This document shows positions 1-64,000 of a stretch of 64,000 nucleotides of DNA, piece by piece (position 1 is the first letter of the stretch; each line of letters starts with the position of its first letter). The DNA lies in assembly GCF_008831155.1 (NCBI RefSeq), contig NZ_WBKB01000001.1, forward strand, positions 248,001-312,000. The letters are read 5' to 3'. The notes under the pieces are model-generated. The model was not told the DNA's origin, did no database searches, and worked only from the letters and a program-made list of their open reading frames with translations. Origin of the DNA: Gulosibacter chungangensis (GTDB lineage Bacteria; Actinomycetota; Actinomycetes; Actinomycetales; Microbacteriaceae). A program made the translations under genes and the position numbers.

Positions 1-116
1 CAGAGGGCTATGCCGGCATGTACTCGCGTCGCTTCGGTGGGCCGGGTCGCGGCGGGCACGGACACGAAGGACACGGTCGCGGTCATGGCCACGGTTATGG
101 TCGGGAACACCACTAG
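1..116 (+). CDS. C-terminal end of a His/Gly-rich protein (partial)
   Basis: The window opens inside a reading frame (first full codon at base 3) that ends at TAG 114-116. The visible 37 residues end in a Gly/His/Arg-rich tail (GHGHEGHGRGHGHGYG followed by REHH). Such tails occur in metal-handling proteins and at the ends of some PadR-type regulators, but no domain is visible here, so the function is unknown. A strong hairpin terminator follows directly, which supports a genuine gene end. Confidence 0.6.
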   Translation, partial: EGYAGMYSRRFGGPGRGGHGHEGHGRGHGHGYGREHH

Positions 117-145
117 CCACTCAGTTTGAATCCGAGCAAGAATCC

Positions 146-179
146 CGCGAGGGTCAGCGTCTTCACGTTGACCCTCGCG
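146..179 (+). terminator. Rho-independent terminator after the first gene
   Basis: A 15-bp stem (146-160 with 165-179, one G-U pair) closes on a CTTC tetraloop and is followed by a short T-rich stretch. It lies 30 bp after the His/Gly-rich gene and before the next ribosome binding site. Confidence 0.7.
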
Positions 180-244
180 CTCGTTTCCACCGCATATCAG
201 CACACAACCAGGCTCGCCCAACGAAGCGGTCGATAATAAGAGGC

Positions 245-994
245 ATGTTTGTGGCGAATCCCGAACGTGCCCAGAACCAGCTCCGAGCCTTTCTCTTCGA
301 CCTAGATGGAGTGATCACGCCGACTGCGGAAGTGCACCGGCGAGCTTGGGCCGCGCTGTTCACCGCCGAGTTTGCTGCCCGCGGCGCTGCGCCGGAATAT
401 ACGGAAGCGGATTACTTCACTTATCTCGACGGCAAGCCGCGCTTCGACGGGGTGCGGGACCTACTCGCATCCCGCGGCATCACGCTCCCTGAAGGAGAGC
501 CAACCGATCCGCCAGAGCGCGAGACTATCGCGGGGCTCGGCAACCGCAAGAACGAGCACTTCCTACGCATTCTTGAAGAAGGCGGGGTCGAAGCCTATCC
601 GGGGTCGCTCGCACTCCTCGAAGCCTGTCGGCGGTTCGAGTTCGAAGCCGCGATTGTCACCAGCTCTCGCAATGGCAAGCGAGTGCTGCTTGCTGCGGGC
701 CTTGCCGACCGTTTTGAGGTCGTCGTCGACGGCATCCACGCGAGCGAACTCGGTTTACCGGGTAAGCCCGCCCCCGATACCTATTTACAGGCTGCCCACG
801 AGCTCGGCATTCCAAGTAGCGAGTGCGCGGTGGTCGAGGATGCCGTCTCGGGTGTCGCGGCGGGAGCCGCGGGAGACTTCGGCCTCGTCATCGGTGTCGA
901 CCGCGGGGTCGGTCAGGATGCACTAGTCGCCGCGGGCGCGGACCTCGTCGTGACCGACTTGGCCGAGCTCATCCCAATGCTTGGGGCAGAATAG
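245..994 (+). CDS. pgmB: HAD-superfamily hydrolase, beta-phosphoglucomutase family
   Basis: This 249-residue protein has the HAD motif I DLDGVIT at residues 19-25 (Asp19 nucleophile, Asp21 acid/base), a cap domain, motif II in the VTSS segment and the late VEDAVSGVAAGAAGDFG motif. All are typical of beta-phosphoglucomutase-like phosphatases. The family interconverts beta-glucose-1-phosphate and glucose-6-phosphate in the cytoplasm. A GH65 phosphorylase, which would release beta-glucose-1-phosphate, lies one gene downstream, and the two are partners in many actinobacteria. The ATG at 245 has AAGAGG just upstream. It ends 5 bp before the oxidoreductase gene, so the two are probably co-transcribed. 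A plain sugar phosphatase remains possible. Confidence 0.85.
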   Translation: MFVANPERAQNQLRAFLFDLDGVITPTAEVHRRAWAALFTAEFAARGAAPEYTEADYFTYLDGKPRFDGVRDLLASRGITLPEGEPTDPPERETIAGLGNRKNEHFLRILEEGGVEAYPGSLALLEACRRFEFEAAIVTSSRNGKRVLLAAGLADRFEVVVDGIHASELGLPGKPAPDTYLQAAHELGIPSSECAVVEDAVSGVAAGAAGDFGLVIGVDRGVGQDALVAAGADLVVTDLAELIPMLGAE

Positions 995-999
995 TTCGG

Positions 1000-2076
1000 A
1001 TGTCTCACTTACTGTTCGAACCACTCACACTTCGCGGGTTAACGATACGCAACCGGATCTGGGTGCCACCAATGTGCCAATACTCGGTCGAGAAGCTCGA
1101 CGGAGTCGCCACCCCCTGGCACCTTGTGCACTACGGCGGGATGGCCCGCGGCGGGGCCGGCGCAGTGATCGTCGAGGCCACCGGGGTCGTCCCCGAGGGG
1201 CGTATCTCGCCCAAAGACCTCGGCCTGTGGAACGACGAGCAGCGGGATGCACTGGTCCCGGTTGTTGAGTTCATGCATTCCCAGGGTGCGGCAGCGGGGA
1301 TCCAGCTCGCACACGCCGGGCGCAAAGCATCCACTTGGCCGGAATGGGGCGTCGATGGCGAGGGCAGTTTGCCCGAAGCTGAGGGCGGCTGGCAGACCGT
1401 GGCGCCTTCAGCGGTGGCTTTCCCGGGACTTGCCGAACCGCGAGCGATGACCGTCGAAGAGATCGCACAGGTAGTGACAGCGTTCGCAACGGCTGCCCGA
1501 CGTGCGCTTGACGCGGGCTTCGATTTCATCGAGGTTCACGCGGCGCACGGTTATCTCCTGCATGAGTTCTTGTCGCCCCTGAGCAACCTCCGCACCGACC
1601 AATACGGAGGCAGCGAGGAGAACCGCGCGCGATTCCTCCTCGAAGTCGTCGACGCGATCCGTGCTGAGGTTGGTGAAGCCGTACCGGTACTCGTGCGGCT
1701 TTCAGCGACCGACTGGACCGAAGGTGGACTCACCCTCGACGACACCGTAGAGATAGTGCGAAAGCTCGGCGACCGTGGCGTGGACCTTATTGATGTGTCC
1801 ACGGGCGCGAATGTTCCCGCAAAGATTCCGGTTGGTCCCGGTTATCAGGTCGCTTTTGCTGCGGGTGTTCGCCAGCAAACGGGCGTCCCCACTGCAGCGG
1901 TCGGGATGATCACCGAGCCGTTCCAGGCAGAACAAATCCTCGCTACCGGGCAGGCCGACGTTGTGCTCCTGGGCCGCGAGATGCTTCGCGACCCAAATTT
2001 CGCACTGCGCGCAGCAAAGTCGCTCCGGCATTCGATCAGCTATGTTCCGCCGCAGTACCACCGCGCGCATCGCTAG
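1000..2076 (+). CDS. namA: NADH:flavin oxidoreductase, old yellow enzyme family (YqjM/NamA type)
   Basis: A 358-residue FMN-dependent ene-reductase with a TIM-barrel fold. The flavin-tuning Cys is Cys26 in PPMCQYS, the position it holds in YqjM. The active-site histidine pair is in VHAAHGYLLHEF, and the FMN/phosphate region is the AVGMI and VLLGREMLRDP segments. These enzymes reduce activated C=C bonds of enals, enones or nitro compounds with NAD(P)H. The start at 1000 was preferred because it gives the family N-terminus; longer in-frame starts would run back into the HAD gene. The gene sits 5 bp after pgmB and separates it from the GH65 gene, with its own terminator behind it. Confidence 0.9.
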   Translation: MSHLLFEPLTLRGLTIRNRIWVPPMCQYSVEKLDGVATPWHLVHYGGMARGGAGAVIVEATGVVPEGRISPKDLGLWNDEQRDALVPVVEFMHSQGAAAGIQLAHAGRKASTWPEWGVDGEGSLPEAEGGWQTVAPSAVAFPGLAEPRAMTVEEIAQVVTAFATAARRALDAGFDFIEVHAAHGYLLHEFLSPLSNLRTDQYGGSEENRARFLLEVVDAIRAEVGEAVPVLVRLSATDWTEGGLTLDDTVEIVRKLGDRGVDLIDVSTGANVPAKIPVGPGYQVAFAAGVRQQTGVPTAAVGMITEPFQAEQILATGQADVVLLGREMLRDPNFALRAAKSLRHSISYVPPQYHRAHR

Positions 2077-2091
2077 CCTCGCGCACTAGTG

Positions 2092-2138
2092 AGGAACAGG
2101 GGAACGGTCGTCGCGATGGCGACCGTTCCCCTGTTCCT
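2092..2138 (+). terminator. Strong Rho-independent terminator
   Basis: A perfect 19-bp inverted repeat (2092-2110 and 2120-2138) with a 9-base loop lies 15 bp after the oxidoreductase stop. It should isolate pgmB and the oxidoreductase from the GH65 gene. The T-run is weak, as is common in actinobacteria. Confidence 0.75.
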
Positions 2139-2259
2139 ATCAGGCGCTTCGTTCAATAATGAGGTGCATGGTTGCCCCACAGTTAACGTGCGCAGCGGGT
2201 CCCGTTCCGGTAACCGCACGGATGTGTACCCGGCGCACCCGCCAAGCGAGGGCTGAGCA

Positions 2260-4914
2260 GTGAGCGAATTTGAGTCCAACGGATTCCCACCCGAGCAGAA
2301 GCCTTGGCGGAGCGAACCCGAGCGAAAGCCAAGATCACGCCGCGATCCGCAGCCCGGCGAGGAACTCGATCGGTCGATGTTCCCGGTAGACCCCTGGGCG
2401 CTTGTCGAAACGCGATTCGACCCGAGCATCCTGGGCCGAACCGAATCGCTCTTTGCTGTGGGCAATGGCTATTTGGGCATGCGCGGCAATATCGACGAGG
2501 GCCGCGAGGCTTCCGAGCACGGTACCTATATCAATGGGCTGCACGAGACCTGGCCGATCCGGCACGCTGAGGAAGCGTTCGGATTCGCGCGCGTGGGGCA
2601 GACCATCGTGAATGCGCCTGATCCGAAGGTGATCAGGCTCTATGTGGACGATGAGCCCTTCATACTCTCCACCGCGGAAATTGTTTCCTATGAGCGTCGG
2701 CTCGATTTCCTCAACGGCACGCTGAACCGCGATGTCACCTGGCGCACGTCCAGCGGGAAGCACGTGCGCATCCGTTCGAGTCGACTCGTGTCCTTCACAG
2801 AACGGCACCTCGCGATCATCGACTACGAGGTGGAGCTGCTGGATGCGGATGCCTCGATTGTGATCTCCAGCCAGCTGCTCAACCGGCAGGACGGGGTGGA
2901 TGAATACCGTGACCAGCCGCAACCGCCGACGGAAGAATCCGCGGCTGGTTTTGACCCGCGGAAGGTCGAACAACTTGAGGGACGCATCCTGCAGCCGGTC
3001 CTGCAACGTGAGGAGCAAGGGCGATTTACCCTTGGCTACCGCGTCAGCAATTCGGGAATGTCACTTGCCTGCGCGGTCGACCACCGACTCACCGTGGGTG
3101 GCGCCGCGACAGGTAATTGGCGAGTCACCAATACGGTCCAGCCGGACCTGGCGAAGCGCGTGTATCGCATCAATGGGCAGGCAAACCGTCCCATTCGGCT
3201 GACGAAATACGTGAGCTATCACACCGCGCGGTTTGCTCCAGCCCGGGAGCTTGCGGATCGTTGCGACCGCACGCTCGACAGGGCGTTGGAGACCTCCGTG
3301 GTCGAACATCGCAATGCGCAGCGTCGCTGGCTGGGGGATTTTTGGAAGGAATCCGACGTCGTCATCCACGGGCAGCCAGACCTGCAACAGGCAATGCGCT
3401 TTGACCTGTTTCAACTTGCACAAGCGGCGGCGCGCGCCGATGGCCTCGGAATTCCCGCGAAGGGCGTCACCGGGTCTGGCTACAGCGGACACTATTTCTG
3501 GGATTCAGAAATATTTGTGCTGCCATTTTTGACGTATACGCAGCCGACCATGGCTCGGAATGCGTTGCGGTTCCGCTACAACATGCTCGATGCGGCGCGG
3601 ATGCGCGCGAACGAGTTGAACGAACGCGGCGCACTTTTCCCTTGGCGCACAATCAACGGTCTCGAATCGAGTGCATACTACGCTGCCGGAACCGCGCAGT
3701 TCCACATCGACGCCGACATCACCTACGCGATGGCGCAGTATATTTCCACCACCGGCGACGCCTCGTTCCTGTTGAATGGCGCCTTCGACGTCTTCGTTGA
3801 AACCGCACGCATGTGGTACGACCTGGGCTTTTGGCGAGAAACCTATGACTCCACCGATGCTTTCCACATTCACGGGGTCACCGGGCCGGACGAGTACACC
3901 ACGGTGGTGAATGACAATCTCTTCACCAATGTAATGGCCCAGCAGAACCTCTACATTGCCGCCGATGTGGTGGAACTCATGCGAGACACCCATCCGAGTG
4001 ACTTCGCGCGCGCCATACAACGGCTCGGGCTGACCGTCGAAGAGGTGCAGAGCTGGCGTCGCGCGGCGGAATGTATGTTCATTCCCTACGACGAAAAGTT
4101 CCGCATCCACCCGCAGGATGCCTCCTTCCTTGATAAGGAAGTGTGGGATTTGGAGCGCACCCCGGACTCGCAACGACCGCTGCTGCTGCACTACCACCCG
4201 CTGGTGATCTACCGATTCCAAGTAATCAAGCAGGCGGATGTGGTGCTCGCGCTCCTGCTGCGAGGTGACCTGTTCACGCCCGAAGAGAAACTGCGCAATT
4301 TCGAGTATTACGACGTGCTCACGACCGCCGACTCGAGCCTGTCGGCGGCGGTGCAGTCAGTGATTGCAGCTGAAGTCGGTCACATGAAGCTCGCAGAGCA
4401 ATACTTCCGGCACACCGCCTTCGTGGATCTCGCCGACCTGCATGGCAACACCGACGTCGGTATTCACGTGGCTTCTTCTGGCGGATTATGGCTGGGCGCC
4501 GTGTTTGGTTTCGCCGGGATGCGCGACCACCAGGGCGAGATTACCTTCGATCCGCGGCTTCCGGATGGTTGGGAGGGCATCGACTTTTGTCTGCGGCTGC
4601 GTGACTCCCGCATCCGGGTGGAGCTGCGCCCTGCGACCATCGCTTTTGTGCTCGAGCGCGGTCACGCAGTCACAGTGAAGGTGCGCGGCCAGGACGTCAC
4701 GATTGGCACCGACGGGCCGACCGTGGTGAAGCTGGAGCACCAGGGGCCGCGGCAGACGAAGCGGCTCGGGATGCACACGATCCACGGCTGGCATCGCGCC
4801 GACGGCACGCTGCTGACCGCCTCGGTGCCAACGATTACCGGTCAGATTCCGCAGGTCGGACTCATCCAGGTACGCGACGAGGTGCCCGAACCGGCGGCGT
4901 TCAACGATATGTAG
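2260..4914 (+). CDS. Glycoside hydrolase family 65 (maltose/trehalose/kojibiose phosphorylase family)
   Basis: This 884-residue protein has the three GH65 parts: an N-terminal beta-sandwich (about residues 45-310), a central (alpha/alpha)6 barrel (about 375-745) and a small C-terminal beta domain. The general acid is predicted to be Glu545 in the signature HGVTGPDEY. The family uses phosphate to split alpha-glucosyl disaccharides, giving beta-glucose-1-phosphate, the substrate of the pgmB product upstream. Which disaccharide is used cannot be read from the sequence. The start is GTG at 2260. The first 35 residues are Pro/Arg-rich and probably disordered. Confidence 0.9.
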   Translation: MSEFESNGFPPEQKPWRSEPERKPRSRRDPQPGEELDRSMFPVDPWALVETRFDPSILGRTESLFAVGNGYLGMRGNIDEGREASEHGTYINGLHETWPIRHAEEAFGFARVGQTIVNAPDPKVIRLYVDDEPFILSTAEIVSYERRLDFLNGTLNRDVTWRTSSGKHVRIRSSRLVSFTERHLAIIDYEVELLDADASIVISSQLLNRQDGVDEYRDQPQPPTEESAAGFDPRKVEQLEGRILQPVLQREEQGRFTLGYRVSNSGMSLACAVDHRLTVGGAATGNWRVTNTVQPDLAKRVYRINGQANRPIRLTKYVSYHTARFAPARELADRCDRTLDRALETSVVEHRNAQRRWLGDFWKESDVVIHGQPDLQQAMRFDLFQLAQAAARADGLGIPAKGVTGSGYSGHYFWDSEIFVLPFLTYTQPTMARNALRFRYNMLDAARMRANELNERGALFPWRTINGLESSAYYAAGTAQFHIDADITYAMAQYISTTGDASFLLNGAFDVFVETARMWYDLGFWRETYDSTDAFHIHGVTGPDEYTTVVNDNLFTNVMAQQNLYIAADVVELMRDTHPSDFARAIQRLGLTVEEVQSWRRAAECMFIPYDEKFRIHPQDASFLDKEVWDLERTPDSQRPLLLHYHPLVIYRFQVIKQADVVLALLLRGDLFTPEEKLRNFEYYDVLTTADSSLSAAVQSVIAAEVGHMKLAEQYFRHTAFVDLADLHGNTDVGIHVASSGGLWLGAVFGFAGMRDHQGEITFDPRLPDGWEGIDFCLRLRDSRIRVELRPATIAFVLERGHAVTVKVRGQDVTIGTDGPTVVKLEHQGPRQTKRLGMHTIHGWHRADGTLLTASVPTITGQIPQVGLIQVRDEVPEPAAFNDM

Positions 4915-5022
4915 GCTCGGTGGCGACTCCCAGCTCACGTTCGTTGTGATGCCATCCTCCTCTTCACCAACGATTGCGACATCATCAGCCGGGGCGTTGT
5001 TCTGACGATGAAGTGCCCGCGG

Positions 5023-5988
5023 CTAGGGGTTCTGAGCTTGCGCGGCCGTCACCAACTGCGCCAGTTCTGTACCCGGCTCAGTGAGTCGGGTCACGGTGTC
5101 GAATACGATGCGCTGCATCTCTGAGGCCGCCGCCGAAAGCCGCACATCGCTGCGCCGCGCGAGATTCACCGTCCTTGTCAGAGGCGGATCCACGAGTCTC
5201 GCGCTGCGCAGCATTGGCCGGTCCAGCACCACCATGGCCGGGACCACCGCGACACCCAAACCTCGCTCCACGAACCGGAGCACCGCATCCATCTCGGCCC
5301 CTTCAACCGCGATTGTGGGCGTGAGGCGCTGAGCCGCGAACGCCGCATCCGTCGCGATCCGCAAGTCGTAGCCGCGGTTGAATGCCGCCTGCGGGATCTC
5401 GGCGAGCTCCGCGAGCGTCAGCTCTCCCGGCACCGATCCGGTATCCAAACCCAAAACCTCCGCCGCAGAAATCACCACGAGTTCCTCCGACAGCAGCGGA
5501 ATCAGCTCAATCGTGGTGGCTGGAAGTTCCTCCTCGCGCGTCACCACAAGGGCCAGGTCCAGCTTGCTTTCCTCGAGTGCATCCACCAGCAGTCGGGAAC
5601 CGCTCTCGGTCACATGCAGGTCGATCCCCGGATGCGCGGAACGGAAGGTCGCGAGGACATCCGCCACCATCGAAACGCACAGTGTCGGCGGCGCCCCGAG
5701 CCGCACGTGGCCGCGGCGCAGCCCGCTGATTTCGTCGAGTTGGCGACGGGCGAGTTCCGCGTCGCCAAGCATCCTCCGCGCGATTGGTAGCAGTATTTCA
5801 CCGGCATCGGTGAGGGTGATTCCCGTGGGTGCGCGGCGGAATAGTTCATTGCCAAGATCCGCCTCCAGAGTAGAAATCTGCCGACTCAGGGATGGTTGCG
5901 TCACGAAAAGCTCTTCGGCCGCACGAGTGAAATTGCCGATTCTCGCAACGGTTTCGAAGGCGCGCAGCTGGTGCAGTTTCATAGCCAT
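5023..5988 (-). CDS. LysR-family transcriptional regulator
   Basis: A 321-residue LysR regulator. Residues 1-60 hold the winged HTH (LHQLRAFETVARIGNFTRAA, then LFVTQPSLSRQI), followed by a type 2 periplasmic-binding-like effector domain. It starts at ATG 5988 (alternatively 5982) and is divergent from the SdhA-like flavoprotein gene, with only 66 bp between them. That layout is classic for a LysR protein controlling the divergent gene and itself. The effector is unknown. Confidence 0.9.
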   Translation of the reverse strand: MAMKLHQLRAFETVARIGNFTRAAEELFVTQPSLSRQISTLEADLGNELFRRAPTGITLTDAGEILLPIARRMLGDAELARRQLDEISGLRRGHVRLGAPPTLCVSMVADVLATFRSAHPGIDLHVTESGSRLLVDALEESKLDLALVVTREEELPATTIELIPLLSEELVVISAAEVLGLDTGSVPGELTLAELAEIPQAAFNRGYDLRIATDAAFAAQRLTPTIAVEGAEMDAVLRFVERGLGVAVVPAMVVLDRPMLRSARLVDPPLTRTVNLARRSDVRLSAAASEMQRIVFDTVTRLTEPGTELAQLVTAAQAQNP

Positions 5989-5995
5989 AGCCTAA

Positions 5996-6023
5996 ATGCA
6001 TTGCGATTAGGAACAATATGCAT
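5996..6023. promoter_or_regulatory. Candidate LysR operator in the divergent promoter
   Basis: An imperfect dyad, ATGCATTG at 5996-6003 and CAATATGCAT at 6014-6023, is centred between the divergent LysR and flavoprotein genes. Arms, length and location fit a LysR recognition site, but the assignment is by position only. Confidence 0.45.
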
Positions 6024-6035
6024 TAGCGCAATAGG

Positions 6036-6054
6036 TTAGGTAAGCCTAACGTGG
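6036..6054 (+). promoter_or_regulatory. DtxR/IdeR-like iron box
   Basis: The sequence TTAGGTAAGCCTAACGTGG matches 16 of 19 positions of the DtxR/IdeR consensus TWAGGTWAGSCTWACCTWA. It ends directly at the GTG start of the flavoprotein gene, so an iron-loaded repressor here would block transcription or translation initiation. The regulator itself is not encoded in this window. Confidence 0.65.
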
Positions 6055-7809
6055 GTGAGCATGATCAACGAACAGACACCCGAGCGCCTCCTGTCGACTT
6101 CAGTTCTCGTGATCGGCACCGGCGGCGCCGGCCTTCGCGCATCCATCGAACTTGCCGAACGCGGCGTACAGGTCCTCGCCGTCGGCAAGCGTCGCAAGCA
6201 CGACGCGCACACTACCCTCGCGGCCGGTGGCATCAACGCCGCCCTCGCCACGATGGACCCGGAAGACTCCTGGCAGCAGCACGCCGCTGATACCCTGCGC
6301 GAGTCCTACTTCCTCGGTGACCCTGCGATCATCGAAACCGTCACGCGTAACGCAGCGCAGGGCATCGACGACCTCGACCGCTGGGGCATGCCGTTTGCTC
6401 GCGAAGAGGACGGCCGCATCTCGCAGCGCTTCTTCGGCGCGCACAAGTACCGCCGCACGGCATACGCCGGTGACTACACCGGCCTGGAGATCCAGCGCAC
6501 GCTGATGCGTCGAGCAGCCGAACTCGCCGTCGAGATCATCGACACGATCTACATCACCCGCATCCTCGTCTCGGAAGGCGTGGTTTTTGGCGCCTACGGC
6601 TTCGACATTGTTGATGGCACACCGGTGCAGATCAACGCGGATGCGGTCATCCTCGCTGCCGGTGGGCACACCCGCATTTGGCGCCACACCTCCTCGCGTC
6701 GTGACGAGAACACCGGTGACACCTTCCGCCTTGCAGCACTTGCCGGTGGCAAGATCCGCGATGCCGAACTCGTCCAGTTCCACCCGTCGGGACTGCTTGA
6801 GCCGGATGACGCCGCGGGCACTCTCGTCTCCGAAGCAGCCCGCGGTGAGGGCGGCATCCTCACCAATGCCCTTGGCGAGCGCTACATGGAGAAGTACGAC
6901 CCAGAACGCATGGAGCTGTCGACTCGTGATCGCGTGGCACTGGCGAGCTACACCGAGATCCAGGCGGGCCGTGGCACCGAAAAAGGCGGCGTCTACCTCG
7001 ACGTTTCGCACCTGCCGCGAGAGGTCATCCTCGAAAAGTTGCCGCGCGTGTACCGCACCCTCATCGATCTGCAGATGCTCGACATCACCAAAGACAAGAT
7101 GGAGATCGCCCCGACCGCGCACTACTCGATGGGCGGCGTTTGGGTGACTGCGGACGACCACAGCACCGGTGTCGACGGGCTCTACGCGATCGGTGAGGCA
7201 GCTTCTGGGCTGCACGGTGCGAACCGTCTCGGCGGCAACTCGCTTATCGAGCTGCTCGTTTACGGACGCATCACCGGCGGCGTTGCGGCCGAATACGCAA
7301 CGTCACGCACCACCGTGCACCGCGACAAGGATGCGGTGGCTGAGGCTCGCGAAGAAATGCAGGCATTGTTGCGTGAACACGGCACCGAGTCAGCTCGTCG
7401 ACTGCAGCGAGAGCTTCGCAACCTCATGAGTGCGCACGCCGGCGTGGTCCGCACCGAGCAGGGTCTCGAAGAGGGCCTGCGCAAGCTCGATGAACTCGAA
7501 GAACGCGCGAAGCATGTCACCGCGCACCCAGACATTGCTGGTTTCGATGACCTCGCGCACGCCTTCGACCTGCTCGGCTCGCTTCTCGCCGCACGCGCAA
7601 CCCTCGAGTCAGCAATCGAACGCCGTGAGACCCGCGGTGCCCACAACCGCGCTGACTACCCGCAGACCGACCCGAAGCTGCGCGGAAACTTCGTGTGGTC
7701 ACTCGCGGACGGCATCACGTTCGAGCCGCTGCCGGATGCGCCCGAGTCGTTCCGTGCGCTGGCGGAAGAAGAAGCCGATGACTCGGTGAAGGGCAAACTC
7801 GTCGAGTAG
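6055..7809 (+). CDS. Stand-alone succinate dehydrogenase/fumarate reductase-type flavoprotein
   Basis: A 584-residue FAD-binding protein with the dinucleotide motif GTGGAGLRASIELAERG, the SDH-type HTTLAAGGINAAL (His at the covalent-FAD position, absent in L-aspartate oxidases), HPSGLLEPDD, SEAARGEGG and a C-terminal helical domain. This points to the SdhA/FrdA family rather than NadB. No iron-sulfur subunit or membrane anchors are adjacent, so it may act as a soluble fumarate reductase-like or other FAD dehydrogenase. The start is GTG 6055 (ATG 6061 is the alternative). An iron box abuts the start, and a divergent LysR regulator lies upstream. Confidence 0.85.
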   Translation: MSMINEQTPERLLSTSVLVIGTGGAGLRASIELAERGVQVLAVGKRRKHDAHTTLAAGGINAALATMDPEDSWQQHAADTLRESYFLGDPAIIETVTRNAAQGIDDLDRWGMPFAREEDGRISQRFFGAHKYRRTAYAGDYTGLEIQRTLMRRAAELAVEIIDTIYITRILVSEGVVFGAYGFDIVDGTPVQINADAVILAAGGHTRIWRHTSSRRDENTGDTFRLAALAGGKIRDAELVQFHPSGLLEPDDAAGTLVSEAARGEGGILTNALGERYMEKYDPERMELSTRDRVALASYTEIQAGRGTEKGGVYLDVSHLPREVILEKLPRVYRTLIDLQMLDITKDKMEIAPTAHYSMGGVWVTADDHSTGVDGLYAIGEAASGLHGANRLGGNSLIELLVYGRITGGVAAEYATSRTTVHRDKDAVAEAREEMQALLREHGTESARRLQRELRNLMSAHAGVVRTEQGLEEGLRKLDELEERAKHVTAHPDIAGFDDLAHAFDLLGSLLAARATLESAIERRETRGAHNRADYPQTDPKLRGNFVWSLADGITFEPLPDAPESFRALAEEEADDSVKGKLVE

Positions 7810-7854
7810 CTTCGGCTTCGAACAGGGGGCCGTCTGCATCGACCGGGGTCGATT

Positions 7855-7892
7855 GCTCCGAGCCGGGCTGATAGAACACCCCGGCTCGGAGC
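7855..7892. terminator. Hairpin terminator between convergent genes
   Basis: A 13-bp stem (7855-7867 with 7880-7892) lies between the ends of the convergent flavoprotein and alcohol dehydrogenase genes and may serve both strands. It lacks a clear T-run. Confidence 0.55.
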
Positions 7893-7962
7893 GAACGACT
7901 TGGTTCGACAACGCGGTCTTTCCTATGAAATCGTAGGTGACCTCTGACATGTCGGGTTGCTC

Positions 7963-9006
7963 CTAGAGGGTGTGGGTATCGATGACGAAGCGGTAGCGAA
8001 CGTCGGCCGAGAGCACCCGCTCCCAGGCCTCGTTAACTTCTTCGGCGCTGACCAGTTCGGTCTCGGGGTGGATGCCGTGCTCGGCACAGAAGTCGAGCAT
8101 CTCCTGAATCTCGGCGATGCCACCCGTGGTGGAACCGGCGAGAGTGCGGCGGTGAGGGATCAGGGAGAACGCCGGTACGGAGAACGGCTCAGCGGGTGCG
8201 CCGACGTTCACCAGTGCCCCATCGACGTCGAGCAGGCCCAGGTAGGTGGTGATGTCGAGGCCCGCCGACACGGTGCTGATGATCAGGTCAAAACTCCCGG
8301 CCATCTCTGCCATGGCCGCGGCGTCAGTGGTATCGACGTAGCGATTCGCGCCGAACGCGAGCGCGTCGTCCTTCTTCTTGACGCCACGGGAGAGCACAGT
8401 CACCTCCGCGCCGAGAGCAGCGGCAAGTTTCACGCCCATGTGTCCGAGTCCGCCCATCCCGACGACGCCGACGCGGGTGCCGGGGCCGGCCTTCCAATGT
8501 TTCAGCGGCGAGTAAGTGGTGATGCCCGCGCACAGCAGAGGTGCGGTCTTGGCGGGGTCGAGCCCAGCGGGGATCGCGAGCACGAAGTCCTCATTGGTGA
8601 CGACCGCCTGGGAGTAGCCGCCTTGGGTGATGGTGCCGTCGGCAGGGTCGACGCCGTTGTAAGTTTGGGTGTTGCCGTTCAGGCAGTACTGGTCGTGTCC
8701 CTGCTCACACTGCGCGCAGGTGCGGCAGGAATTCGACTGGCAACCAACTCCCACGACGTCGCCGAGTTGGTGCTTGGTGACTGCACTGCCGATCTGTGCG
8801 ACGCGGCCGACGATTTCGTGGCCGACGACCTGCGGGTAGGCGATTGGCCCCCAGTCGCCGCGGATCGTGTGGATGTCGGAGTGGCAGATCCCGGCGTAGT
8901 CGATGTCGATCAGCACGTCGTGGGGGCCGACCTCGCGGCGCTCGATCGTCAAAGGAACAAGTGGGTCGGTGGCGTTGACTGCTCCGATGGCTTTCACGGT
9001 TCGCAT
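7963..9006 (-). CDS. Zinc-dependent NAD(P) alcohol dehydrogenase, cinnamyl-alcohol-dehydrogenase (YahK) type
   Basis: A 347-residue medium-chain dehydrogenase. Catalytic zinc ligands are in CHSD and GHE (VVGHEIVGRVA). The structural zinc loop is CRTCAQCEQGHDQYC, and the Rossmann motif is GMGGLGHMGVKLA. Members reduce aldehydes to alcohols with NADPH and have broad specificity. The start at 9006 is supported by AAGGAG seven bases upstream. It is transcribed alone, and the upstream DNA holds only decayed coding fragments. Confidence 0.9.
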   Translation of the reverse strand: MRTVKAIGAVNATDPLVPLTIERREVGPHDVLIDIDYAGICHSDIHTIRGDWGPIAYPQVVGHEIVGRVAQIGSAVTKHQLGDVVGVGCQSNSCRTCAQCEQGHDQYCLNGNTQTYNGVDPADGTITQGGYSQAVVTNEDFVLAIPAGLDPAKTAPLLCAGITTYSPLKHWKAGPGTRVGVVGMGGLGHMGVKLAAALGAEVTVLSRGVKKKDDALAFGANRYVDTTDAAAMAEMAGSFDLIISTVSAGLDITTYLGLLDVDGALVNVGAPAEPFSVPAFSLIPHRRTLAGSTTGGIAEIQEMLDFCAEHGIHPETELVSAEEVNEAWERVLSADVRYRFVIDTHTL

Positions 9007-9443
9007 CAGGTGGTACTCCTTGGGTTAGTCGGCGATGGTGATGGCGGTTTCTTGACCGTCGAGCAGTTCGATCTGGTCGATGTCGTCGGCGTGCTGTCAA
9101 GAGGAGTTTCCTCCGTGCCAATGACTTCTCCACTCATCGAGTGAACACGATGCGCGCATAATCTGGGAGGCCCTGTCAGGGACTCCCTCCACGGCGATGA
9201 CGCCTCTACCGTGGAAGCATGCCGGTCATCGCTACCGTCGGAGCCAGACCTGGACCCGGAGTCACAGTCGCGCACAAGCTCGGAAGCGATCGGAGCTCAA
9301 GGAATCAGGAGTGCCTTGATGGCGCGCCGCTCGTCCATGGATTGTTCGGCGGCGACTGCTCCGTTCTGTGGCCGTAAGGCTTTAAGGAGCGAGACTTCAA
9401 GAAAGCGGCGTAGCGTGGAGAGTCCCGACCGAAAGGACGGATC
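9007..9443. other. Gene-free stretch with decayed coding fragments
   Basis: No intact gene is recognisable in these 437 bases. Two short minus-strand frames look like relics of C-termini. One (9297 to about 9375) ends in MDERRAIKALLIP, resembling the end of a zinc-type alcohol dehydrogenase. The other (9025-9093) reads DDIDQIELLDGQETAITIAD then stop and has no start codon. The right end carries the ribosome binding site of the SelO gene. Confidence 0.4.
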
Positions 9444-10952
9444 TTGAACGCTTCACCGAGTCAGTCTTCCACTCAACCGGCCGACGCGGGACACCCGCAG
9501 GCCGAGCCTTTACCCATCCGCCTCGGCTCCAGGTTCGCGAGCGACTTCCCCGAGCTGAGCATCTCTTGGCAGGCGGATGTACCGCCGAACCCGCAACTGC
9601 TCGTGCTCAATGAGTCGCTCGCGGATGAACTCGGGCTCGACCCAGCACAGCTGCGCTCCCCCGCCGGGATCGGCCTCCTCACTGGTACGCTGCTCCCCGC
9701 CGATGCGGTTCCCGTGGCGCAGTGCTATGCGGGGCACCAGTTCGGCGGCTATTCGCCCCGGCTCGGCGACGGCCGCGCGCTGCTGCTCGGGGAGCTTAGC
9801 GACGCAGCGGGTGACACACGCGATCTGCACCTGAAGGGTTCCGGCCCAACCCCGTTCTCCCGCGGTGGCGATGGCTTCGCGGTGGTTGGCCCGATGCTGC
9901 GCGAGTTCATTGTGAGCGAAGCGATGCATGCGCTCGGTATCCCAACCACACGATCCCTCGCGGTGGTGCAAACCGGTCGCACTGTCTATCGCGAAGACCC
10001 CGAAAAAGGCGCGCTACTCGTGCGCGTCGCGAGCAGTCACCTGCGCGTGGGCAGTTTCCAGTACGCGCGCGCCACAAACGATCTGGACCTCCTTAAGCGG
10101 CTCGCGGATCACGCGATCGCCCGCCACTACCCCAATGCCGCGAGCGCCGAGAATCCTTACCTCGAATTGTTCAATCAGGTCATCTCGGTGCAGGCAACGT
10201 TGATCGCGCAGTGGATGCTCGTCGGTTTCGTGCACGGCGTGATGAATACCGACAATATGACTATCTCGGGCGAGAGCATCGACTACGGCCCCTGTGCGTT
10301 CATCGACGATTTCAATCCGGCTGCGGTATTCAGCTCGATCGATCACGGCGGCCGCTACAAGTTCGGCAATCAGCCGGTGGTGGCCGAATGGAATCTGGCC
10401 CGCTTCGCCGAGTCCTTGCTGCCGCTATTTGCTGATTCGCAGGATGCCGCGGTCGAGCACGCCCAGGATGCGCTCGGCAAATTCACCCCGCAATACAGCG
10501 CTGCCTGGTCGGCGGGGATGCGTAAGAAGCTCGGGCTGGCAGAGGCCGACGCGAGTTCCGCCGCAGATATCGCCACCGAGCTCTTCGAAATTCTCAAGGT
10601 TGAGCGCGCCGACTACACCTCACTCTTCCGCAATCTCGCGGATGCCGCCCGCGGCAACACCGTGCCGGTCACGGTGCAGCTTGCGGGTTCGGAAGCGTTC
10701 GCGGATTGGCTCACTCGTTGGCGCGCGCTCGACCCCGACGCCGCGGCGATGAACCGCGTCAACCCGCTCTACATCCCCCGCAACCACATCGTCGAAGAAG
10801 CTCTCGCCGCAGCTACAGCCGGTGACATGCATCCGGTCAGCGAGCTATTGGAGTTAGTCACCGCTCCCTACGCCAAGCAACCCGGTAAAGACCGCTTCGC
10901 CCAAGCGGCCCCCGACAATTTCGGGCCCTACCGAACTTTCTGCGGGACCTAG
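9444..10952 (+). CDS. selO: SelO/YdiU family protein adenylyltransferase
   Basis: A 502-residue pseudokinase-fold protein. Its signatures include [35 protein letters not shown] and [20 protein letters not shown]. The family transfers AMP from ATP to Ser, Thr or Tyr of target proteins and is linked to redox stress. The C-terminus ends in FCGT, placing an ordinary Cys where some homologues carry selenocysteine. The start is TTG 9444 with AAAGGACGG upstream at good spacing. It appears to be a single-gene unit. Confidence 0.93.
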
Positions 10953-11032
10953 GCCCCGCAAGGATCAGGGACATCTAAGACTTCCACCTTGTCACGCGCT
11001 ACGAAGGCAGTCTTTCGAGTACGGTTCGTTAT

Positions 11033-12052
11033 ATGGCGAGCAAGAATTCTGGCAAAACTCGATCCGTCACCATGGCTGATGTTGCGAAAGAAGCCGGAGT
11101 TTCCCGACAGCTAGTTTCGCTAGTGGTGCGGAATACGGGCTATGTCGCCCCCGAAAAACGCGAGCTCGTGGTCGAAGCAATGCAGCGACTTGGGTATCAG
11201 CGCAACACGCTCGCGGCAAACCTCGCGGCGAAGCAGACCAACACGATCGGCCTGGCAATCTTTGATTTGCACAACCAGGTCTATGCCGAATTTGCCGATG
11301 GAATTCTCGAAGTTATTGAGCCTGCGGGCTACAAGCTACTCGTCTCGGTGACTCGGAAAGAATCGGCCGCAGATCGAACAACTGTGGAATCGCTGGTTGG
11401 CCTGCGCGTGGACGGCATTCTCGTCGCTACCCACTTCGGCGCCGATGGCCGAAACCTCAGCCAAGCCCTTGCAAACACGCCTGCAGTCACCTTGGGTGAA
11501 GTTGCTGATGAACCGAATATCGGCGCGATTAGCGGCAATGACTCGCTCGGTGGAAAGCTCGCCACGGAGCACCTCATCAAACAGGGGCACCAGCAAATCG
11601 CCTATATCGCCGCACCAATAACCCACCAGAACGCTGACCGCCACCGCGGTTATCTTTCGGCTTTGGAAGACCACGGGCTCGCCGAACTGGTGTTCTCCGG
11701 CGATGCGAGTGAGGCCGGCGGCAAGACGGCGTTCGACCTTGCGATGACGACAACCCCGCGGCCCACCGCGTTCTTTTGCTACAACGACGCAACAGCCTTT
11801 GGCGTGCTTTCATGCGCCAGAGAGCGCGGCCTGCGCGTCCCCGAAGATCTGGCCGTGGTCGGATACGACAACACGACACCAGCAGGCTATCCCGGGGTTG
11901 ACCTCACGTCGGTCGACCAGCGCGCACACGAGATGGGCCAGCTGGCCGCCCAGGCACTTCTGGAGCGCATTCGCGACCAGGATGCACCGCTGGAGCAGCA
12001 GTCATTGGCCCCCGAGTTGGTAATCCGGCGTTCCTCGGTCACGCCAAATTAA
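11033..12052 (+). CDS. LacI-family transcriptional regulator of the P450/sugar-porter island
   Basis: A 339-residue regulator with an N-terminal LacI HTH (residues 14-33, MADVAKEAGVSRQLVSLVVR), a hinge helix and a periplasmic-binding-type sugar-sensing domain. It lies upstream of, and on the same strand as, the NHL protein, porter, P450 and reductase genes. Five copies of a 14-bp palindrome with a central CG, the normal LacI-family operator form, flank the two downstream promoters. It is therefore the likely local repressor, with an unknown sugar-like effector. No copy of the palindrome lies in front of its own gene. Confidence 0.93.
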   Translation: MASKNSGKTRSVTMADVAKEAGVSRQLVSLVVRNTGYVAPEKRELVVEAMQRLGYQRNTLAANLAAKQTNTIGLAIFDLHNQVYAEFADGILEVIEPAGYKLLVSVTRKESAADRTTVESLVGLRVDGILVATHFGADGRNLSQALANTPAVTLGEVADEPNIGAISGNDSLGGKLATEHLIKQGHQQIAYIAAPITHQNADRHRGYLSALEDHGLAELVFSGDASEAGGKTAFDLAMTTTPRPTAFFCYNDATAFGVLSCARERGLRVPEDLAVVGYDNTTPAGYPGVDLTSVDQRAHEMGQLAAQALLERIRDQDAPLEQQSLAPELVIRRSSVTPN

Positions 12053-12132
12053 TCAGCGCTATTTAGTGGCGCCCACCGGGCCCAATACCGCACCAACGCC
12101 GCATCTGTGCTGCACCCTCCCGACAGACCATC

Positions 12133-12162
12133 TTGGCGCGCGCTATTAGCGCGTGCTAGGAT
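12133..12162 (+). promoter_or_regulatory. Promoter with two overlapping LacI operators (O1, O2)
   Basis: O1 is TTGGCGCGCGCTAT at 12133-12146 and O2 is TTAGCGCGTGCTAG at 12146-12159. They cover a plausible promoter: -35 TTGGCG (12133-12138), 18-bp spacer, -10 TAGGAT (12157-12162). Binding would exclude RNA polymerase. Confidence 0.7.
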
Positions 12163-12168
12163 TTCGCA

Positions 12169-12182
12169 TTAGCACGCGCCAA
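12169..12182 (+). promoter_or_regulatory. LacI operator O3
   Basis: TTAGCACGCGCCAA, a third copy of the palindrome, lies 23 bp centre-to-centre from O2 (about two helical turns), just past the predicted transcription start of the NHL-protein gene. Confidence 0.65.
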
Positions 12183-12213
12183 CATGCGCGTTACCACTAT
12201 CAATGGAGCTGGT

Positions 12214-13215
12214 GTGCAACAATCACTTTCCCCGATTTCTGCGATCTGGACGGATCTCTCAAGTCGCCTCCCAAAGTCCAATGGGTGGCTGCATTCTGGC
12301 ATCGCGATAAACGACCAGGGCATGATCTATTGCGCGCACCCCGAAGGCGGCGCGCTGCTTGAGATCTGTTCCAAACTCACCCGCAGCATCCCCGTGGAAC
12401 TGAGCGAGCTTCATGGCATCGCCACTACCCCGGAACCTTCGCTCATCGCCGTTGCCGATCCGGGCTATCGAATGACTCGACTCGACGGCGCTCACCCTCA
12501 GGAACAGGGTGCACCGTACCGGGAAGAGTGGACATCGGGACGTGCGGTTCTCCTCAACACAACCGACGGGAGCATCGCCCGAGAGTTCCAGCAACCGGCG
12601 ATTCCGGCATACGCGAAAGCCGGATGGCGGCCAACTTCTATTGCAATCGGCGAGGGGATCCACGGTGCTGAAGTCTGGATCGCGGATGGTTACGGAGAAA
12701 ATCTGGTTCACCGATTCACCTGGAAAGGTGGCCATCTCGCCACCTTCGATGCCCACGCAACCGGCACCGCGCTCAACTGCCCCCACGGAATCTTGACCCA
12801 GGGGCACGGCGCGGACCTGCGCATCCTGATTGCCGACCGTGCGAATCGACGCATCGTGACAATCTCACCAACAGGTGAAGTTCAACGTGTATTTGGGCGG
12901 GAGCATCTCGATAGCCCCTCAAGCCTGACGACCTTGCAAGGCCGGCTTTTCGTGACTGAGCTACACGGCGGTATCGCGGAATTCGACCCACAAGACAACT
13001 ACGTCAGGCACCTCGAAGCATCCCGACCACGATCACACGAAGAAGCAGCCTGGCCGAACTCTCCCGGAGGCAAGTCGGGCACCATCAATGCCCCAACACT
13101 GCAGGAAGGGTGCTTCAACAGCCCGCACGGCCTTACCTCACATCGAGGCAGCCTTTACCTCACCGAGTGGCTCATTGGCGGCCGCCTAATCAAGCTCACG
13201 CCATTGCCCCATTAA
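12214..13215 (+). CDS. NHL-repeat/SMP-30-like beta-propeller protein
   Basis: A 333-residue protein with recurrent propeller blades: GWLHSGIAINDQGMIYCAHP, SELHGIATTPEPSLIAVADP, a PTSIAIG-GAEVWIADGYGENLV stretch, NCPHGI-ILIADRANRRI, and FNSPHGLTSHRGSLYLTEW. It lacks a signal peptide, so it is probably cytoplasmic. Such propellers include sugar lactonases and lyases, so a lactonase role in the pathway is plausible but unproven. GTG 12214 was chosen because TGGAG precedes it; ATG 12184 abuts operator O3 and has no ribosome binding site. The sugar porter follows 66 bp downstream. Confidence 0.75.
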   Translation: MQQSLSPISAIWTDLSSRLPKSNGWLHSGIAINDQGMIYCAHPEGGALLEICSKLTRSIPVELSELHGIATTPEPSLIAVADPGYRMTRLDGAHPQEQGAPYREEWTSGRAVLLNTTDGSIAREFQQPAIPAYAKAGWRPTSIAIGEGIHGAEVWIADGYGENLVHRFTWKGGHLATFDAHATGTALNCPHGILTQGHGADLRILIADRANRRIVTISPTGEVQRVFGREHLDSPSSLTTLQGRLFVTELHGGIAEFDPQDNYVRHLEASRPRSHEEAAWPNSPGGKSGTINAPTLQEGCFNSPHGLTSHRGSLYLTEWLIGGRLIKLTPLPH

Positions 13216-13281
13216 CACTTAATCGCCACAAACCAAATTCAACATTCCAAAACCCATGAGGAAACCACAAAGGAGTGAACC

Positions 13282-14718
13282 TTGACCTCTTCCACCACTA
13301 AGACACAACCTGGCACACCCCCGGGCGGGCAAGCTAACAAGATGAGCTTTGCACGTCGCTTGACATGGATCACCGCGATCGCCACGCTCGGGGGCCTGCT
13401 CTTCGGCTATGACACGGGCGTCACCAATGGCGCACTGTCGTTCATGGTCGACTACTTCGGGCTTGACCCGCTGCAAACCGGCCTGATTACCTTCACACTG
13501 CTCATCGGCGCAGCAATCGGTGCGGTCGGCTCCGGCAGCATTGCCGACCGACTCGGCCGCAAACGGTCCATCCTGATCATGGCTGTGCTGTTTGTTGTCG
13601 GCACGCTCGGCTGCGTTTTTGCACCTGAGCTCGGAGTCCTGCTGTTTGCGCGATTCGTGCTTGGTCTCGCCGTCGGCGCATCCTCGACCGTCGTCCCCGT
13701 CTACCTTGCGGAAGTCGCACCACCAGAGCGACGCGGCAGCCTCGTTTCTCGCAACGAACTCATGCTCGTCATTGGACAGTTCCTCGCGTTCCTACTCAAC
13801 GCAATCATTGGCAACATCTGGGGCTCGAACGACCACGTCTGGCGCTACATGCTCGCCGTTGCAGTCATTCCCGCACTCATGCTGGTCTTCGGAATGCTGC
13901 GCATGCCAGAAAGCCCTCGCTGGCTTATCTCACAGGGCCGAGTTGACGAAGCCCGTGCCGTACTCGAGTCGGTGCGACCGCTCGAAACCGCTCGACTCGA
14001 GACTGAAGCCATCACCACCATTGCGGAGGAAAGCCCGGGGCGCGCAGACGTCTCGCTCCGAGAAATTTTCGCGACTGCCTGGCTCCGTCGCCTGATGTTC
14101 CTGGGGTTGGGAGTGGCCTGCTTCCAGCAGCTCACGGGAGTGAACTCCGTCATGTATTACGGTACGCAGATTCTTGAACAGGCTGGCTTTGAACGAAATG
14201 CAGCCCTCATGTTCAACGTCCTCAACGGTGTCATGGCAGTTGTTGGTGTGACCTTCGCAATGCTCATGATGAACCGCATTCGCCGACGCGTGTTCATGCT
14301 CACCGGCTACATCGGCGTTACCGTTGCACACGTGCTGATCGGCTGTGTTGGCATGCTATTGCCCGAAGACAACACAGTTCGCCCTTGGCTGCTCACAGTC
14401 CTCATCCTCGCGTTCATCCTCGTGATGCAGGGATGCCTCGGCCCGACGCTGTTTGTGATTCTCGCTGAGATCTTCCCGCTCAAGGCGCGAGGCATCATGA
14501 TGGGCGTAGCCTTCCTCGGACTATGGGTGATGAACTCGATCATCGCCCTCGTCTTCCCGCCGCTGGTCGCAACTTTCGAGTTCGGCACCTTCTGGCTGTT
14601 CGCCATCATTGGCGTGATCGCAGTCACCTTTGTCGCGAAGTTCCTCCCCGAAACGCGCGATATGTCGCTCGAGCAGCTCGAAGAGAGTTTCAAGAGCCGC
14701 TTCAGTAAGGCGCACTAG
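13282..14718 (+). CDS. MFS sugar porter (SP family)
   Basis: A 478-residue transporter with 12 predicted membrane helices and sugar-porter signatures: GGLLFGYDTGVTNGAL in helix 1, DRLGRKR in loop 2-3, PESPRWL before the central loop, QQLTGVNSVMYYG in helix 7 and PETRDMSLEQLE at the end. SP-family members are mostly proton symporters of monosaccharides or polyols. The start is TTG 13282 with AAGGAG at 13270-13275. It lies in the operator-controlled unit behind the NHL protein, so it is the likely importer of the substrate that the P450 oxidises. Confidence 0.9.
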   Translation: MTSSTTKTQPGTPPGGQANKMSFARRLTWITAIATLGGLLFGYDTGVTNGALSFMVDYFGLDPLQTGLITFTLLIGAAIGAVGSGSIADRLGRKRSILIMAVLFVVGTLGCVFAPELGVLLFARFVLGLAVGASSTVVPVYLAEVAPPERRGSLVSRNELMLVIGQFLAFLLNAIIGNIWGSNDHVWRYMLAVAVIPALMLVFGMLRMPESPRWLISQGRVDEARAVLESVRPLETARLETEAITTIAEESPGRADVSLREIFATAWLRRLMFLGLGVACFQQLTGVNSVMYYGTQILEQAGFERNAALMFNVLNGVMAVVGVTFAMLMMNRIRRRVFMLTGYIGVTVAHVLIGCVGMLLPEDNTVRPWLLTVLILAFILVMQGCLGPTLFVILAEIFPLKARGIMMGVAFLGLWVMNSIIALVFPPLVATFEFGTFWLFAIIGVIAVTFVAKFLPETRDMSLEQLEESFKSRFSKAH

Positions 14719-14745
14719 CCCGCGCCGGGAAAAATCACGCACCCC

Positions 14746-14775
14746 TTGACCCCAAATGATGGCGCGCGCTAACAT
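14746..14775 (+). promoter_or_regulatory. P450 promoter with embedded LacI operator O4
   Basis: -35 TTGACC (14746-14751) and -10 TAACAT (14770-14775) are 18 bp apart. Operator O4, ATGGCGCGCGCTAA at 14759-14772, lies in the spacer and overlaps the -10 box. Confidence 0.7.
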
Positions 14776-14782
14776 TCAGTTA

Positions 14783-14796
14783 TTGGCGCGCGCCAT
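14783..14796 (+). promoter_or_regulatory. LacI operator O5
   Basis: TTGGCGCGCGCCAT is the most symmetric copy of the palindrome, 24 bp centre-to-centre from O4 and just downstream of the expected transcription start of the P450 gene. Confidence 0.7.
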
Positions 14797-14820
14797 CACA
14801 GTGTTTGAAAGGAAAGATCA

Positions 14821-16053
14821 ATGACGATCAGCATCGACAGTGCTGCCACTGACACCGACTACACCCCCCTCTACGACCCCTTCACCGCCGAGTTTCAGGC
14901 CGACCCGTTCTCGTACTACAAGCGACTTCGTGATGAGGCTCCCGTGTACCACAACGAGAAGTGGGACTTCTACGCAATCAGCCGCTACGAGGACGTCCGT
15001 GCGGTCCTCAAGGACCACGAGCGGTTCCTCAACTACGAAGGCGTCGACATCGACGATTTCGAGCAGGAACAGCGCGGCCCCGGCATCCTCCCCGACCTCG
15101 ACAACCCACGCCACGACCAGCTGCGAACCGTAGTCCAGCGCTCGTTCATGCCCCGCAGCATCCGCAAACTCACCGACCAAATCCGGGAGGTCTGCGACGG
15201 ATTCATCGACAACTTTGCTGACCGCTCGGAAGTCGATCTTGCAGACGAGTTCGCGTGGCCGATTCCTTTCCAGGTGTTCTTCGACTTCCTCGGGATGCCC
15301 CAGGGCGAGATTCGCGAAAGGTTCGTGGAATGGACCCACGGCATTAAGGACCGTGAAGTCGGTTCGCCCGATCTCACGCCCTTCGCGCGTAAATCCACCG
15401 ATGAACTGCGCGAGTACCTCAAAGAACTCCTGTACGAACGTCGTGCCAATCCGCGCGAGGACGTCCTCACCACAATCGTGCAGGCAGAGATTGACGGGGA
15501 ACCGCTCGCACCCGAAGATTTCGATGCTGCGGCGGAAGTCGTGGGCCTCGTGTTCGCGCTCTACATCGCGGGCATCGAGACCACGGCGGGGCAAATTGCC
15601 ACCACCTTTGAACAGCTCGCACTTCACCCCGATCAGCAGCAGGCACTCCGCGAGAACCCGAAGCTCATTCCGCAAGCTGTTGAAGAGTCGCTGCGCTTCC
15701 GAAGCATCTTCCAGGTGACCGCGCGCACGACGGCCACAGACGTCGAGATGCACGGAGTTCGCATCCCCGCCGGGAAGCGAGTCTTCTTAGTGCTCGGCGC
15801 CGCGAACCGTGACGAGCGCCAGTTCGACGACCCCGACACGTTCAACATCCACCGCACCCAGGCACCGCACCTCGCATTCGGCGAGGGGCTGCACGGCTGC
15901 CTCGGCAACCCGCTTGCCCGCCTCGAGGCCACGGTCGCACTCGAGCAGATTCTCAGCCGCAAGAGTCCGTTTGTGCCAAACGGTGAACCGCGCCGTTACA
16001 CCACTACCCCCAACGCTTACGTTTTCGACCGCGTGCCGGTCCGCTTCGAATGA
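14821..16053 (+). CDS. Cytochrome P450 monooxygenase
   Basis: A 410-residue bacterial class P450. The I-helix oxygen-binding motif is A250-G-I-E-T-T255, the ExxR motif is E289-S-L-R292, and the heme-binding loop is FGEGLHGCLG with Cys360 as thiolate ligand. No membrane anchor is present, so it is soluble. It starts at ATG 14821 after GAAAGGAAAG, under a promoter carrying two LacI operators. Its reductase partner begins 10 bp after the stop. The carbohydrate-type regulation and neighbouring sugar porter make hydroxylation or oxidative O-dealkylation of a sugar-like compound a reasonable hypothesis. Terpenoid or aromatic substrates cannot be excluded. Confidence 0.95.
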   Translation: MTISIDSAATDTDYTPLYDPFTAEFQADPFSYYKRLRDEAPVYHNEKWDFYAISRYEDVRAVLKDHERFLNYEGVDIDDFEQEQRGPGILPDLDNPRHDQLRTVVQRSFMPRSIRKLTDQIREVCDGFIDNFADRSEVDLADEFAWPIPFQVFFDFLGMPQGEIRERFVEWTHGIKDREVGSPDLTPFARKSTDELREYLKELLYERRANPREDVLTTIVQAEIDGEPLAPEDFDAAAEVVGLVFALYIAGIETTAGQIATTFEQLALHPDQQQALRENPKLIPQAVEESLRFRSIFQVTARTTATDVEMHGVRIPAGKRVFLVLGAANRDERQFDDPDTFNIHRTQAPHLAFGEGLHGCLGNPLARLEATVALEQILSRKSPFVPNGEPRRYTTTPNAYVFDRVPVRFE

Positions 16054-16063
16054 GGAACCGACA

Positions 16064-17056
16064 ATGACTCAGCTTCTAACTCCCACGACGATGATTCGCG
16101 AAAGCGACCTCGTAGAAACCCTCATGCTCGTCACCGTCCTTGACCGTGTGGAAGCCGCTGACGGGGTCGTACTGATCAGCGTGGGACGCGCCGACGGGAG
16201 CGAACTTCCTGAATGGCAGCCCGGCGCCCATATCGACCTTCGGCTGCGCGACGACCTCGTACGTCAATACTCGCTCTGCGGAGACCCCGAAGATCGGTCG
16301 CGCTACACCGTCGGTGTACTGCTCGAGCCCGAGAGCCGCGGCGGATCCAAGCACGTACACGAGTCGCTGCACGTGGGTGAGACGCTGCGAATCTCGCGTC
16401 CGCGGAACCATTTTGAGCTGGTGGATGCGGATAGCTACATTTTCATCGCTGGCGGCATTGGCATCACGCCGATCGCGTCCATGATCCGGGCCGCTGAACG
16501 TGCGGGGAAACCCTGGCAGCTCGCATACGGTGGCCGCAGTCGCCAGTCGATGGCTTTCCTCGATGAGCTTTCGCCGCATGCCGAGCGCGTCCAGGTGCTC
16601 GCCAAAGACGAGTCCGCTCGAATCAACCTCCCGGAACTCCTTGCGGCACCGGCCGAAGGGACCGCCATCTACGTCTGTGGGCCAGACCGGCTGCTCGACG
16701 AGACCGAATCAATTTGTGAAGCATCCTGGCCCAGCGGCGCGCTTCACCTCGAGCGCTTTACCGCGAAGGTAATCGACAATTCCGCGGACACCGCGTTTGA
16801 GATCGAACTCGTGCAGACCGGCAAGCGCGTCACGGTCGCGGCCGACCGGACCGTGCTGGAAACGCTGGCCGACGAGGGCATCCACGTCCTTTCTTCCTGC
16901 GGTGAGGGCACCTGCGGCACTTGCGAAACCCCGGTGCTGGAAGGCGAGGTCGACCACCGCGACTCGGTTCTCACCAAGGAAGAACAGGATGAGCAAGACT
17001 GCATGATGGTGTGTGTCTCACGCGCCAAATGCGCACTTCTCAAGCTGGATGTGTGA
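16064..17056 (+). CDS. PDR/VanB-type ferredoxin reductase, P450 redox partner
   Basis: A 330-residue protein in phthalate-dioxygenase-reductase order: flavin domain with RQYSLCGDP (about residues 65-73), NAD domain with GGIGITPI, then a C-terminal plant-type [2Fe-2S] domain with CGEGTCGTCE and a distal Cys in CMMVC. One polypeptide can thus carry electrons from NADH to the P450 without a separate ferredoxin. That resembles a split form of the CYP116B/P450RhF arrangement. ATG 16064 is preceded by GAGGA, part of which overlaps the P450 stop codon, so translation is likely coupled. Confidence 0.93.
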   Translation: MTQLLTPTTMIRESDLVETLMLVTVLDRVEAADGVVLISVGRADGSELPEWQPGAHIDLRLRDDLVRQYSLCGDPEDRSRYTVGVLLEPESRGGSKHVHESLHVGETLRISRPRNHFELVDADSYIFIAGGIGITPIASMIRAAERAGKPWQLAYGGRSRQSMAFLDELSPHAERVQVLAKDESARINLPELLAAPAEGTAIYVCGPDRLLDETESICEASWPSGALHLERFTAKVIDNSADTAFEIELVQTGKRVTVAADRTVLETLADEGIHVLSSCGEGTCGTCETPVLEGEVDHRDSVLTKEEQDEQDCMMVCVSRAKCALLKLDV

Positions 17057-17094
17057 CTTCTTGGGCTTCGTCACGCTCCATTGAGAAATAAAAC

Positions 17095-17128
17095 GGGGAT
17101 GCGGCCTTCTGCAACAGGCCGCATCCCC
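17095..17128 (+). terminator. Rho-independent terminator of the P450 operon
   Basis: A 12-bp perfect stem (17095-17106 with 17117-17128), a 10-base loop and a following CTCTTTTAT tract lie 38 bp after the reductase stop. Confidence 0.8.
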
Positions 17129-17237
17129 ACTCTTTTATACGCATCCACCAATCGCCTCGCGGACCAGCCGCCAACCCTCGCTGAACAGCAGCCGACCCTC
17201 GCGGTGCTAATTTCGAAGCAGGCACGCGATAGGACGG

Positions 17238-19292
17238 ATGCACATGGGCGGCTTTACAGCGTCGGCGATCCTCGCCGCATTCTTCGGGTTCTTGCTGCTA
17301 CCGCTGGCGATCATCCCGTACGTCGCGTGGAGCAACCGTCGCGGTACGACCGGCTTTGGGCACGCGCTCATTAGCGCTGCGGGCCTGGTCTACCTCGTCG
17401 TGCTGTGGGCTTACACGATCCTGCCGCTCCCCGACCCAGCAACCCTGCAGTGCTCTGCCGAGGCGTATGGCCAGTTCGTTCCTTTCGACTTCATCCGCGA
17501 AGTCAACTGGAGCAACGCCCTCGCCGACTCCATGCTCCGGCAGGTGCTCCTCAACGTCCTGTTCTTTGTGCCCCTGGGAGCCCTGGTCCGGCACCTCTTC
17601 GGTACGCGCATTCTCACCACGGTGCTCATCGGCGCCGCGATTTCGCTCGCGATTGAGGTCACGCAACTCACCGGGATCTACGGCATCTACCCCTGCCCGT
17701 ACCGCGTCTTTGACGTGGATGACCTGCTCGCGAACACCCTCGGGGCCTTCGTTGGTGCCTTCCTCGCCCCGATCCTCGCGAAGTTTCCGGGCCAGCACCG
17801 CCGCGATCCGCACGCCCCCGCAAAGGTCACCGCGGCACGGCGTCTCACTGGCGCGCTGGTCGACTTCATTAGCGTCGTCCTCATCGGTTTCGGGCTTCCC
17901 CTCGCCCTCGAAGTCACGCTCGCCCTCGCGTACCCGAATAGCTTCGCCGAGCTGCCCATCCACACCCATATGTCGTGGATCTACGCGGGAACGATCGCCG
18001 CAACCGCCATCGTGATGTTCCTCATTGTGCCGGCCACTACCAACGCGACGATCGGTCAGCACCTCAGCTATTTGCGCTCGGTACGCCCGGACGGCAGCGC
18101 GCCCGGCTTCGGCCGCACCCTCATCCGTTTCATCACCGGCGGGGGCCTCTACTTCATCCTGATCGCACTATCCACACTCGAGATTCCGTTCACCGGTGGC
18201 CTCGCGCACCTTTGGTTTGTGGCTTCGGTTCTGGTGATTTTGATCTTCAGCCCACGCGGAATCAGCGGCTTCGCCTCGGGGCTCGTGGTGGTGGATGCAC
18301 GCGACCCCGATTCCGCGCATGCCGCGCGTCGGCGCATTGATGAGCCGCGGCGGATGAGCGCGGCGGTACTCGCGCTCGGCGGCACGATTTATCTAGGTTT
18401 TTCGCTTGTGCTCGGTATCAGCACCCTCCTACCAGCGGCAGGTCTCGGGCTCTCACTTCTGGGACTGGTGGCGCTCATTGCCTCAACACTCTTCCTTGCC
18501 GGTTACCTGCTGTTCAGCGGCGTCACGGTGCTTCGCCGAGAGGGACGCTCACTCGCAAACATGCTGGGGCTGCTCGCCCTCGCGGGGGTAACCGCAGTGC
18601 TCGCGGTGTTTGTAATCGCCGTACTCAACCAGATTTACTGGCTGCTCGTGCTCTCGGTCGCGGCGCTCGGCCTGACCGCATACCTCGGGTTTATCTTCTT
18701 CGCTTTCCTGCTCTACGGCCAGATCTACGCACGCCGCGAGCCACGGCCGGGGATGGCTGCGGTGGTGGTGCTCGGCTCGCGCGTGTTCGGCGACCGCGTG
18801 CCGCCGCTGCTGGCCGCGCGTATCGACCGGGGCATGGCCGCGCACCGTGCCGAGGTGGAGGCAGGCCGCGATCCGCTGCTGATTCTTTCGGGTGGCCAGG
18901 GTGCCGACGAACAGGTCGCCGAGGGTGAGGCGATGGCGAAATACGCGCTGGATGCGGGGGCCGAGCCGGCGCTCGTGCGGGCAGAGACCGCATCCACCAC
19001 CACGGAAGAAAATCTCAAGTTCAGCCGCGAGTTGCTGCGCGCAGAAGCGCGTGGCGAGCGGATGCTCGTGGCCACGAATGACTACCATGCCTTCCGCGCT
19101 GCGCTTCTCGCTCGCAAGCTCGGCATCGACGCCCAGGTCGTCGGGGCGAAGACCGCGCGCTATTACTTCCCGAGTGCGGTGCTGCGCGAGTTCGCCGCGG
19201 TGCTTTTCCTCGAAAAGTGGCAGCACCTCGCGTTTGGCTTGGGGGTCACGCTCCTCAGCGGCGCGGTCGCCTGGATTATCGTGATTGGCTAA
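17238..19292 (+). CDS. VanZ - RDD-like - YdcF (DUF218) fusion membrane protein
   Basis: A 684-residue polytopic membrane protein with three recognisable parts. Residues about 15-180 are VanZ-like (NVLFFVPLGALVRHLFG, EVTQLTGIYGIYPCPYRVFD). Residues about 196-350 are RDD-like (TAARRLTGALVDFISVVLIG). After a further helix cluster, residues about 506-660 form a YdcF/ElyC/SanA-type DUF218 domain (VVVLGSRVFGDRVPPLLAAR, ILSGGQGADE, TASTTTEENL, ATNDYHAFRA). DUF218 proteins act in cell-envelope homeostasis and VanZ proteins confer glycopeptide tolerance, so an envelope role is likely. The start is ATG 17238 (17244 possible) after AGGACGG. Confidence 0.85.
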   Translation: MHMGGFTASAILAAFFGFLLLPLAIIPYVAWSNRRGTTGFGHALISAAGLVYLVVLWAYTILPLPDPATLQCSAEAYGQFVPFDFIREVNWSNALADSMLRQVLLNVLFFVPLGALVRHLFGTRILTTVLIGAAISLAIEVTQLTGIYGIYPCPYRVFDVDDLLANTLGAFVGAFLAPILAKFPGQHRRDPHAPAKVTAARRLTGALVDFISVVLIGFGLPLALEVTLALAYPNSFAELPIHTHMSWIYAGTIAATAIVMFLIVPATTNATIGQHLSYLRSVRPDGSAPGFGRTLIRFITGGGLYFILIALSTLEIPFTGGLAHLWFVASVLVILIFSPRGISGFASGLVVVDARDPDSAHAARRRIDEPRRMSAAVLALGGTIYLGFSLVLGISTLLPAAGLGLSLLGLVALIASTLFLAGYLLFSGVTVLRREGRSLANMLGLLALAGVTAVLAVFVIAVLNQIYWLLVLSVAALGLTAYLGFIFFAFLLYGQIYARREPRPGMAAVVVLGSRVFGDRVPPLLAARIDRGMAAHRAEVEAGRDPLLILSGGQGADEQVAEGEAMAKYALDAGAEPALVRAETASTTTEENLKFSRELLRAEARGERMLVATNDYHAFRAALLARKLGIDAQVVGAKTARYYFPSAVLREFAAVLFLEKWQHLAFGLGVTLLSGAVAWIIVIG

Positions 19293-19299
19293 GCGCCCG

Positions 19300-19635
19300 C
19301 TAGTCGAGTTTGAATTCTGCGCGACGCCCCTCTGGCACGAGGTCGAGGAAGTCCTCACGGTTCCGGTCGATGGTGTGCAGCACGTAGGGGCAATACGGCA
19401 GGACGCCCAAACCGCGAGCCCGCGCATCCGCCAAAGCCTCGGTGACGAGCAGGCGTGCCAGACCCGGCACCGACTTCGACTTGTCGACCTCCGTGTGGAT
19501 GAGCGCGATGTTTTCTCCACGCAACCGGTAGTCGATGAGCCCTAGTCGATCACTACCAGCCTCAATCACGTAGCGGTTGTTTTCGGCGTCATCGCGAACG
19601 ATCGGGACTTCTCCGTTGACGAGCACTTCACTCAT
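19300..19635 (-). CDS. Short GNAT-type N-acetyltransferase (YjdJ/Gcn5-like)
   Basis: A 111-residue protein of the compact YjdJ-like acetyltransferase group: EVPIVRDDAENNRYVIEAG, RLGLIDYRLRGENIALIHTE, VPGLARLLVTEALADARARG, and LGVLPYCPYVLHTIDRNRE with the conserved Cys/Pro/Tyr. Substrate unknown. AAAGGAGG precedes ATG 19635. It converges with the VanZ fusion gene, leaving 7 bp between the ends. Confidence 0.85.
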   Translation of the reverse strand: MSEVLVNGEVPIVRDDAENNRYVIEAGSDRLGLIDYRLRGENIALIHTEVDKSKSVPGLARLLVTEALADARARGLGVLPYCPYVLHTIDRNREDFLDLVPEGRRAEFKLD

Positions 19636-19686
19636 GCTGTGGCCTCCTTTGGTGCGTGCGAGGCAGGTCGGGTACTGGCGTGTGAG

Positions 19687-19974
19687 TCATGGCGTGACGC
19701 TTTCTGTGGTGGCGTGAATCGGTGCAGCGTCGTAGGTGACCCAGTTCGTGCGGGTGCCGACTTTGTCGTAGAGCGCTTGCTCCTGATGGTTATCGCTTGC
19801 CGTGATGCCACGGATGATCGAGCAGCCCTCCTCGCCCGCGATCTCAGCCACGCGCTGAATCAGCGCCCGCCCCGCGCCACCACCACGCGCGATCAGGGTC
19901 CTCCCTACGGATCACGACGCTGCAGCACATCTTCGTGCGGAATCAAGATTCCAAGTGTCTCGTGCTCTGCCTGA
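19687..19974 (-). pseudogene. Decayed GNAT acetyltransferase
   Basis: The minus strand from about 19887 to 19687 encodes a clear GNAT C-terminal half: RGGGAGRALIQRVAEIAGEE (acetyl-CoA-binding loop) and ASDNHQEQALYDKVGTRTNW. Going upstream, the coding sense continues in another frame (LGILIPHEDVLQRRDP) and hits a stop near 19904. The gene thus has a frameshift or deletion and no proper N-terminus. A sequencing error is the alternative explanation. Confidence 0.55.
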
Positions 19975-20137
19975 TTGGCACATGACAAATTGTGCGAGAT
20001 TCACGTCGAGAGGAAAATCCCGCGCCTGCCGCGAGTAAGCTCTTTTGAGTACAAGCAGAGTGCTCTTAACGCAGCGTGACGAAGTCCTGAACTCCACGCG
20101 AACAACGCAAGACATCTGCCTGAGGAGAAAGACACAA

Positions 20138-21631
20138 GTGGAACTCACCCTCATCGTGTTGCTAGTGATCGTGCTGGCGCTGTTCTTTGACTTCACGAAT
20201 GGTTTTCATGACACCGCGAATGCGATGGCAACACCCATCGCGACCGGCGCGTTAAAGCCAAAAACCGCGGTATTACTGGCCGCAATATTGAACCTCATCG
20301 GCGCGTTCCTATCGACCGAAGTCGCCAAGACGATCTCCGGAGGCCTCATCAATGAGGGTGACGGAGGTGTGTTGATCACCCCCGAGATGATCTTCGCCGG
20401 GCTCATCGGGGCGATCGTGTGGAACCTGCTGACCTGGCTATACGGGCTGCCTTCGAGTAGCTCGCATGCGCTCTTCGGCGGACTCATCGGTGCCGCACTC
20501 GTCGGTGCCGGGTTCTCCGCGATCAACGGCGGCGTGCTGCTTTCGAAGGTCTTGATTCCCGCGCTTGCAGCGCCGCTGACCGCCGGTTTGGTCGCGTTCA
20601 CGGCGACCAAGATCGCGTACGCAATCACGCGCCGACAGGACGGAAATAAGGACGGCCGCGGTCGGTTCCGGTACGCGCAGATCGCATCCTCTTCGCTGAT
20701 CGCACTCGCACACGGCACCAATGACGCCCAGAAAACGATGGGTGTCATCACCCTGACCCTCGTCGCCGCGAATCTTCAGGCTCCCGGTACCGGCCCCCAC
20801 TTCTGGGTTATTGCCGCCTGCGCGCTCGCCATTGCCATCGGCACCTACTCAGGCGGTTGGCGCATCATCCGTACGCTCGGTGCGGGTCTTACCCAGGTCA
20901 AGCCCGCACAGGGTTTTGCCGCCGAAACCTCCACCGCCGCCACGATCCTCGCATCCACCCACCTCGGCTTTGCGCTGTCGACCACGCAGGTTGCTTCGGG
21001 CTCGGTGATCGGCTCCGGCCTCGGCCGCCGCGGCTCGACGGTGCGGTGGCGCACCGCCGGCCGAATCGCCCTGGGCTGGCTCTTTACCCTGCCCGCCGCT
21101 GGTGCGGTAGGAGCGCTTGCGGCATTGATCGCACACCTCGGCGTGTTCGGCGTGATCTTCGACGCGGTAGTTGGATTTGGCTTCGTCCTCTTCATTTTCT
21201 GGCGTTCGAAGCGAAACCAGGTGACACCCACGAACGCGATCCCGATTTCCGATGTTGCTGAGTCGGGCTACGCGGTTCGCATCCGTAAGGGCAAGGCAAA
21301 GCGCGCGCGGCAAGTCGACGGTGGCGTACCGCAGCTCACGCCAGTCGCGCAGAGCGCGTTCTACGCTGACAAAGCCGCGAAGGAAGCCAAACGTAAATCG
21401 GCCGCCCAAGACCAGGAGCGAGCGGCGGGTTCACCGCCAAGCACCGAGGCAGAGCCTCCACAAGCCCCTCCGCAGCAGGACACGCCCCGACAAGACTCCG
21501 GGCGACAAGACACGCCGCGACAAGCCCCAGTGCAACAAGACCCGGTGCAACAAGACGCAGCCGAGCGACGCCCAGCCCCGGCAGCACACCAACCAGAACC
21601 CCGTGACGAGCAGAACGGAGACGACCGATGA
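20138..21631 (+). CDS. pit: Inorganic phosphate transporter, PiT family
   Basis: A 497-residue membrane protein with the duplicated PiT signature: DFTNGFHDTANAMATPIATG near the start and ALAHGTNDAQKTMGVI in the second half. About ten membrane helices are predicted. It imports phosphate (as metal-phosphate) with protons. GTG 20138 is chosen because GAGGAGAAAG precedes it and the hydrophobic N-terminus starts here. The last 90 or so residues form a cytoplasmic Pro/Gln/Asp-rich tail with QQDTPRQDSGRQDTPRQ-type repeats, absent from ordinary PiT proteins. The stop overlaps the next start. Confidence 0.92.
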   Translation: MELTLIVLLVIVLALFFDFTNGFHDTANAMATPIATGALKPKTAVLLAAILNLIGAFLSTEVAKTISGGLINEGDGGVLITPEMIFAGLIGAIVWNLLTWLYGLPSSSSHALFGGLIGAALVGAGFSAINGGVLLSKVLIPALAAPLTAGLVAFTATKIAYAITRRQDGNKDGRGRFRYAQIASSSLIALAHGTNDAQKTMGVITLTLVAANLQAPGTGPHFWVIAACALAIAIGTYSGGWRIIRTLGAGLTQVKPAQGFAAETSTAATILASTHLGFALSTTQVASGSVIGSGLGRRGSTVRWRTAGRIALGWLFTLPAAGAVGALAALIAHLGVFGVIFDAVVGFGFVLFIFWRSKRNQVTPTNAIPISDVAESGYAVRIRKGKAKRARQVDGGVPQLTPVAQSAFYADKAAKEAKRKSAAQDQERAAGSPPSTEAEPPQAPPQQDTPRQDSGRQDTPRQAPVQQDPVQQDAAERRPAPAAHQPEPRDEQNGDDR

Positions 21632-21921
21632 TCGATTGGATGGCATTCCTGATCGTGTTCGGCACTACGCTGGTCTCAGCGGCAGTGGTCGTTTCACTGT
21701 TCTCGCTGGGCATTCGATTCCTGGCGACTCCGGCACCTAAGGTGGCGCACGCAGACGGCAGCTTCGAGCCGAACGGGCCTTCTCGTGATGACGAAGATGA
21801 CGACATCGATGAAATGGGTCGCCCGCGATGGGCGACGGGCCTTGCCTACCTCTGTTTCGGTCTCTCCGGCGTGTGCGTTCTCATCGGTATCTACCTGATT
21901 GTGCCCGCGCTTCACGGCTAG
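21628..21921 (+). CDS. Small two-helix membrane protein coupled to pit
   Basis: A 97-residue protein with helices at about residues 5-30 and 70-94 and an acidic connecting segment (DDEDDDIDE). It begins with ATG inside the ATGA overlap with the phosphate transporter stop, so the two are translationally coupled. It may be an accessory subunit of the transporter. I do not recognise a named family. Confidence 0.75.
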   Translation: MIDWMAFLIVFGTTLVSAAVVVSLFSLGIRFLATPAPKVAHADGSFEPNGPSRDDEDDDIDEMGRPRWATGLAYLCFGLSGVCVLIGIYLIVPALHG

Positions 21922-21932
21922 TCTGAAGTGCC

Positions 21933-22469
21933 ATGACATGCTTCGCCATCGGCCACTCGACGCGTTCGATCGAGGAGTTCATCGCGCTGTTGCGAGATGC
22001 GTCGGTCACACTCGTGGTCGATGTACGGAAGCTGCCCGGGTCGCGCAAATATCCGCATTTCAATGCGGATGCGCTGGCCGAGTCGCTTTCTGAGGCTGGG
22101 ATTGGCTATGAGCGGTCTGAGGGACTTACCGGCAGGCGCCGAGTGAGTATGATCATTCCCTTCGAGGTCAACGGCTTCTGGCGCAATCGCAGCTTTCACA
22201 ACTACGCCGATCACGCGCTGACCGAAGAATTCGCGGCGGCGATCGAGGAACTCCGCACCGCCGCTTCCGAGCAACATGTCGCGGTCATGTGCTCGGAAGC
22301 GGTCTGGTGGCGCTGTCATCGGCGAATCATCGCCGACCATCTACTGGCCAAAGGCGACCAGGTCATCCACCTCATGGATGCTGGGAAGCAGTCCCCCGCA
22401 TCCCTCACCGAAGGTGCCGTGATCGGCGAGGACGGGAAGGTTCGCTACCCCGCCCAGGCCGACGAGTAA
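21933..22469 (+). CDS. DUF488 family protein
   Basis: A 178-residue protein with all DUF488 marks: FAIGHSTRSIEEFIALL, VDVRKLPGSRKYPHFN, YERSEGLTGRR, FHNYADHA and VMCSEAVWWRCHRRIIADHL. The conserved Cys in MCSE and the preceding basic residues form a presumed but uncharacterised active site. It starts 11 bp after the small membrane protein and is probably in the same transcript. Confidence 0.9.
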   Translation: MTCFAIGHSTRSIEEFIALLRDASVTLVVDVRKLPGSRKYPHFNADALAESLSEAGIGYERSEGLTGRRRVSMIIPFEVNGFWRNRSFHNYADHALTEEFAAAIEELRTAASEQHVAVMCSEAVWWRCHRRIIADHLLAKGDQVIHLMDAGKQSPASLTEGAVIGEDGKVRYPAQADE

Positions 22470-22499
22470 GGGCCCGCACTGAGTCGAGCGCAGGCGCGT

Positions 22500-23114
22500 T
22501 TAGTCGAATTCGGGCGAGGTCGTGCGCGAACGCTTCAGCTCGTAGAAGTACTCGAATGACCCGAGCGTGACGGCGGCGTCGAAGATCTTGCCGGCCTGCT
22601 CGCCCCGTGGAATCCGCGTCATGACCGGGCCGAAGAAAGCCGTGTCGTTGAACGCGACCACGGGCGTGCCGACCTCGTCGCCCACCTTAGAGATACCTTC
22701 CTGGTGCGAGGCGCGCATTTTCTCGTCGAGCTCGTCGGTCTTCGCGGCGTCCAGGATGCTCGCCTCGAGTGAGAGGTCCGCGAGCGCACCGGCGACGGCG
22801 GCTTCAAAGTCCTTTTCGCCTTCGTTGTGGATGCGTGTACCGACAGCCGTGTAGAACTCGCCAAGCTTTTGGTCGCCGTGACGCTCCCACACCTGGGTGG
22901 CGGCGCGAGCGGGCAGCCACGCACGGTCCAAAAGCTTGCGGTAGCCCTCGTCGAGATCGCGGCCCTCATTGAGGACGGACAGCGACATGATGTGCCACTT
23001 CACCTCAATGTCACGCACCTGCTCTACCTCGAGAATCCAGCGCGAGGTGATCCACGCAAACGGGCAGATCGGGTCAAACCAGAAGTCAACGGTCTCGCGG
23101 GTCTGTTCGGTCAT
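22500..23114 (-). CDS. DsbA-like protein, mycothiol-dependent nitroreductase (Rv2466c) family
   Basis: A 204-residue thioredoxin-fold protein with the DsbA helical insertion. The N-terminal [20 protein letters not shown] closely matches the Rv2466c group, which uses mycothiol in redox reactions. Only the first active-site Cys is kept (CPFA rather than CxxC), suggesting a monothiol mechanism. The cis-Pro loop is [17 protein letters not shown] precedes ATG 23114. Confidence 0.85.
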
Positions 23115-23271
23115 GACACTCCTTTAGTCGTTTTGGTTCTGTTGAAAATTTTGGAGCGCTTGAATCTTTCGGCTCCGTGAGATGACAACCTTGCGACGAC
23201 AAACCGTATTCCACGGCGAGCGCTTACCAACTGATTTCTTGGGCGGTGAGGCGCGGAGCAAGTCGGCGAAA

Positions 23272-23925
23272 TCAGTCGCCGAGCCAATACGTGTCAGCAT
23301 CAATCAACCAGTGACTTCGAATCGTCAATGCCCGCTCCAGCCCCGCCAAAACGCTCGCCACTGCGAGCGTGGAGCCCAACCAACCGGGCACTTCAAGCGG
23401 GTTCGTGAAGGTGCCAAACCGCTCCGCAATGAAATCCATTTGCGAGATGAGCTCGATGACCCACGGCAGCAGCAGGACAAGACTGACCAACAGGATGGCG
23501 ATCGCGAGCCAGCCGATAATTCGGCTCGCCACCGGGTGGTTGCGTCCGAATTTCGCGCGCCAAAATTCGGCGGTGCCCGGCATCGGCACGAGTTGCTGTT
23601 CTTGACCGTCTCGCAGCAGGTGGATGCGCGTCATCCCGTAAGTCGAGTCGGCCACCTCGATCTGCCCCTGATGGACCGGGAATTTCACCGGGAGCTTCGC
23701 CCGCAGGTGCTGACTGCCGTCGCGATAGAGCGCACAGCGGCTCTCGAGGTCGAAAAAGTTCACGTCGACGGCGTAACTCCGCGGCACTTCCTTGCCCTGC
23801 GCATCCGGCTCGATGAGCCGAATGCCGAACTGCGTGCGCCAGAGCGCTTGGACTCCACGCACCGGTTTGAGTGCGCTACCGTCACCGGGCTCGATTTTGG
23901 CCGCGTTCTTATCGGCTCGCGTCAT
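23272..23925 (-). CDS. Hypothetical membrane protein
   Basis: A 217-residue protein I do not recognise. Residues 1-130 are soluble and beta-rich (IRLIEPDAQGKEVPRSYAVD). Two helices follow at about residues 137-160 and 182-197. GAAAGGATCC precedes ATG 23925, and coding bias is normal. Neighbouring genes do not reveal a role. Confidence 0.75.
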   Translation of the reverse strand: MTRADKNAAKIEPGDGSALKPVRGVQALWRTQFGIRLIEPDAQGKEVPRSYAVDVNFFDLESRCALYRDGSQHLRAKLPVKFPVHQGQIEVADSTYGMTRIHLLRDGQEQQLVPMPGTAEFWRAKFGRNHPVASRIIGWLAIAILLVSLVLLLPWVIELISQMDFIAERFGTFTNPLEVPGWLGSTLAVASVLAGLERALTIRSHWLIDADTYWLGD

Positions 23926-24003
23926 TGAGGGATCCTTTCGTGGCTCAGTGTCACCGTGCCACAGAATATTTAAAGCCTCCCGCGCTCAGTAACAAGTCCG
24001 CAG

Positions 24004-24798
24004 CTACTTGCTTTCCTTGTGCTCGGATTCGCCGATCTTCCAATAACCGCGGATGTCAATCGCCTGCTTCGCGTGCCCGAGTTCCCGCAGCTGCTTGCGA
24101 ATCGGCAATAGGCTCGTGGCTTCGGATGCAGCCCACAAGAAGGTATTCGCCTCAAGGTTTGGCATCGCCGTTGCGACCGCGTCACCGAGCGTCTGGCCAT
24201 TGGCGCGGTGGAGCCAGCGGAGACTTGCACGCGGATGCACGGGCAACTCTCGCTCTCGGCTCGCCTCTTCGATCAGCACGAAGACATCGAGCGCGGCTTC
24301 GCGCGGTGCTTCCTCCAACCATCGCTCGATCGCGGGAAGTGCCGTCTCATCACCGGCGAGGAGATAGCGGTCATACCCGGTGGGGAACCGTGCAGAGCCG
24401 CGCGGTCCAAGAACTCCGAGAAGATCCCCTGGCTTGGCCGCAATTGCCCAGCGGCCAGCAGGTCCGTGCTCATGCAGCAAGAAGTCGATGGCGAGTTCGG
24501 GCTTTTCGGCGTTGACCCATCGAATCGTGTATTCGCGAAGCTCAACTCCGTCGGGTCGGTTGAGGCCACTTTCGTCGATCGTCGGCATCGTGACCTCGCC
24601 GGTGTCAGCGTTTGGAAGCACGAGTCGCACGTGGTCGGCAGGCGAAAACTGCCCGTAGGGAAGCGTGGCCTCAAGGTCTTCGCCGCCCAGAATAATGCGG
24701 CGCATATCGCTCGAGAGTTCTTCAACCCGCAGCACCGTGAGCAGTCGTGTTTTCAACGGGTACGGGGTTCGTTTAACAGCAAGCGTCGGAGCAGTCAT
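24004..24798 (-). CDS. Siderophore-interacting protein (FAD-binding ferric-siderophore reductase)
   Basis: A 264-residue protein of the ViuB/YqjH family: an N-terminal FAD-binding beta-barrel (SSDMRRIILGGEDL, FSPADHVRLVLP, REYTIRWVN), then a C-terminal NAD(P)H domain (LLAGDETALPAIERWLEEAP) ending in the hallmark IRGYWKIGE. It reduces ferric siderophores in the cytoplasm to release iron. It is divergent from a MarR regulator across about 120 bp with nested palindromes. No convincing iron box was found there. Confidence 0.92.
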   Translation of the reverse strand: MTAPTLAVKRTPYPLKTRLLTVLRVEELSSDMRRIILGGEDLEATLPYGQFSPADHVRLVLPNADTGEVTMPTIDESGLNRPDGVELREYTIRWVNAEKPELAIDFLLHEHGPAGRWAIAAKPGDLLGVLGPRGSARFPTGYDRYLLAGDETALPAIERWLEEAPREAALDVFVLIEEASRERELPVHPRASLRWLHRANGQTLGDAVATAMPNLEANTFLWAASEATSLLPIRKQLRELGHAKQAIDIRGYWKIGESEHKESK

Positions 24799-24872
24799 GG
24801 AGTCCTTTAACGTGGTCGATTGCGCGCTCCAGCCAGACCGGCGAGCTGCGCATCTGGATATCCGTAGGTTAC

Positions 24873-24900
24873 CAAACTATGTTTGAAACAAACAGGTTTG
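24873..24900. promoter_or_regulatory. Candidate MarR operator between divergent genes
   Basis: Alternating CAAAC and GTTTG arms give three overlapping dyads: CAAAC-TAT-GTTTG (24873-24885), TGTTTG-AAA-CAAACA (24880-24894) and CAAAC-AG-GTTTG (24889-24900). Such tandem dyads in a divergent MarR promoter are strong operator candidates. Confidence 0.65.
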
Positions 24901-24919
24901 CCTATTTGCCGAAGGAATT

Positions 24920-25396
24920 ATGAGCCCCGCCGAACACGATCCCGAACACGACACTGCCCGAGAACTGCGCATGTTGCTGGGTCCGTTGCGGCGTGAGCTC
25001 AAGCGCGCAACGCCCCCGCCAGCAGCAGCGGCCAGCCTCACATCGGCACAGGTCGAGCTCCTGCGCGCCGTCCAGCAACACGGGCCGCTCACCACCACGG
25101 AACTCGCCGGACACTTGTCGCTCGCCCGCCCCACGGTCAGTAATCTCGTGAAACAGCTCACGCAGGTCTCCCTGCTCTCTCGCGAGCTCTCCCCCATAGA
25201 TGCTCGCGCGATCCTGATCGGTGTCACGGACGAGGCCCAGGGCATCCTTCGCGAGGCTGGCCGCCAACGGGTTGCCGTCCTACAAAACGCCATCGATAGC
25301 CTCTCGGCCGCCGACCGCCAGACGCTCGACGAGGCGCTGCCCGTGCTGCGCCGCATCCTCGAATCTTTACAGGATCGTGGGGCCCGGCACTATTAG
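24920..25396 (+). CDS. MarR-family transcriptional regulator
   Basis: A 158-residue regulator with a winged HTH at about residues 40-105: LTSAQVELLRAV, GPLTTTELAGHLSLARPTVSNLVKQL, then a wing containing SPIDARAILIGVT. N- and C-terminal dimerisation helices flank it. It is divergent from the siderophore-interacting protein gene, its probable target. GAAGGA precedes ATG 24920. Confidence 0.9.
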   Translation: MSPAEHDPEHDTARELRMLLGPLRRELKRATPPPAAAASLTSAQVELLRAVQQHGPLTTTELAGHLSLARPTVSNLVKQLTQVSLLSRELSPIDARAILIGVTDEAQGILREAGRQRVAVLQNAIDSLSAADRQTLDEALPVLRRILESLQDRGARHY

Positions 25397-25458
25397 CCGC
25401 TTGCGCTGTGCGTCTGCGGGTCGCGAAAACTGACAGGGTTGTGAAGTTAGCTGACTGG

Positions 25459-28400
25459 ATGACGGAATCGCGAGACATGGCAGCGTTCGGGGAGGCGACG
25501 CGCACCTGGTTCTTGGGTGCGTTCGAGCAGCCGACCCGCGCGCAACGCGAGGCCTGGGAAGCGATCGCGACCGGCAGCCACACGCTCGTGGTCGCGCCGA
25601 CCGGCTCTGGCAAGACCCTCGCGGCGTTTCTCTGGGCGCTGGATCGGCTCATCCATGATACTGAGGTGGCGACCGAGCCTCGCAAGCCCGGCACGCGCAT
25701 CCTCTATATCTCGCCGCTGAAGGCGCTCGGGGTCGACGTCGAGCGGAACCTCAACGCACCGCTGGTGGGCATCGACCAGACCGCGAAGCGACTTGGGCTG
25801 CCGGCGAATGCGATCTCGGTCGGGGTCCGCTCGGGCGACACGAAGCCCGCCGAGCGCCGCCGGCTGCAGGCAAACCCGCCGGATGTGCTGATCACCACGC
25901 CCGAGTCGCTCTACCTCATGCTCACGTCCAGCGCCCGCGAGGGACTGCGAGCCGTCGACACCGTGATCGTCGATGAGGTGCACGCCCTCGCCGATTCCAA
26001 ACGAGGGACACACCTCGCGCTCTCGCTCGAACGGCTGGATGCGCTGCTCACCTCGCCCGCGCAACGCATCGGCTTGTCAGCGACGGTGCGGCCGCTCGAG
26101 ACGGTTGCGAAATTCCTCGGCGGCGCGGCTCCTGTGAAGATCGTCGCTCCCCCAAGTGAGAAGGCGTTCGATCTCAAGGTGGTCGTGCCGGTGGAGGATC
26201 TCAGTGATCTCGGTACGGTCGGAGGTCCCGGGCGGTCCGCGCGCGACGAAGGTGCCTCACAAAACCAGCACGCGCAGGACGATGACATTGTGTTCGGCGA
26301 CTCCACCCAGTCCACCGATCCCCGCCACGGCTCGATCTGGCCGCATATTGAAGCGGAGATCGTCGACCGTGTGCTCGAACACCGCTCCACGATCGTGTTC
26401 GTGAATTCCCGGGGCCTTGCGGAACGGCTCACCGCAAACCTCAATGAGGAGTATCGCTCGCGTCTTGCCGAGGCTGCGGCACAGGCGGAATTCGCTGCCG
26501 CCACCGACAGTAACTCCAACGCCGACAGCGCTGCCGCCACCGATAGCCGCGCCACCGCCGATAGCAATTCCGCGAGCGCCGCGTCCCATGGCCCCGAAGC
26601 CAGTCTGCGAGGGGAAGCCAGCCCGCGAAGACACGCCAACCCGCAAACCGACGGCGCGCCGCACGACGAGGACACCCTCGCGCGCACTCACCACGGTTCA
26701 ATGTCGAAGACCACGCGCGCCGCGGTCGAGGAGGCGCTGAAGTCCGGTGAGCTGCGCTGCGTGGTCGCGACCTCGAGCCTGGAACTCGGCATCGACATGG
26801 GCGATGTGGAGCTCGTGATCCAAGTGGAGGCGCCACCTTCGGTCGCCTCGGGGCTGCAGCGGCTCGGACGTGCGGGCCACCAGGTCGGCGGCACTTCGCG
26901 CGGGGTGATGTTGCCGAAGCATCGGGCGGATGTGCTGAATTCGGCGGTGGTCGCGGCAAGAATGCTTTCGGGCACGATCGAGCGCATTGAGCTGATCGAG
27001 AACCCGCTGGATGTGCTGGCTCAGCAGATCATCGCCGCCTCCGCGGTGGATGCCTGGGCGGTGGATGATTGGCTCGCGCTGGCCAGAAAAGCTTCCTCCT
27101 ATCAGCGGCTTTCGCGAGCGCTGCTCGACTCGGTATTGGACCTCCTGGCCGGCCGCTATCCCTCGGATGAGTTCGCACACCTGCGTCCGCGAATCGTTTG
27201 GGATCGTGACGCCGATACCTTTACGGGCCGACCCGGCGCACAGCGACTTGCGGTGACCGGCGGCGGCACCATCCCCGACCGCGGCATGTACGGGGTATTC
27301 ATGTACACCGGTGCCGAGGACGGTCCGGAATCCGAGGACGGCACCACCGCATCCAGCCGCCGCCCCGCGGGTACTCGCGTGGGTGAACTTGACGAGGAAA
27401 TGGTCTACGAATCCCGCGTGGGCGACGTGATCGCACTCGGCTCGACTTCCTGGCGCATCCGCGAAATCGGGCCCGACCGGGTGCGGGTCACGCCCGCGTT
27501 CGGGCAGCCGGGTCGGCTGCCGTTCTGGCACGGCGATTCGATCGGGCGGCCAGCCGAGCTCGGTGCCGCGATTGGCGAGATGAGTCGAGCGATTGCGACG
27601 AAGGATGCGGTACCGGAGGGTCTCGAGGAAGTCCTCGACGAGCATGCGGCCACGAATCTTGTCGCCTATATTCGCGAGCAGGGCGAGGCTACCGGACAGG
27701 TGCCGAGCGACCGGGTGCTGGTGGTGGAGCGTAACCGCGATGAGCTCGGCGACTGGCGCGTAGTGCTGCATTCCCCTTTCGGTCGCCGCGTGCACGCACC
27801 CTGGGCGTTACTAGTGACCGCGCGGGTTCGCGAGCGCTTCGGGATGGAGGGATCGGCCGTCGCGAGTGATGACGGGATCGTGGTGCGCATCCCCGATATT
27901 GATGCCGACCCGCCCGGCGCGGAACTGTTCGTGTTCGAACGCGAAGAGATTAAGCCGACCGTCACTCGCGAGGTGGGCGCATCGGCGCTCTTTGCTGCCC
28001 GGTTCCGCGAGAATGCTGCGCGGGCGCTGCTGCTGCCGCGTCTGCATCCGGGAAAGCGCTCACCACTCTGGCAGCAGCGACTGCGGGCTGCGCAGCTCCT
28101 CGAGGTGGCCCGTCGCTATCCGGAATTTCCGATCATCCTCGAGACCGTGCGTGAGGTGCTCAACGACGTCTACGATCTCGAAGCGTTCACCGAACTGATC
28201 GCCCGCATCGAATCGCGCGAGGTGCGGATCACCGAGGTGGTCACCCCAGAGCCATCGCCGTTCGCACGCAATCTGCTGTTCGGCTACGTCGGGCAGTTTC
28301 TCTATGAGGGAGATCAGCCCCTCGCCGAGCGTCGCGCCGCCGCGCTCAACCTCGACGCGAACCTGCTTTCCGAGCTACTCGGCGCGACTTCGCTGCGGGA

Positions 28401-30417
28401 ACTCCTCGATCAGGATGCGATCGACGACGTGGCAGCGGAACTGCAGAAGCGCGCGCCCGGGTTTCGGGCGCGCGACCTCGAGGGGGTTGCGGACCTGTTG
28501 CGATTGCTCGGGCCACTGAGCGAGACGGAAATTCTCGAGCGGTTTGGGGAGGATGCGGGACTGATGGATTCGGCGGAGTCCGCATCGCCAGAAGGCTCCG
28601 AGGCCAGTGCGAGTGATCCTTCCCGGCTGGCAGAAGTCCAGGCCGCGATGCCGGGCATCGCCCGCCTCGAAGAGGTTCAGGAGACCGTCACGCGTCTCGT
28701 CGACAGCAAGCGCGCCCTACGCCTGCGCATTGCGGGTACTGAGTGTGTGGCCGCGATCGAGGACGCCGCTCGCCTCCGCGATGCCCTCGGCACCCCGATT
28801 CCGATCGGCGTACCCGCGGCCTTCCTCGCGCCCGTTGAAGACCCGCTCGGCGATCTCGTCGCCCGGTTCGCACGCACGAACCCGCCGTTTACCACCGCCG
28901 AGGTCGCTGAACGCCTTGGAATCGGCCAGTCTGTCGCACTCGCTGCCTTGCAACAACTCGAGCTCTCCCACCGGATCGTGCGGGGTGAATTCACGCCTGC
29001 CCGAGTCGGTGAGGAATGGGTCGATGACCGGGTGTTGCGGCGCATCCGGGCCCGCACCCTCGCCAAGCTGCGGCACGAGGTCGAACCGGTTTCACAGGCT
29101 GCCTACGCGAGATTCTTAACCGAGTGGCAGCAGCTCGATGGCGACCTGCGGGGCGTGGATGGTGTATTCACCGTGATCGACCAACTGCAGGGCGCGCAGA
29201 TTCCGGCCTCGGCATGGGAGTCGCTGATCCTGCCCGCTCGGGTGCGCGACTACTCCCCCGGGATGCTCGATGAGCTGATCATTTCGGGCGAGGTTCGCTG
29301 GCACGGGCACAGCGAAATCGGCCGCGCCGACGGGTGGCTGAGCCTGCACCTGAGCGATACCGAGCACCTCACCTTCGAGCGTCCGGAACTGCCCGAGGAT
29401 GCATCCCCACTGGCAAAGCGTGTCGCCGCAGTCCTCGCGCGCGGCGGGGCGATGTTCCTGCCGCAGATCGTGACCGAGCTGACGGTTCAGACTGGCCTGG
29501 GCCCCGCATCCGCGCCGCCCTCACTCGAAGAAATTGCGGATGCGCTGTGGGAGTTGGCCTGGTTCGGAATCGCCTCGAGCGACTCGCTTGTCCCACTGCG
29601 GGCGCTGTTGGCCGGGCAGGTGGGGGCGCGGAGTTCCTCGAGCCGGTCGGCACCTTCGCACCGCACCGCGCGGCAGCCCGCGCGCGGACGCTCATTCCGG
29701 TCGTGGGCTGCCGAACGGAAGGCCGCACAGGTGCCACCTCGGGCAGCTGGTCGTTGGTCGCTAGCGGAATCCTTCGCCGAAGACGCGACTGTGAAAGCGC
29801 AAGCTGGCGCCGAACTGCAGTTGGACCGCTACGGGGTGGTGACTCGTGGTTCCGTGGAGGCCACCGGGATAGAAGGCGGCTTTGCGCTTGCCTACCGAGT
29901 GCTCGCGAAATTTGAGGAGGCCGGTCGCGCACGGCGCGGCTATTTCATCGCCGGACTCGGCGCCGCACAGTTCGCGACGGCCGGGGCGATCGACGCGCTG
30001 CGGCGTGCGGATGACGACCGTTTCGAGGAGAAACCACCGCTTCGAGCCGTCACGCTTGCCGCGACCGATCCGGCAAACCCCTACGGTGCGGCGCTACCCT
30101 GGCCCGAGCATGAGTCCACGCATCGGCCGGGGCGAAAGGCTGGCGGGCTCGTAACGCTCGTGGACGGTGAGCTGATGCTGTACGTGGAGCGCGGCGGGAA
30201 AACTTTGCTGTCATTCCTTGAGTCGGACTCTTTCGAGAACAACCCCGTCGCCCGAGCCGCCGCTGAATCGCTTGCCGAAACGGTGCGCCGGGCACGCATC
30301 CCCAACCTCGTGATCGAGAAAATCAACGGCGCCTATGCTCTCGAGGCGCCACTCGCGAGACTCCTCACCGATGCCGGTTTCGGGCAAATCCCGCGCGGCC
30401 TGCGGATGCGACTCTAA
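25459..30417 (+). CDS. lhr: Lhr-type ATP-dependent DNA helicase
   Basis: A very long superfamily 2 helicase of about 1,652 residues. Walker A is A46-PTGSGK-T53 and the DEVH box is at 172-175. The LSAT motif, GLAERL, HHGSMSK and LQRLGRAGHQVGG follow, then the Lhr winged-helix and core domains and a long C-terminal region shared with actinobacterial Lhr. The family unwinds 3'-tailed DNA and RNA:DNA hybrids and is linked to DNA repair. ATG 25459 gives the family-like MTES start; GTG 25408, GTG 25441 and ATG 25477 are alternatives. A low-complexity Ala/Asp/Ser/Asn insert of about 65 residues (near 345-410) precedes motif IV/V. The Nei gene follows 8 bp later. Confidence 0.93.
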   Translation: MTESRDMAAFGEATRTWFLGAFEQPTRAQREAWEAIATGSHTLVVAPTGSGKTLAAFLWALDRLIHDTEVATEPRKPGTRILYISPLKALGVDVERNLNAPLVGIDQTAKRLGLPANAISVGVRSGDTKPAERRRLQANPPDVLITTPESLYLMLTSSAREGLRAVDTVIVDEVHALADSKRGTHLALSLERLDALLTSPAQRIGLSATVRPLETVAKFLGGAAPVKIVAPPSEKAFDLKVVVPVEDLSDLGTVGGPGRSARDEGASQNQHAQDDDIVFGDSTQSTDPRHGSIWPHIEAEIVDRVLEHRSTIVFVNSRGLAERLTANLNEEYRSRLAEAAAQAEFAAATDSNSNADSAAATDSRATADSNSASAASHGPEASLRGEASPRRHANPQTDGAPHDEDTLARTHHGSMSKTTRAAVEEALKSGELRCVVATSSLELGIDMGDVELVIQVEAPPSVASGLQRLGRAGHQVGGTSRGVMLPKHRADVLNSAVVAARMLSGTIERIELIENPLDVLAQQIIAASAVDAWAVDDWLALARKASSYQRLSRALLDSVLDLLAGRYPSDEFAHLRPRIVWDRDADTFTGRPGAQRLAVTGGGTIPDRGMYGVFMYTGAEDGPESEDGTTASSRRPAGTRVGELDEEMVYESRVGDVIALGSTSWRIREIGPDRVRVTPAFGQPGRLPFWHGDSIGRPAELGAAIGEMSRAIATKDAVPEGLEEVLDEHAATNLVAYIREQGEATGQVPSDRVLVVERNRDELGDWRVVLHSPFGRRVHAPWALLVTARVRERFGMEGSAVASDDGIVVRIPDIDADPPGAELFVFEREEIKPTVTREVGASALFAARFRENAARALLLPRLHPGKRSPLWQQRLRAAQLLEVARRYPEFPIILETVREVLNDVYDLEAFTELIARIESREVRITEVVTPEPSPFARNLLFGYVGQFLYEGDQPLAERRAAALNLDANLLSELLGATSLRELLDQDAIDDVAAELQKRAPGFRARDLEGVADLLRLLGPLSETEILERFGEDAGLMDSAESASPEGSEASASDPSRLAEVQAAMPGIARLEEVQETVTRLVDSKRALRLRIAGTECVAAIEDAARLRDALGTPIPIGVPAAFLAPVEDPLGDLVARFARTNPPFTTAEVAERLGIGQSVALAALQQLELSHRIVRGEFTPARVGEEWVDDRVLRRIRARTLAKLRHEVEPVSQAAYARFLTEWQQLDGDLRGVDGVFTVIDQLQGAQIPASAWESLILPARVRDYSPGMLDELIISGEVRWHGHSEIGRADGWLSLHLSDTEHLTFERPELPEDASPLAKRVAAVLARGGAMFLPQIVTELTVQTGLGPASAPPSLEEIADALWELAWFGIASSDSLVPLRALLAGQVGARSSSSRSAPSHRTARQPARGRSFRSWAAERKAAQVPPRAAGRWSLAESFAEDATVKAQAGAELQLDRYGVVTRGSVEATGIEGGFALAYRVLAKFEEAGRARRGYFIAGLGAAQFATAGAIDALRRADDDRFEEKPPLRAVTLAATDPANPYGAALPWPEHESTHRPGRKAGGLVTLVDGELMLYVERGGKTLLSFLESDSFENNPVARAAAESLAETVRRARIPNLVIEKINGAYALEAPLARLLTDAGFGQIPRGLRMRL

Positions 30418-30425
30418 GGACGACG

Positions 30426-31253
30426 ATGCCAGAGGGAGATTCCGCGTACCGCGCAGCCAAGAACCTGCACCGCTCGCTGACGGGGCGCTCGGTGAACCGC
30501 TTCGAGTTGCGCGTGCCGAAACTCGCGACCGCCTCGCTGCTCGGCGAAGAAATTCGCGGGGTGGATGCGCGGGGCAAGCACGTCCTGCTGCGCATCGGTG
30601 AGTACACGGTGCAGTCTCATTTCGGGATGGACGGGTCTTGGCGCATCGTTCCGCCAGCTTCCGCGGCACGAGCTGCTGGAAGGCGACCACGCCGCGGGCC
30701 GACGATTGCCTGGCCCGCTGCCCACCGCATCCGCGCAATCATCGGTACGGATGCGGCGATCGCCCTGGGCATCGATCTTGCGAAGCTTGATATGTGGCCG
30801 ACAGCCGACGAGGAGGAACACCTCGGCTGGCTTGGTCCCGACCTCCTCGCCGAGACTCCCGATCTTGCCGAAGCGATCCGAAGGATCCAGCAGCAACCCG
30901 ACCGCGAGATCACCGCCGCACTACTCGACCAGCGGAACCTTGCCGGGCTCGGCAATGAGTACGTCACGGAAATGTGTTTTCTGCTGGGTGTGCTGCCGAG
31001 CAGAACGGTGCGTGAATGCGGCGACATTGCGGAATGGGTAAGGCTCGGTCGCAGGCTGCTCCTCGCCAACCGCGACCGCGTCGACCGCACCTTCACCGGT
31101 GACTTGCGTCGGCCGACCTATGTATTCGGCAGGGCGGGTCAGCCGTGTCGCCGCTGCGGCACAATCATTCTCGAGGGCAAGCATGCATCCGGCAGCAAAC
31201 AGCCGGGAGCCACCGTTCGCAACGCGGCTTGGTGTCCCAACTGCCAGTGCTGA
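30426..31253 (+). CDS. nei: Fpg/Nei-family DNA glycosylase (endonuclease VIII-like)
   Basis: A 275-residue base-excision repair enzyme. The N-terminus MPEGDSAYRAA supplies the catalytic Pro2 and Glu3. The conserved Lys is in RGKHVLLR, and the H2TH region contains LLDQRNLAGLGNEY. The C-terminal zinc finger has CRRCG and WCPNCQ. It removes oxidised pyrimidines and nicks the strand. It starts 8 bp after lhr, the same lhr-nei neighbourhood as in mycobacteria, supporting a joint repair role. Confidence 0.93.
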   Translation: MPEGDSAYRAAKNLHRSLTGRSVNRFELRVPKLATASLLGEEIRGVDARGKHVLLRIGEYTVQSHFGMDGSWRIVPPASAARAAGRRPRRGPTIAWPAAHRIRAIIGTDAAIALGIDLAKLDMWPTADEEEHLGWLGPDLLAETPDLAEAIRRIQQQPDREITAALLDQRNLAGLGNEYVTEMCFLLGVLPSRTVRECGDIAEWVRLGRRLLLANRDRVDRTFTGDLRRPTYVFGRAGQPCRRCGTIILEGKHASGSKQPGATVRNAAWCPNCQC

Positions 31254-31330
31254 TCGGCGGGCAGAACGACCAACTGTGACCTGCGGTCGCCACAGGAGAG
31301 ACTCCAGCCGGCACCTTTAGGCTGGGGAGC

Positions 31331-31381
31331 ATGCCTTACCCCGCAGCCGCGCACGCCTCGAGCCCAGCAACCGTCCGATGA
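31331..31381 (+). CDS. Possible 16-codon leader ORF coupled to the esterase gene
   Basis: ATG 31331 is preceded by GGGGAG and encodes MPYPAAAHASSPATVR. Its TGA overlaps the esterase ATG (ATGA). The esterase itself has no visible ribosome binding site, so this mini-ORF may deliver ribosomes to it. Confidence 0.4.
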   Translation: MPYPAAAHASSPATVR

Positions 31382-32352
31382 ACCCGCTCATGAAGGCGGC
31401 CTTGGGACTCTTCGCCGCACCCCGGATCGACATGCGTGAAGACTACGGAAAGGTCCGCCGCGCACAGCGTTGGTTCGCATCCCTCTGGCGACCTGGCCTG
31501 CGAAATTCCTACCGGCAAACCACCGCAACCGTCGGCGACCGCAAAATTCGGGTGCGCATTTTCCAGCCAATCGAACGGCGCGGCGACGACATTCTGCTGT
31601 TCTTCCACGGCGGCGGCTGGGTCACCGGCGACATCGAAACCTACACCACCACCTGCCGGGCGATGGCCGAACTCACCGGCTGCCCCGTGGCCTCGGTGAA
31701 CTACCGGCTTGCGCCTGAGCATCCATACCCCGCGGGGCTCGAAGACTGCTACGGCATCACCAAGCAACTATTGGAGGAGCCGCAGCGGGCCGGCATTTCG
31801 GATGCGCGAAATATTGTCCTGGTCGGGGATTCGGCTGGTGGCAACCTCGCTGCGGCGGTGTCGCTCCGGTTGCGTGATGAGGGCCATGTCGGGGTCACCC
31901 GGCAAATCTTGCTCTATCCGGTCACGCATTGGGATCACGATCCGACCACGTCCCCATTCGATTCGGTGCGCGAATATGGCGAGCATTTGCGGCTTACCAA
32001 TGCCGAGGTGCAGGCATATATGGACCTCTATGTTCCGGATGCGCAGGCCCAGCGCGAGCCCTATGTGTCGCCGCTGATGGCGAAGGATTTTTCTGACCAG
32101 CCACGGACCCTGCTGATTTCGGCAGGGTGGGACTTGCTGCGTGACGAGGGCGAGGCCTACGGCAAGGCGCTGCAGGATGCGGGCAACGAGGTTCAGGTTC
32201 ACCGCGTACCCGAGGCTCTGCACGGGTTCATTCAGCTGCCGCGGTTCACGCGACAGATGCGGGATGCTTACGAGGTCATCAACGCATTCCTCGATGAACC
32301 CGAGCACCGGCACGACGCTGCCAAACAGCCAGAAGCGGGCCCCGGCGCATGA
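31378..32352 (+). CDS. Alpha/beta hydrolase of the hormone-sensitive-lipase (HSL) family
   Basis: A 324-residue esterase. The oxyanion motif HGGGW starts at His77, the nucleophile elbow GDSAGG has Ser152, and the Asp in the SAGWDLLRDEG region and His in LHGFIQLP complete the triad. The family hydrolyses short acyl esters. The stop overlaps the start of the condensation-like gene (ATGA), which in turn overlaps a zinc-ribbon membrane protein. These form a tight three-gene cassette, probably acting on one lipid or ester. No signal peptide is seen, so it is cytoplasmic or membrane-associated. Confidence 0.88.
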   Translation: MNPLMKAALGLFAAPRIDMREDYGKVRRAQRWFASLWRPGLRNSYRQTTATVGDRKIRVRIFQPIERRGDDILLFFHGGGWVTGDIETYTTTCRAMAELTGCPVASVNYRLAPEHPYPAGLEDCYGITKQLLEEPQRAGISDARNIVLVGDSAGGNLAAAVSLRLRDEGHVGVTRQILLYPVTHWDHDPTTSPFDSVREYGEHLRLTNAEVQAYMDLYVPDAQAQREPYVSPLMAKDFSDQPRTLLISAGWDLLRDEGEAYGKALQDAGNEVQVHRVPEALHGFIQLPRFTRQMRDAYEVINAFLDEPEHRHDAAKQPEAGPGA

Positions 32353-33785
32353 CCGATGGGGCACCTACGCGACGGAATTGGGTGCGGCTCGACAACGCAT
32401 CCAATATCTTTCTGGCAGCCCGCAGCACCACCGACCCGAAGGTTTTCCGGATGAGTGTGGAGGTCGATCACGAGGTTGACCCCATGTTGCTGCAAGCCGC
32501 ACTCGATGAGACCTACGATCGTTTTCCGCTCTTTCATGCCGTGTTGCGGCGCGGAATCTTTTGGTATTACCTGCAAGACAGCGATCTTCGGCCCACCGTC
32601 GCGGAGGACGATCAGTACACCTGCTTCCCGATCTATCAGACCGACCGCCGGAATCTCTTGTTCCGCATCCTCTATTACCGGCGCCGTATCATCCTGGAGA
32701 TCTTTCACGCGCTCTCGGACGGCACCGGGGCGCTGTGGTTCGTCTCGGACCTGGTGACCGCCTATTTGCGGCTGAAATATCCAGACGAAGCACCGTCCGA
32801 GGTCAGCAATGCGGATGCGCCGCTTACTGAGCCGGAGGAGTCGCTGGCACAGACTCGTGGTCTCGTGCCGGATAGTTTTAGTCACCATTTCCGTCAGCAT
32901 CGGAAGCAAGATCATCCAACCGCGGATTTCGATCACGTTGCAGCTGCGGCTACTGCTGAAACCGAAGCTGTGTCGGAAGCTGCGAAGGCACCGGTTGGTT
33001 CGGATTCCCGGTTGCGAGCTCTACTGCGCAGACCCGAGCAGAAGGTGTATCGGGTTCGAGGAGCTCGAACGCCGGATAACCGCGCGCGGGCTGTGGAGCT
33101 CACGGTCAACGCGAAGGCTGCGCTTGGGTTGGCCCGTGCCGAAGGGGTGTCGTTGACGACCTACCTCACCGCGCTGTTCTTCGAATCGATTCGCCGCTCG
33201 GCGGGTGACCTGGGCGATGCGCCCACAATGTCAGCTTCGATTCCGGTGAATCTGCGGCAGTTCTTCCCTTCCACCTCGGCCCGAAATTTTTTCGCGACCG
33301 TCCACGTCGAACACACGTATGGGGAGGGCTCCGACGATTTGGGATCGATCGCTCGAAATCTCGAGGAAGATTTCCGCCCGAAGGCGACTCCCGAGGCACT
33401 GGAGCAGAAACTTCGCCAGCTGATCCGGCTCGAGCGGCATCAGGTCATCCGTATTATTCCGCGGCCGTTCAAGGATGTGATTCTCCGGCTCCTCAATTGG
33501 GGTAATAACCGCGGTCTCACCGTCGCGATTTCAAACCTCGGGCGTGTGAGCCTTCCAGAGCCGGCGGATAGTCACGTCGATCGGATGTATTTCCATGTCT
33601 CCGCAGTTCGACCACAGTTCTGTGCGATGAGTCACGGAAACCAGCTCACAATTAGCTTTACTTCGCCCTTCGTCGAGACCGGGCATATTCAGGAATTTGC
33701 ACGACACCTCACGGAGCACGGCGTTGAGGTTTGTGTTGCCGCAGCCGCCGTTACCGAGGAAGAGATCGCGGAGCTTTCTTCATGA
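32349..33785 (+). CDS. Condensation/alcohol acetyltransferase-like protein
   Basis: A 478-residue protein of the chloramphenicol-acetyltransferase-like condensation fold. The catalytic HxxxDG motif is H120-ALSD-G125, and a C-terminal half carries MSASIPVNLRQFFPS and ISNLGRVSLPEP, the counterpart of the DFG-side structural motif. Such proteins move acyl groups between alcohols, thioesters or glycolipids. A variable Ala/Glu-rich linker lies near residues 155-230. It is joined to the esterase and the next gene by 4-bp overlaps. The acceptor is unknown. Confidence 0.75.
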   Translation: MTDGAPTRRNWVRLDNASNIFLAARSTTDPKVFRMSVEVDHEVDPMLLQAALDETYDRFPLFHAVLRRGIFWYYLQDSDLRPTVAEDDQYTCFPIYQTDRRNLLFRILYYRRRIILEIFHALSDGTGALWFVSDLVTAYLRLKYPDEAPSEVSNADAPLTEPEESLAQTRGLVPDSFSHHFRQHRKQDHPTADFDHVAAAATAETEAVSEAAKAPVGSDSRLRALLRRPEQKVYRVRGARTPDNRARAVELTVNAKAALGLARAEGVSLTTYLTALFFESIRRSAGDLGDAPTMSASIPVNLRQFFPSTSARNFFATVHVEHTYGEGSDDLGSIARNLEEDFRPKATPEALEQKLRQLIRLERHQVIRIIPRPFKDVILRLLNWGNNRGLTVAISNLGRVSLPEPADSHVDRMYFHVSAVRPQFCAMSHGNQLTISFTSPFVETGHIQEFARHLTEHGVEVCVAAAAVTEEEIAELSS

Positions 33786-34438
33786 ACGGTTGCGAGGCCT
33801 GCAAGGTCACCATCGAAGGTGCTTGGATGCGCTGCCCGCTGTGCGGAGCATCCACCACGGGTACGGCGACGACGAGTCCTTTGCCTGCCGTGCCGCTCAA
33901 GTTTTCGCGGCGTCGATTGTTGACGGTGCTCGCCTTTAGTTCGTTGGGGCTGGTGGTCGGGTCCTTCGCTGTGCAGCTGTTTTTTGGGCACGACGGTGTT
34001 GGCGTTGTCCGATCGATTTGGCTGGGTGTGATGGCGATGTGGCTGGTTGTGCTCACGGCCGTTCGTAAGCGTCGCAATGTGGCGAAGAGCACGGTGTATC
34101 TCGTGCTGATCGTGGGCTTGATTTGTGTGTATTGGGACTATCTCACCGGCTGGAACGCCTGGAGCCTGACGTATGCGGTGCCCATCATGAGTGCTTCGGC
34201 GGTTGTGGGGCTATTGATCGCTGTTCGCCTGATGCGAATGGAACTCGGCGAGTATCTGGTTTATAGCGGGGTGACCGCACTGCTCGGGCTGCTGCCGATT
34301 CTTTTTCTGGTGTTTGGTTGGGTCACGAACCCGGTGCCGTCAATCATTTGCGTAGTGCTGAGCGCGATTATCTTGGTGCTGCAGTTGGTTCGAATCCGCT
34401 CAGTTGGTCACGAGCTCGGGAAACGCTTCCACCTCTAG
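33782..34438 (+). CDS. Zinc-ribbon membrane protein (DUF6320-like)
   Basis: A 218-residue protein with an N-terminal zinc ribbon (CEACKVTIEGAWMRCPLCG, two CxxC pairs) followed by about six membrane helices and a short basic tail. It begins within the stop of the acyltransferase-like gene (ATGA). This is the membrane component of the cassette. The DUF6320 assignment rests on the ribbon-plus-helices layout and neighbourhood, not on a search. Confidence 0.7.
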   Translation: MNGCEACKVTIEGAWMRCPLCGASTTGTATTSPLPAVPLKFSRRRLLTVLAFSSLGLVVGSFAVQLFFGHDGVGVVRSIWLGVMAMWLVVLTAVRKRRNVAKSTVYLVLIVGLICVYWDYLTGWNAWSLTYAVPIMSASAVVGLLIAVRLMRMELGEYLVYSGVTALLGLLPILFLVFGWVTNPVPSIICVVLSAIILVLQLVRIRSVGHELGKRFHL

Positions 34439-34466
34439 GTGAGACCAGCCTCAATGCGCATGTAAT

Positions 34467-34503
34467 CCTTTGGTTGACAGATCATGTCAACCAAAGGTTT
34501 ACT
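34467..34503 (+). promoter_or_regulatory. Perfect palindromic operator overlapping a promoter
   Basis: A perfect 13-bp inverted repeat (34467-34479 and 34485-34497) surrounds GATCA. The left arm contains a consensus -35 TTGACA (34474-34479), and a -10-like TTTACT (34498-34503) follows 18 bp later. The predicted start of transcription falls at the ATG 34510, implying a leaderless mRNA under repressor control. Confidence 0.65.
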
Positions 34504-34509
34504 TATTGC

Positions 34510-35076
34510 ATGAAAGAAATCCAACAAGCCCAGCAGGCGCTTGGGGATGCCAAAGCGAACCTCAAGGCGACTGTCCAACGAGCCAGACGAGACGGACACA
34601 CGTGGGCCGAGATCGGCACCGCGCTCAACATGACCCGACAGGCCGCGTTCAAGCGATTCGGCGAAGTTACCAACCCCGCAACCGGCAAAATCATCAAGGG
34701 AGCACTCATGTCCATCGAACAGATCACTAAGCTCACCGAACGGGTCTTTGAACTCATCAGCGCAGGCAAGTACGACGAACTTGAACCGCTCATCCACCCT
34801 GACGTGCGCGAGGAACTGCCAGCGTCACTCATTGCCGAAACTTGGGCGCGCGTCCTCGCGGAAGTCGGCGCGAAAGAATCCCTGTCTGACTCGCACGTCG
34901 CGCTACCAGCGGGCGAGCGCATCCTCGAAGACACGCAACTCATCGGCACCGTGGTCGGCGTTACGACCATCAACTGCGAGGCGGGCGAAGTAATGGGACG
35001 CGTGGCCGTGGACGATCAGCTGCGCATCGTGGGACTACTGCTCGTGAGCCCCGAACACACGCCGCTCCCCTTCTAG
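34510..35076 (+). CDS. HTH protein with C-terminal DUF3887-like domain
   Basis: A 188-residue two-part protein. Residues 1-60 hold an HTH of the type RARRDGHTWAEIGTALNMTR then QAAFKRFG, frequent in actinobacterial small regulators. Residues 67-188 resemble DUF3887 (MSIEQITKLTERVFELISAG, VAVDDQLRIVGLLLVSPEHT). A strong internal site, AAGGGAG five bases before ATG 34708 (Met67), could yield the second domain alone. The gene lies behind a perfect operator and is probably autoregulated. Function unknown. Confidence 0.8.
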   Translation: MKEIQQAQQALGDAKANLKATVQRARRDGHTWAEIGTALNMTRQAAFKRFGEVTNPATGKIIKGALMSIEQITKLTERVFELISAGKYDELEPLIHPDVREELPASLIAETWARVLAEVGAKESLSDSHVALPAGERILEDTQLIGTVVGVTTINCEAGEVMGRVAVDDQLRIVGLLLVSPEHTPLPF

Positions 35077-35165
35077 CCGCCCTCGCACCTGCATCCGATA
35101 ACCAAATCACGCATTGCACGCCGCAACGGCACGCTCGCGAAGCACTGCAGCTGCCGAACAGAGCG

Positions 35166-35579
35166 CTAGGCAGTCTCCGGCAGCCGCCCCGTCAGCATCG
35201 TAAGTAGCAGCACATTCCTACACGGCGCATCCTCGGGGCACTCTACCCGGTGCACCACCTGAGGATGCAGGTGCGCAACCCGCCCCGGCGGCAAGTCGTA
35301 CCGCACATCCCCCACCTTGAGCGAAATATGCCCCTCGAGGCACTGGATGGTGATCGGGTGCGCTGCCCGGTGGTCAGCGAGATACTGGCCCGGCCCGAAG
35401 GTCATCATGATGAATTCGGCCGCATCGCCGTTAAGCACGCGGGTGATTGCCGGTGCAATTCCTTCACGCACGTCGGGGGCAAGGTCCGGATGCAACAGCG
35501 TCGAGTCGCCCTCGAATTTCACCGATCCGCCCGGTATCCGCTCCGGACTGAGCAGGAATGATTCGCCGATTTCGCTCAC
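35166..35579 (-). CDS. Cupin-fold protein
   Basis: A 137-residue single-domain cupin. Motif 1 is GPGQYLADHRAAHPITIQCLEG and motif 2 is PPGRVAHLHPQVVHRVE, with His residues placed for a metal site. It starts at GTG 35579, which overlaps the methyltransferase stop (GTGA), so it is the second gene of an iron-box-controlled pair. Its substrate is unknown; a metal-dependent oxygenase or a sensor are both possible. Confidence 0.8.
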   Translation of the reverse strand: MSEIGESFLLSPERIPGGSVKFEGDSTLLHPDLAPDVREGIAPAITRVLNGDAAEFIMMTFGPGQYLADHRAAHPITIQCLEGHISLKVGDVRYDLPPGRVAHLHPQVVHRVECPEDAPCRNVLLLTMLTGRLPETA

Positions 35580-36415
35580 TGGTTCTCCTCCCGACGGCGC
35601 AACACCATGCCGATGCCGCGCAGTTGATCTGAGTACCTATTGAACACTGCCCGCATGCCAAGAATCCGTTTCCGAATCTTCGGCTGCCGAAGGATGTTGA
35701 ACGCGATTTTGAGCGTCCGCGGAACCCCTTCGTCCGCGATCATTCGTTGTGGCTTCAGCAAGGCCATAGGCGCCAGGCGCGTAGCAACCACGTCAAAGCC
35801 AGCTTGATCGGCAAGATCCTGCCACTCCGCAACCGTCATGGGCCGAGCGTTCACCCGGATCGTCTTCGCAAGCGCCTTGCGAATGTCATCCTTGACCTCG
35901 AAACCAACGCCATCGGGTACGAGTGCCAGTTCGTGAATCGCGTAGGTACCACCGGGGCGCAGGATGCGCGCAGCCTCGCGCATGATTTCAAGCTTCGTGC
36001 GGTCGCCTTGCATCGTGAGCATCGCTTCACACATGACCACATCCGCGGTATCAGCCTCGAGCCCGGTGCACTGTGCACTCGCGTTGACCACTTCGGGGTG
36101 CACGCCGCTACTCGAGACTTCTCGCAGCCGAGCGCGGGTGTTTTCGACCGCATCCGCATCCTCGTCAACCCCAACATAGCTCTTCGGGACGCGCAGAATG
36201 AGTTCCTTCGCGGTGATACCCAGCCCGGGCGCCAGTTCCACAACATCCTTACCCTGCAGCGTCAGCTGTGACACGAGCCAGTCGGTGGTTTCGCGACCAC
36301 CGGGAGGCAGCACGCGCTTACCCACGCGAGCGAGCAGCCAGTGACCGGCCGCCTTTTCTGGGCTGCGCTTATGACCGGGCAGCTGCGGCGATCCTTCGGC
36401 ATGTGCGTCGTTCAT
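35576..36415 (-). CDS. Class I SAM-dependent methyltransferase
   Basis: A 279-residue methyltransferase: SAM motif I VVELAPGLGITAKELIL, acidic loop YVGVDEDADAV, motif II ADVVMCEAMLTMQ, and LRPGGTYAIHEL. ATG 36415 is chosen since GAGGGAAGGGG precedes it and the residues upstream do not look like protein. The gene is coupled to the cupin gene. A DtxR-type palindrome lies 23 bp upstream of the start, suggesting induction under low iron. The methyl acceptor is unknown. Confidence 0.88.
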   Translation of the reverse strand: MNDAHAEGSPQLPGHKRSPEKAAGHWLLARVGKRVLPPGGRETTDWLVSQLTLQGKDVVELAPGLGITAKELILRVPKSYVGVDEDADAVENTRARLREVSSSGVHPEVVNASAQCTGLEADTADVVMCEAMLTMQGDRTKLEIMREAARILRPGGTYAIHELALVPDGVGFEVKDDIRKALAKTIRVNARPMTVAEWQDLADQAGFDVVATRLAPMALLKPQRMIADEGVPRTLKIAFNILRQPKIRKRILGMRAVFNRYSDQLRGIGMVLRRREENQ

Positions 36416-36437
36416 GACGCCCCTTCCCTCAACATAA

Positions 36438-36451
36438 TTAGGTTTACCTAA
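36438..36451 (-). promoter_or_regulatory. DtxR/IdeR-like iron box
   Basis: TTAGGTTTACCTAA has perfect 6-bp arms and matches the core of the DtxR box, though the outer five bases diverge (13 of 19 overall). It is in the promoter region of the methyltransferase-cupin pair. Confidence 0.55.
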
Positions 36452-36685
36452 GTTGCTTGGGAAGCTGCCTAGCAGTGACTGGCCCCGGCAGACTTTGCAG
36501 CTGACAGCATCCTTCGCCCCGGTCACCGAAGTTTTCGACCGTCAAGGTCGTGACAGAATGAATCCCAGATTCATTGAAGACGTCTAATAGTTCGCTCCCT
36601 CGAAGACACAATTTTCAGGCGCAGCGGCCGCCACTGAGTGAATCGGCAAAATAACCTTGCTAAGCACCGTCGAAAGGGACTGCAT

Positions 36686-37348
36686 ATGACCATGCCGAGA
36701 GTCACACCACAAGCCGCCTGGGACACCCTGGCACAGGGCAATCTTCGGTTCACCACCGGCGATCTGCTGCACCCTCAGCAGAGTGCCGAACGACGCGATG
36801 AGATTTCCTCAAGCCAAGCCCCCAATGCCGCTTTTCTCGGCTGTTCTGACTCCCGCGTAGCCGCGGAGATCCTCTTCGACTGCGGCCTCGGTGACCTCTT
36901 CGTGGTCCGCAACATTGGCCAGATTGCGAACGAGAACACGACCGCGACAATGGAATTTGCGGTCGAGGAACTCGGTGTCGCGGTGATCGTCGTCCTGGCG
37001 CACGGTTCCTGCGGAGCGGTCGCGGCAGCAATCAACCAGACCACCGCGGAGCCACGCGAAACCACTCCCGCAATCAAACGCGAGCTTGAACGCATCCAGC
37101 CTGCAGTGCAGGAAGAGTGGTTCAGTCAACATCAGGACACGCCCTATGTGGACCCGGACCTCATTGACAATGATGCTGTCGGTCGCCGTCACCTTTCAAG
37201 CACAATCAATGCGCTGATGCGTTCATCGCGTGTCATCAGCGACGCGGTCGCGAGCGGCCGTCTCGGCATCGTCGGCTGCCAGTACCGCCTCGAGGATGGG
37301 CACGTCGCACCGATTGCCTCGGTCGGGCACATCAAGTTCGACGCCTAA
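36686..37348 (+). CDS. Beta-class carbonic anhydrase
   Basis: A 220-residue enzyme with the zinc ligands Cys53 (CSDSR, with Asp55 and Arg57 as the dyad), His106 and Cys109 (HGSCG). It interconverts CO2 and bicarbonate in the cytoplasm. GAAAGGGA precedes ATG 36686. It ends in IVGCQYRLEDGHV as usual for the actinobacterial subgroup. Confidence 0.93.
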   Translation: MTMPRVTPQAAWDTLAQGNLRFTTGDLLHPQQSAERRDEISSSQAPNAAFLGCSDSRVAAEILFDCGLGDLFVVRNIGQIANENTTATMEFAVEELGVAVIVVLAHGSCGAVAAAINQTTAEPRETTPAIKRELERIQPAVQEEWFSQHQDTPYVDPDLIDNDAVGRRHLSSTINALMRSSRVISDAVASGRLGIVGCQYRLEDGHVAPIASVGHIKFDA

Positions 37349-37365
37349 CCACGCCATGGGCGAGG

Positions 37366-37446
37366 CTAGTCCTCGCAAAGCGGGATGCCCACACGTTCGG
37401 CTCTGAGCCGGAGCGTGCGGATCGCCTCGAGGTCTTCGATCGCCAC
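37366..37446 (-). CDS. Possible 26-residue small protein after the GMC gene
   Basis: GTG 37446 overlaps the last base of the GMC stop (TAGTG) and opens a frame for MAIEDLEAIRTLRLRAERVG and six more residues, ending at TAG. It would form one charged helix. The 1-base overlap and strand suggest coupling, but length gives little statistical support. Confidence 0.35.
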   Translation of the reverse strand: MAIEDLEAIRTLRLRAERVGIPLCED

Positions 37447-39017
37447 TACGCTGTCACCTCTGCCTTGGCTTGCTCCACCTTGCTCGGATCGAGCAGCCAT
37501 TCGGCAAGGCGCTCGCCGATCATGTACGAGGTCGTGTTGGTGAGCCCGGTTGTAACGTTCACCATCACCGAGGCATCCGCGACATAGAGCCCGTCGACGC
37601 CGTGGACGTTGAGGTACTGATCGACCACCGCCTGCTCATCGCCCGCCGGCCCCATGCGTGCCGTCCCAGCGGCGTGCAGGGAGGTCGATGACATGCCGCG
37701 AATGTATGCCTCGAGCTTCTCATCGTCCCTGATCGTGTCTTCATCGAGGAAACAAATCTCATCGATTTCTTCCCGCAGTGGCGAGGAATTGGCCAGCTCC
37801 CAGCAGAAGCGGACTGCTTCTTTGAGTCGTTCCATGTCACTTGGATGCGAGAGGAAGTTGACGTGCAGCTCCGGCTGGATATGCGGGTCACCAGAACTGA
37901 GCGTGATCCATCCGACGGAGCGCGGTTTGGCGAGCAGATTGTTCATCATGAGCGCCTTCTTGCCCTTGGTTTCGGCTGGGATGTTCATGGTGGCCGGATC
38001 GAGGACTGCGCCGAAAGTCATCATGTCGTTGAAGAGATTGCCGGTCGAAGTGTTGTAGCTACACATTGCCCGCACGCCGATCTTGTCGGTCGGTTCGCTC
38101 AGCAGCACGACGAATGGTGCGAAGGGGTGGTCCTGGAAGTTCTTCCCCACAGCTTCATTTATGTGGACGGGCTCGATGTCGAATTTCTTGAGCACTTCTT
38201 CCGGACCAATGCCCGAGAGCATCAAGAGGTGCGGCGTGTGCATAGCGCCGCCGCAGAGGACGACACGGTCAGCGTAGATCTCTTCGATTTCGCCGTTGTG
38301 CTCGACCTCGACGCCGACGGCACGCTTACCTTCAAAGAGGACTCGACGGGCGAGCGTGTCAGCCTTGATCGTCAGATTGGGGCGCTTTCGCGCTTCCGCG
38401 AGGTAGGTGATGAGGCTCCCCGCGCGCAATTCTTCCGGGCCCTCGAGATTTCGAGGAGTCGGCCCCACGCCGCTGACAGAATCGGCATTAAAGTCTTCGA
38501 CTCGCGGGAAGCCTCGCTCGACCAGTGCCTCAACGAGAGCGCGGGTACCGGCAGACCAATCCTCTTCAAAGTGTCGTTTGATCGTGATCGGCCCGTCAGA
38601 ACCGTGTCCGGGGCGGTCACCAAAGTCCTGGTCGTTTTCGAGTTTCACAAAATATGGCCGCGTTTTCTCATATGACCACTCGGGGTTGCCTGCCTCGACC
38701 CAGGTGTCAAAGTCCTCGCGAGCACCGTGAACGGCAATCGCCGCGTTTACCGACGAAGAACCCCCAACAACCCGACCACGAGGATACGGCATCGCTTCAC
38801 GTGCTTCTGGCGGCTCAATAAAGTAGGCCTTCAGCCCCCAGTCGTGCTCGCTAACGCTCATCTCCCGCGCGTCGCGGATATCGTCTGGGATGGCCGCGCC
38901 GTCCGGGTAGTCAGGACCGGCCTCGATCAAAACCACTTCTTCTTCGGGCGATTCGCTCAGCCGTGAGGCAAGCACTCCACCACCGCTACCGGCACCAATA
39001 ATTATCGTCTTCGTCAT
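37446..39017 (-). CDS. GMC-family FAD oxidoreductase (choline dehydrogenase-like)
   Basis: A 523-residue flavoenzyme: N-terminal GAGSGGGVLASRLSE (FAD), PYPRGRVVGGSSSVNAAI, VVLCGGAMHTPHLLMLSGIG (GMC signature 2), and the C-terminal catalytic region with HAAGTARMG and TTGLTNTTSYMIGERLAEWL. The family oxidises alcohols such as choline, sugars or sterols. It stands alone, without a betaine aldehyde dehydrogenase nearby, so the substrate is open. The start is ATG 39017. Confidence 0.9.
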   Translation of the reverse strand: MTKTIIIGAGSGGGVLASRLSESPEEEVVLIEAGPDYPDGAAIPDDIRDAREMSVSEHDWGLKAYFIEPPEAREAMPYPRGRVVGGSSSVNAAIAVHGAREDFDTWVEAGNPEWSYEKTRPYFVKLENDQDFGDRPGHGSDGPITIKRHFEEDWSAGTRALVEALVERGFPRVEDFNADSVSGVGPTPRNLEGPEELRAGSLITYLAEARKRPNLTIKADTLARRVLFEGKRAVGVEVEHNGEIEEIYADRVVLCGGAMHTPHLLMLSGIGPEEVLKKFDIEPVHINEAVGKNFQDHPFAPFVVLLSEPTDKIGVRAMCSYNTSTGNLFNDMMTFGAVLDPATMNIPAETKGKKALMMNNLLAKPRSVGWITLSSGDPHIQPELHVNFLSHPSDMERLKEAVRFCWELANSSPLREEIDEICFLDEDTIRDDEKLEAYIRGMSSTSLHAAGTARMGPAGDEQAVVDQYLNVHGVDGLYVADASVMVNVTTGLTNTTSYMIGERLAEWLLDPSKVEQAKAEVTA

Positions 39018-39391
39018 TGAGATCTCCCTTGATCTGTCGAACAGACAAACTCCTCACTCGGAGCGGATTCCCTGAATCCATGCACATTAATAGCAGTTAT
39101 TGATCCGGATGCAATGTGAACTTCCCAACAAGTGTCGCCGGGTCGAATTCCCTTGCTGGTTGCGCATCCAACCGATAACGTTGCTAGGTAGGCCAAATTG
39201 AGCACGACCGAGCGAGGTGATGATCATGAACAACGACAGTTCTAGTTCTCGATCTTGCACCGCGCCTTCCCAGCTTCGTAGTCTTCGCCGTTCGGCATAG
39301 TTCTTAGCTCTTGCGGGCGTGGCGGTTCACCCGTGCCCCTACACATCTCGTGCAAGCGGGCATGGTCGCATTCATTTGAAAGGCCAGAGCC
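39018..39391. promoter_or_regulatory. 374-bp leader and intergenic region upstream of mgtE
   Basis: This gap holds the divergent promoters of the GMC and mgtE genes and a 24-codon ORF (39226-39300). Downstream of that ORF, GC-rich segments containing GCGGGCGTGG and GCGGGCATGG could fold. I cannot identify a known Mg2+ riboswitch here. Confidence 0.4.
39226..39300 (+). CDS. Possible leader peptide ORF of mgtE
   Basis: ATG 39226 follows a near-ideal GAGGTGATG site and encodes 24 residues beginning MNNDSSSSRSC and ending RSLRRSA. It sits 91 bp before the magnesium transporter start and has consecutive Ser codons. Leader peptides controlling Mg2+ transporter genes are known in enteric bacteria; here this is inference. 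Confidence 0.45.
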   Translation: MNNDSSSSRSCTAPSQLRSLRRSA

Positions 39392-40753
39392 ATGAACACC
39401 ACACCAATCGTTGACGTCGCGACGCTCCTCGCGGAGATCCAGGCGCAAATCGACGGTGGCAACCTCGTCACGGTCTCGGAAACCATCGAGACCGCATCCG
39501 TCGAGCAACTCACCGAGATTCTGGAACGTCTCCCACTCAAGCAGCGCGCGGTTGCCTACCGGTTGCTGCCCAAAGATCTCGCGATCGACGTTTTCGAGCG
39601 ACTTTCGCCAGGCCTGCAAAGCGACCTGATTCGAGGGCTGCAAGACTCCGAAGTCGCGGCCATTTTTGCGGACCTTGACCCGGACGATCGAGTGTGGCTT
39701 ATCGATGAACTTCCCGCTGCCCTCGCACCCAAACTGCTGCACGGGCTGTCTGAAAAAGAGCGAGCGCTCACGGCCGGAGTACTCGGTTACCCGAAGGGCT
39801 CTGCCGGCCGTCGCATGACGCCGGAGTATGTTTCGACGCGAGTTGATGCCACCGTCGGTGAGGCCATGCAGCGAGTGCAAGCGCGACTAGACGAGGCCGA
39901 AACCATCTACACGCTGCCCGTACTCGATGACAATCGACACGTGGTGGGGGTGGTCAGCCTTCGCGATCTGATGCGAGCGACGGAGGAGACTTCCGTTGCC
40001 GACATCGTCCAACCCGCGAAGGTCGTAACCGCCTACCAGGATGCCGAATCCGCGGCCCGCATTTGTACCGGAGCGCGGTATCTCGCAGTCCCGGTGGTGG
40101 ACAAAGAGAATCGACTTGTCGGGATGCTGACAATCGATGACGCCGTGAAGATTCTCGAGTTCGAGGATGCCGAGGACACGGCCCGCCAGGGTGGTGTGGA
40201 ACCGCTGCGACGCCCTTACTTGGCTACGCCGATTCGCGTTCTTGTGAGTTCGCGTATCGTTTGGCTGCTCGTACTCGCCATCGGCGCGACGCTCACGGTG
40301 CAGGTGCTGTCCGTGTTCGAGGACACCCTCGAGCAGGTCACGGTCCTGGCGCTTTTTGTACCTCTATTAATTGGCACCGGCGGCAACACCGGAAACCAGG
40401 CCGCCACCACCGTGACCCGCGCCCTCGCGTTGGGCGATGTCAAACCCCGCGACCTCGGCCGCGTCCTCTTCCGTGAACTCGGCGTCGGCGTCATGCTCGG
40501 CACGCTGCTCGGCATCGCCGGCGGGATGCTCACGGGGCTAGTCTACGAACCTCGCATTGGCTTCGTGATCGGGTTCACGCTCATCGCCGTTTGTGCGATG
40601 GCTGCAGCAATCGGCGGCATCATGCCGATCATCGCGCGATCCCTGCGAGTCGACCCCGCGGTCTTCTCGAACCCGTTCATCACGACCTTCGTGGATGCAT
40701 CCGGCCTGATCGTGTACTTCCTCATCGCCCAAGCGATCCTGCAGATCGGCTAA
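39392..40753 (+). CDS. mgtE: Magnesium transporter MgtE
   Basis: A 453-residue protein with the full MgtE layout: N-terminal superhelical domain (residues 1-130, including RLPLKQRAVAYRLLP), two CBS domains (about 138-255, with YVSTRVDATVGEA), then five membrane helices with LLIGTGGNTGNQAATTVTRA and NPFITTFVDASGLIVYF. It is a Mg2+-gated channel. A 24-codon leader ORF precedes it. Its 3' end overlaps the convergent LssY-like gene by 32 bp. Confidence 0.95.
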   Translation: MNTTPIVDVATLLAEIQAQIDGGNLVTVSETIETASVEQLTEILERLPLKQRAVAYRLLPKDLAIDVFERLSPGLQSDLIRGLQDSEVAAIFADLDPDDRVWLIDELPAALAPKLLHGLSEKERALTAGVLGYPKGSAGRRMTPEYVSTRVDATVGEAMQRVQARLDEAETIYTLPVLDDNRHVVGVVSLRDLMRATEETSVADIVQPAKVVTAYQDAESAARICTGARYLAVPVVDKENRLVGMLTIDDAVKILEFEDAEDTARQGGVEPLRRPYLATPIRVLVSSRIVWLLVLAIGATLTVQVLSVFEDTLEQVTVLALFVPLLIGTGGNTGNQAATTVTRALALGDVKPRDLGRVLFRELGVGVMLGTLLGIAGGMLTGLVYEPRIGFVIGFTLIAVCAMAAAIGGIMPIIARSLRVDPAVFSNPFITTFVDASGLIVYFLIAQAILQIG

Positions 40754-42209
40754 TACGCGCTTCCCGCCACTGCCGCACTTCGGTCGTATAGGCAGCGGCT
40801 TCGCGGCTCGAGAGGGCAAGCAGCAGCAGGAGGTCGAAACCGACCGTGACCAGCGTGAAGTGCACTCCGAGCGCCCCACCGTGCGATAGCCAGCTCGCGA
40901 AGGCAAGCAGAATCCACGCGGTCGACACGAGCATCAGCAGCATCCGGGCAAACTCGCTGCCCCGCCACATCAGCGCCGCGAGCAGGGCTTCAACTAATAG
41001 GAGCGCCGCGACCGACCAGGCGATCACCGCGGTCGAGGCTGCGATTTCGTCCGGGTCGAGCCCCTCGAATATCCACGAGAACCTGTACGCAGCCTCCGCT
41101 CCCTCGCCCAAGAAGACGATGAGCCAAATCGCACCGACCAGCATTCGCAGCACGACCAGTGTGACGCCAGCGAGCGTTTCCGGTCGCGGGGCCGGGCGAA
41201 GATCCTTATCGATAGCATCCTCCGCCGGTTCATGCTCAGTTTGGCCAACACTGGCGGATTCGGATGCATGCGCCGGCTGGACGCGGGACGGCTGGACGCG
41301 GGACGGCTGGGCACGGGGCGACTGGGCCTGGGGCGGTTGAGGGTCGGCCGGTTCGGCATCGCAGACCCCACGCAGGTCCACCATCGGCAGGGCTCCGTCG
41401 GTATAGAAGGAATCGCCGCCACCATTTCGGGCGCGATAGGCCGTGAGATAGTCCTGCAGCACCTCCACGGTCACCCCTGACAGCGGCCGAAGCGTGTCCA
41501 CGACGTGATCGCGTTCATCATCCGCGTCACTCGCCACTTTGTGCGTCACCTGCAGCGTGAAAAGCGATAGCCCGACGCGCCGGTCGAAGGTGGCAGCCGC
41601 GAGCCAATCGACCCGTTTCCCGCCGGGCAGTGGCCACCCGGGTGGGCATTTCCAGAACCTAATGTGGTGCCGCTGGGCTGGGTTACCGGCGACTTCCTGC
41701 TCAAAAGCAAGATCCTGCTTTCGCTCAAATAGGAACAGCGGGCTCACCGGCGCGTGAGAATAGCTGCGACGGGTGATCGTCGCCAGCACGATCTGCCAGG
41801 ACGAGCGCCACGTGACCGGATCAGCTGTCGTCCATCCCGCATCCGTCATGGCACGAACGATGTCTTCCTCATCGCCCATGATCGCGAGATTGACCGGATC
41901 CCCCAACAGACCGTGGCTGGTGACCGTGCGGCCAATGAAATAGCCAGGCACGTAAATGGCGGTGAGGATGCGGTTGAGTCTTGGCAGCACAAGGTACGCG
42001 AGTGCGGCCCAAAACAGAATCCCGAGCGGGATCAGCCACCAGCGCAGGTGAATCGCTTCCGTGACGCTCACCACGGCATACCAGGCGGCGGCGACTCCGG
42101 CGACAACGAACGCTGTGGCGTCAACGAATTTGCGCACCCGCAGCTTCAGCAATTTAGGTATTGGAGCAGCGAACTCAACGCCCCATCTGCGACCGTATTC
42201 GGCTGCCAT
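40722..42209 (-). CDS. Membrane protein with LssY C-terminal-like domain
   Basis: A 495-residue protein. Two N-terminal helices (about 35-75) lead to a soluble LssY_C-like region (residues 95-260: GDPVNLAIMGDEEDIVRAM, GWTTADPVTWRSS). A Pro/Gln/Ser/Arg linker with 5-residue repeats (QPSRV) follows, then four helices at the C-terminus. LssY_C domains are often found with PAP2 phosphatases, so a lipid/envelope role is possible. GGAGGTC precedes ATG 42209. Confidence 0.75.
   Translation of the reverse strand: MAAEYGRRWGVEFAAPIPKLLKLRVRKFVDATAFVVAGVAAAWYAVVSVTEAIHLRWWLIPLGILFWAALAYLVLPRLNRILTAIYVPGYFIGRTVTSHGLLGDPVNLAIMGDEEDIVRAMTDAGWTTADPVTWRSSWQIVLATITRRSYSHAPVSPLFLFERKQDLAFEQEVAGNPAQRHHIRFWKCPPGWPLPGGKRVDWLAAATFDRRVGLSLFTLQVTHKVASDADDERDHVVDTLRPLSGVTVEVLQDYLTAYRARNGGGDSFYTDGALPMVDLRGVCDAEPADPQPPQAQSPRAQPSRVQPSRVQPAHASESASVGQTEHEPAEDAIDKDLRPAPRPETLAGVTLVVLRMLVGAIWLIVFLGEGAEAAYRFSWIFEGLDPDEIAASTAVIAWSVAALLLVEALLAALMWRGSEFARMLLMLVSTAWILLAFASWLSHGGALGVHFTLVTVGFDLLLLLALSSREAAAYTTEVRQWREARISRSAGSLGR
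41280..41339. repeat. 15-bp tandem repeat inside the LssY-like gene
   Basis: GACGCGGGACGGCTG occurs twice exactly (41280-41294, 41295-41309) and twice in degenerate form to 41339. It encodes the 5-residue repeats of the linker and could vary in copy number by slippage. Confidence 0.8.
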
Positions 42210-42248
42210 GAATGTTTCGACCTCCGAGTCGGCTGTTTCTCGGACTCG

Positions 42249-43076
42249 CTAGCGTCGGCCGAAAAGTCTGCCGAAGAAACCGCGGCCTTCCGAGGGCTCG
42301 GGGTCCTGAGCCCGGGGCGGGATGCCCGGTGCCTGAGGCTGACGTCCTTGAGCTTGGCTAGCCGAAGCTAGGCCACCACCTGCCACTGGGGCCTGGCCAC
42401 CCGCCCTTGGGGCTGGTCCAGTTGGCCCAGCTGGCGCAGGCCCGGACAGCGGCTTCGCGACCGGTGGCACCTCCCAGCACAGCTCGGTCACTACGATCCG
42501 ATCGTCGATGGTGCCGTTCCACGCAACGGTCAGCCCCGCCCGGCGATACTCCTCGACGACGTAGTTGCCAACTTCGAGGGCCGCGTTTTCGTCCTTCCCA
42601 TCCATCCCCCAAAACCCGACATAGAACGAGTCGCCCACCGCCAAACGACAGATATCTTGCGCGTGCGTGTAGGAATAGCCAAAACCGTCCGACAGCAATT
42701 TGGCACGCTCATACCCGCGTCGAGCACCCTCACCTGAATCCCAAGCGGGTTCGCCGAATACCACACCGATACTCAGTTCTTCCAGCCGGAACTGCGCCTG
42801 CGCGACCTTGGCTGCGTCGGCAGACCTGCTCGGCACGAGCTGCTGGTATTCGCGGATGATGTCGTCGAGCCAGTTGTCGAGGTCTTGTCTCGTTGGATTC
42901 GGGATGCCCGGGAGAACTCTCTGCAGGTCGCCAGCACGAACGATATCGTCGAGAATCTCAGCGAGATCATTCCGTGTGTGCCCCAAAACCAGGCGGGCCA
43001 TGATGGTCTCGCCAAAATCTCCGTAGACATCGGGAGTGAAACGGGCACGGCTCAGCGCAGGAAGCGGTTGATTCAT
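42249..43076 (-). CDS. DUF6891-like protein with proline/glycine-rich tail
   Basis: A 275-residue protein. Residues 45-200 form one domain (TRQDLDNWLDDIIREYQQLV, YSYTHAQDICRLAVG, YVVEEYRRAGLTVAWNGT) that resembles DUF6891 proteins by memory only. Residues 208-263 are a Pro/Gly/Ala linker, ending in the basic amphipathic GRGFFGRLFGRR, which might bind membranes. It lies 39 bp from the LssY-like gene on the same strand, so co-transcription is likely. Confidence 0.65.
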   Translation of the reverse strand: MNQPLPALSRARFTPDVYGDFGETIMARLVLGHTRNDLAEILDDIVRAGDLQRVLPGIPNPTRQDLDNWLDDIIREYQQLVPSRSADAAKVAQAQFRLEELSIGVVFGEPAWDSGEGARRGYERAKLLSDGFGYSYTHAQDICRLAVGDSFYVGFWGMDGKDENAALEVGNYVVEEYRRAGLTVAWNGTIDDRIVVTELCWEVPPVAKPLSGPAPAGPTGPAPRAGGQAPVAGGGLASASQAQGRQPQAPGIPPRAQDPEPSEGRGFFGRLFGRR

Positions 43077-43131
43077 GCCCCCATTATTTGCGACGACGCA
43101 TGAAAGTTGTGTCCCACCGCGGGAATATCGG

Positions 43132-43848
43132 CTAGAAGTCGGACGCTCGCTGGCCCTCGGATGCCTGCTGTTCCAGGGCTCGAGCTACCCGCCGCCCGCG
43201 TTGCGACTTGGGGAACCGCTCGACCATCGCACGCAATTCATCGACCGTCGCATCCGCCCCAAACGCCTCGGTATCAGGCTCCAGCTTCATCCCCTCGGCA
43301 AGATCCCCAATGATTAGCGGGTCAAAGCCGAAGTCGTCGACGATGCGAGCCACCCGGGCAACATCCGCCGAATCATCCCCCGCGACGCCGATGGCTTTTC
43401 GGTCCGGTGCACCAGCGGGCAGAGCCTGCTCTTCCAGTTCTTCGTAGCCCATGTGGTTGAACGCCTTGACCACTCGGGATGCGGGCAGGAAGTCGCGCAC
43501 GATCTCGCTACTCGAGATGAGCGGGTTCGTGAACTCTTTTCGGTTGCCGTCGGTAGTCCACCAATAGTTCATGGCGTCGATCACCAGTTTGCCCGCCAGC
43601 GAATCGACATCGAGGCTCTGATACTTGCCCAGCGGCAGGGCGAGGATGACCACCTCGGCCCGCGCCGTCGCATCCTTTACAGTTGTGGCAATCGCACCTT
43701 TGGCAAATTGCTCGATACCGCTAGCGATTCGCTTCGGGTCACCGGATGCGGCGATCAAGACCTCGTAGCCAGCTTGCGTTCCGAGCTTAGCCAGCACGGG
43801 CCCGAGCCGGCCGGCACCGAGAATACCGATCACGGGTTTGGTACTCAT
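43132..43848 (-). CDS. NADP oxidoreductase, coenzyme F420-dependent type
   Basis: A 238-residue Rossmann protein with IGILGAGRLGPVLAKLGTQA at the N-terminus, VVILALPLGKYQSLD and VVKAFNHMGYEELEE, typical of the F420-dependent NADP reductase/DUF2520-like group. It probably reduces NADP or a ketone with a nicotinamide or F420 cofactor. AGGAGGAAC precedes ATG 43848. A decayed copy of its first codons lies 1.2 kb away at 45066-45113. Confidence 0.82.
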   Translation of the reverse strand: MSTKPVIGILGAGRLGPVLAKLGTQAGYEVLIAASGDPKRIASGIEQFAKGAIATTVKDATARAEVVILALPLGKYQSLDVDSLAGKLVIDAMNYWWTTDGNRKEFTNPLISSSEIVRDFLPASRVVKAFNHMGYEELEEQALPAGAPDRKAIGVAGDDSADVARVARIVDDFGFDPLIIGDLAEGMKLEPDTEAFGADATVDELRAMVERFPKSQRGRRVARALEQQASEGQRASDF

Positions 43849-43872
43849 GGCGTTCCTCCTGCGCACTTTCTC

Positions 43873-44901
43873 TCATTCGTTCTGTGGGGAGCGTAACCCA
43901 GCGCGTCCGTAACCAATGACGTTCAGCAACAGCGCAGCAACCATTGAGAGTCCGGCACCGACGATCGTAAACCCGAACCGCTCCGCATCGAGCAACAGGG
44001 TACTGACATCCGACGTATCCATGAGCACAACGGCGATGGTGAGGAGGAAGACATACTGCCAATAGGGCATCTTGAGAAGCATGAAGACCAGACACAACCA
44101 CAGGGCCGGGATGGCGAAGTAGATCATGACGCTGTCGGGCACGCCCGTGAAAGAGATCAGCGAGACGACAGCGAAGCCTGCAAGCGTTCCCAACACTCGG
44201 CCCCACATCTTCGCAGGCGAGTAGAGCTGCTGGGGATCGGCAAGCACGTACAAGGTGAGCGTGATCCAGACCCAGTGCGTCTCGAGATCGGTGGTGGTAC
44301 CGATGACCATGACAATCGCAGACAACAGGCCGAGAATCGCACCGTAGATCAGCGGGATACGTCGATTGCTTACCTCCACCCGCGTCACCGTGCGCTTCCC
44401 CACCGCAAGATGCAGAATCAGGATCGTCCACAGCCCGACGGCAAGCATCACCGCGACCAGGCCGATAAAGTACTCGGTATCGAGCCTCGGGGGATTCTCG
44501 AAGAGGGCCGGGGGTTTCCGCATGAAGTACGGCGTCAGAATCGGAAGCTGCAGGACAACCTTGCCGATGCCGCGGCTGGCCGCGAACCCGTACGCCATAC
44601 CGAGGAGGACCAGGATCAATGCCAGTGCCCACGTCTGGCCGTGCAGCAAAATGGAGATCACACCCAGGACGGCCAGGGAGGAAACGACGGCCGCACCGAT
44701 CTTCGGACCGCCGCTGATCCAGCCGAAAGACGCGGCCAGCACCCCGAAGAACGCCACTTCAGTGACTCCGGGTAACCAGTTCGAGGCGATCAGTATTGGG
44801 GCGGCGATGATGAGCAGGCCGGCGAGTAGCTTCAACGCGAGAAGGATGACATGCTTTCGATCAGCCGCTGTGGGTACGGCCTTCGCGGTGGAACCCTTCA
44901 T
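43873..44901 (-). CDS. FUSC-family membrane protein (aromatic acid exporter-like)
   Basis: A 342-residue protein with two clusters of hydrophobic helices and the central repeat HWVWITLTLYVLADPQ followed by WGRVLGTLAGFAVV, typical of FUSC/YccS/AaeB-like transporters. These export aromatic acids or similar compounds. AAAAGGAG precedes ATG 44901. It lies 24 bp upstream of the oxidoreductase gene in the same orientation, so the two are probably an operon. Confidence 0.82.
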   Translation of the reverse strand: MKGSTAKAVPTAADRKHVILLALKLLAGLLIIAAPILIASNWLPGVTEVAFFGVLAASFGWISGGPKIGAAVVSSLAVLGVISILLHGQTWALALILVLLGMAYGFAASRGIGKVVLQLPILTPYFMRKPPALFENPPRLDTEYFIGLVAVMLAVGLWTILILHLAVGKRTVTRVEVSNRRIPLIYGAILGLLSAIVMVIGTTTDLETHWVWITLTLYVLADPQQLYSPAKMWGRVLGTLAGFAVVSLISFTGVPDSVMIYFAIPALWLCLVFMLLKMPYWQYVFLLTIAVVLMDTSDVSTLLLDAERFGFTIVGAGLSMVAALLLNVIGYGRAGLRSPQNE

Positions 44902-45024
44902 GCGTCTCCTTTTGCACTTATTCAGCTCAGTCTCTCCGCCAATTCGTGAAAAGACATTCCGAGGGAGAATCCATCGTCGGTCGACACCGACTAAGTCGAG
45001 GTTATCGTGCGTCGTTCGTGCTTC

Positions 45025-45048
45025 GACATGTTCAAGTCACGGCATGTC
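45025..45048. promoter_or_regulatory. Inverted repeat upstream of the FUSC operon
   Basis: GACATG at 45025-45030 and CATGTC at 45043-45048 form a dyad with a 12-bp spacer, about 125 bp upstream of the FUSC start. It could be an operator, but no regulator gene is adjacent. Confidence 0.25.
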
Positions 45049-45065
45049 TTGAGAGAGTACAAACG

Positions 45066-45113
45066 CCCCCGCGCTGAGAATCCCGATCACAGGTTTAGTG
45101 CATTTGGCATTCC
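45066..45113 (-). pseudogene. Decayed duplicate of the F420-type oxidoreductase 5' end
   Basis: These bases match the beginning of the gene at 43848 including the untranslated edge. The minus strand reads TKPVIGILSAGAF where the intact gene reads TKPVIGILGAGRL. The proper start codon is lost and the frame ends within a few codons. It is a short duplication remnant. Confidence 0.6.
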
Positions 45114-45130
45114 CTCTGCGTGCAATTGAA

Positions 45131-45161
45131 AAATGCCCCGGACAGAATGTCCGAGGCATTT
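45131..45161 (-). terminator. Terminator after the tRNA genes
   Basis: On the minus strand AAATGCCTCGGACA pairs with TGTCCGGGGCATTT around a short loop and is followed by a T-run (A5 at 45129-45133 on the plus strand). It lies just behind the tRNA-Met 3' end. Confidence 0.75.
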
Positions 45162-45167
45162 CGAAAG

Positions 45168-45241
45168 TAGCAGGAGCGGGGCTCGAACCCGCGACCTCAC
45201 GATTATGAGTCGTGCGCTCTCACCAACTGAGCTACCCTGCC
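45168..45241 (-). tRNA. tRNA-Met(CAT)
   Basis: A full cloverleaf: acceptor GGCAGGG paired with TCCTGCT (two G-U pairs), D arm AGCTCAGTTGGTGAGAGC, anticodon stem CACGA/TCGTG with loop CTCATAA, and T arm GCGGGTTCGAGCCCCGC. The anticodon arm is that of actinobacterial elongator tRNA-Met, not tRNA-Ile2. CCA is not encoded. Confidence 0.92.
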
Positions 45242-45273
45242 ATGGGCTCAGCTACCGGTCTAGCAACTGATCG

Positions 45274-45345
<72 letters not shown>

Positions 45346-45438
45346 GTTTTGGCCTTTTCTCGAGGTCTCCCTCGCGTTGGGCACCAGGAGAGCTTAGCAC
45401 TAATTCGGTGTGAATGTGCAACTCCTGCGACAAACTTT

Positions 45439-47181
45439 TTATCCGAGGTCGGAGAAGAGTTCGTCGATGAGAGCGTGGCTGTCTTCGACGGCCAGTTTCT
45501 CGTCCCCACCGAGGGCAATTGACTTGCCATCGTCGGAAGAAGGGACCTCAGTCTTCACGCCAGAGACGTTCAACTTGGTGAGGAAGTAGATCGGGTCAAC
45601 GTACTTGCCCTGCACGTGCACCTCAAGGTGCAGGTGCGGGCCGGTCGAGATCCCAGTGTTGCCAACTTCGCCGATTTCATCGCCGACCGAGAGAGTCTGG
45701 CCCTCTTCAACGACAACTGATTCCGGCTTGAGGTGAGCGTAAACCGTGGTGACCCGCTGACCCTCGATCATGTGCTCAACCTCGACGTAGATACCCGAGC
45801 CGGAAGTGCCAACGAGGTCGACATCCGTCACGACACCATCGGCAATAACGCCGACCGGGGTACCGAGGCCCGGAGTGAGGTCAACGCCGCCGTGGAAGGA
45901 GGAAGCGCCAGCAGTCGGCGCAACACGGTAACCGTATTCGCTCGAGATCTGCACACCCATCGGGAACGGCCACTGCACGTTCGCGGTGATGTCGTTGGTG
46001 TACGCGTTGCTGTCCGGCAGTTCAACACCGGTTGCGAGGTTCGCTGCAGCGGCGGTACCGATCGAGGTGACCGCGGTGACCTCGTCAAGACGGGTGTCCG
46101 CCTCGGCGTCAGTCACGTTGGCGTCCACCTGGAAGGACTGTGCGCTCACATCAGCTTCTTCAGCTTCAGCAGCCGAGTTGTCCCCCGAGTTCAGCAGCGA
46201 AAGTCCCGCGGCCGAGCCCGCGCCGAGCACGACGGTGCCTGCGACGAAGCTCAGGGCAACCATGCTGCCGCTGAGGCGACCTGCGGAAGACGCGGCACGG
46301 TTCGAACGCTTGATGCGATCGGCGCGCTCCGTCTTGTCCTTCGAACGGAAGGATTCGGGAACCTCAACCTCTGGCTCATCCTCAGGAGCTGCCGGGACGA
46401 TGTCGGCCGCTTCAGCGCGGGCCGCACGTACCTCGTCGAGCGAAACAACCGGTGCCAGGACAACGGGTTCGCGTCGAACGTCGAGGGTTTCAATTGCAGC
46501 GGTGTCAACCGTCTCTGGGAGGAATACTTTTTCTTCGGTCGCAGCCGGCTGGATCTCGGCAACGGGGGCGAGTTCTGCGTCATCAGTCTTGACCGGCTTC
46601 GCGAAGAGCTCAGGATGCTTGGCGACGGCGATTTCAGCGGCGCGGGCAGACTCAGCCTCGAGCTTTGCCTCAGCAGCGAGCGCGGCGCGGCGCTCAGCTT
46701 CACGACGCTCGCGACGCGACATGAACACGGGCTCCGCGGGAGCCTCGGCGGCAACCGGAGCGGCAGGAGTTTCCTGCGTCTTCGCCGCTTCGGACGCAGG
46801 AGCCGCTTCGTGATCGGTCGTAGCTTCGGCAACAGTCGGGGATGCAGCGGCGGCAGGTGCGTCACTGGCGGTTGCCTCCGCGACGGCGGCCTTACGTTTC
46901 GCAGCGGCGGCCTCGGCTGCCGCGCGCTCAGCCTCGCGGCGTTCACGGCGCGACATGAATACCGGCTCAGTGGAAACCTCTGCGGCAGACGCTTCCTTGG
47001 CAGCCATCTCGGCAATCGCAGCTTCAGCAGCAGCGGCTATACGCTCAGCTTCTACGCGTGCTTCCTGCGCCCGCTTGGCCTCAAGCTTGGCCAAGGCCTC
47101 ACGGCGTTCCGCTTCACGCTCGAGCTCTCGACGCTCGCGCCTCGATAACGGCGCAGCGGACTGCTCGATTGGGGAAGACAT
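45439..47181 (-). CDS. M23-family peptidase with repeated basic N-terminal motifs
   Basis: A 580-residue membrane-anchored protein. Residues 1-290 are an Ala/Glu/Arg-rich coiled region with three copies of SRRERRE-ER (13-22, 77-86, 155-164; the last two sit in the identical block EPVFMSRRERREAER). A single helix (VALSFVAGTVVLGAGSAAG) follows, then an extracytoplasmic M23 domain with HGGVDL and HLHLEVH zinc motifs and the usual GNTGISTGPH. It should cut peptidoglycan cross-bridges. The upstream MtrA-like direct repeat suggests control with cell division and wall turnover. Confidence 0.9.
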   Translation of the reverse strand: MSSPIEQSAAPLSRRERRELEREAERREALAKLEAKRAQEARVEAERIAAAAEAAIAEMAAKEASAAEVSTEPVFMSRRERREAERAAAEAAAAKRKAAVAEATASDAPAAAASPTVAEATTDHEAAPASEAAKTQETPAAPVAAEAPAEPVFMSRRERREAERRAALAAEAKLEAESARAAEIAVAKHPELFAKPVKTDDAELAPVAEIQPAATEEKVFLPETVDTAAIETLDVRREPVVLAPVVSLDEVRAARAEAADIVPAAPEDEPEVEVPESFRSKDKTERADRIKRSNRAASSAGRLSGSMVALSFVAGTVVLGAGSAAGLSLLNSGDNSAAEAEEADVSAQSFQVDANVTDAEADTRLDEVTAVTSIGTAAAANLATGVELPDSNAYTNDITANVQWPFPMGVQISSEYGYRVAPTAGASSFHGGVDLTPGLGTPVGVIADGVVTDVDLVGTSGSGIYVEVEHMIEGQRVTTVYAHLKPESVVVEEGQTLSVGDEIGEVGNTGISTGPHLHLEVHVQGKYVDPIYFLTKLNVSGVKTEVPSSDDGKSIALGGDEKLAVEDSHALIDELFSDLG

Positions 47182-47216
47182 GCAGCAAAAACTCCTCGTG
47201 ATTGGACCTTGGCAAG

Positions 47217-47235
47217 TGTAACGAATGTGTTACGA
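47217..47235 (-). promoter_or_regulatory. MtrA-like direct repeat upstream of the M23 gene
   Basis: On the minus strand TCGTAACA and TCGTTACA are spaced 11 bp start-to-start (47228-47235 and 47217-47224). Two TCGTWACA half-sites one helical turn apart fit an OmpR-type response regulator. MtrA is known to control wall hydrolases through GTWAC-type repeats in actinobacteria. Confidence 0.5.
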
Positions 47236-47251
47236 AAAAGCCAAGCTTTGA

Positions 47252-48127
47252 TCACGATTTCGTATTTTTCCCTGATGCGAGCAACTTCGGCGGTGCCACT
47301 TCAAGTAACAGATCAATGAACGGCGCGATTACGCCCGGATGACCAGCAGTAAGAATACTCTGCCCCTCGCGCTCTGACAAATGTTTGCCACCCACCCGCG
47401 CGCCAGATTCTCGTGCCACCAAGACACCGGCCGCCCAGTCCCAAGGCTTCAGGCCAATTTCGTAGTACACATCCACCTGCCCTTCCGCGACAGCACAAAG
47501 ATCCAGCGAGGCAGCGCCCACTCGACGCAGGTCGCGCACCTTGTCCGCCATCCCCAACCAGGCCTGCGCCTGCAGCACCCGACGCTCAGGGGAATACGAG
47601 AACCCGGAAGCCACCAAAGTCTGCGCCAAGGAACTTGGCCCTTCGCCCAACTGGATGCGCTGCCCATTCACGAAGGCACCACCATCCTTCACCGCGGCAT
47701 AGGTCTTGCCGAGATCCGGGGCCACCACTGCCCCGGCCAACGCTTCAAATGCAGTCGGCCTGGCCGAGGGATCACCGACTACCGCGGCAATGGAGACCGC
47801 ATAGTTCGGCGAGCCATAGAGGTAGTTGACCGTGCCATCAATTGGATCCACGACCCAAGTGATGCCGGAACGCGAGGGAGACGCGTCCGACTCCTCGCCG
47901 AAGAAGCCATCCTCGGGACGCAACTTGGCCAGTTCTTCCCGGATGAAGTGCTCAGCCTCAATATCGGCAGCGGTCACGACATCGACAAGCGAGGATTTCG
48001 TGGCCGCTACTTGCACTCCCTCGCGGCGACGGTGCGACACAAGCTCAGCCGCTTCGGTGGCAACGCTGGTCGTAATCTCAAGGAGTTCGTGTCGGTCTAC
48101 GGATGCGGCAAATTCATTTCCAGTCAC
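47252..48127 (-). CDS. Inositol monophosphatase family phosphatase
   Basis: A 291-residue protein with the Mg2+-binding motifs of the family: GEESD (Glu/Asp), WVVDPIDGTVNY and, near the end, PWDWAAGVLVARESGARVGG. Members dephosphorylate inositol-1-phosphate, histidinol phosphate or related sugar phosphates. GTG 48127 (VTGNEF) is chosen for length, though no ribosome binding site is clear; GTG/ATG codons further upstream are alternatives. It lies upstream of the M23 gene on the same strand. Confidence 0.85.
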   Translation of the reverse strand: MTGNEFAASVDRHELLEITTSVATEAAELVSHRRREGVQVAATKSSLVDVVTAADIEAEHFIREELAKLRPEDGFFGEESDASPSRSGITWVVDPIDGTVNYLYGSPNYAVSIAAVVGDPSARPTAFEALAGAVVAPDLGKTYAAVKDGGAFVNGQRIQLGEGPSSLAQTLVASGFSYSPERRVLQAQAWLGMADKVRDLRRVGAASLDLCAVAEGQVDVYYEIGLKPWDWAAGVLVARESGARVGGKHLSEREGQSILTAGHPGVIAPFIDLLLEVAPPKLLASGKNTKS

Positions 48128-48301
48128 GATTGGCGACAGTAGCAACCCCGGAAGAAGTCGAAGTGGCGAGTCCACAGGGCCGCCAATCATCGCGACAAGC
48201 GCGGAAAATGTGGATAACACGGGCACTTTTTCCGAAAGGTGCAAGCGCACCAGAATTTGTGTAAGCTAACCCGGTGCGCTTCACCAGTGAAGAGCCAAAC
48301 C

Positions 48302-48383
48302 GGCGGGTTGCCCGAGCGGCCAAAGGGATCTGACTGTAAATCAGACGGCACTGCCTTCACAAGTTCGAATCTTGTACCCGCCA
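48302..48383 (+). tRNA. tRNA-Tyr(GTA)
   Basis: Acceptor GGCGGGT with ACCCGCC, anticodon stem CTGA region with loop CTGTAAA (anticodon GTA), a long variable arm (class II) and T arm TTGTA type with TTCGAAT. The length of 82 suits tRNA-Tyr. Confidence 0.93.
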
Positions 48384-48390
48384 CACTAAA

Positions 48391-48418
48391 GAAGGACCTG
48401 ATAAAAATCAGGTCCTTC
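48391..48418 (+). terminator. Rho-independent terminator after tRNA-Tyr
   Basis: A perfect 12-bp stem (48391-48402 with 48407-48418), an AAAA loop and TTTCGTTT immediately after. Confidence 0.85.
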
Positions 48419-48632
48419 TTTCGTTTCTGCACTCTCACCTCCGCAGCCATCGCCGAGGCCTGGCCCAAGATCGGGGTCTCGCCGATTCGGGCCACCGTCG
48501 CGGCAACCAAGAATGCCCCACAGCGTCATGTCCATCACAGAAGCGTTGATTTTGGACAAGAATTATGTCATGTTGTGAGGACATTATTCCCACCCTGTGC
48601 GTTGCAGCACATCATGGCAAGGAAGCCCAATA

Positions 48633-50084
48633 ATGGTTGATACAAATTCAAATGGACAGGCGTCAATAAAACTGCCGCCGCTGACTGGCGGACCTTGCCG
48701 CAAGCGACTCGGTCTGATCTCCGTGATCGCAAGCTTCGGTGGTCTGCTATTCGGTTATGACACCGGCGTTATCAACGGTGCGCTTCGCCCAATGGCCGCA
48801 GAACTCGGCCTCGAGGCGTTCACCGAAGGTGTCGTCACGAGCTCGCTCGTGTTCGCCGCCGCGATTGGTGCGCTCGCCTGCGGTCGCATCTCGGACGCAT
48901 GGGGTCGCCGCAAGACGATCATCCTGCTCGCGATCCTGTTCTTCGTCGGTACGCTCTTTGTCACGCTGACCCCGAACTTCGCGATCCTTATCGTCGGCCG
49001 TGTCCTCCTCGGCTTCGCGGTGGGTGGTGCATCCACCGTCGTGCCCGTGTTCTTGGCGGAGTTAGCCCCCTTCGAAATCCGCGGTTCACTCTCGGGCCGT
49101 AACGAAGTGGCGATCGTGATCGGTCAGCTCTCGGCCTTCATCGTGAACGCGATTCTCGGCAACGTGCTCGGACACCTCGACGGTGTCTGGCGCATCATGT
49201 TCGCCGTCTGTGCGATCCCAGCCATCTGCCTCTTCTTCGGCATGCTGCGGATGCCAGAATCACCGCGCTGGCTCATTGAAAAGGGCCACAATGAAGAGGC
49301 CCTCAAGGTCCTCAAAATGGTTCGCCCAGAGGACCGTGCCGAGGCAGAGTTCGCCGAGATCTCGCAGACCGCGCTCGAGGAGAAGAAAGACAACCAGATT
49401 GGCCTCAAGGCCGTCCTGTCGAACAAGTGGCTCATCCGCATCCTGCTTGTCGGTATTGGCCTCGGTGTTGCCCAGCAGTTCACTGGTATCAACTCGATCA
49501 TGTACTACGGCCAGATCGTGCTCATCGAGTCCGGCTTCGAAGAGGGCGCGGCCCTCATCGCGAACATCGCTCCCGGTGTTATCGCCGTGATCGGTGGCCT
49601 CATCGCCCTGACCTACATGGACCGTTTCGACCGTCGCAAGACCTTCATCATCGGTTACTCACTGACCACCATTTGCCACCTGCTCATCGGTATCTCGTCG
49701 ATGGTGCTCGAAGAAGGCAACCCGCTGCGCCCGTGGATCATCCTCTTCCTCGTCGTCGCCTTCGTGGGCTCGATGCAGACCTTCCTGAACGTGGCCACCT
49801 GGGTCTACCTCTCCGAGGTCTTCCCGCTGCACATGCGTGGCCTCGGCACCGGCGTGTCGATCTTCTTCCTCTGGATCGCTAACGGTTTCCTGTCGCTCTA
49901 CTTCCCGACCCTCGTGGAAGCCACCGGCATCACCGGCACCTTCTTCCTCTTCGCAGGTATCGGTGTGCTGGCGCTGATCTTCATCATCACGAGCGTCCCC
50001 GAAACCCGCGGTCGTACCCTCGAGGCGCTCGAGGAAGATGTCACCACCGGTGCCATCTACACCGCACACAAGAAGGTCAAGTAG
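48633..50084 (+). CDS. MFS sugar/polyol porter (IolT-like)
   Basis: A 483-residue 12-helix transporter of the SP family: SFGGLLFGYDTGVINGAL, RISDAWGRRK, PESPRWLIEKG, QQFTGINSIMYYG and PETRGRTLEALEED. It is a paralogue of the porter at 13282. The signatures resemble myo-inositol transporters. ATG 48633 follows AAGGAAG. Neighbouring oxidoreductases and an IolE-like protein suggest inositol or related polyol uptake. About 70 bp upstream an ATGTC...GACAT pair may be an operator. Confidence 0.9.
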   Translation: MVDTNSNGQASIKLPPLTGGPCRKRLGLISVIASFGGLLFGYDTGVINGALRPMAAELGLEAFTEGVVTSSLVFAAAIGALACGRISDAWGRRKTIILLAILFFVGTLFVTLTPNFAILIVGRVLLGFAVGGASTVVPVFLAELAPFEIRGSLSGRNEVAIVIGQLSAFIVNAILGNVLGHLDGVWRIMFAVCAIPAICLFFGMLRMPESPRWLIEKGHNEEALKVLKMVRPEDRAEAEFAEISQTALEEKKDNQIGLKAVLSNKWLIRILLVGIGLGVAQQFTGINSIMYYGQIVLIESGFEEGAALIANIAPGVIAVIGGLIALTYMDRFDRRKTFIIGYSLTTICHLLIGISSMVLEEGNPLRPWIILFLVVAFVGSMQTFLNVATWVYLSEVFPLHMRGLGTGVSIFFLWIANGFLSLYFPTLVEATGITGTFFLFAGIGVLALIFIITSVPETRGRTLEALEEDVTTGAIYTAHKKVK

Positions 50085-50140
50085 TTCCGGCTCGGTAGCT
50101 GCCGAATAGGCAGCTACCGGCTCACCAGAAAGGCCAGTGA

Positions 50141-50971
50141 ATGACGCAGACAATCGCACTTAATGACGGCACGAGCATCCCGACCATCGGATTCGGCACG
50201 TACCCGCACGATGGCGACGACTCGGCGGCCAACACCGAGCACGCCCTCGAGGTTGGCTATCGGCTGATCGACACGGCGCTGAGCTACGAAAACGAGGCAG
50301 AGGTGGGCGAAGGCCTGCGCCGCTCCCCCGTTTCTCGTGACGAAGTAATCGTGACCACGAAGGTCCCTGGCCGCCACCACGGCTACGACGGAGCGCGCGA
50401 ATCCTTCGCCGCATCCGCCAAGGCCCTGGGACTCGAGACCATCGATCTGCTGCTCATTCACTGGCCGCTGCCGCGCCTCGACAAGTACGTCGACACCTGG
50501 CGGGCCCTGGTGGATCTGCAGAAGGAGGGACTCGTTCGTTCGATCGGTGTCTCGAACTTCACGCCCGACCACATTCGTCGGCTGCAGGATGCAACCGGGG
50601 TCACCCCCGCGGTCAACCAGATCGAGTTGCACCCGTACTTCCAACAGCACGAACAGCGCGCCTTCCATGCCGAGCACGGCATCGTGACCGAAGCGTGGAG
50701 CCCGCTGGGCCGCGGCGGCGACCTCCTCAAGGAACCAACGCTCGTCGAGATCGCCGAATCACTCGGCGTATCGGTCGGGCAGGTTGTCCTCCGCTGGCAC
50801 ATCGAGCAGGGCATCGTGCCGATCCCGAAGTCGAAGAACCCAGACCGTCAGCGTGAGAACTTCGATGTGTTCTCGTTCTCGCTCACCGAGGACCAGATCG
50901 CCGCGATCAACACGCTCGACAAGGGCACCCCGATCTGGGATCAGGACCCGAACGTCTACGAAGAGTTCTAG
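50141..50971 (+). CDS. Aldo/keto reductase
   Basis: A 276-residue TIM-barrel NADPH reductase with the catalytic tetrad Asp (YRLIDTALSYENE), Tyr in the same segment, Lys (VTTKVPG) and His (LLIHWPLP), plus the NADP motif IPIPKSKNPDRQRENFDVF. It starts 56 bp after the porter stop with an AAGG site, so the two form one operon closed by a terminator. Substrate is unknown; sugar aldehydes or ketones are likely. Confidence 0.92.
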   Translation: MTQTIALNDGTSIPTIGFGTYPHDGDDSAANTEHALEVGYRLIDTALSYENEAEVGEGLRRSPVSRDEVIVTTKVPGRHHGYDGARESFAASAKALGLETIDLLLIHWPLPRLDKYVDTWRALVDLQKEGLVRSIGVSNFTPDHIRRLQDATGVTPAVNQIELHPYFQQHEQRAFHAEHGIVTEAWSPLGRGGDLLKEPTLVEIAESLGVSVGQVVLRWHIEQGIVPIPKSKNPDRQRENFDVFSFSLTEDQIAAINTLDKGTPIWDQDPNVYEEF

Positions 50972-51006
50972 GCTTTCAGTACAGCGTCTCATGGGTACAG
51001 CATCCA

Positions 51007-51046
51007 CGTAGTGGGGCCCCGTTCAAACGAACGGGGCCCCACTACG
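51007..51046 (+). terminator. Strong Rho-independent terminator
   Basis: A perfect 18-bp stem (51007-51024 with 51029-51046), an AAAC loop and TTTT after the plus-strand arm close the porter/aldo-keto reductase operon. Confidence 0.88.
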
Positions 51047-51074
51047 TTTTCCGATTACTGAGAGCGTTTTCCAA

Positions 51075-52157
51075 CTACTCCGAGCAGTCGATCAGAATCT
51101 TCACCTCATCCCGCGTGGGGTCGACCAACGCGTCAAAGGCAGAAGCTGCATCATCCAGAGAGAACGTACTCGTAATGAGAGGTTCGGGATCGATCCGGCC
51201 CGAAGCGATGAGTTCGATCACCCGCGGCCAACTCGTCACCGAATAGCAATAGACACCGCGATAGGTGACATCGCGCATCGTCAGTTGCGGTGAAGTGTCA
51301 ATGCTCATCGGTTTAGCCGCCATCGCGGTCTGCACAATCGTGCCACCGTAACCGACCGAGTCGAACAGTCCCTGCAGTGCCGGTTGGCTGCCCGAGCACT
51401 CAAAGCAGACATCCGCGCCCTCCCCGTCGGTTGCATCCGAAACGCGGTCCACGAGGTCCTCGGTCAACGGGTTGACGGCGGTCACTAGCCCGGATGCTGC
51501 GGCTCGCGCTCGGCGAGCATCATGCGGTTCCGAGAGGAAGATTTTTGTGGCACCCGCGGCGTGCGCGCACATGGCCACCAGCAAGCCGATTGGCCCACCA
51601 CCAGAGATCACCACGGTGTCTCCCGCCTGCACCGGAGCAGTTTCCACCGCGTGCAGGGCCACCGCGGTGGGTTCTACGACCGCACCGACCTTGGTCGAGA
51701 CGTTCGCTGGGAGCGCGAAGACCTGGTCCTCGTCGAAGATGCCGTATTCGGCAATTCCGCCCCAGGCTGTTGAGTATCCGACCGCGGCGAGCCGTTCGCA
51801 GGTCTGCTGCCGACCACGCAGGCACTGTCGGCACTCCCCGCAGAATCGTTGCGGCATCGCCGCAACCCGGTCGCCCACGCGTACGCTCGCTACACCCTCA
51901 CCGACCGCTTCCACCGTTCCGGAGAACTCGTGCCCCATCGTGATCGGCCGTGTCACGCCCGTTTGCGGATGCGGTTCCCCCGGCGTGTAGAGCGGCCCGT
52001 GCAGGTGCTCATGCAGGTCGCTCCCGCAAATACCGCAGTACGCAATCTTGAGGAGTACTTGCTTGGCGCCGAGATCGCCCAGCTCCGGGGCCGCAATGGT
52101 GTCGAGGCGGAGATCCTGATGGCCGTGGGTGCGAAGGGCTTTCATGACGGGCTTCAT
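51075..52157 (-). CDS. Zinc-dependent medium-chain dehydrogenase (butanediol/idonate dehydrogenase-like)
   Basis: A 360-residue dehydrogenase. The catalytic zinc ligands are in CGICGSDLHEH and MGHEFSG, the structural zinc loop is CGECRQCLRGRQQTC, and the Rossmann motif is GGGPIGLLVAMCAHAAGA. Members oxidise polyols or 2,3-diols with NAD. ATG 52157 overlaps the Gfo/Idh/MocA stop (ATGA), coupling the two. It is probably a catabolic step of the polyol cluster. Confidence 0.9.
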   Translation of the reverse strand: MKPVMKALRTHGHQDLRLDTIAAPELGDLGAKQVLLKIAYCGICGSDLHEHLHGPLYTPGEPHPQTGVTRPITMGHEFSGTVEAVGEGVASVRVGDRVAAMPQRFCGECRQCLRGRQQTCERLAAVGYSTAWGGIAEYGIFDEDQVFALPANVSTKVGAVVEPTAVALHAVETAPVQAGDTVVISGGGPIGLLVAMCAHAAGATKIFLSEPHDARRARAAASGLVTAVNPLTEDLVDRVSDATDGEGADVCFECSGSQPALQGLFDSVGYGGTIVQTAMAAKPMSIDTSPQLTMRDVTYRGVYCYSVTSWPRVIELIASGRIDPEPLITSTFSLDDAASAFDALVDPTRDEVKILIDCSE

Positions 52158-53362
52158 TTCGCATCCTCTCCCGCTGCCGACAGCGCAACGGTCTGGCCCT
52201 CTGCTGCCGCCTGTTCGATCGCATCCATGACCTCGCACACGCGCTGCCCGTCCCGGAAGTCGGGCCAGGCTTTGCGGTCTTCGTGGATGGCCATCACGAG
52301 GTCATAGGCCTCGAAGAACTTAAGGTCGTGGATGCTGATGTTGATACCGTCTACCGGCCACAGCACGCCGAAGTCACCGTGCGCCGGACCCACCGGCAGA
52401 TGCCGGAACCCGGTCGAGCCCTCGGGGTCGGATGCGAGGCGCACCTGCAACTCGTACATGTGCTGCTGGTCGAAACGAATCGCACCCTTGGTGCCGGTCA
52501 CGGTGAACCCGAGATCATAGGCACGACCGGCCGAGACACGGCTCGCTTCGAGCGTGCCGATGGCACCCGAGTCGAAGGCTGCGAGCACCATGGTGACGTC
52601 GTCGTTTTCGACTGCCTGCCGGGGTGCGTCATCGGCCGCTCGTTCGCCGTAGCCAAAGTTGCCCGCGGGTTCGGGCCGGTCGGCCACGGTGATCTTGTTG
52701 AGTGCTGCGACGCTGTCGAATTCGCCGACGAGCGCGCGGGCCATCGCGATCACGTGCGCGCCGAGGTCTCCGAGCGCACCGCTACCGGCTTCTTCGCGAC
52801 GCTGACGCCAGGTGATTGGTGTGTCGGGGTCCGTCATGGCGTCAATTGCGAAGACACCGGTGAACGATACCGGGGTGCCAATCTCACCGGCTTCGATGAG
52901 CCGCTGCGCGTGGACGACCGCGGGGTTGCGCAGGTAGCTAAAGCCGACGAGCGTCACCACATCCGCAGCTTCGGCCGCTTCTGCCATCTTCGCGGCATCC
53001 GTCGCGGTCAGGGCAAGTGGCTTTTCGCACCAGACGTGCTTGCCGTTCTGTGCCGCAGCAATCGCAATGTCACGGTGCAGCCAGTTCGGGGTGACGATAT
53101 CGACGAGATCCACCTCGGGGTGGTTTACGACGTCTTCCCACGAGTCGGTGTACTCGGCATACCCGAACTGTTCCGCCCCGGCGCGGGCCAGGTCTTCGGT
53201 CGCATCCGCAAGAATCACCAGCTTGATGTCAAAGGGGATCTCGCCGTAGACCGCCTGCAAGTTTCGCCAGGCCATCGTGTGGGCCTTCGCCATCAAACCG
53301 CTCCCAACGATCCCGATACCGAGCGTGGGTTTCGTCGAAATCACGGGCTTCGCTGCCGTCAT
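52154..53362 (-). CDS. Gfo/Idh/MocA-family oxidoreductase
   Basis: A 402-residue NAD(P)-dependent sugar/inositol dehydrogenase: IGIVGSGLMAKAHTMAWRNL (Rossmann), KHVWCEKPLALT with the catalytic Lys, and GSGALGDLGAHVIAMARALVG. GGAGGCAGG precedes ATG 53362. It is divergent from the IolE-like gene and heads the two-gene minus-strand operon with the zinc dehydrogenase. Confidence 0.92.
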   Translation of the reverse strand: MTAAKPVISTKPTLGIGIVGSGLMAKAHTMAWRNLQAVYGEIPFDIKLVILADATEDLARAGAEQFGYAEYTDSWEDVVNHPEVDLVDIVTPNWLHRDIAIAAAQNGKHVWCEKPLALTATDAAKMAEAAEAADVVTLVGFSYLRNPAVVHAQRLIEAGEIGTPVSFTGVFAIDAMTDPDTPITWRQRREEAGSGALGDLGAHVIAMARALVGEFDSVAALNKITVADRPEPAGNFGYGERAADDAPRQAVENDDVTMVLAAFDSGAIGTLEASRVSAGRAYDLGFTVTGTKGAIRFDQQHMYELQVRLASDPEGSTGFRHLPVGPAHGDFGVLWPVDGINISIHDLKFFEAYDLVMAIHEDRKAWPDFRDGQRVCEVMDAIEQAAAEGQTVALSAAGEDAK

Positions 53363-53521
53363 TGTGCCTGCCTCCAGAGTTGTGCTCGCGTGCACCCAAT
53401 CGGGGGTTTCACGCGACGCTGCGTAGTGCCATGTTGCATTGTTAGGCTATATCAGGAGGCGGACACATCGTCCGGAATAGCTGAGAGAATTTTCTACACC
53501 GATTACTCAACGAGGAGCAGG

Positions 53522-54391
53522 ATGTTTTCCATCGCCGCGGCACCGATTTCTTGGGGAATCTGCGATGTCCCGAACTGGGGTATCCAGCTTGACGCCGATC
53601 GAGTCCTTGCCGAGATGCGCGAACTCGGCATCACCGCAACCGAAACCGGTCCCCTCGGTTTCCTCCCGGCCAATCCCGACGCCGCCCGCGACTCGCTCGA
53701 GCGGGTCGGGATGCGCGCGGTCGGCAGCTACGACGGCTTCGTTTTGCATCAAGACGGCTGGCGGGATGCGCTGCTCGCGGCCGCTGAGCCGGTCAAGCGA
53801 CTGGGTGGTTCGGTCTTGGTCTTCGCGGTGCTCCCCGCACCCGGAGATTACTCAGGCGATCCCGGTCTGGGCGCCGAAGAGCGCGACCGCATCCTCGACG
53901 CGCTCAACGAAATTGCCGACCTCGAAAGCGAGTTGGGGATCGCCCTTGCCGTGCATCCACACTTGGGAAGCCTCATCGAGACCGAAGCTGAAATCGACTG
54001 GGCATTGCGCGGCAGCCGCATCCGTTTCTGCCTCGACACCGGCCACAGCTTCGCCGCCGGCATCGACGTACCCGCGCTCTTCGACCGGGTCGGTGATCGC
54101 ATCGCCTTGGTGCATTTAAAGGATGCGGATGCTGATATCGCGAGCCGTTTTCAGGCTGGGGTGATCGACTTCCTCGCAGCGATTCGCGAGGGGCTGTTCT
54201 GCTCGCTCGGCACGGGCGACCTCGATATTCCTGCGATCCTTCGCACTCTGGAGCGGGCAGCCTACGAAGGCTGGGTCGTGCTCGAGCAGGACGCCATGTT
54301 GCAGGCGGTGCCCGCACCGGGTACCGGGCCGATCAATGGGGTACGGCAAAGCCTCGAGTACCTCCGTGGGCTTGCGACCGAAGTCCGCTGA
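53522..54391 (+). CDS. Sugar phosphate isomerase/epimerase, IolE-like TIM barrel
   Basis: A 289-residue AP-endonuclease-2 fold protein: AAAPISWGICDVPNWGIQL at the N-terminus as in inosose dehydratase (IolE), LGITATETGPLGFLP, metal-binding residues in VHPHLGSLIE, FCLDTGHSFAAG and ALVHLKDAD, and a late VVLEQD. It likely dehydrates or isomerises a keto-polyol made by the adjacent dehydrogenases. GAGGAGCAGG precedes ATG 53522. It is divergent from the Gfo/Idh/MocA gene over 159 bp. Confidence 0.88.
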   Translation: MFSIAAAPISWGICDVPNWGIQLDADRVLAEMRELGITATETGPLGFLPANPDAARDSLERVGMRAVGSYDGFVLHQDGWRDALLAAAEPVKRLGGSVLVFAVLPAPGDYSGDPGLGAEERDRILDALNEIADLESELGIALAVHPHLGSLIETEAEIDWALRGSRIRFCLDTGHSFAAGIDVPALFDRVGDRIALVHLKDADADIASRFQAGVIDFLAAIREGLFCSLGTGDLDIPAILRTLERAAYEGWVVLEQDAMLQAVPAPGTGPINGVRQSLEYLRGLATEVR

Positions 54392-54417
54392 CCGGACAAG
54401 TGCGCTGGATAGTCGGG

Positions 54418-55206
54418 TTAGATAAACAGCACGAGGCTCACCGCCATCACAGCCATACCGCCGATGAGGCCGTAGACCGTGAGGTGATGCTCGCCGAACT
54501 CGTGCGCCGCGGGAAGCAGTTCGTCGAGTGAGATGAACACCATGATGCCGGCGATCGCGGCGAAGACAATGCCGAAGAGGGTGTCGGAGATGAACGGCAT
54601 CAGGATGAGGTAGCCGATCAGCGCGCCGGCGGGCTCGGCCAGGCCCGAAAGTGCGGCAAGCGTGAAGCCCTTTCGACGAGAGCCCGTGGCCTGATAGACC
54701 GGAATCGCTACCGCGAGCCCCTCGGGAATGTTGTGGATCGCGATTGCGACGGCCACCGCGATCGCCACCTGCGGTTCTTGGAGTGCCGCGATGAAGGTCG
54801 CGAATCCCTCCGGAAAGTTGTGAATCGCAAGGGCGCCGGCGGTGAACAGCCCCGTGCGCATCAGCGCGTGTTTCCTGGCCGGATGATCGATCGAGGACGG
54901 CTCGTGCGGATTCACCGAATCAGGCACCAGCTTGTCAATCACTGCGATCACGGCAATCCCGCCGAAGAAGGCCGCGATACCAGCCCAGTTCCCGTTTATT
55001 TCCCCATAAGCCTCGGTGAGCGCGCGGATCCCCTCGGGCAGCAATTCCATCAGCGAGACATAAATCATCACCCCAGCCGAGAAACCGAGCCCGAGCGAAA
55101 GGGTCTTGGTCGAGGTCCCTTTTCCAAAAACCCCGAGCGCCGCACCGATTGCGGTGGAAAGCCCGGCGAGCAGCGTCAATAGGAACGCGAACAACACATC
55201 AGACAT
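54418..55206 (-). CDS. zupT: Zinc transporter of the ZIP family (ZupT)
   Basis: A 262-residue protein with eight helices and the two ZupT metal motifs HNFPEG and HNIPEG in helices 4 and 5, plus SAGVMIYVSLMELLPEG. It imports divalent metals, mainly zinc. A His/Pro-rich loop after helix 3 (DSVNPHEPSSIDHPARKH) may gather metal. It converges with the IolE-like gene. Confidence 0.93.
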   Translation of the reverse strand: MSDVLFAFLLTLLAGLSTAIGAALGVFGKGTSTKTLSLGLGFSAGVMIYVSLMELLPEGIRALTEAYGEINGNWAGIAAFFGGIAVIAVIDKLVPDSVNPHEPSSIDHPARKHALMRTGLFTAGALAIHNFPEGFATFIAALQEPQVAIAVAVAIAIHNIPEGLAVAIPVYQATGSRRKGFTLAALSGLAEPAGALIGYLILMPFISDTLFGIVFAAIAGIMVFISLDELLPAAHEFGEHHLTVYGLIGGMAVMAVSLVLFI

Positions 55207-55317
55207 CGTTCCTCCATTCGCTGATCAGGCGGTTTACCCAAGCCACTTTAGGGCCTTGTGCGTGCGAGCGTCGGCAGGCCGACACAAAACGTCGGAGGCA
55301 ACACGTACCATGACCCC

Positions 55318-55806
55318 ATGGCTGATTCTTCATTTGATGTCGTAAGCAAGGTAGACCACCAGGAGGTTGCCAACGCGGTCAACCAGGCGACCAAGGAAAT
55401 CGCGCAGCGATACGACTTTAAGGATGCCGGTGCATCCATCGACCTCAGCGACGCCAAGCTGATGCTGCGCGCCGCGAGCGAGGACCGCGTGAACGCGGTG
55501 CTCGATGTGCTGCAGTCCAAGCTCATCCGTCGCGGCATTTCGCTGAAGTCGCTCGAAACCGGCGACCCCTACCCCTCCGGGAAGGAATACCGCCTCGAGG
55601 CCACCATTAAGGAAGGGATCGACCAGCCGAACGCGAAGAAGCTCTCGAAGCTGATCCGTGATGAGGCTCCGAAGTCGGTCAAGTCGCAGATTCAGGGTGA
55701 CGAGCTTCGCGTCTCGTCCAAGAGCCGCGACGACCTGCAGGCGACGATTCAGCTGCTCAAGGGCGCCGACGTCGAACTCGACCTCCAGTTCATTAACTTC
55801 CGTTAG
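55318..55806 (+). CDS. yajQ: YajQ-family nucleotide-binding protein
   Basis: A 162-residue UPF0234/YajQ protein: MADSSFDVVSKVDHQEVANA, YDFKDAGASIDLS, KLIRDEAPKSVKSQIQGDE and QLLKGADVELDLQFINFR. Members bind c-di-GMP in some bacteria; the role in actinobacteria is not settled. The start ATG 55318 gives the family N-terminus, though the GGAGG site is 24 bases away. Confidence 0.93.
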   Translation: MADSSFDVVSKVDHQEVANAVNQATKEIAQRYDFKDAGASIDLSDAKLMLRAASEDRVNAVLDVLQSKLIRRGISLKSLETGDPYPSGKEYRLEATIKEGIDQPNAKKLSKLIRDEAPKSVKSQIQGDELRVSSKSRDDLQATIQLLKGADVELDLQFINFR

Positions 55807-55849
55807 GACCTCTCCCGGCTGTGACGACGCTTACCCCACTCTTGCATCC

Positions 55850-57394
55850 ATGATCGGCCCATTCACCCTGCTCTCGTCCAATCCGAGTTATTTCGTGGTG
55901 GCGAGCCTGTACATCGTCAACCTCGCGATCGTCGTCGTGACGCTCTTTACGATCGGCAATAACCGTCGGCCCACGACGGCGGTCGCCTGGTTGCTCGCGA
56001 TCTCGCTCATCCCATATGTCGGGCTGCTGCTCTTCCTACTGTTCGGTACGAACCGACTGCCGAAGTTTCGCCGCAATCGGCAGGCAGAGTTCGACAAGAT
56101 CATCCGGCAGGCCACCGACGAGGTGCAGGACTCCCTCGGGCTCACCCCGGTGCCCGAGCAATATCAGCCGATCTCCGCGCTCGCGCACGAGCTGACTTCG
56201 ATCCCGCACCTGCCGGGCAACCGCATCCAAATTCACGATATTTATAACGACACCATCGATGAGATGAGTGCGGAGATAGACCGCGCGCACAGCTATGTGC
56301 ACCTCACCTTCTATGCGATGGGGTATGACGGTGTCACCGAAGGGTTCTTCGACGCGCTCGAGCGGGCGGTGGAGCGAGGGGTGCGCGTGCGCGTGCTCTA
56401 CGACCAGGTCGGTTCCTTCCGATACCCGGGTTACCGCAAGCTCAAGCGGCGCCTGAACGAGATCGGCTGCGATTGGCACCGGCTCTACTCGATTTGGCCG
56501 TGGGAGGGCGGCTGGCAGCGCATTGACCTGCGCAATCACCGCAAGCTGCTCGTGGTCGACGGTCGCGTCGGCTGGATGGGCTCACAGAACCTGATCTCGC
56601 GCGATTACCACCGCAAACCCACTCGTAGGTTCGGCTCCCTGCAGTGGCAAGACCTCATGGTGCGTGTCGCCGGCCCCATGGCCCTCGGTTTGGATGCCGT
56701 GTTCCGCTCGGATTGGTACGTCGAAACTGGCGAGTTGGCCGATGACGGTGACGACCCGACGCTGCAGGACTACGCCCGGCACTACGAGCAGGAGCTCGCA
56801 GCAAGTGAGGACGAGGGCGCCGACACTTCCGTGGACTACACCCGCTACGACTGCCAATTGGTGCCCTCGGGGCCGGGGTACGAACACGAAAATAACCTCC
56901 GGATCTTCACCCAGCTGCTGTACATGGCGCGCCACCGCGTAGTGATCGCATCCCCGTATTTCGCGCCGGACGATTCCATGCGCTACGCGATCACCACCGC
57001 GGTGCAGCGTGGTGTTGAGGTGCACCTGCACGTTTCAGAGCACGGCGACCAGTTCTTCACCCAGCACGCGCAGCAGTCCTACTACGAGGAGTTGCTGCGC
57101 GCGGGCGTGCGGATCTGGCTCTATCGCACACCCTACATCCTGCACGCAAAGCACATGACCGTGGACGATGAGGTCACGATCCTCGGCTCCTCGAACATGG
57201 ATATGCGTTCGTTCACGCTCAACGCCGAGGTCATGCTGATCGTTTACGGTCGCGACTTCGCGCGCCGATTCGAGTGGGTCGAGCACTCCTACCGAGTGAA
57301 TTCCCGCGAGCTCACCCTTGAGGAATGGATGTCGCGCTCGCGCCTCGCTTTCGCCCTCGACGATCTGTGCCGGCTGACGTCCGTCGTGCAGTAG
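55850..57394 (+). CDS. cls: Cardiolipin synthase (phospholipase D family)
   Basis: A 514-residue membrane enzyme with two N-terminal helices (about 12-35 and 45-65), then two PLD HKD motifs: His230-Lys232-Asp237 in HRKLLVVDG and His432-Lys434-Asp439 in HAKHMTVDD. It condenses phosphatidylglycerol into cardiolipin at the inner membrane. ATG 55850 lacks a ribosome binding site. A ten-codon GTG ORF (55821-55853) ends in the same ATGA and may couple translation. Confidence 0.92.
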   Translation: MIGPFTLLSSNPSYFVVASLYIVNLAIVVVTLFTIGNNRRPTTAVAWLLAISLIPYVGLLLFLLFGTNRLPKFRRNRQAEFDKIIRQATDEVQDSLGLTPVPEQYQPISALAHELTSIPHLPGNRIQIHDIYNDTIDEMSAEIDRAHSYVHLTFYAMGYDGVTEGFFDALERAVERGVRVRVLYDQVGSFRYPGYRKLKRRLNEIGCDWHRLYSIWPWEGGWQRIDLRNHRKLLVVDGRVGWMGSQNLISRDYHRKPTRRFGSLQWQDLMVRVAGPMALGLDAVFRSDWYVETGELADDGDDPTLQDYARHYEQELAASEDEGADTSVDYTRYDCQLVPSGPGYEHENNLRIFTQLLYMARHRVVIASPYFAPDDSMRYAITTAVQRGVEVHLHVSEHGDQFFTQHAQQSYYEELLRAGVRIWLYRTPYILHAKHMTVDDEVTILGSSNMDMRSFTLNAEVMLIVYGRDFARRFEWVEHSYRVNSRELTLEEWMSRSRLAFALDDLCRLTSVVQ

Positions 57395-57410
57395 CGGCGG
57401 GCGCGGCGAA

Positions 57411-57444
57411 AACGGCAATGGGTGTACGCGTACCCGTTGCCGTT
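57411..57444. terminator. Terminator between convergent cls and fprA
   Basis: A 13-bp stem (57411-57423 with 57432-57444, one G-U pair) lies directly behind cls. Further CAATGG-containing degenerate repeats continue to about 57500 in this 162-bp gap. Confidence 0.65.
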
Positions 57445-57556
57445 ATCGCTAACCCCGGCCGCTACACCGGCAATGGTTGCAGCTAACGCCAATGGGTACG
57501 GCCGACAACTCGACAACTCTACGCGCGCACGACGACGGCGCGCGGCGACAGCGCGT

Positions 57557-58921
57557 CTAGTCTTCGCCGAGGGAGATGCGCAGCATCTCTTCGCGGTCAC
57601 CAACCTTGATGCGTTCGCGCTCGTGGGGCTCGCCCAGCGAAATCTCGTGCGCATCCAAGTTGTGCCAGCCGTCGAGGTCGGTGAACTTCACGCCGCGCTC
57701 TTCGAGGAGCGAAACGACCTCATCGGTTTCAGTGATCGAAGGCTTCCACCAGGTCGCTTCCGAGGCGAGCAGGTGCTCGATCGTTTCCTTCGCATCCGAC
57801 TTCGTGTGACCGATCAGTCCGACCGGGCCGCGCTTAATCCAACCGGTGGCAAACATGCCCGGAACCGGTTCGCCGTCCGCGTCCAGCACGCGGCCACCGT
57901 CATTCGGAATCACACCGTACTTGGGGTCGAAGGGCACCCGCTCGAGCGGCGAGCCGAAGTAACCCACGGCACGGTAGACCTGACCCACCGGGTACTCACG
58001 CATCTCACCGGTACCGTGCACGCCACCGGAACCATCCGGTTCGGTGCGTTCCACACGCAGCGCCCGCACACGCCCCTGCTCGTCCTTGAGGACGGCGTCG
58101 GGTCGCGACCAGAAGTGCAGGTGGATGCGACGCTTCACCTCCGGGTTCGGCTCGGTTTCGCGCCACTTATTGAAGATGCGGCTGATCACGAGCAGCTGCT
58201 TACTCTTCTTCGCCTCTTCATCCGCTGCCGGGTCGACATCAAAGTCGTCTTCATCGAGCACGATCTGTGACTGCGGCACCTCGCCGAGTTCCCGCAGCTC
58301 CAGCGGCGTGAACTTCACCTGCAGCGGGCCGCGACGACCGAACACGTGCACATCGGTGATCTTCGAGTCTTTGAGCCCCGCATAGACATTGTCGGGAATC
58401 TCGGTGGGCAGCATGTCATCGGCCTGCTTGGCGAGCACGCGGGTGACATCGAGCGCCACATTCCCGTTACCGACCACGGCCGCCGCGGTCACATCCAGCG
58501 GCCACTCACGCGGAACATCCGGGTGCGCGTCGTACCAGTTCACGAAGTCTGCCGCACCGTAGGAACCTTCGGCGTCAATCCCCGGAATGTTCAGGTCCGC
58601 ATCGCGAATCGCGCCGGTGGCAAAAATCACCGCGTTGTAGCGCTTCCGCAGGTCCTCGATGGTGATGTCGGTGCCAAAGTCAACGTTACCGAAAACGCGG
58701 ATGCCGCCCTTATCGAGTACATCGCGCAGCGCACGCACCACGCCCTTGATCCGCGGGTGGTCCGGGGCGACGCCGTACCGCACGAGACCGTAGGGGGCGG
58801 GCAGCCGGTCAAAGAGATCGATTTCGACCTCGTATTTCCCTTCGGCCTCGTTCCGCAAAATGTCCGAGGCGTAAATGCCCGCCGGACCAGCACCCACAAC
58901 GGCAACGCGCAGTGTCGACAT
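57557..58921 (-). CDS. fprA: Ferredoxin-NADP reductase, FprA/adrenodoxin reductase family
   Basis: A 454-residue FAD/NADP enzyme: VAVVGAGPAGIYASDIL (FAD), LPAPYGLVRYGVAPDHPR, VVGNGNVALDVTRVLAK (NADP) and GWIKRGPVGLIGHTKSDAKE near the end. It shuttles electrons between NADPH and ferredoxin. GGAGG precedes ATG 58921. It follows the prenyl-synthase gene on the same strand after about 100 bp. Confidence 0.93.
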   Translation of the reverse strand: MSTLRVAVVGAGPAGIYASDILRNEAEGKYEVEIDLFDRLPAPYGLVRYGVAPDHPRIKGVVRALRDVLDKGGIRVFGNVDFGTDITIEDLRKRYNAVIFATGAIRDADLNIPGIDAEGSYGAADFVNWYDAHPDVPREWPLDVTAAAVVGNGNVALDVTRVLAKQADDMLPTEIPDNVYAGLKDSKITDVHVFGRRGPLQVKFTPLELRELGEVPQSQIVLDEDDFDVDPAADEEAKKSKQLLVISRIFNKWRETEPNPEVKRRIHLHFWSRPDAVLKDEQGRVRALRVERTEPDGSGGVHGTGEMREYPVGQVYRAVGYFGSPLERVPFDPKYGVIPNDGGRVLDADGEPVPGMFATGWIKRGPVGLIGHTKSDAKETIEHLLASEATWWKPSITETDEVVSLLEERGVKFTDLDGWHNLDAHEISLGEPHERERIKVGDREEMLRISLGED

Positions 58922-59024
58922 AGTTCCTCCAATACTTGGGCGATCCGCCCAGACATTGCTCTTTCCCACGCTCGTTTCATGGCCGAAAGGCGCAGGATTG
59001 AACGCGCGGATGCGCGTTCCTCAG

Positions 59025-60146
59025 CTAAAAGTCGCGATTAATCAGTCGGTCAGCGAATTCCTGCAAGGCGGCCTTCACGACGCCGCTCGGCAGCGGGTCG
59101 AGTGCCTCAAGCGCGTGCCGAACGTGCGTTTCTGCCGCCTCGAGCGTCTCCTGCGAAACCTCGTGCTCACGCAACTCGGTGATAATCGCATCCACTTCTG
59201 CGGGATCGCTGGAACCGCGAGATTCTTCGCGAGCGAAACTCGCATCCTGGCTGCCGGGTGCAGTACCGGCAACCCGCGTCCGGATGCGTTCGAGCAGGTC
59301 GGCAGCCTTTTCGTCACCGGCCAGCGCGCGACGCTCTAGTAACAGCACCGGCAGGGTTTCCACCCCGGCACGCAGGTCGGTGCCCGCGAGCTTGCCGGTC
59401 TTATCCGAGCTCGGCGACAGATCAATGACGTCATCCACGATCTGGAAAGCGGTACCAATGCCCTCGCCGAAGGTGGCCAATGGTTGGCGGTAGGCCTCAG
59501 GTGCCCCCGAGAGCAGCACCCCGTATTCCGCCGCGGCACCAATGAGCGAACCGGTCTTGTCGGCGAGCACCCGCAGATAGTGGTCGATGCGGTCTTCACC
59601 CTCGGCGGGACCGATGGTTTCGTGCATCTGGCCGAGCACGAGGCGTTCGAACACCGTGGCCTGCAGGCGGATCGCCTCTGCCCCGAGATGCGAGAACATT
59701 TGTGAGGCTCGTGCGAACAGTAAGTCGCCCGCGAGAATCGCCATCGAGTTGGTCCACCGCAAGTGCGCGGCGGTCACCCCGCGGCGCAGGGTAGCGTCAT
59801 CCATCACATCGTCGTGGTAGAGCGAGGCAAGGTGCGTGATCTCGGTTGCGGCCGCGGCGGTGAGCACACCTTCGCTGTCCGACTTCGGCCCCAGTTGCGC
59901 GCTCAGCAGCACCAGCATTGGGCGTAGCCGCTTACCGCCAGCACCGAGCAGATACGTAGTGGTGACCTGAGCCACCTTGTCGGCGTACTGCACCTGTTCA
60001 CTCAGCACCGCTTCAACGCGATCAAGCCCCTTATCGAGGGTGGCCTTGAGCTTGCGTTCGGCCGGGCGGCCAAACAGCTCCTTTGCAAACGCAGACCCGA
60101 CGTTTCCGTGCGAGGGCCTGCGTGTTGCCGAAGACTGGGAGGTCAC
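59025..60146 (-). CDS. Long-chain polyprenyl diphosphate synthase
   Basis: A 373-residue trans-prenyltransferase with the first Asp-rich motif D112-DVM-D116, the second D238-DVI-D242, GGKRLRP and FQIVDD. It elongates allylic diphosphates with IPP and most likely makes the side chain of menaquinone. It starts at GTG 60146, overlapping the MenG stop (GTGA). An Arg/Ser/Gly-rich insert near residues 290-310 (GTAPGSQDASFAREESRG) is not typical. Confidence 0.92.
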   Translation of the reverse strand: MTSQSSATRRPSHGNVGSAFAKELFGRPAERKLKATLDKGLDRVEAVLSEQVQYADKVAQVTTTYLLGAGGKRLRPMLVLLSAQLGPKSDSEGVLTAAAATEITHLASLYHDDVMDDATLRRGVTAAHLRWTNSMAILAGDLLFARASQMFSHLGAEAIRLQATVFERLVLGQMHETIGPAEGEDRIDHYLRVLADKTGSLIGAAAEYGVLLSGAPEAYRQPLATFGEGIGTAFQIVDDVIDLSPSSDKTGKLAGTDLRAGVETLPVLLLERRALAGDEKAADLLERIRTRVAGTAPGSQDASFAREESRGSSDPAEVDAIITELREHEVSQETLEAAETHVRHALEALDPLPSGVVKAALQEFADRLINRDF

Positions 60147-60883
60147 TGGTTCTCCTGTCGGGCCGTGGGTGTGGCGGGCTTAGTGCCTCGGTGCAGTGCG
60201 ACGATGCCGTAGGTGAGGTTCCGATAGGCCACCTGCTGGTAGCCCGCTTCCCGCAACCAGCTCGCGAAGGTCTTCTGTTCGGGCCAAGCCTGAATCGACT
60301 GGAAGAGGTAGTTATAGGCTTCCGGATCCGAGGACACGAGTTTCACGATCGAGGGCATCGCGACGTTCATATACGTGTCGTAGCCCCAGTTCACGAGGCC
60401 ATTCGTGGGATGCGAGAACTCGCACACGAGGATGCGCCCACCGGGCTTAGTGACGCGGAACATCTCCGCGAGTGCCTTCCGCGGTTCCTGCACATTGCGA
60501 ATCCCGAAGCTGACCGTGGTGACGTCAAAGGTGTCGTCCTCGAAGGGCAGCTCCGTCGCATCCCCCTGCTGGAAGGTGATGTTCGGGTGGTCCCCGTGGC
60601 GTTCGATGGCCTGGTTGATCATCCCCTGCGAAAAATCGAGGCCGGTCACGGTCGAGCCGTGATCGGCGAGGATGCGCGAGACGGTGCCGGTGCCGCAGGC
60701 AACGTCAAGGACTTTCTGGCCGGGGTACGGATTGATCTCGCGACGCGTTTGGTATCGCCAGTATGGCGTCACGCCGACGGAGAGCACGTCGTTCGTGAGG
60801 TCATAGTGGCCCGAAACGCGGTCGAACATCCTCGACACGTCGGCGGGGCGTTTTTCGAGATCGGCAGAAGTCACGCCTTCCAT
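60143..60883 (-). CDS. menG: Demethylmenaquinone methyltransferase MenG/UbiE
   Basis: A 246-residue SAM methyltransferase: VSRMFDRVSGHYDLTNDVLS, VLDVACGTGTVSRILADHG (motif I), LPFEDDTFDVTTVSFGIRNV (UbiE signature) and RVTKPGGRILVCEFSHPT. It methylates demethylmenaquinone in the last step of menaquinone synthesis. ATG 60883 (or GTG 60874) is the start. It is coupled to the prenyl diphosphate synthase. Confidence 0.93.
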   Translation of the reverse strand: MEGVTSADLEKRPADVSRMFDRVSGHYDLTNDVLSVGVTPYWRYQTRREINPYPGQKVLDVACGTGTVSRILADHGSTVTGLDFSQGMINQAIERHGDHPNITFQQGDATELPFEDDTFDVTTVSFGIRNVQEPRKALAEMFRVTKPGGRILVCEFSHPTNGLVNWGYDTYMNVAMPSIVKLVSSDPEAYNYLFQSIQAWPEQKTFASWLREAGYQQVAYRNLTYGIVALHRGTKPATPTARQENQ

Positions 60884-60959
60884 CCTACGTCGCATCGAAT
60901 GCCCGCTGCCTCCCCTGTTCGCGGAGGGAAGAGCCGGAATCTATCCGGCGGCGCAGAAG

Positions 60960-60998
60960 CACGGCCCGCCGATGGAATATTCCATGTGGCGGGCCGTG
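60960..60998 (-). terminator. Terminator behind hpaB
   Basis: An 11-bp GC stem (60960-60970 with 60988-60998) encloses a second small palindrome ATGGAATATTCCAT. It lies between hpaB and menG, about 60 bp past the hpaB stop. Confidence 0.65.
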
Positions 60999-61060
60999 GT
61001 GAGGACTCTGCGCGTGATGGTGCAGAGATCTGTTTGCCGCGGGTTTGCGGCGGGCTTGGG

Positions 61061-62626
61061 CTAGCGGCGTCCGAAGAGCTTCACGTCATCGTTGCCGATG
61101 AGGTCGGGCACGGTCCAACCGTTGAGGTCGTATTCGGAGAGGAACTTGTCGGCGAGCCCGATCATCCGGTCGGTACCGCCGCGCTGCTCGGCGAACTTCA
61201 GCGTCTCGATGCGCACATTTTCGTACGTACCGGCGTAGTTGCGCTCGTAGAGTTCGTGGCGACCGCCGAATTCGGTACCCACCGCATCCCACAGCGCCTT
61301 GAGGATTTTGACGCGATCGACCGCTTCAACCCCATTCGAGCCGCGCACGTACTTGTCGAGGTACGGACGCACTTCCTGGCTATTGAAGTCATCGGCGCCG
61401 GAGGGCAGATAGATGAGCCCCGAGGCCACATCCTGCTCGATGATGCCCTTGATCTGTGCGTACGCCACGCTCATCAACTGGCGGTAGACGAGGCCATATT
61501 CGACCTTCGGAATGACCGAGTCTCCCACCCACGGTTCCGGGTCAGTGGCCATCGAGGTCGACAGCGACCAGAACATGTCGCGCCAACCGATGACCTCACC
61601 GACGCGCTGCTGTACGCCGCGGAAGTCTTTCGACCCGGTAGTTTCGAGGGATTTCAGCAGCAGCCCAGCAATGAAGTCGAGCTTCACCGCGAAGCGCGTG
61701 ACACCCTGGAAGGTGAAGCGGGGCATGAAGCCGGATGCAGGTAGGAAAGCGTTGATCGCCTCCACATCGCCATAGGAGAAGACGTTCTCCCAGGGGATGA
61801 GCACCTTGTCGAAGACGAGGATCGCATCGTTTTCGTCGAAGCGGCTCGAGAGCGGATAGTCGAAGGGATTGCCGGTGATCGCGGCGTTCTGCGCGTAGGA
61901 AGCGCGGGAAATGAGCTTCACCCCGGGCTGGTCCATCGGGACCGTGCAGATGAGCGCAAATTCCTTCTTCTTGATCGGCAGCCCGTAGTGCGCGATGAAG
62001 TTGTAGTTGGTGATCGCCGAGCCGGTCGCGACGACCTTCGCGCCCGAAACGATCAATCCCGAGTCGGTCTCCTTTTCAACCTTCATGAACACATCGCCCA
62101 CCTCGTCTGGCGGCAGGTGACGGTCAATCGGCGGGTTCACGATCGCGTGGTTCCAGTAGAGAACTTTCTCTTGCGATTCCTTATACCAGCGCTCAGCATT
62201 CTCGCCGTACTCGCCGTAGAACTCGCGGTTTGCGTGCAAGGTGCCGAGGAAGCTGGCCTTGTAGTCGGGGCTGCGGCCCATCCAGCCATAGGTTAGGCGT
62301 GCCCAGGAGGCAATCGCGTCGCGTTCTTTGAGCAGGTCTTCGCTCGAAGTGGGGGTGCGGAAGAAGGGGAAGGTAACACCGTCGCTGCCGGTATCGGTGG
62401 GGGCGGTGACGACATCCACTTCATCGCCGGTGTGCATCGAGTCGTAGAGTCGAGCCACCGAGCGCACCGAGTTGCGGAAGGCCGGGTGCGTGGTGACGTC
62501 ATCGACACGCTCGCCGTGCAGCCACACTTCGCGACCGTCGCGGAGGGACTCGATGTACTCATCGCCCGTCATGGGCTTGGTTACTCGCGTGGTTTCAGTT
62601 TCGGTAACCGCCTGCGTCGTTGTCAT
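61061..62626 (-). CDS. hpaB: 4-hydroxyphenylacetate 3-monooxygenase, oxygenase subunit (HpaB type)
   Basis: A 521-residue FADH2-dependent aromatic hydroxylase: [24 protein letters not shown]-like [56 protein letters not shown] and [12 protein letters not shown]. It hydroxylates phenols ortho to the hydroxyl, using reduced flavin from HpaC. GAAAGGAA precedes ATG 62626. HpaC lies 74 bp upstream in the same operon; no homoprotocatechuate ring-cleavage genes are seen in the window. Confidence 0.92.
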
Positions 62627-62700
62627 TGCGGGTTCCTTTCAATTCTTTGGGTTGTTGAGGTTGAGAAGTGTTGTGGTCGCTACTCGGGCCCGGATGCGCG

Positions 62701-63216
62701 CTACGCGGCGGAGAGCTCACCGAGGCGGTGGAATTTGCCGCTGTGGAAGAGCAGCGGGTCGATTTCTTCGTGGCTGGCCTCGACGATTTCGCCGATCACG
62801 ATGACGTGGTCGCCGCCGTCATATTCCGCCCAGGGCCGGCAGGCGAAGGTCGCACAGACTCCCGCGAGCGCCGGCGCCGTGGCCCCCTCAACCCATTCCG
62901 GTGCGAGCTCCTGCGGGCGCCCGGCGAAGTGCATCGCGAGATCCTGCTGGTGGCTGCCGAGCACATTGACGGTGAAGGGTGCATCCTTGATGAGCGATGC
63001 GATCTTGTTCTCGCGGATGAGTGTGACCTGCAGCAGGGCCGGTTCGAGCGAGATTGAGGTGAACGACGAGATCGTTGCGCCGTGCGGATCGCCCTGTTCA
63101 TTGCGGCAGGTAACCACTGTGACACCGCTGGCAAATTTGCCGAAGGTGTTGCGCAGCTGCCGACCGTCGAGTCGCCCTACGGGTGCGGTTTCAAGAAGTG
63201 TTTGCTGAGTAGACAT
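62701..63216 (-). CDS. hpaC: Flavin reductase, HpaC type
   Basis: A 171-residue FMN-binding split-barrel reductase: LRNTFGKFASGVTVVTCRNE, GATISSFTSISLEPALLQVT and HVIVIGEIVEA with the short-chain flavin reductase GDH-like segment. It provides FADH2 to HpaB. GAGGAGGATC precedes ATG 63216. It is the first gene of the hpaC-hpaB operon and follows an AraC regulator on the same strand. Confidence 0.92.
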   Translation of the reverse strand: MSTQQTLLETAPVGRLDGRQLRNTFGKFASGVTVVTCRNEQGDPHGATISSFTSISLEPALLQVTLIRENKIASLIKDAPFTVNVLGSHQQDLAMHFAGRPQELAPEWVEGATAPALAGVCATFACRPWAEYDGGDHVIVIGEIVEASHEEIDPLLFHSGKFHRLGELSAA

Positions 63217-63362
63217 CGTGATCCTCCTCATTGAGTTGCTGGATGTGAGGACCACGTTATGAAGCCGCAAGACTTCCGACTATCCACTTCGCGCGCCGCC
63301 ATCCGGATCACGCGGAAATCCTGGTTTTGGTATCACTGAGCGAGGCTTTCCGCCCTGTTCGC

Positions 63363-64000
63363 TCAGGTCATACCCAGCACCCGACGCAAGGTATCAGAGG
63401 GCCGCTCGCCGTAGGTGCGCCGATATGCCGCCGCGAATCGCCCCAAATGCACGACACCATTGGCGAGCGCAATATCGGTCACCGAATCACCGGGAGCCGC
63501 TGCCAACAGCTCCTGCCGAACTCGTTCGAGTCGCACCAAGCGAAGGTAGTCGGTTGGGGTGGTGTCGAGGTGATCTCGGAAGCCTTGTTGGAGTCGGCGG
63601 ATGCTCACACCAGCCACCTGCGCCATATCGGCCGCGGTCCAGGCACGGGCCGGTTCCGCGCGGAGGCGTTCCACGACCGAGCGCACAATCTTCGGGCAGG
63701 CCGCGAGCGTGTCGTCTTCCACGGGTTTTGCGGCAAGCAAGATGGCGGTGGTCAGTGCCCCGGCGAGTTGTTCGCGCACGAGGGGATGTCCGTGCCGATT
63801 TTGCGCAATGGTATTCACCAAATCGGCCCAATCGGAGTCCTGATCCGCGCCAAGCCGGATGGACGGCGGCATCTCGGGCATGGAACCGAAGAGTTTGCTG
63901 GCTTCCTGCCGGAGGTAATCGGCCTCGATGCGCACCCCAATGATGCTCACATTCGCGTCCCACTCGATGATGTGCGCGGGCGTATCGGGCGGGTACACCG
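63363..64000 (-). CDS. AraC-family transcriptional regulator (N-terminus beyond window)
   Basis: The last 212 residues or so of an AraC regulator. The C-terminal DNA-binding domain has both HTHs (WTAADMAQVAGVSIRRLQQG and DIALANGVVHLGRFAAAY, then GERPSDTLRR). The preceding part is an AraC-binding-like ligand domain, which continues past base 64000; full-length members have about 310-330 residues. It sits directly upstream of hpaC and probably activates hpaCB in response to an aromatic acid. Confidence 0.88.
   Translation of the reverse strand, partial: VYPPDTPAHIIEWDANVSIIGVRIEADYLRQEASKLFGSMPEMPPSIRLGADQDSDWADLVNTIAQNRHGHPLVREQLAGALTTAILLAAKPVEDDTLAACPKIVRSVVERLRAEPARAWTAADMAQVAGVSIRRLQQGFRDHLDTTPTDYLRLVRLERVRQELLAAAPGDSVTDIALANGVVHLGRFAAAYRRTYGERPSDTLRRVLGMT

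Follow-up and report, generated by a model that had tools for sequence, protein, structure and literature searches.

Three genes on the forward strand of the window, by which we mean the whole 64-kb stretch of DNA that was analysed, encode in order an HSL-type esterase (alpha/beta hydrolase, PF07859; 324 aa; 31378-32352, +), a CAT-fold acyltransferase-like protein (478 aa; 32349-33785, +) and a membrane protein of family DUF6320 (PF19845; 218 aa counted from the ATG; 33782-34438, +). ATGA is the overlap sequence at both the esterase/transferase and the transferase/DUF6320 junctions. The initial annotation had placed three genes joined by ATGA overlaps here, and rereading of the ORFs and of both junctions showed its coordinates to be exact. 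Its identifications, an HSL-type esterase, a CAT-superfamily HxxxDG protein and a zinc-ribbon membrane protein, were upheld by profiles, structure models and alignments.

The esterase was identified from its profile score and motifs. It scored 225.9 bits against Abhydrolase_3 (PF07859; cut-off 25) and carries the motifs HGGGW and GDSAGG, the latter containing Ser152 (codon 31831-31833, +). S152, D252 and H282 are all present in the alignment to 1jji. Across the aligned loci the catalytic Ser and His are invariant (Ser in 43/43 aligned esterases), and Cys takes the place of D252 in five of six distant esterases. The profile, the HGGG and GDSAG motifs and the Ser-Asp-His triad place gene 1 in the HSL-type family as a predicted carboxylic-ester hydrolase. 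The Say1_Mug180 profile (PF10340) matched at 23.7 bits (cut-off 21), a match confined to profile positions 119-222 (of 374) and scoring far below Abhydrolase_3 there; at E <= 0.01 it matched 22 of the 28 rows of A3, a chosen subset. A named drug hydrolase identity was rejected, as the scores fell far under the cut-offs: 191.2 bits for the chloramphenicol hydrolase model NF033149 (cut-off 500). The LipP1 family model NF058653 gave 263 bits (cut-off 350).

The second protein contains the motif FHALSDGTG, in which the HxxxDG codons H120-A-L-S-D124-G125 lie at 32706-32723 (+). Alignment showed H120, D124 and G125 in 43/43 aligned transferases. Family profiles matched the window transferase weakly, with scores under the cut-off for both PapA_C (PF16911; 19.9 bits vs 30) and AATase (PF07247; 15.1 bits vs 22). 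Among its relatives in A1, a chosen subset of 42 rows, PapA_C matched 23 (best 7.6e-13) and AATase 14 at E <= 0.01, and the Anaerotruncus transferase was above the AATase cut-off (27.6 vs 22). Structure alignments comprised the window's own sequence with 37 (A4) or 39 (A5) of the 45 loci described below. The CAT fold is clear in the structure model, whose best 50 matches had Z scores from 20.6 to 31.1, with 315 to 375 residues aligned. These include PapA5 (Z 24.9), WS/DGAT (22.1) and a MEL acyltransferase (21.9), and the model also matches the TRI3 15-O-acetyltransferase and the AmAT7-3 acetyltransferase. The motif and the modelled fold together assign gene 2 to the CAT-fold superfamily as a predicted acyltransferase. 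The fold does not in itself prove acyltransfer, because the closest solved fold among the matches listed is AzeD, titled a dehydratase (Z 31.1, next row 24.9).

NRPS condensation domains carry HHxxxDG. The window transferase has a single His (FHALSDG) and was unmatched by PF00668 at E <= 1, and a profile scan of seven neighbouring proteins around the trio found no NRPS domain. An NRPS-type condensation activity was rejected on the single His and the neighbour scan. The earlier term 'condensation-like' thus holds for the fold and fails for the NRPS type.

Gene 3 is a clear member of DUF6320, scoring 143.9 bits (cut-off 29.9), and the profile matched 39/39 rows of A2, a chosen subset, at E <= 0.01. 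Its N-terminus has a CxxC...CPLC zinc ribbon (Cys codons C4, C7, C18 and C21 within 33791-33844, +), followed by six predicted membrane helices. C4 and C7 are conserved in 42/43 aligned sequences and C18 and C21 in 43/43. The structure model, which has six long helices, is weak (pTM 0.51), and its lack of a PDB match at E <= 0.001 excludes nothing.

To place the trio in a wider context, public DUF6320 loci were fetched and a genome collection was scanned with the window's protein as query. All three genes were present in the same order in 43 of the 45 fetched loci, which span 15 named actinobacterial genera; two of these 43 esterases are truncated at a contig end. The carriers include a cheese Brevibacterium, B. 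aurantiacum (L039). A -4 overlap with a standard start codon was found at 41/43 and 43/44 assessable cases of the trio's two junctions. More distant Actinomycetota carry the trio as well, as does one Anaerotruncus plasmid. When ORFs from 59 loci were clustered, no family was near-universal except those of the trio itself and of ORFs antisense to it, and a larger operon was rejected on this result. The co-occurrence, the kept overlaps and the clustering indicate that the association exceeds chance. The initial annotation had supposed that similar trios recur in Gram-positive genomes, had called for a neighbourhood survey and had named absence of the trio elsewhere as the outcome that would count against it. 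That survey instead bore out the recurrence, and since the trio is kept in many Gram-positive genomes, this objection falls.

Eight genomes of a 296-genome phylum sample carry the transferase. DUF6320 scored above its cut-off in seven of them, and in the eighth a shortened ribbon-plus-helices ORF lies directly behind the transferase. DUF6320 adjoined the transferase in 9/9 transferase genomes of a 299-genome family draw and was found in 0/14 control genomes. Occurrence is patchy: 4/11 genomes of the window's genus and 14/398 of its family. DUF6320 was matched above the cut-off in G690 and below it in G235, G353, G444, G605, G683 and G046; in the last, neither transferase nor esterase lies within the 4.4 kb contig. 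Two IMG/VR scans for more Bacillota loci confirmed no relative, and two plasmid records were the sole source of such loci in the collections scanned. A phage origin was rejected, as the sole match in a phage collection (MT835641.1, L077) looks like an actinobacterial chromosome, judged by its ORFs.

We then compared the members of the trio with one another. Transferase and DUF6320 distances correlated strongly across 39 actinomycete loci (r 0.80; shuffle maximum 0.32), and the esterase co-varied least with the other two (r 0.54). This comparison was made without L019 (odd start), L025 (fusion), L032 (broken frame) and loci lacking a complete clean gene set, so that 43 remained; L017 and L065, which are the same contig region, were both counted. 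The esterase is missing from two of the 45 loci, L009 and L045. In single loci its slot is occupied by a GDSL hydrolase (L055) or an SDR (L009). In distant loci the esterase-transferase overlap is 28 bases (L068, L069, L071, L072 and L073) or is replaced by a 6-base gap (L070). The transferase frame of L072, on a draft contig, continues directly into the DUF6320 helices with the ribbon missing, and L025 is a fused frame in a MAG, whose transferase tail resembles a frameshift. These fused frames are suggestive of contact between transferase and DUF6320; we rejected them as firm proof of it, since both are draft assemblies and may be artefacts. Among the flanking genes, one ORF cluster drawn from 20 loci resembles, by reading, ABC-transporter ATPases, and at one locus only, the Anaerotruncus trio (L054), a YegS/DAGK-type lipid kinase follows. 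As part of our best explanation, held with less than even confidence overall, the three genes would be a single operon that works as one unit, built around the transferase and DUF6320.

The word DUF6320 was found in no paper of the literature searched, in line with the earlier remark that no pathway with this set had been described. That remark has to be qualified, as an acetyltransferase/esterase operon has been assayed in Clostridium thermocellum. As reported, Clo1313_1074 (WP_003519433.1) is an AATase-like alcohol acetyltransferase of 50.4 kDa, with TRI3 (3FOT) as template, which lies in an operon with an esterase/lipase, acetylates 2-phenylethanol and was negative in a screen on linear C2-C10 alcohols (PMC8112048). 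It appears to be the nearest published experiment to the trio by analogy, the likeness to the window transferase (both AATase-like and esterase-linked) being one of published description. A functional parallel is the yeast Atf2/Say1 sterol acetylation-deacetylation cycle, which pairs a lipophilic-alcohol acetyltransferase with a deacetylase (PMC4076087). The pairing is alike; however, Say1 has its own membrane segment in that account, whereas the membrane part of the trio is a separate protein, and the window transferase is under the AATase cut-off.

PapA5 and WS/DGAT enzymes also have an HxxxD motif and lipophilic acceptors, to which they move acyl groups. Their structures (1q9j and 6chj) share the CAT fold with the window transferase at 13-14% identity in structural alignments, and the latter is under the PapA_C cut-off.

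Our preferred reading, which we hold tentatively and at somewhat below even probability, is that the trio O-acylates a lipophilic alcohol, and reverses the reaction, on the cytosolic side of the membrane. The CAT-fold enzyme would most likely acylate the hydroxyl group of an alcohol that is lipophilic or aromatic, using its FHxxxDG histidine as the base; the acyl group is perhaps acetyl or a similarly short one supplied by CoA. The HSL-type esterase would take the same acyl group off again, so that the pair would set the ester/alcohol balance, and DUF6320 may serve as membrane tether or conduit. The 43/45 trio loci, the invariant HxxxDG, the esterase Ser/His and the acyltransferase fold matches argue for this cycle. 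So do the linkage of transferase and DUF6320 in the genome samples and in their distances, the Anaerotruncus transferase above the AATase cut-off and the kinase after its trio, the GDSL hydrolase and SDR in the esterase slot, the L072 frame and the 2-phenylethanol activity of Clo1313_1074. Counting against it are the transferase scores under the AATase and PapA_C cut-offs, AzeD as closest fold among the matches listed, the weak DUF6320 model, and an esterase that co-varies least and is absent at 2/45 loci. Further counterpoints are the Cys at the D252 position of distant esterases, the negative screen of Clo1313_1074 on linear alcohols, the possible artefacts among the fused frames and the restriction of the kinase to one locus. 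The broader suggestion of the initial annotation, that the three proteins could produce, remodel or transport an ester at the membrane, agrees with the evidence. A stricter version, which we consider unlikely, would be a widespread bacterial Atf2/Say1 counterpart in one operon, in which the transferase O-acylates lipophilic alcohols, DUF6320 takes over the ester and exports it via its six-helix body, and the esterase, co-translated with the other two, recovers compounds that are to be kept.

The PapA_C matches in 23/42 relatives and the fold matches to PapA5, WS/DGAT and the MEL acyltransferase would suit membrane-lipid remodelling, in which the transferase puts long-chain acyls on glycerolipids or glycolipids, the esterase acts as a lipase on that lipid pool and DUF6320 gives bilayer access. 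The membrane partner and the lipid kinase after the Anaerotruncus trio favour this reading as well, but the kinase is at one locus only, ORF clustering found no lipid gene recurring beside the trio in actinomycete loci, and the assayed operon-linked enzyme, likened by description only, used acetyl-CoA and 2-phenylethanol (PMC8112048). We regard lipid remodelling as doubtful. Modifying enzymes are known among both CAT-fold enzymes and HSL esterases, which, with the patchy presence of the trio, is consistent with detoxification: the transferase would O-acylate a toxic alcohol or antibiotic of foreign or own origin, DUF6320 would help export and the esterase would reverse or recycle. Yeast Atf2 acetylates sterols for secretion, a detoxification step (PMC4076087). 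However, no resistance or biosynthesis gene recurs next to the trio in the 59 clustered loci, the chloramphenicol hydrolase model is far under its cut-off, and protection would be lost to the operon's own esterase unless that enzyme were selective; we regard detoxification as rather improbable. Least probable, with only a slim chance of being right, is that gene 2 has another CAT-fold activity, for instance dehydration or cyclisation, and that the esterase trims its product. The lead of the AzeD dehydratase among the fold matches listed and the failure of the window transferase to pass any family cut-off point this way, against which stand the full conservation of HxxxDG, the Anaerotruncus relative above the AATase cut-off, and the fact that most other named fold matches listed are acyl- or peptidyl-transfer enzymes.

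Together, these results link the DUF6320 membrane family to a defined enzyme chemistry, in a compact unit that occurs in Actinomycetes, in Clostridia and in more distant Actinomycetota. If the Atf2/Say1 counterpart were correct, it would provide the first function for PF19845. A reversible cycle, if true, would reveal a route by which bacteria acylate and deacylate lipophilic alcohols at their membrane, and would bear on ester production, lipid remodelling, and alcohol and steroid tolerance.

The trio consists of an HSL-type esterase (gene 1, 31378-32352), a CAT-fold acyltransferase-like protein, here called the transferase (gene 2, 32349-33785), and a DUF6320 membrane protein (gene 3, 33782-34438). 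The initial annotation had positioned these ORFs correctly: when re-found, all three lay on the + strand and both junctions were ATGA. An endonuclease VIII/Fpg-type glycosylase gene (30426-31253) precedes the trio, ending 124 bases upstream. On the 3' side, a small protein (34510-35076, +) with only weak HTH and DUF3887 matches is possibly a regulator. Further along, a GMC oxidoreductase (37446-39017, -) scored 350.8 bits against MftG, a mycofactocin dehydrogenase (cut-off 387.45), and 358.6 bits against choline dehydrogenase (cut-off 605).

Gene 1 matched the HSL-type esterase family PF07859 at 225.9 bits, and its best solved relative was 1jji (E 7.4e-48). It also scored 23.7 bits against Say1_Mug180 (cut-off 21), a family matched by 22 of 28 relatives (E <= 0.01), although Abhydrolase_3 was a far better fit. 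HGGG, S152, D256 and H282 were present in all 43 aligned sets. In the alignment with 1jji, D252 fell on the leading D of DPLRDEG, which supports this first Asp as the probable catalytic acid. D252 was present in 39 of the 43 sets, with Cys in the other four (L068, L069, L071 and L073, all distant loci discussed below). A separate alignment placed Cys at position 252 of the L070 esterase too, and Asp was retained in L072. Thus, five of the six distant esterases carry CPLRDE, compared to D(L/P)LxDE elsewhere, with the Ser and His retained.

In a profile scan, gene 2 fell below every family cut-off, including those of PapA_C (19.9 bits against 30) and AATase (15.1 against 22). Of 42 relatives, 23 matched PapA_C and 14 matched AATase at E <= 0.01, and the family sequence profile matched CAT-superfamily chains weakly (best E 0.0084). 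An AlphaFold2 model built from 38 sequences (pLDDT 75.1, pTM 0.76) was compared with solved folds, also by Foldseek. The matches included the dehydratase AzeD (Z 31.1), PapA5 (24.9), the TRI3 15-O-acetyltransferase (22.7), the acetyltransferase AmAT7-3 (22.6), WS/DGAT (22.1) and an MEL acyltransferase (21.9). The predicted structure clearly matches the CAT fold. H120, D124, G125, S395 and G398 were found in all 43 aligned sets.

Gene 3 matched DUF6320 at 143.9 bits. Its model, less certain than that of the transferase (pLDDT 71.2, pTM 0.51), has short N-terminal strands followed by six long helices. Of the zinc-ribbon cysteines, Cys 18 and 21 occurred in 43/43 aligned sets and Cys 4 and 7 in 42/43. 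Across the 43 sequences, the Lys+Arg share was 0.207 in loops placed inside and 0.051 in loops placed outside, each loop being extended four residues into the flanking helices and ribbon residues 1-21 being excluded. The difference varies between loops: at 0.115, the first loop placed outside comes close to two of the inside ones (0.139 and 0.137). Because of this contrast, both termini and the ribbon are probably, not certainly, cytosolic.

The neighbourhood survey proposed by the initial annotation bore out the trio's recurrence. Querying GTDB genome contigs with the DUF6320 protein yielded 45 loci, a sample skewed toward the query's close relatives; their titles cover 15 genera (Microlunatus, Microbacterium, Leucobacter, Brevibacterium, Rothia, Gulosibacter, Propionibacterium, Agrococcus, Sediminivirga, Yaniella, Acidipropionibacterium, Brachybacterium, Tessaracoccus, Kocuria and Citricoccus). 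The transferase adjoined DUF6320 in all 45 (its frame being broken in L032), and an esterase was present in 43, truncated at the end of the contig in two of them. A -4 overlap with a standard start codon was found at 41/43 esterase-transferase junctions (exceptions, L019 and L032) and at 43/44 transferase-DUF6320 junctions (exception, L025; L031 was outside the count). Clustering of ORFs over 59 loci revealed no other family as recurrent as the trio, which therefore seems to be a self-contained cassette. G003, a genome from the same genus as the window, has two copies about 1 Mb apart (L063 and L064), each 64-66% identical to the window in transferase and DUF6320.

Pairwise protein distances, whose correlations are all partly due to common host ancestry, were most closely matched for the transferase-DUF6320 pair (r 0.979 over 43 sets; 0.800 over the 39 actinomycete sets, the window among them). 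Correlations with the esterase were 0.93-0.94 and 0.54, respectively, and the maximum in 500 label shuffles was 0.65 and 0.32. In L009 (Microlunatus parietis), the esterase slot immediately 5' of the transferase holds an SDR oxidoreductase (L009:5608-6513, +; PF00106, 127.1 bits), and in L055 it holds a GDSL hydrolase (PF13472, 57.7 bits). The upstream ORF of L045 encodes a PF03601 protein, probably unrelated to the trio. The distance agreement and the slot replacements together indicate a unit of transferase plus DUF6320, which the hydrolase usually accompanies.

In less biased samples, DUF6320 exceeded its cut-off in 14/398 genomes of the window's family and 4/11 of its genus. With five candidates scored per genome, the transferase profile matched at least nine genomes of a 299-genome family draw; all nine were among the 14 with DUF6320, and in each the two genes were adjacent by coordinates. 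The transferase was shown in 13 of the 14, the fourteenth (G690) being outside the check. Among 296 genomes of the phylum, DUF6320 was over cut-off in seven and the transferase was present in eight. In the eighth (G230, locus L100), the ORF immediately 3' encodes the ribbon and first helices, then stops. Of six distant loci from this sample, by inference Coriobacteriia-like, the complete trio is present in L068-L071 and L073; L072, a single draft contig, has the esterase and a fused transferase-DUF6320 frame lacking the ribbon (L072:552-3032, -). L072 and G230 belong to the same genus.

On an Anaerotruncus colihominis plasmid (NZ_CP094683.1), the trio is followed by a diacylglycerol-kinase-family gene (PF00781 and TIGR00147 matches). 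An unverified GenBank record titled 'Bacteriophage sp.' (MT835641.1 16263-34925; L077) contains the trio, its esterase divided over two reading frames, with an arginyl-tRNA-synthetase-like ORF and a second Abhydrolase_3 esterase; it looks like actinobacterial chromosome rather than phage.

The literature searched, which left out most subscription papers, contained no mention of DUF6320, and the acyltransferase and alcohol acetyltransferase searches, similarly limited, showed among the papers listed no description of the trio beyond a Clostridium thermocellum operon. As far as searched, the trio is an undescribed, conserved set that combines known enzyme folds with a functionally unassigned membrane family. 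The nearest published experiment found concerns Clo1313_1074 of that operon. The enzyme shares the operon with an esterase/lipase and is reported to acetylate 2-phenylethanol while screening negative on linear C2-C10 alcohols (PMC8112048). For the function of the trio it is a lead rather than a test. The yeast Atf2/Say1 cycle offers a functional parallel: Atf2 acetylates sterols destined for secretion, and Say1 removes the acetyl group from those to be retained (PMC4076087). A docking role for the ribbon would predict a ribbonless transferase-DUF6320 fusion such as that on the single L072 draft contig. The most economical account of the trio is that the transferase would make an ester on a lipophilic alcohol, the esterase would cleave it, and DUF6320 would provide membrane placement.
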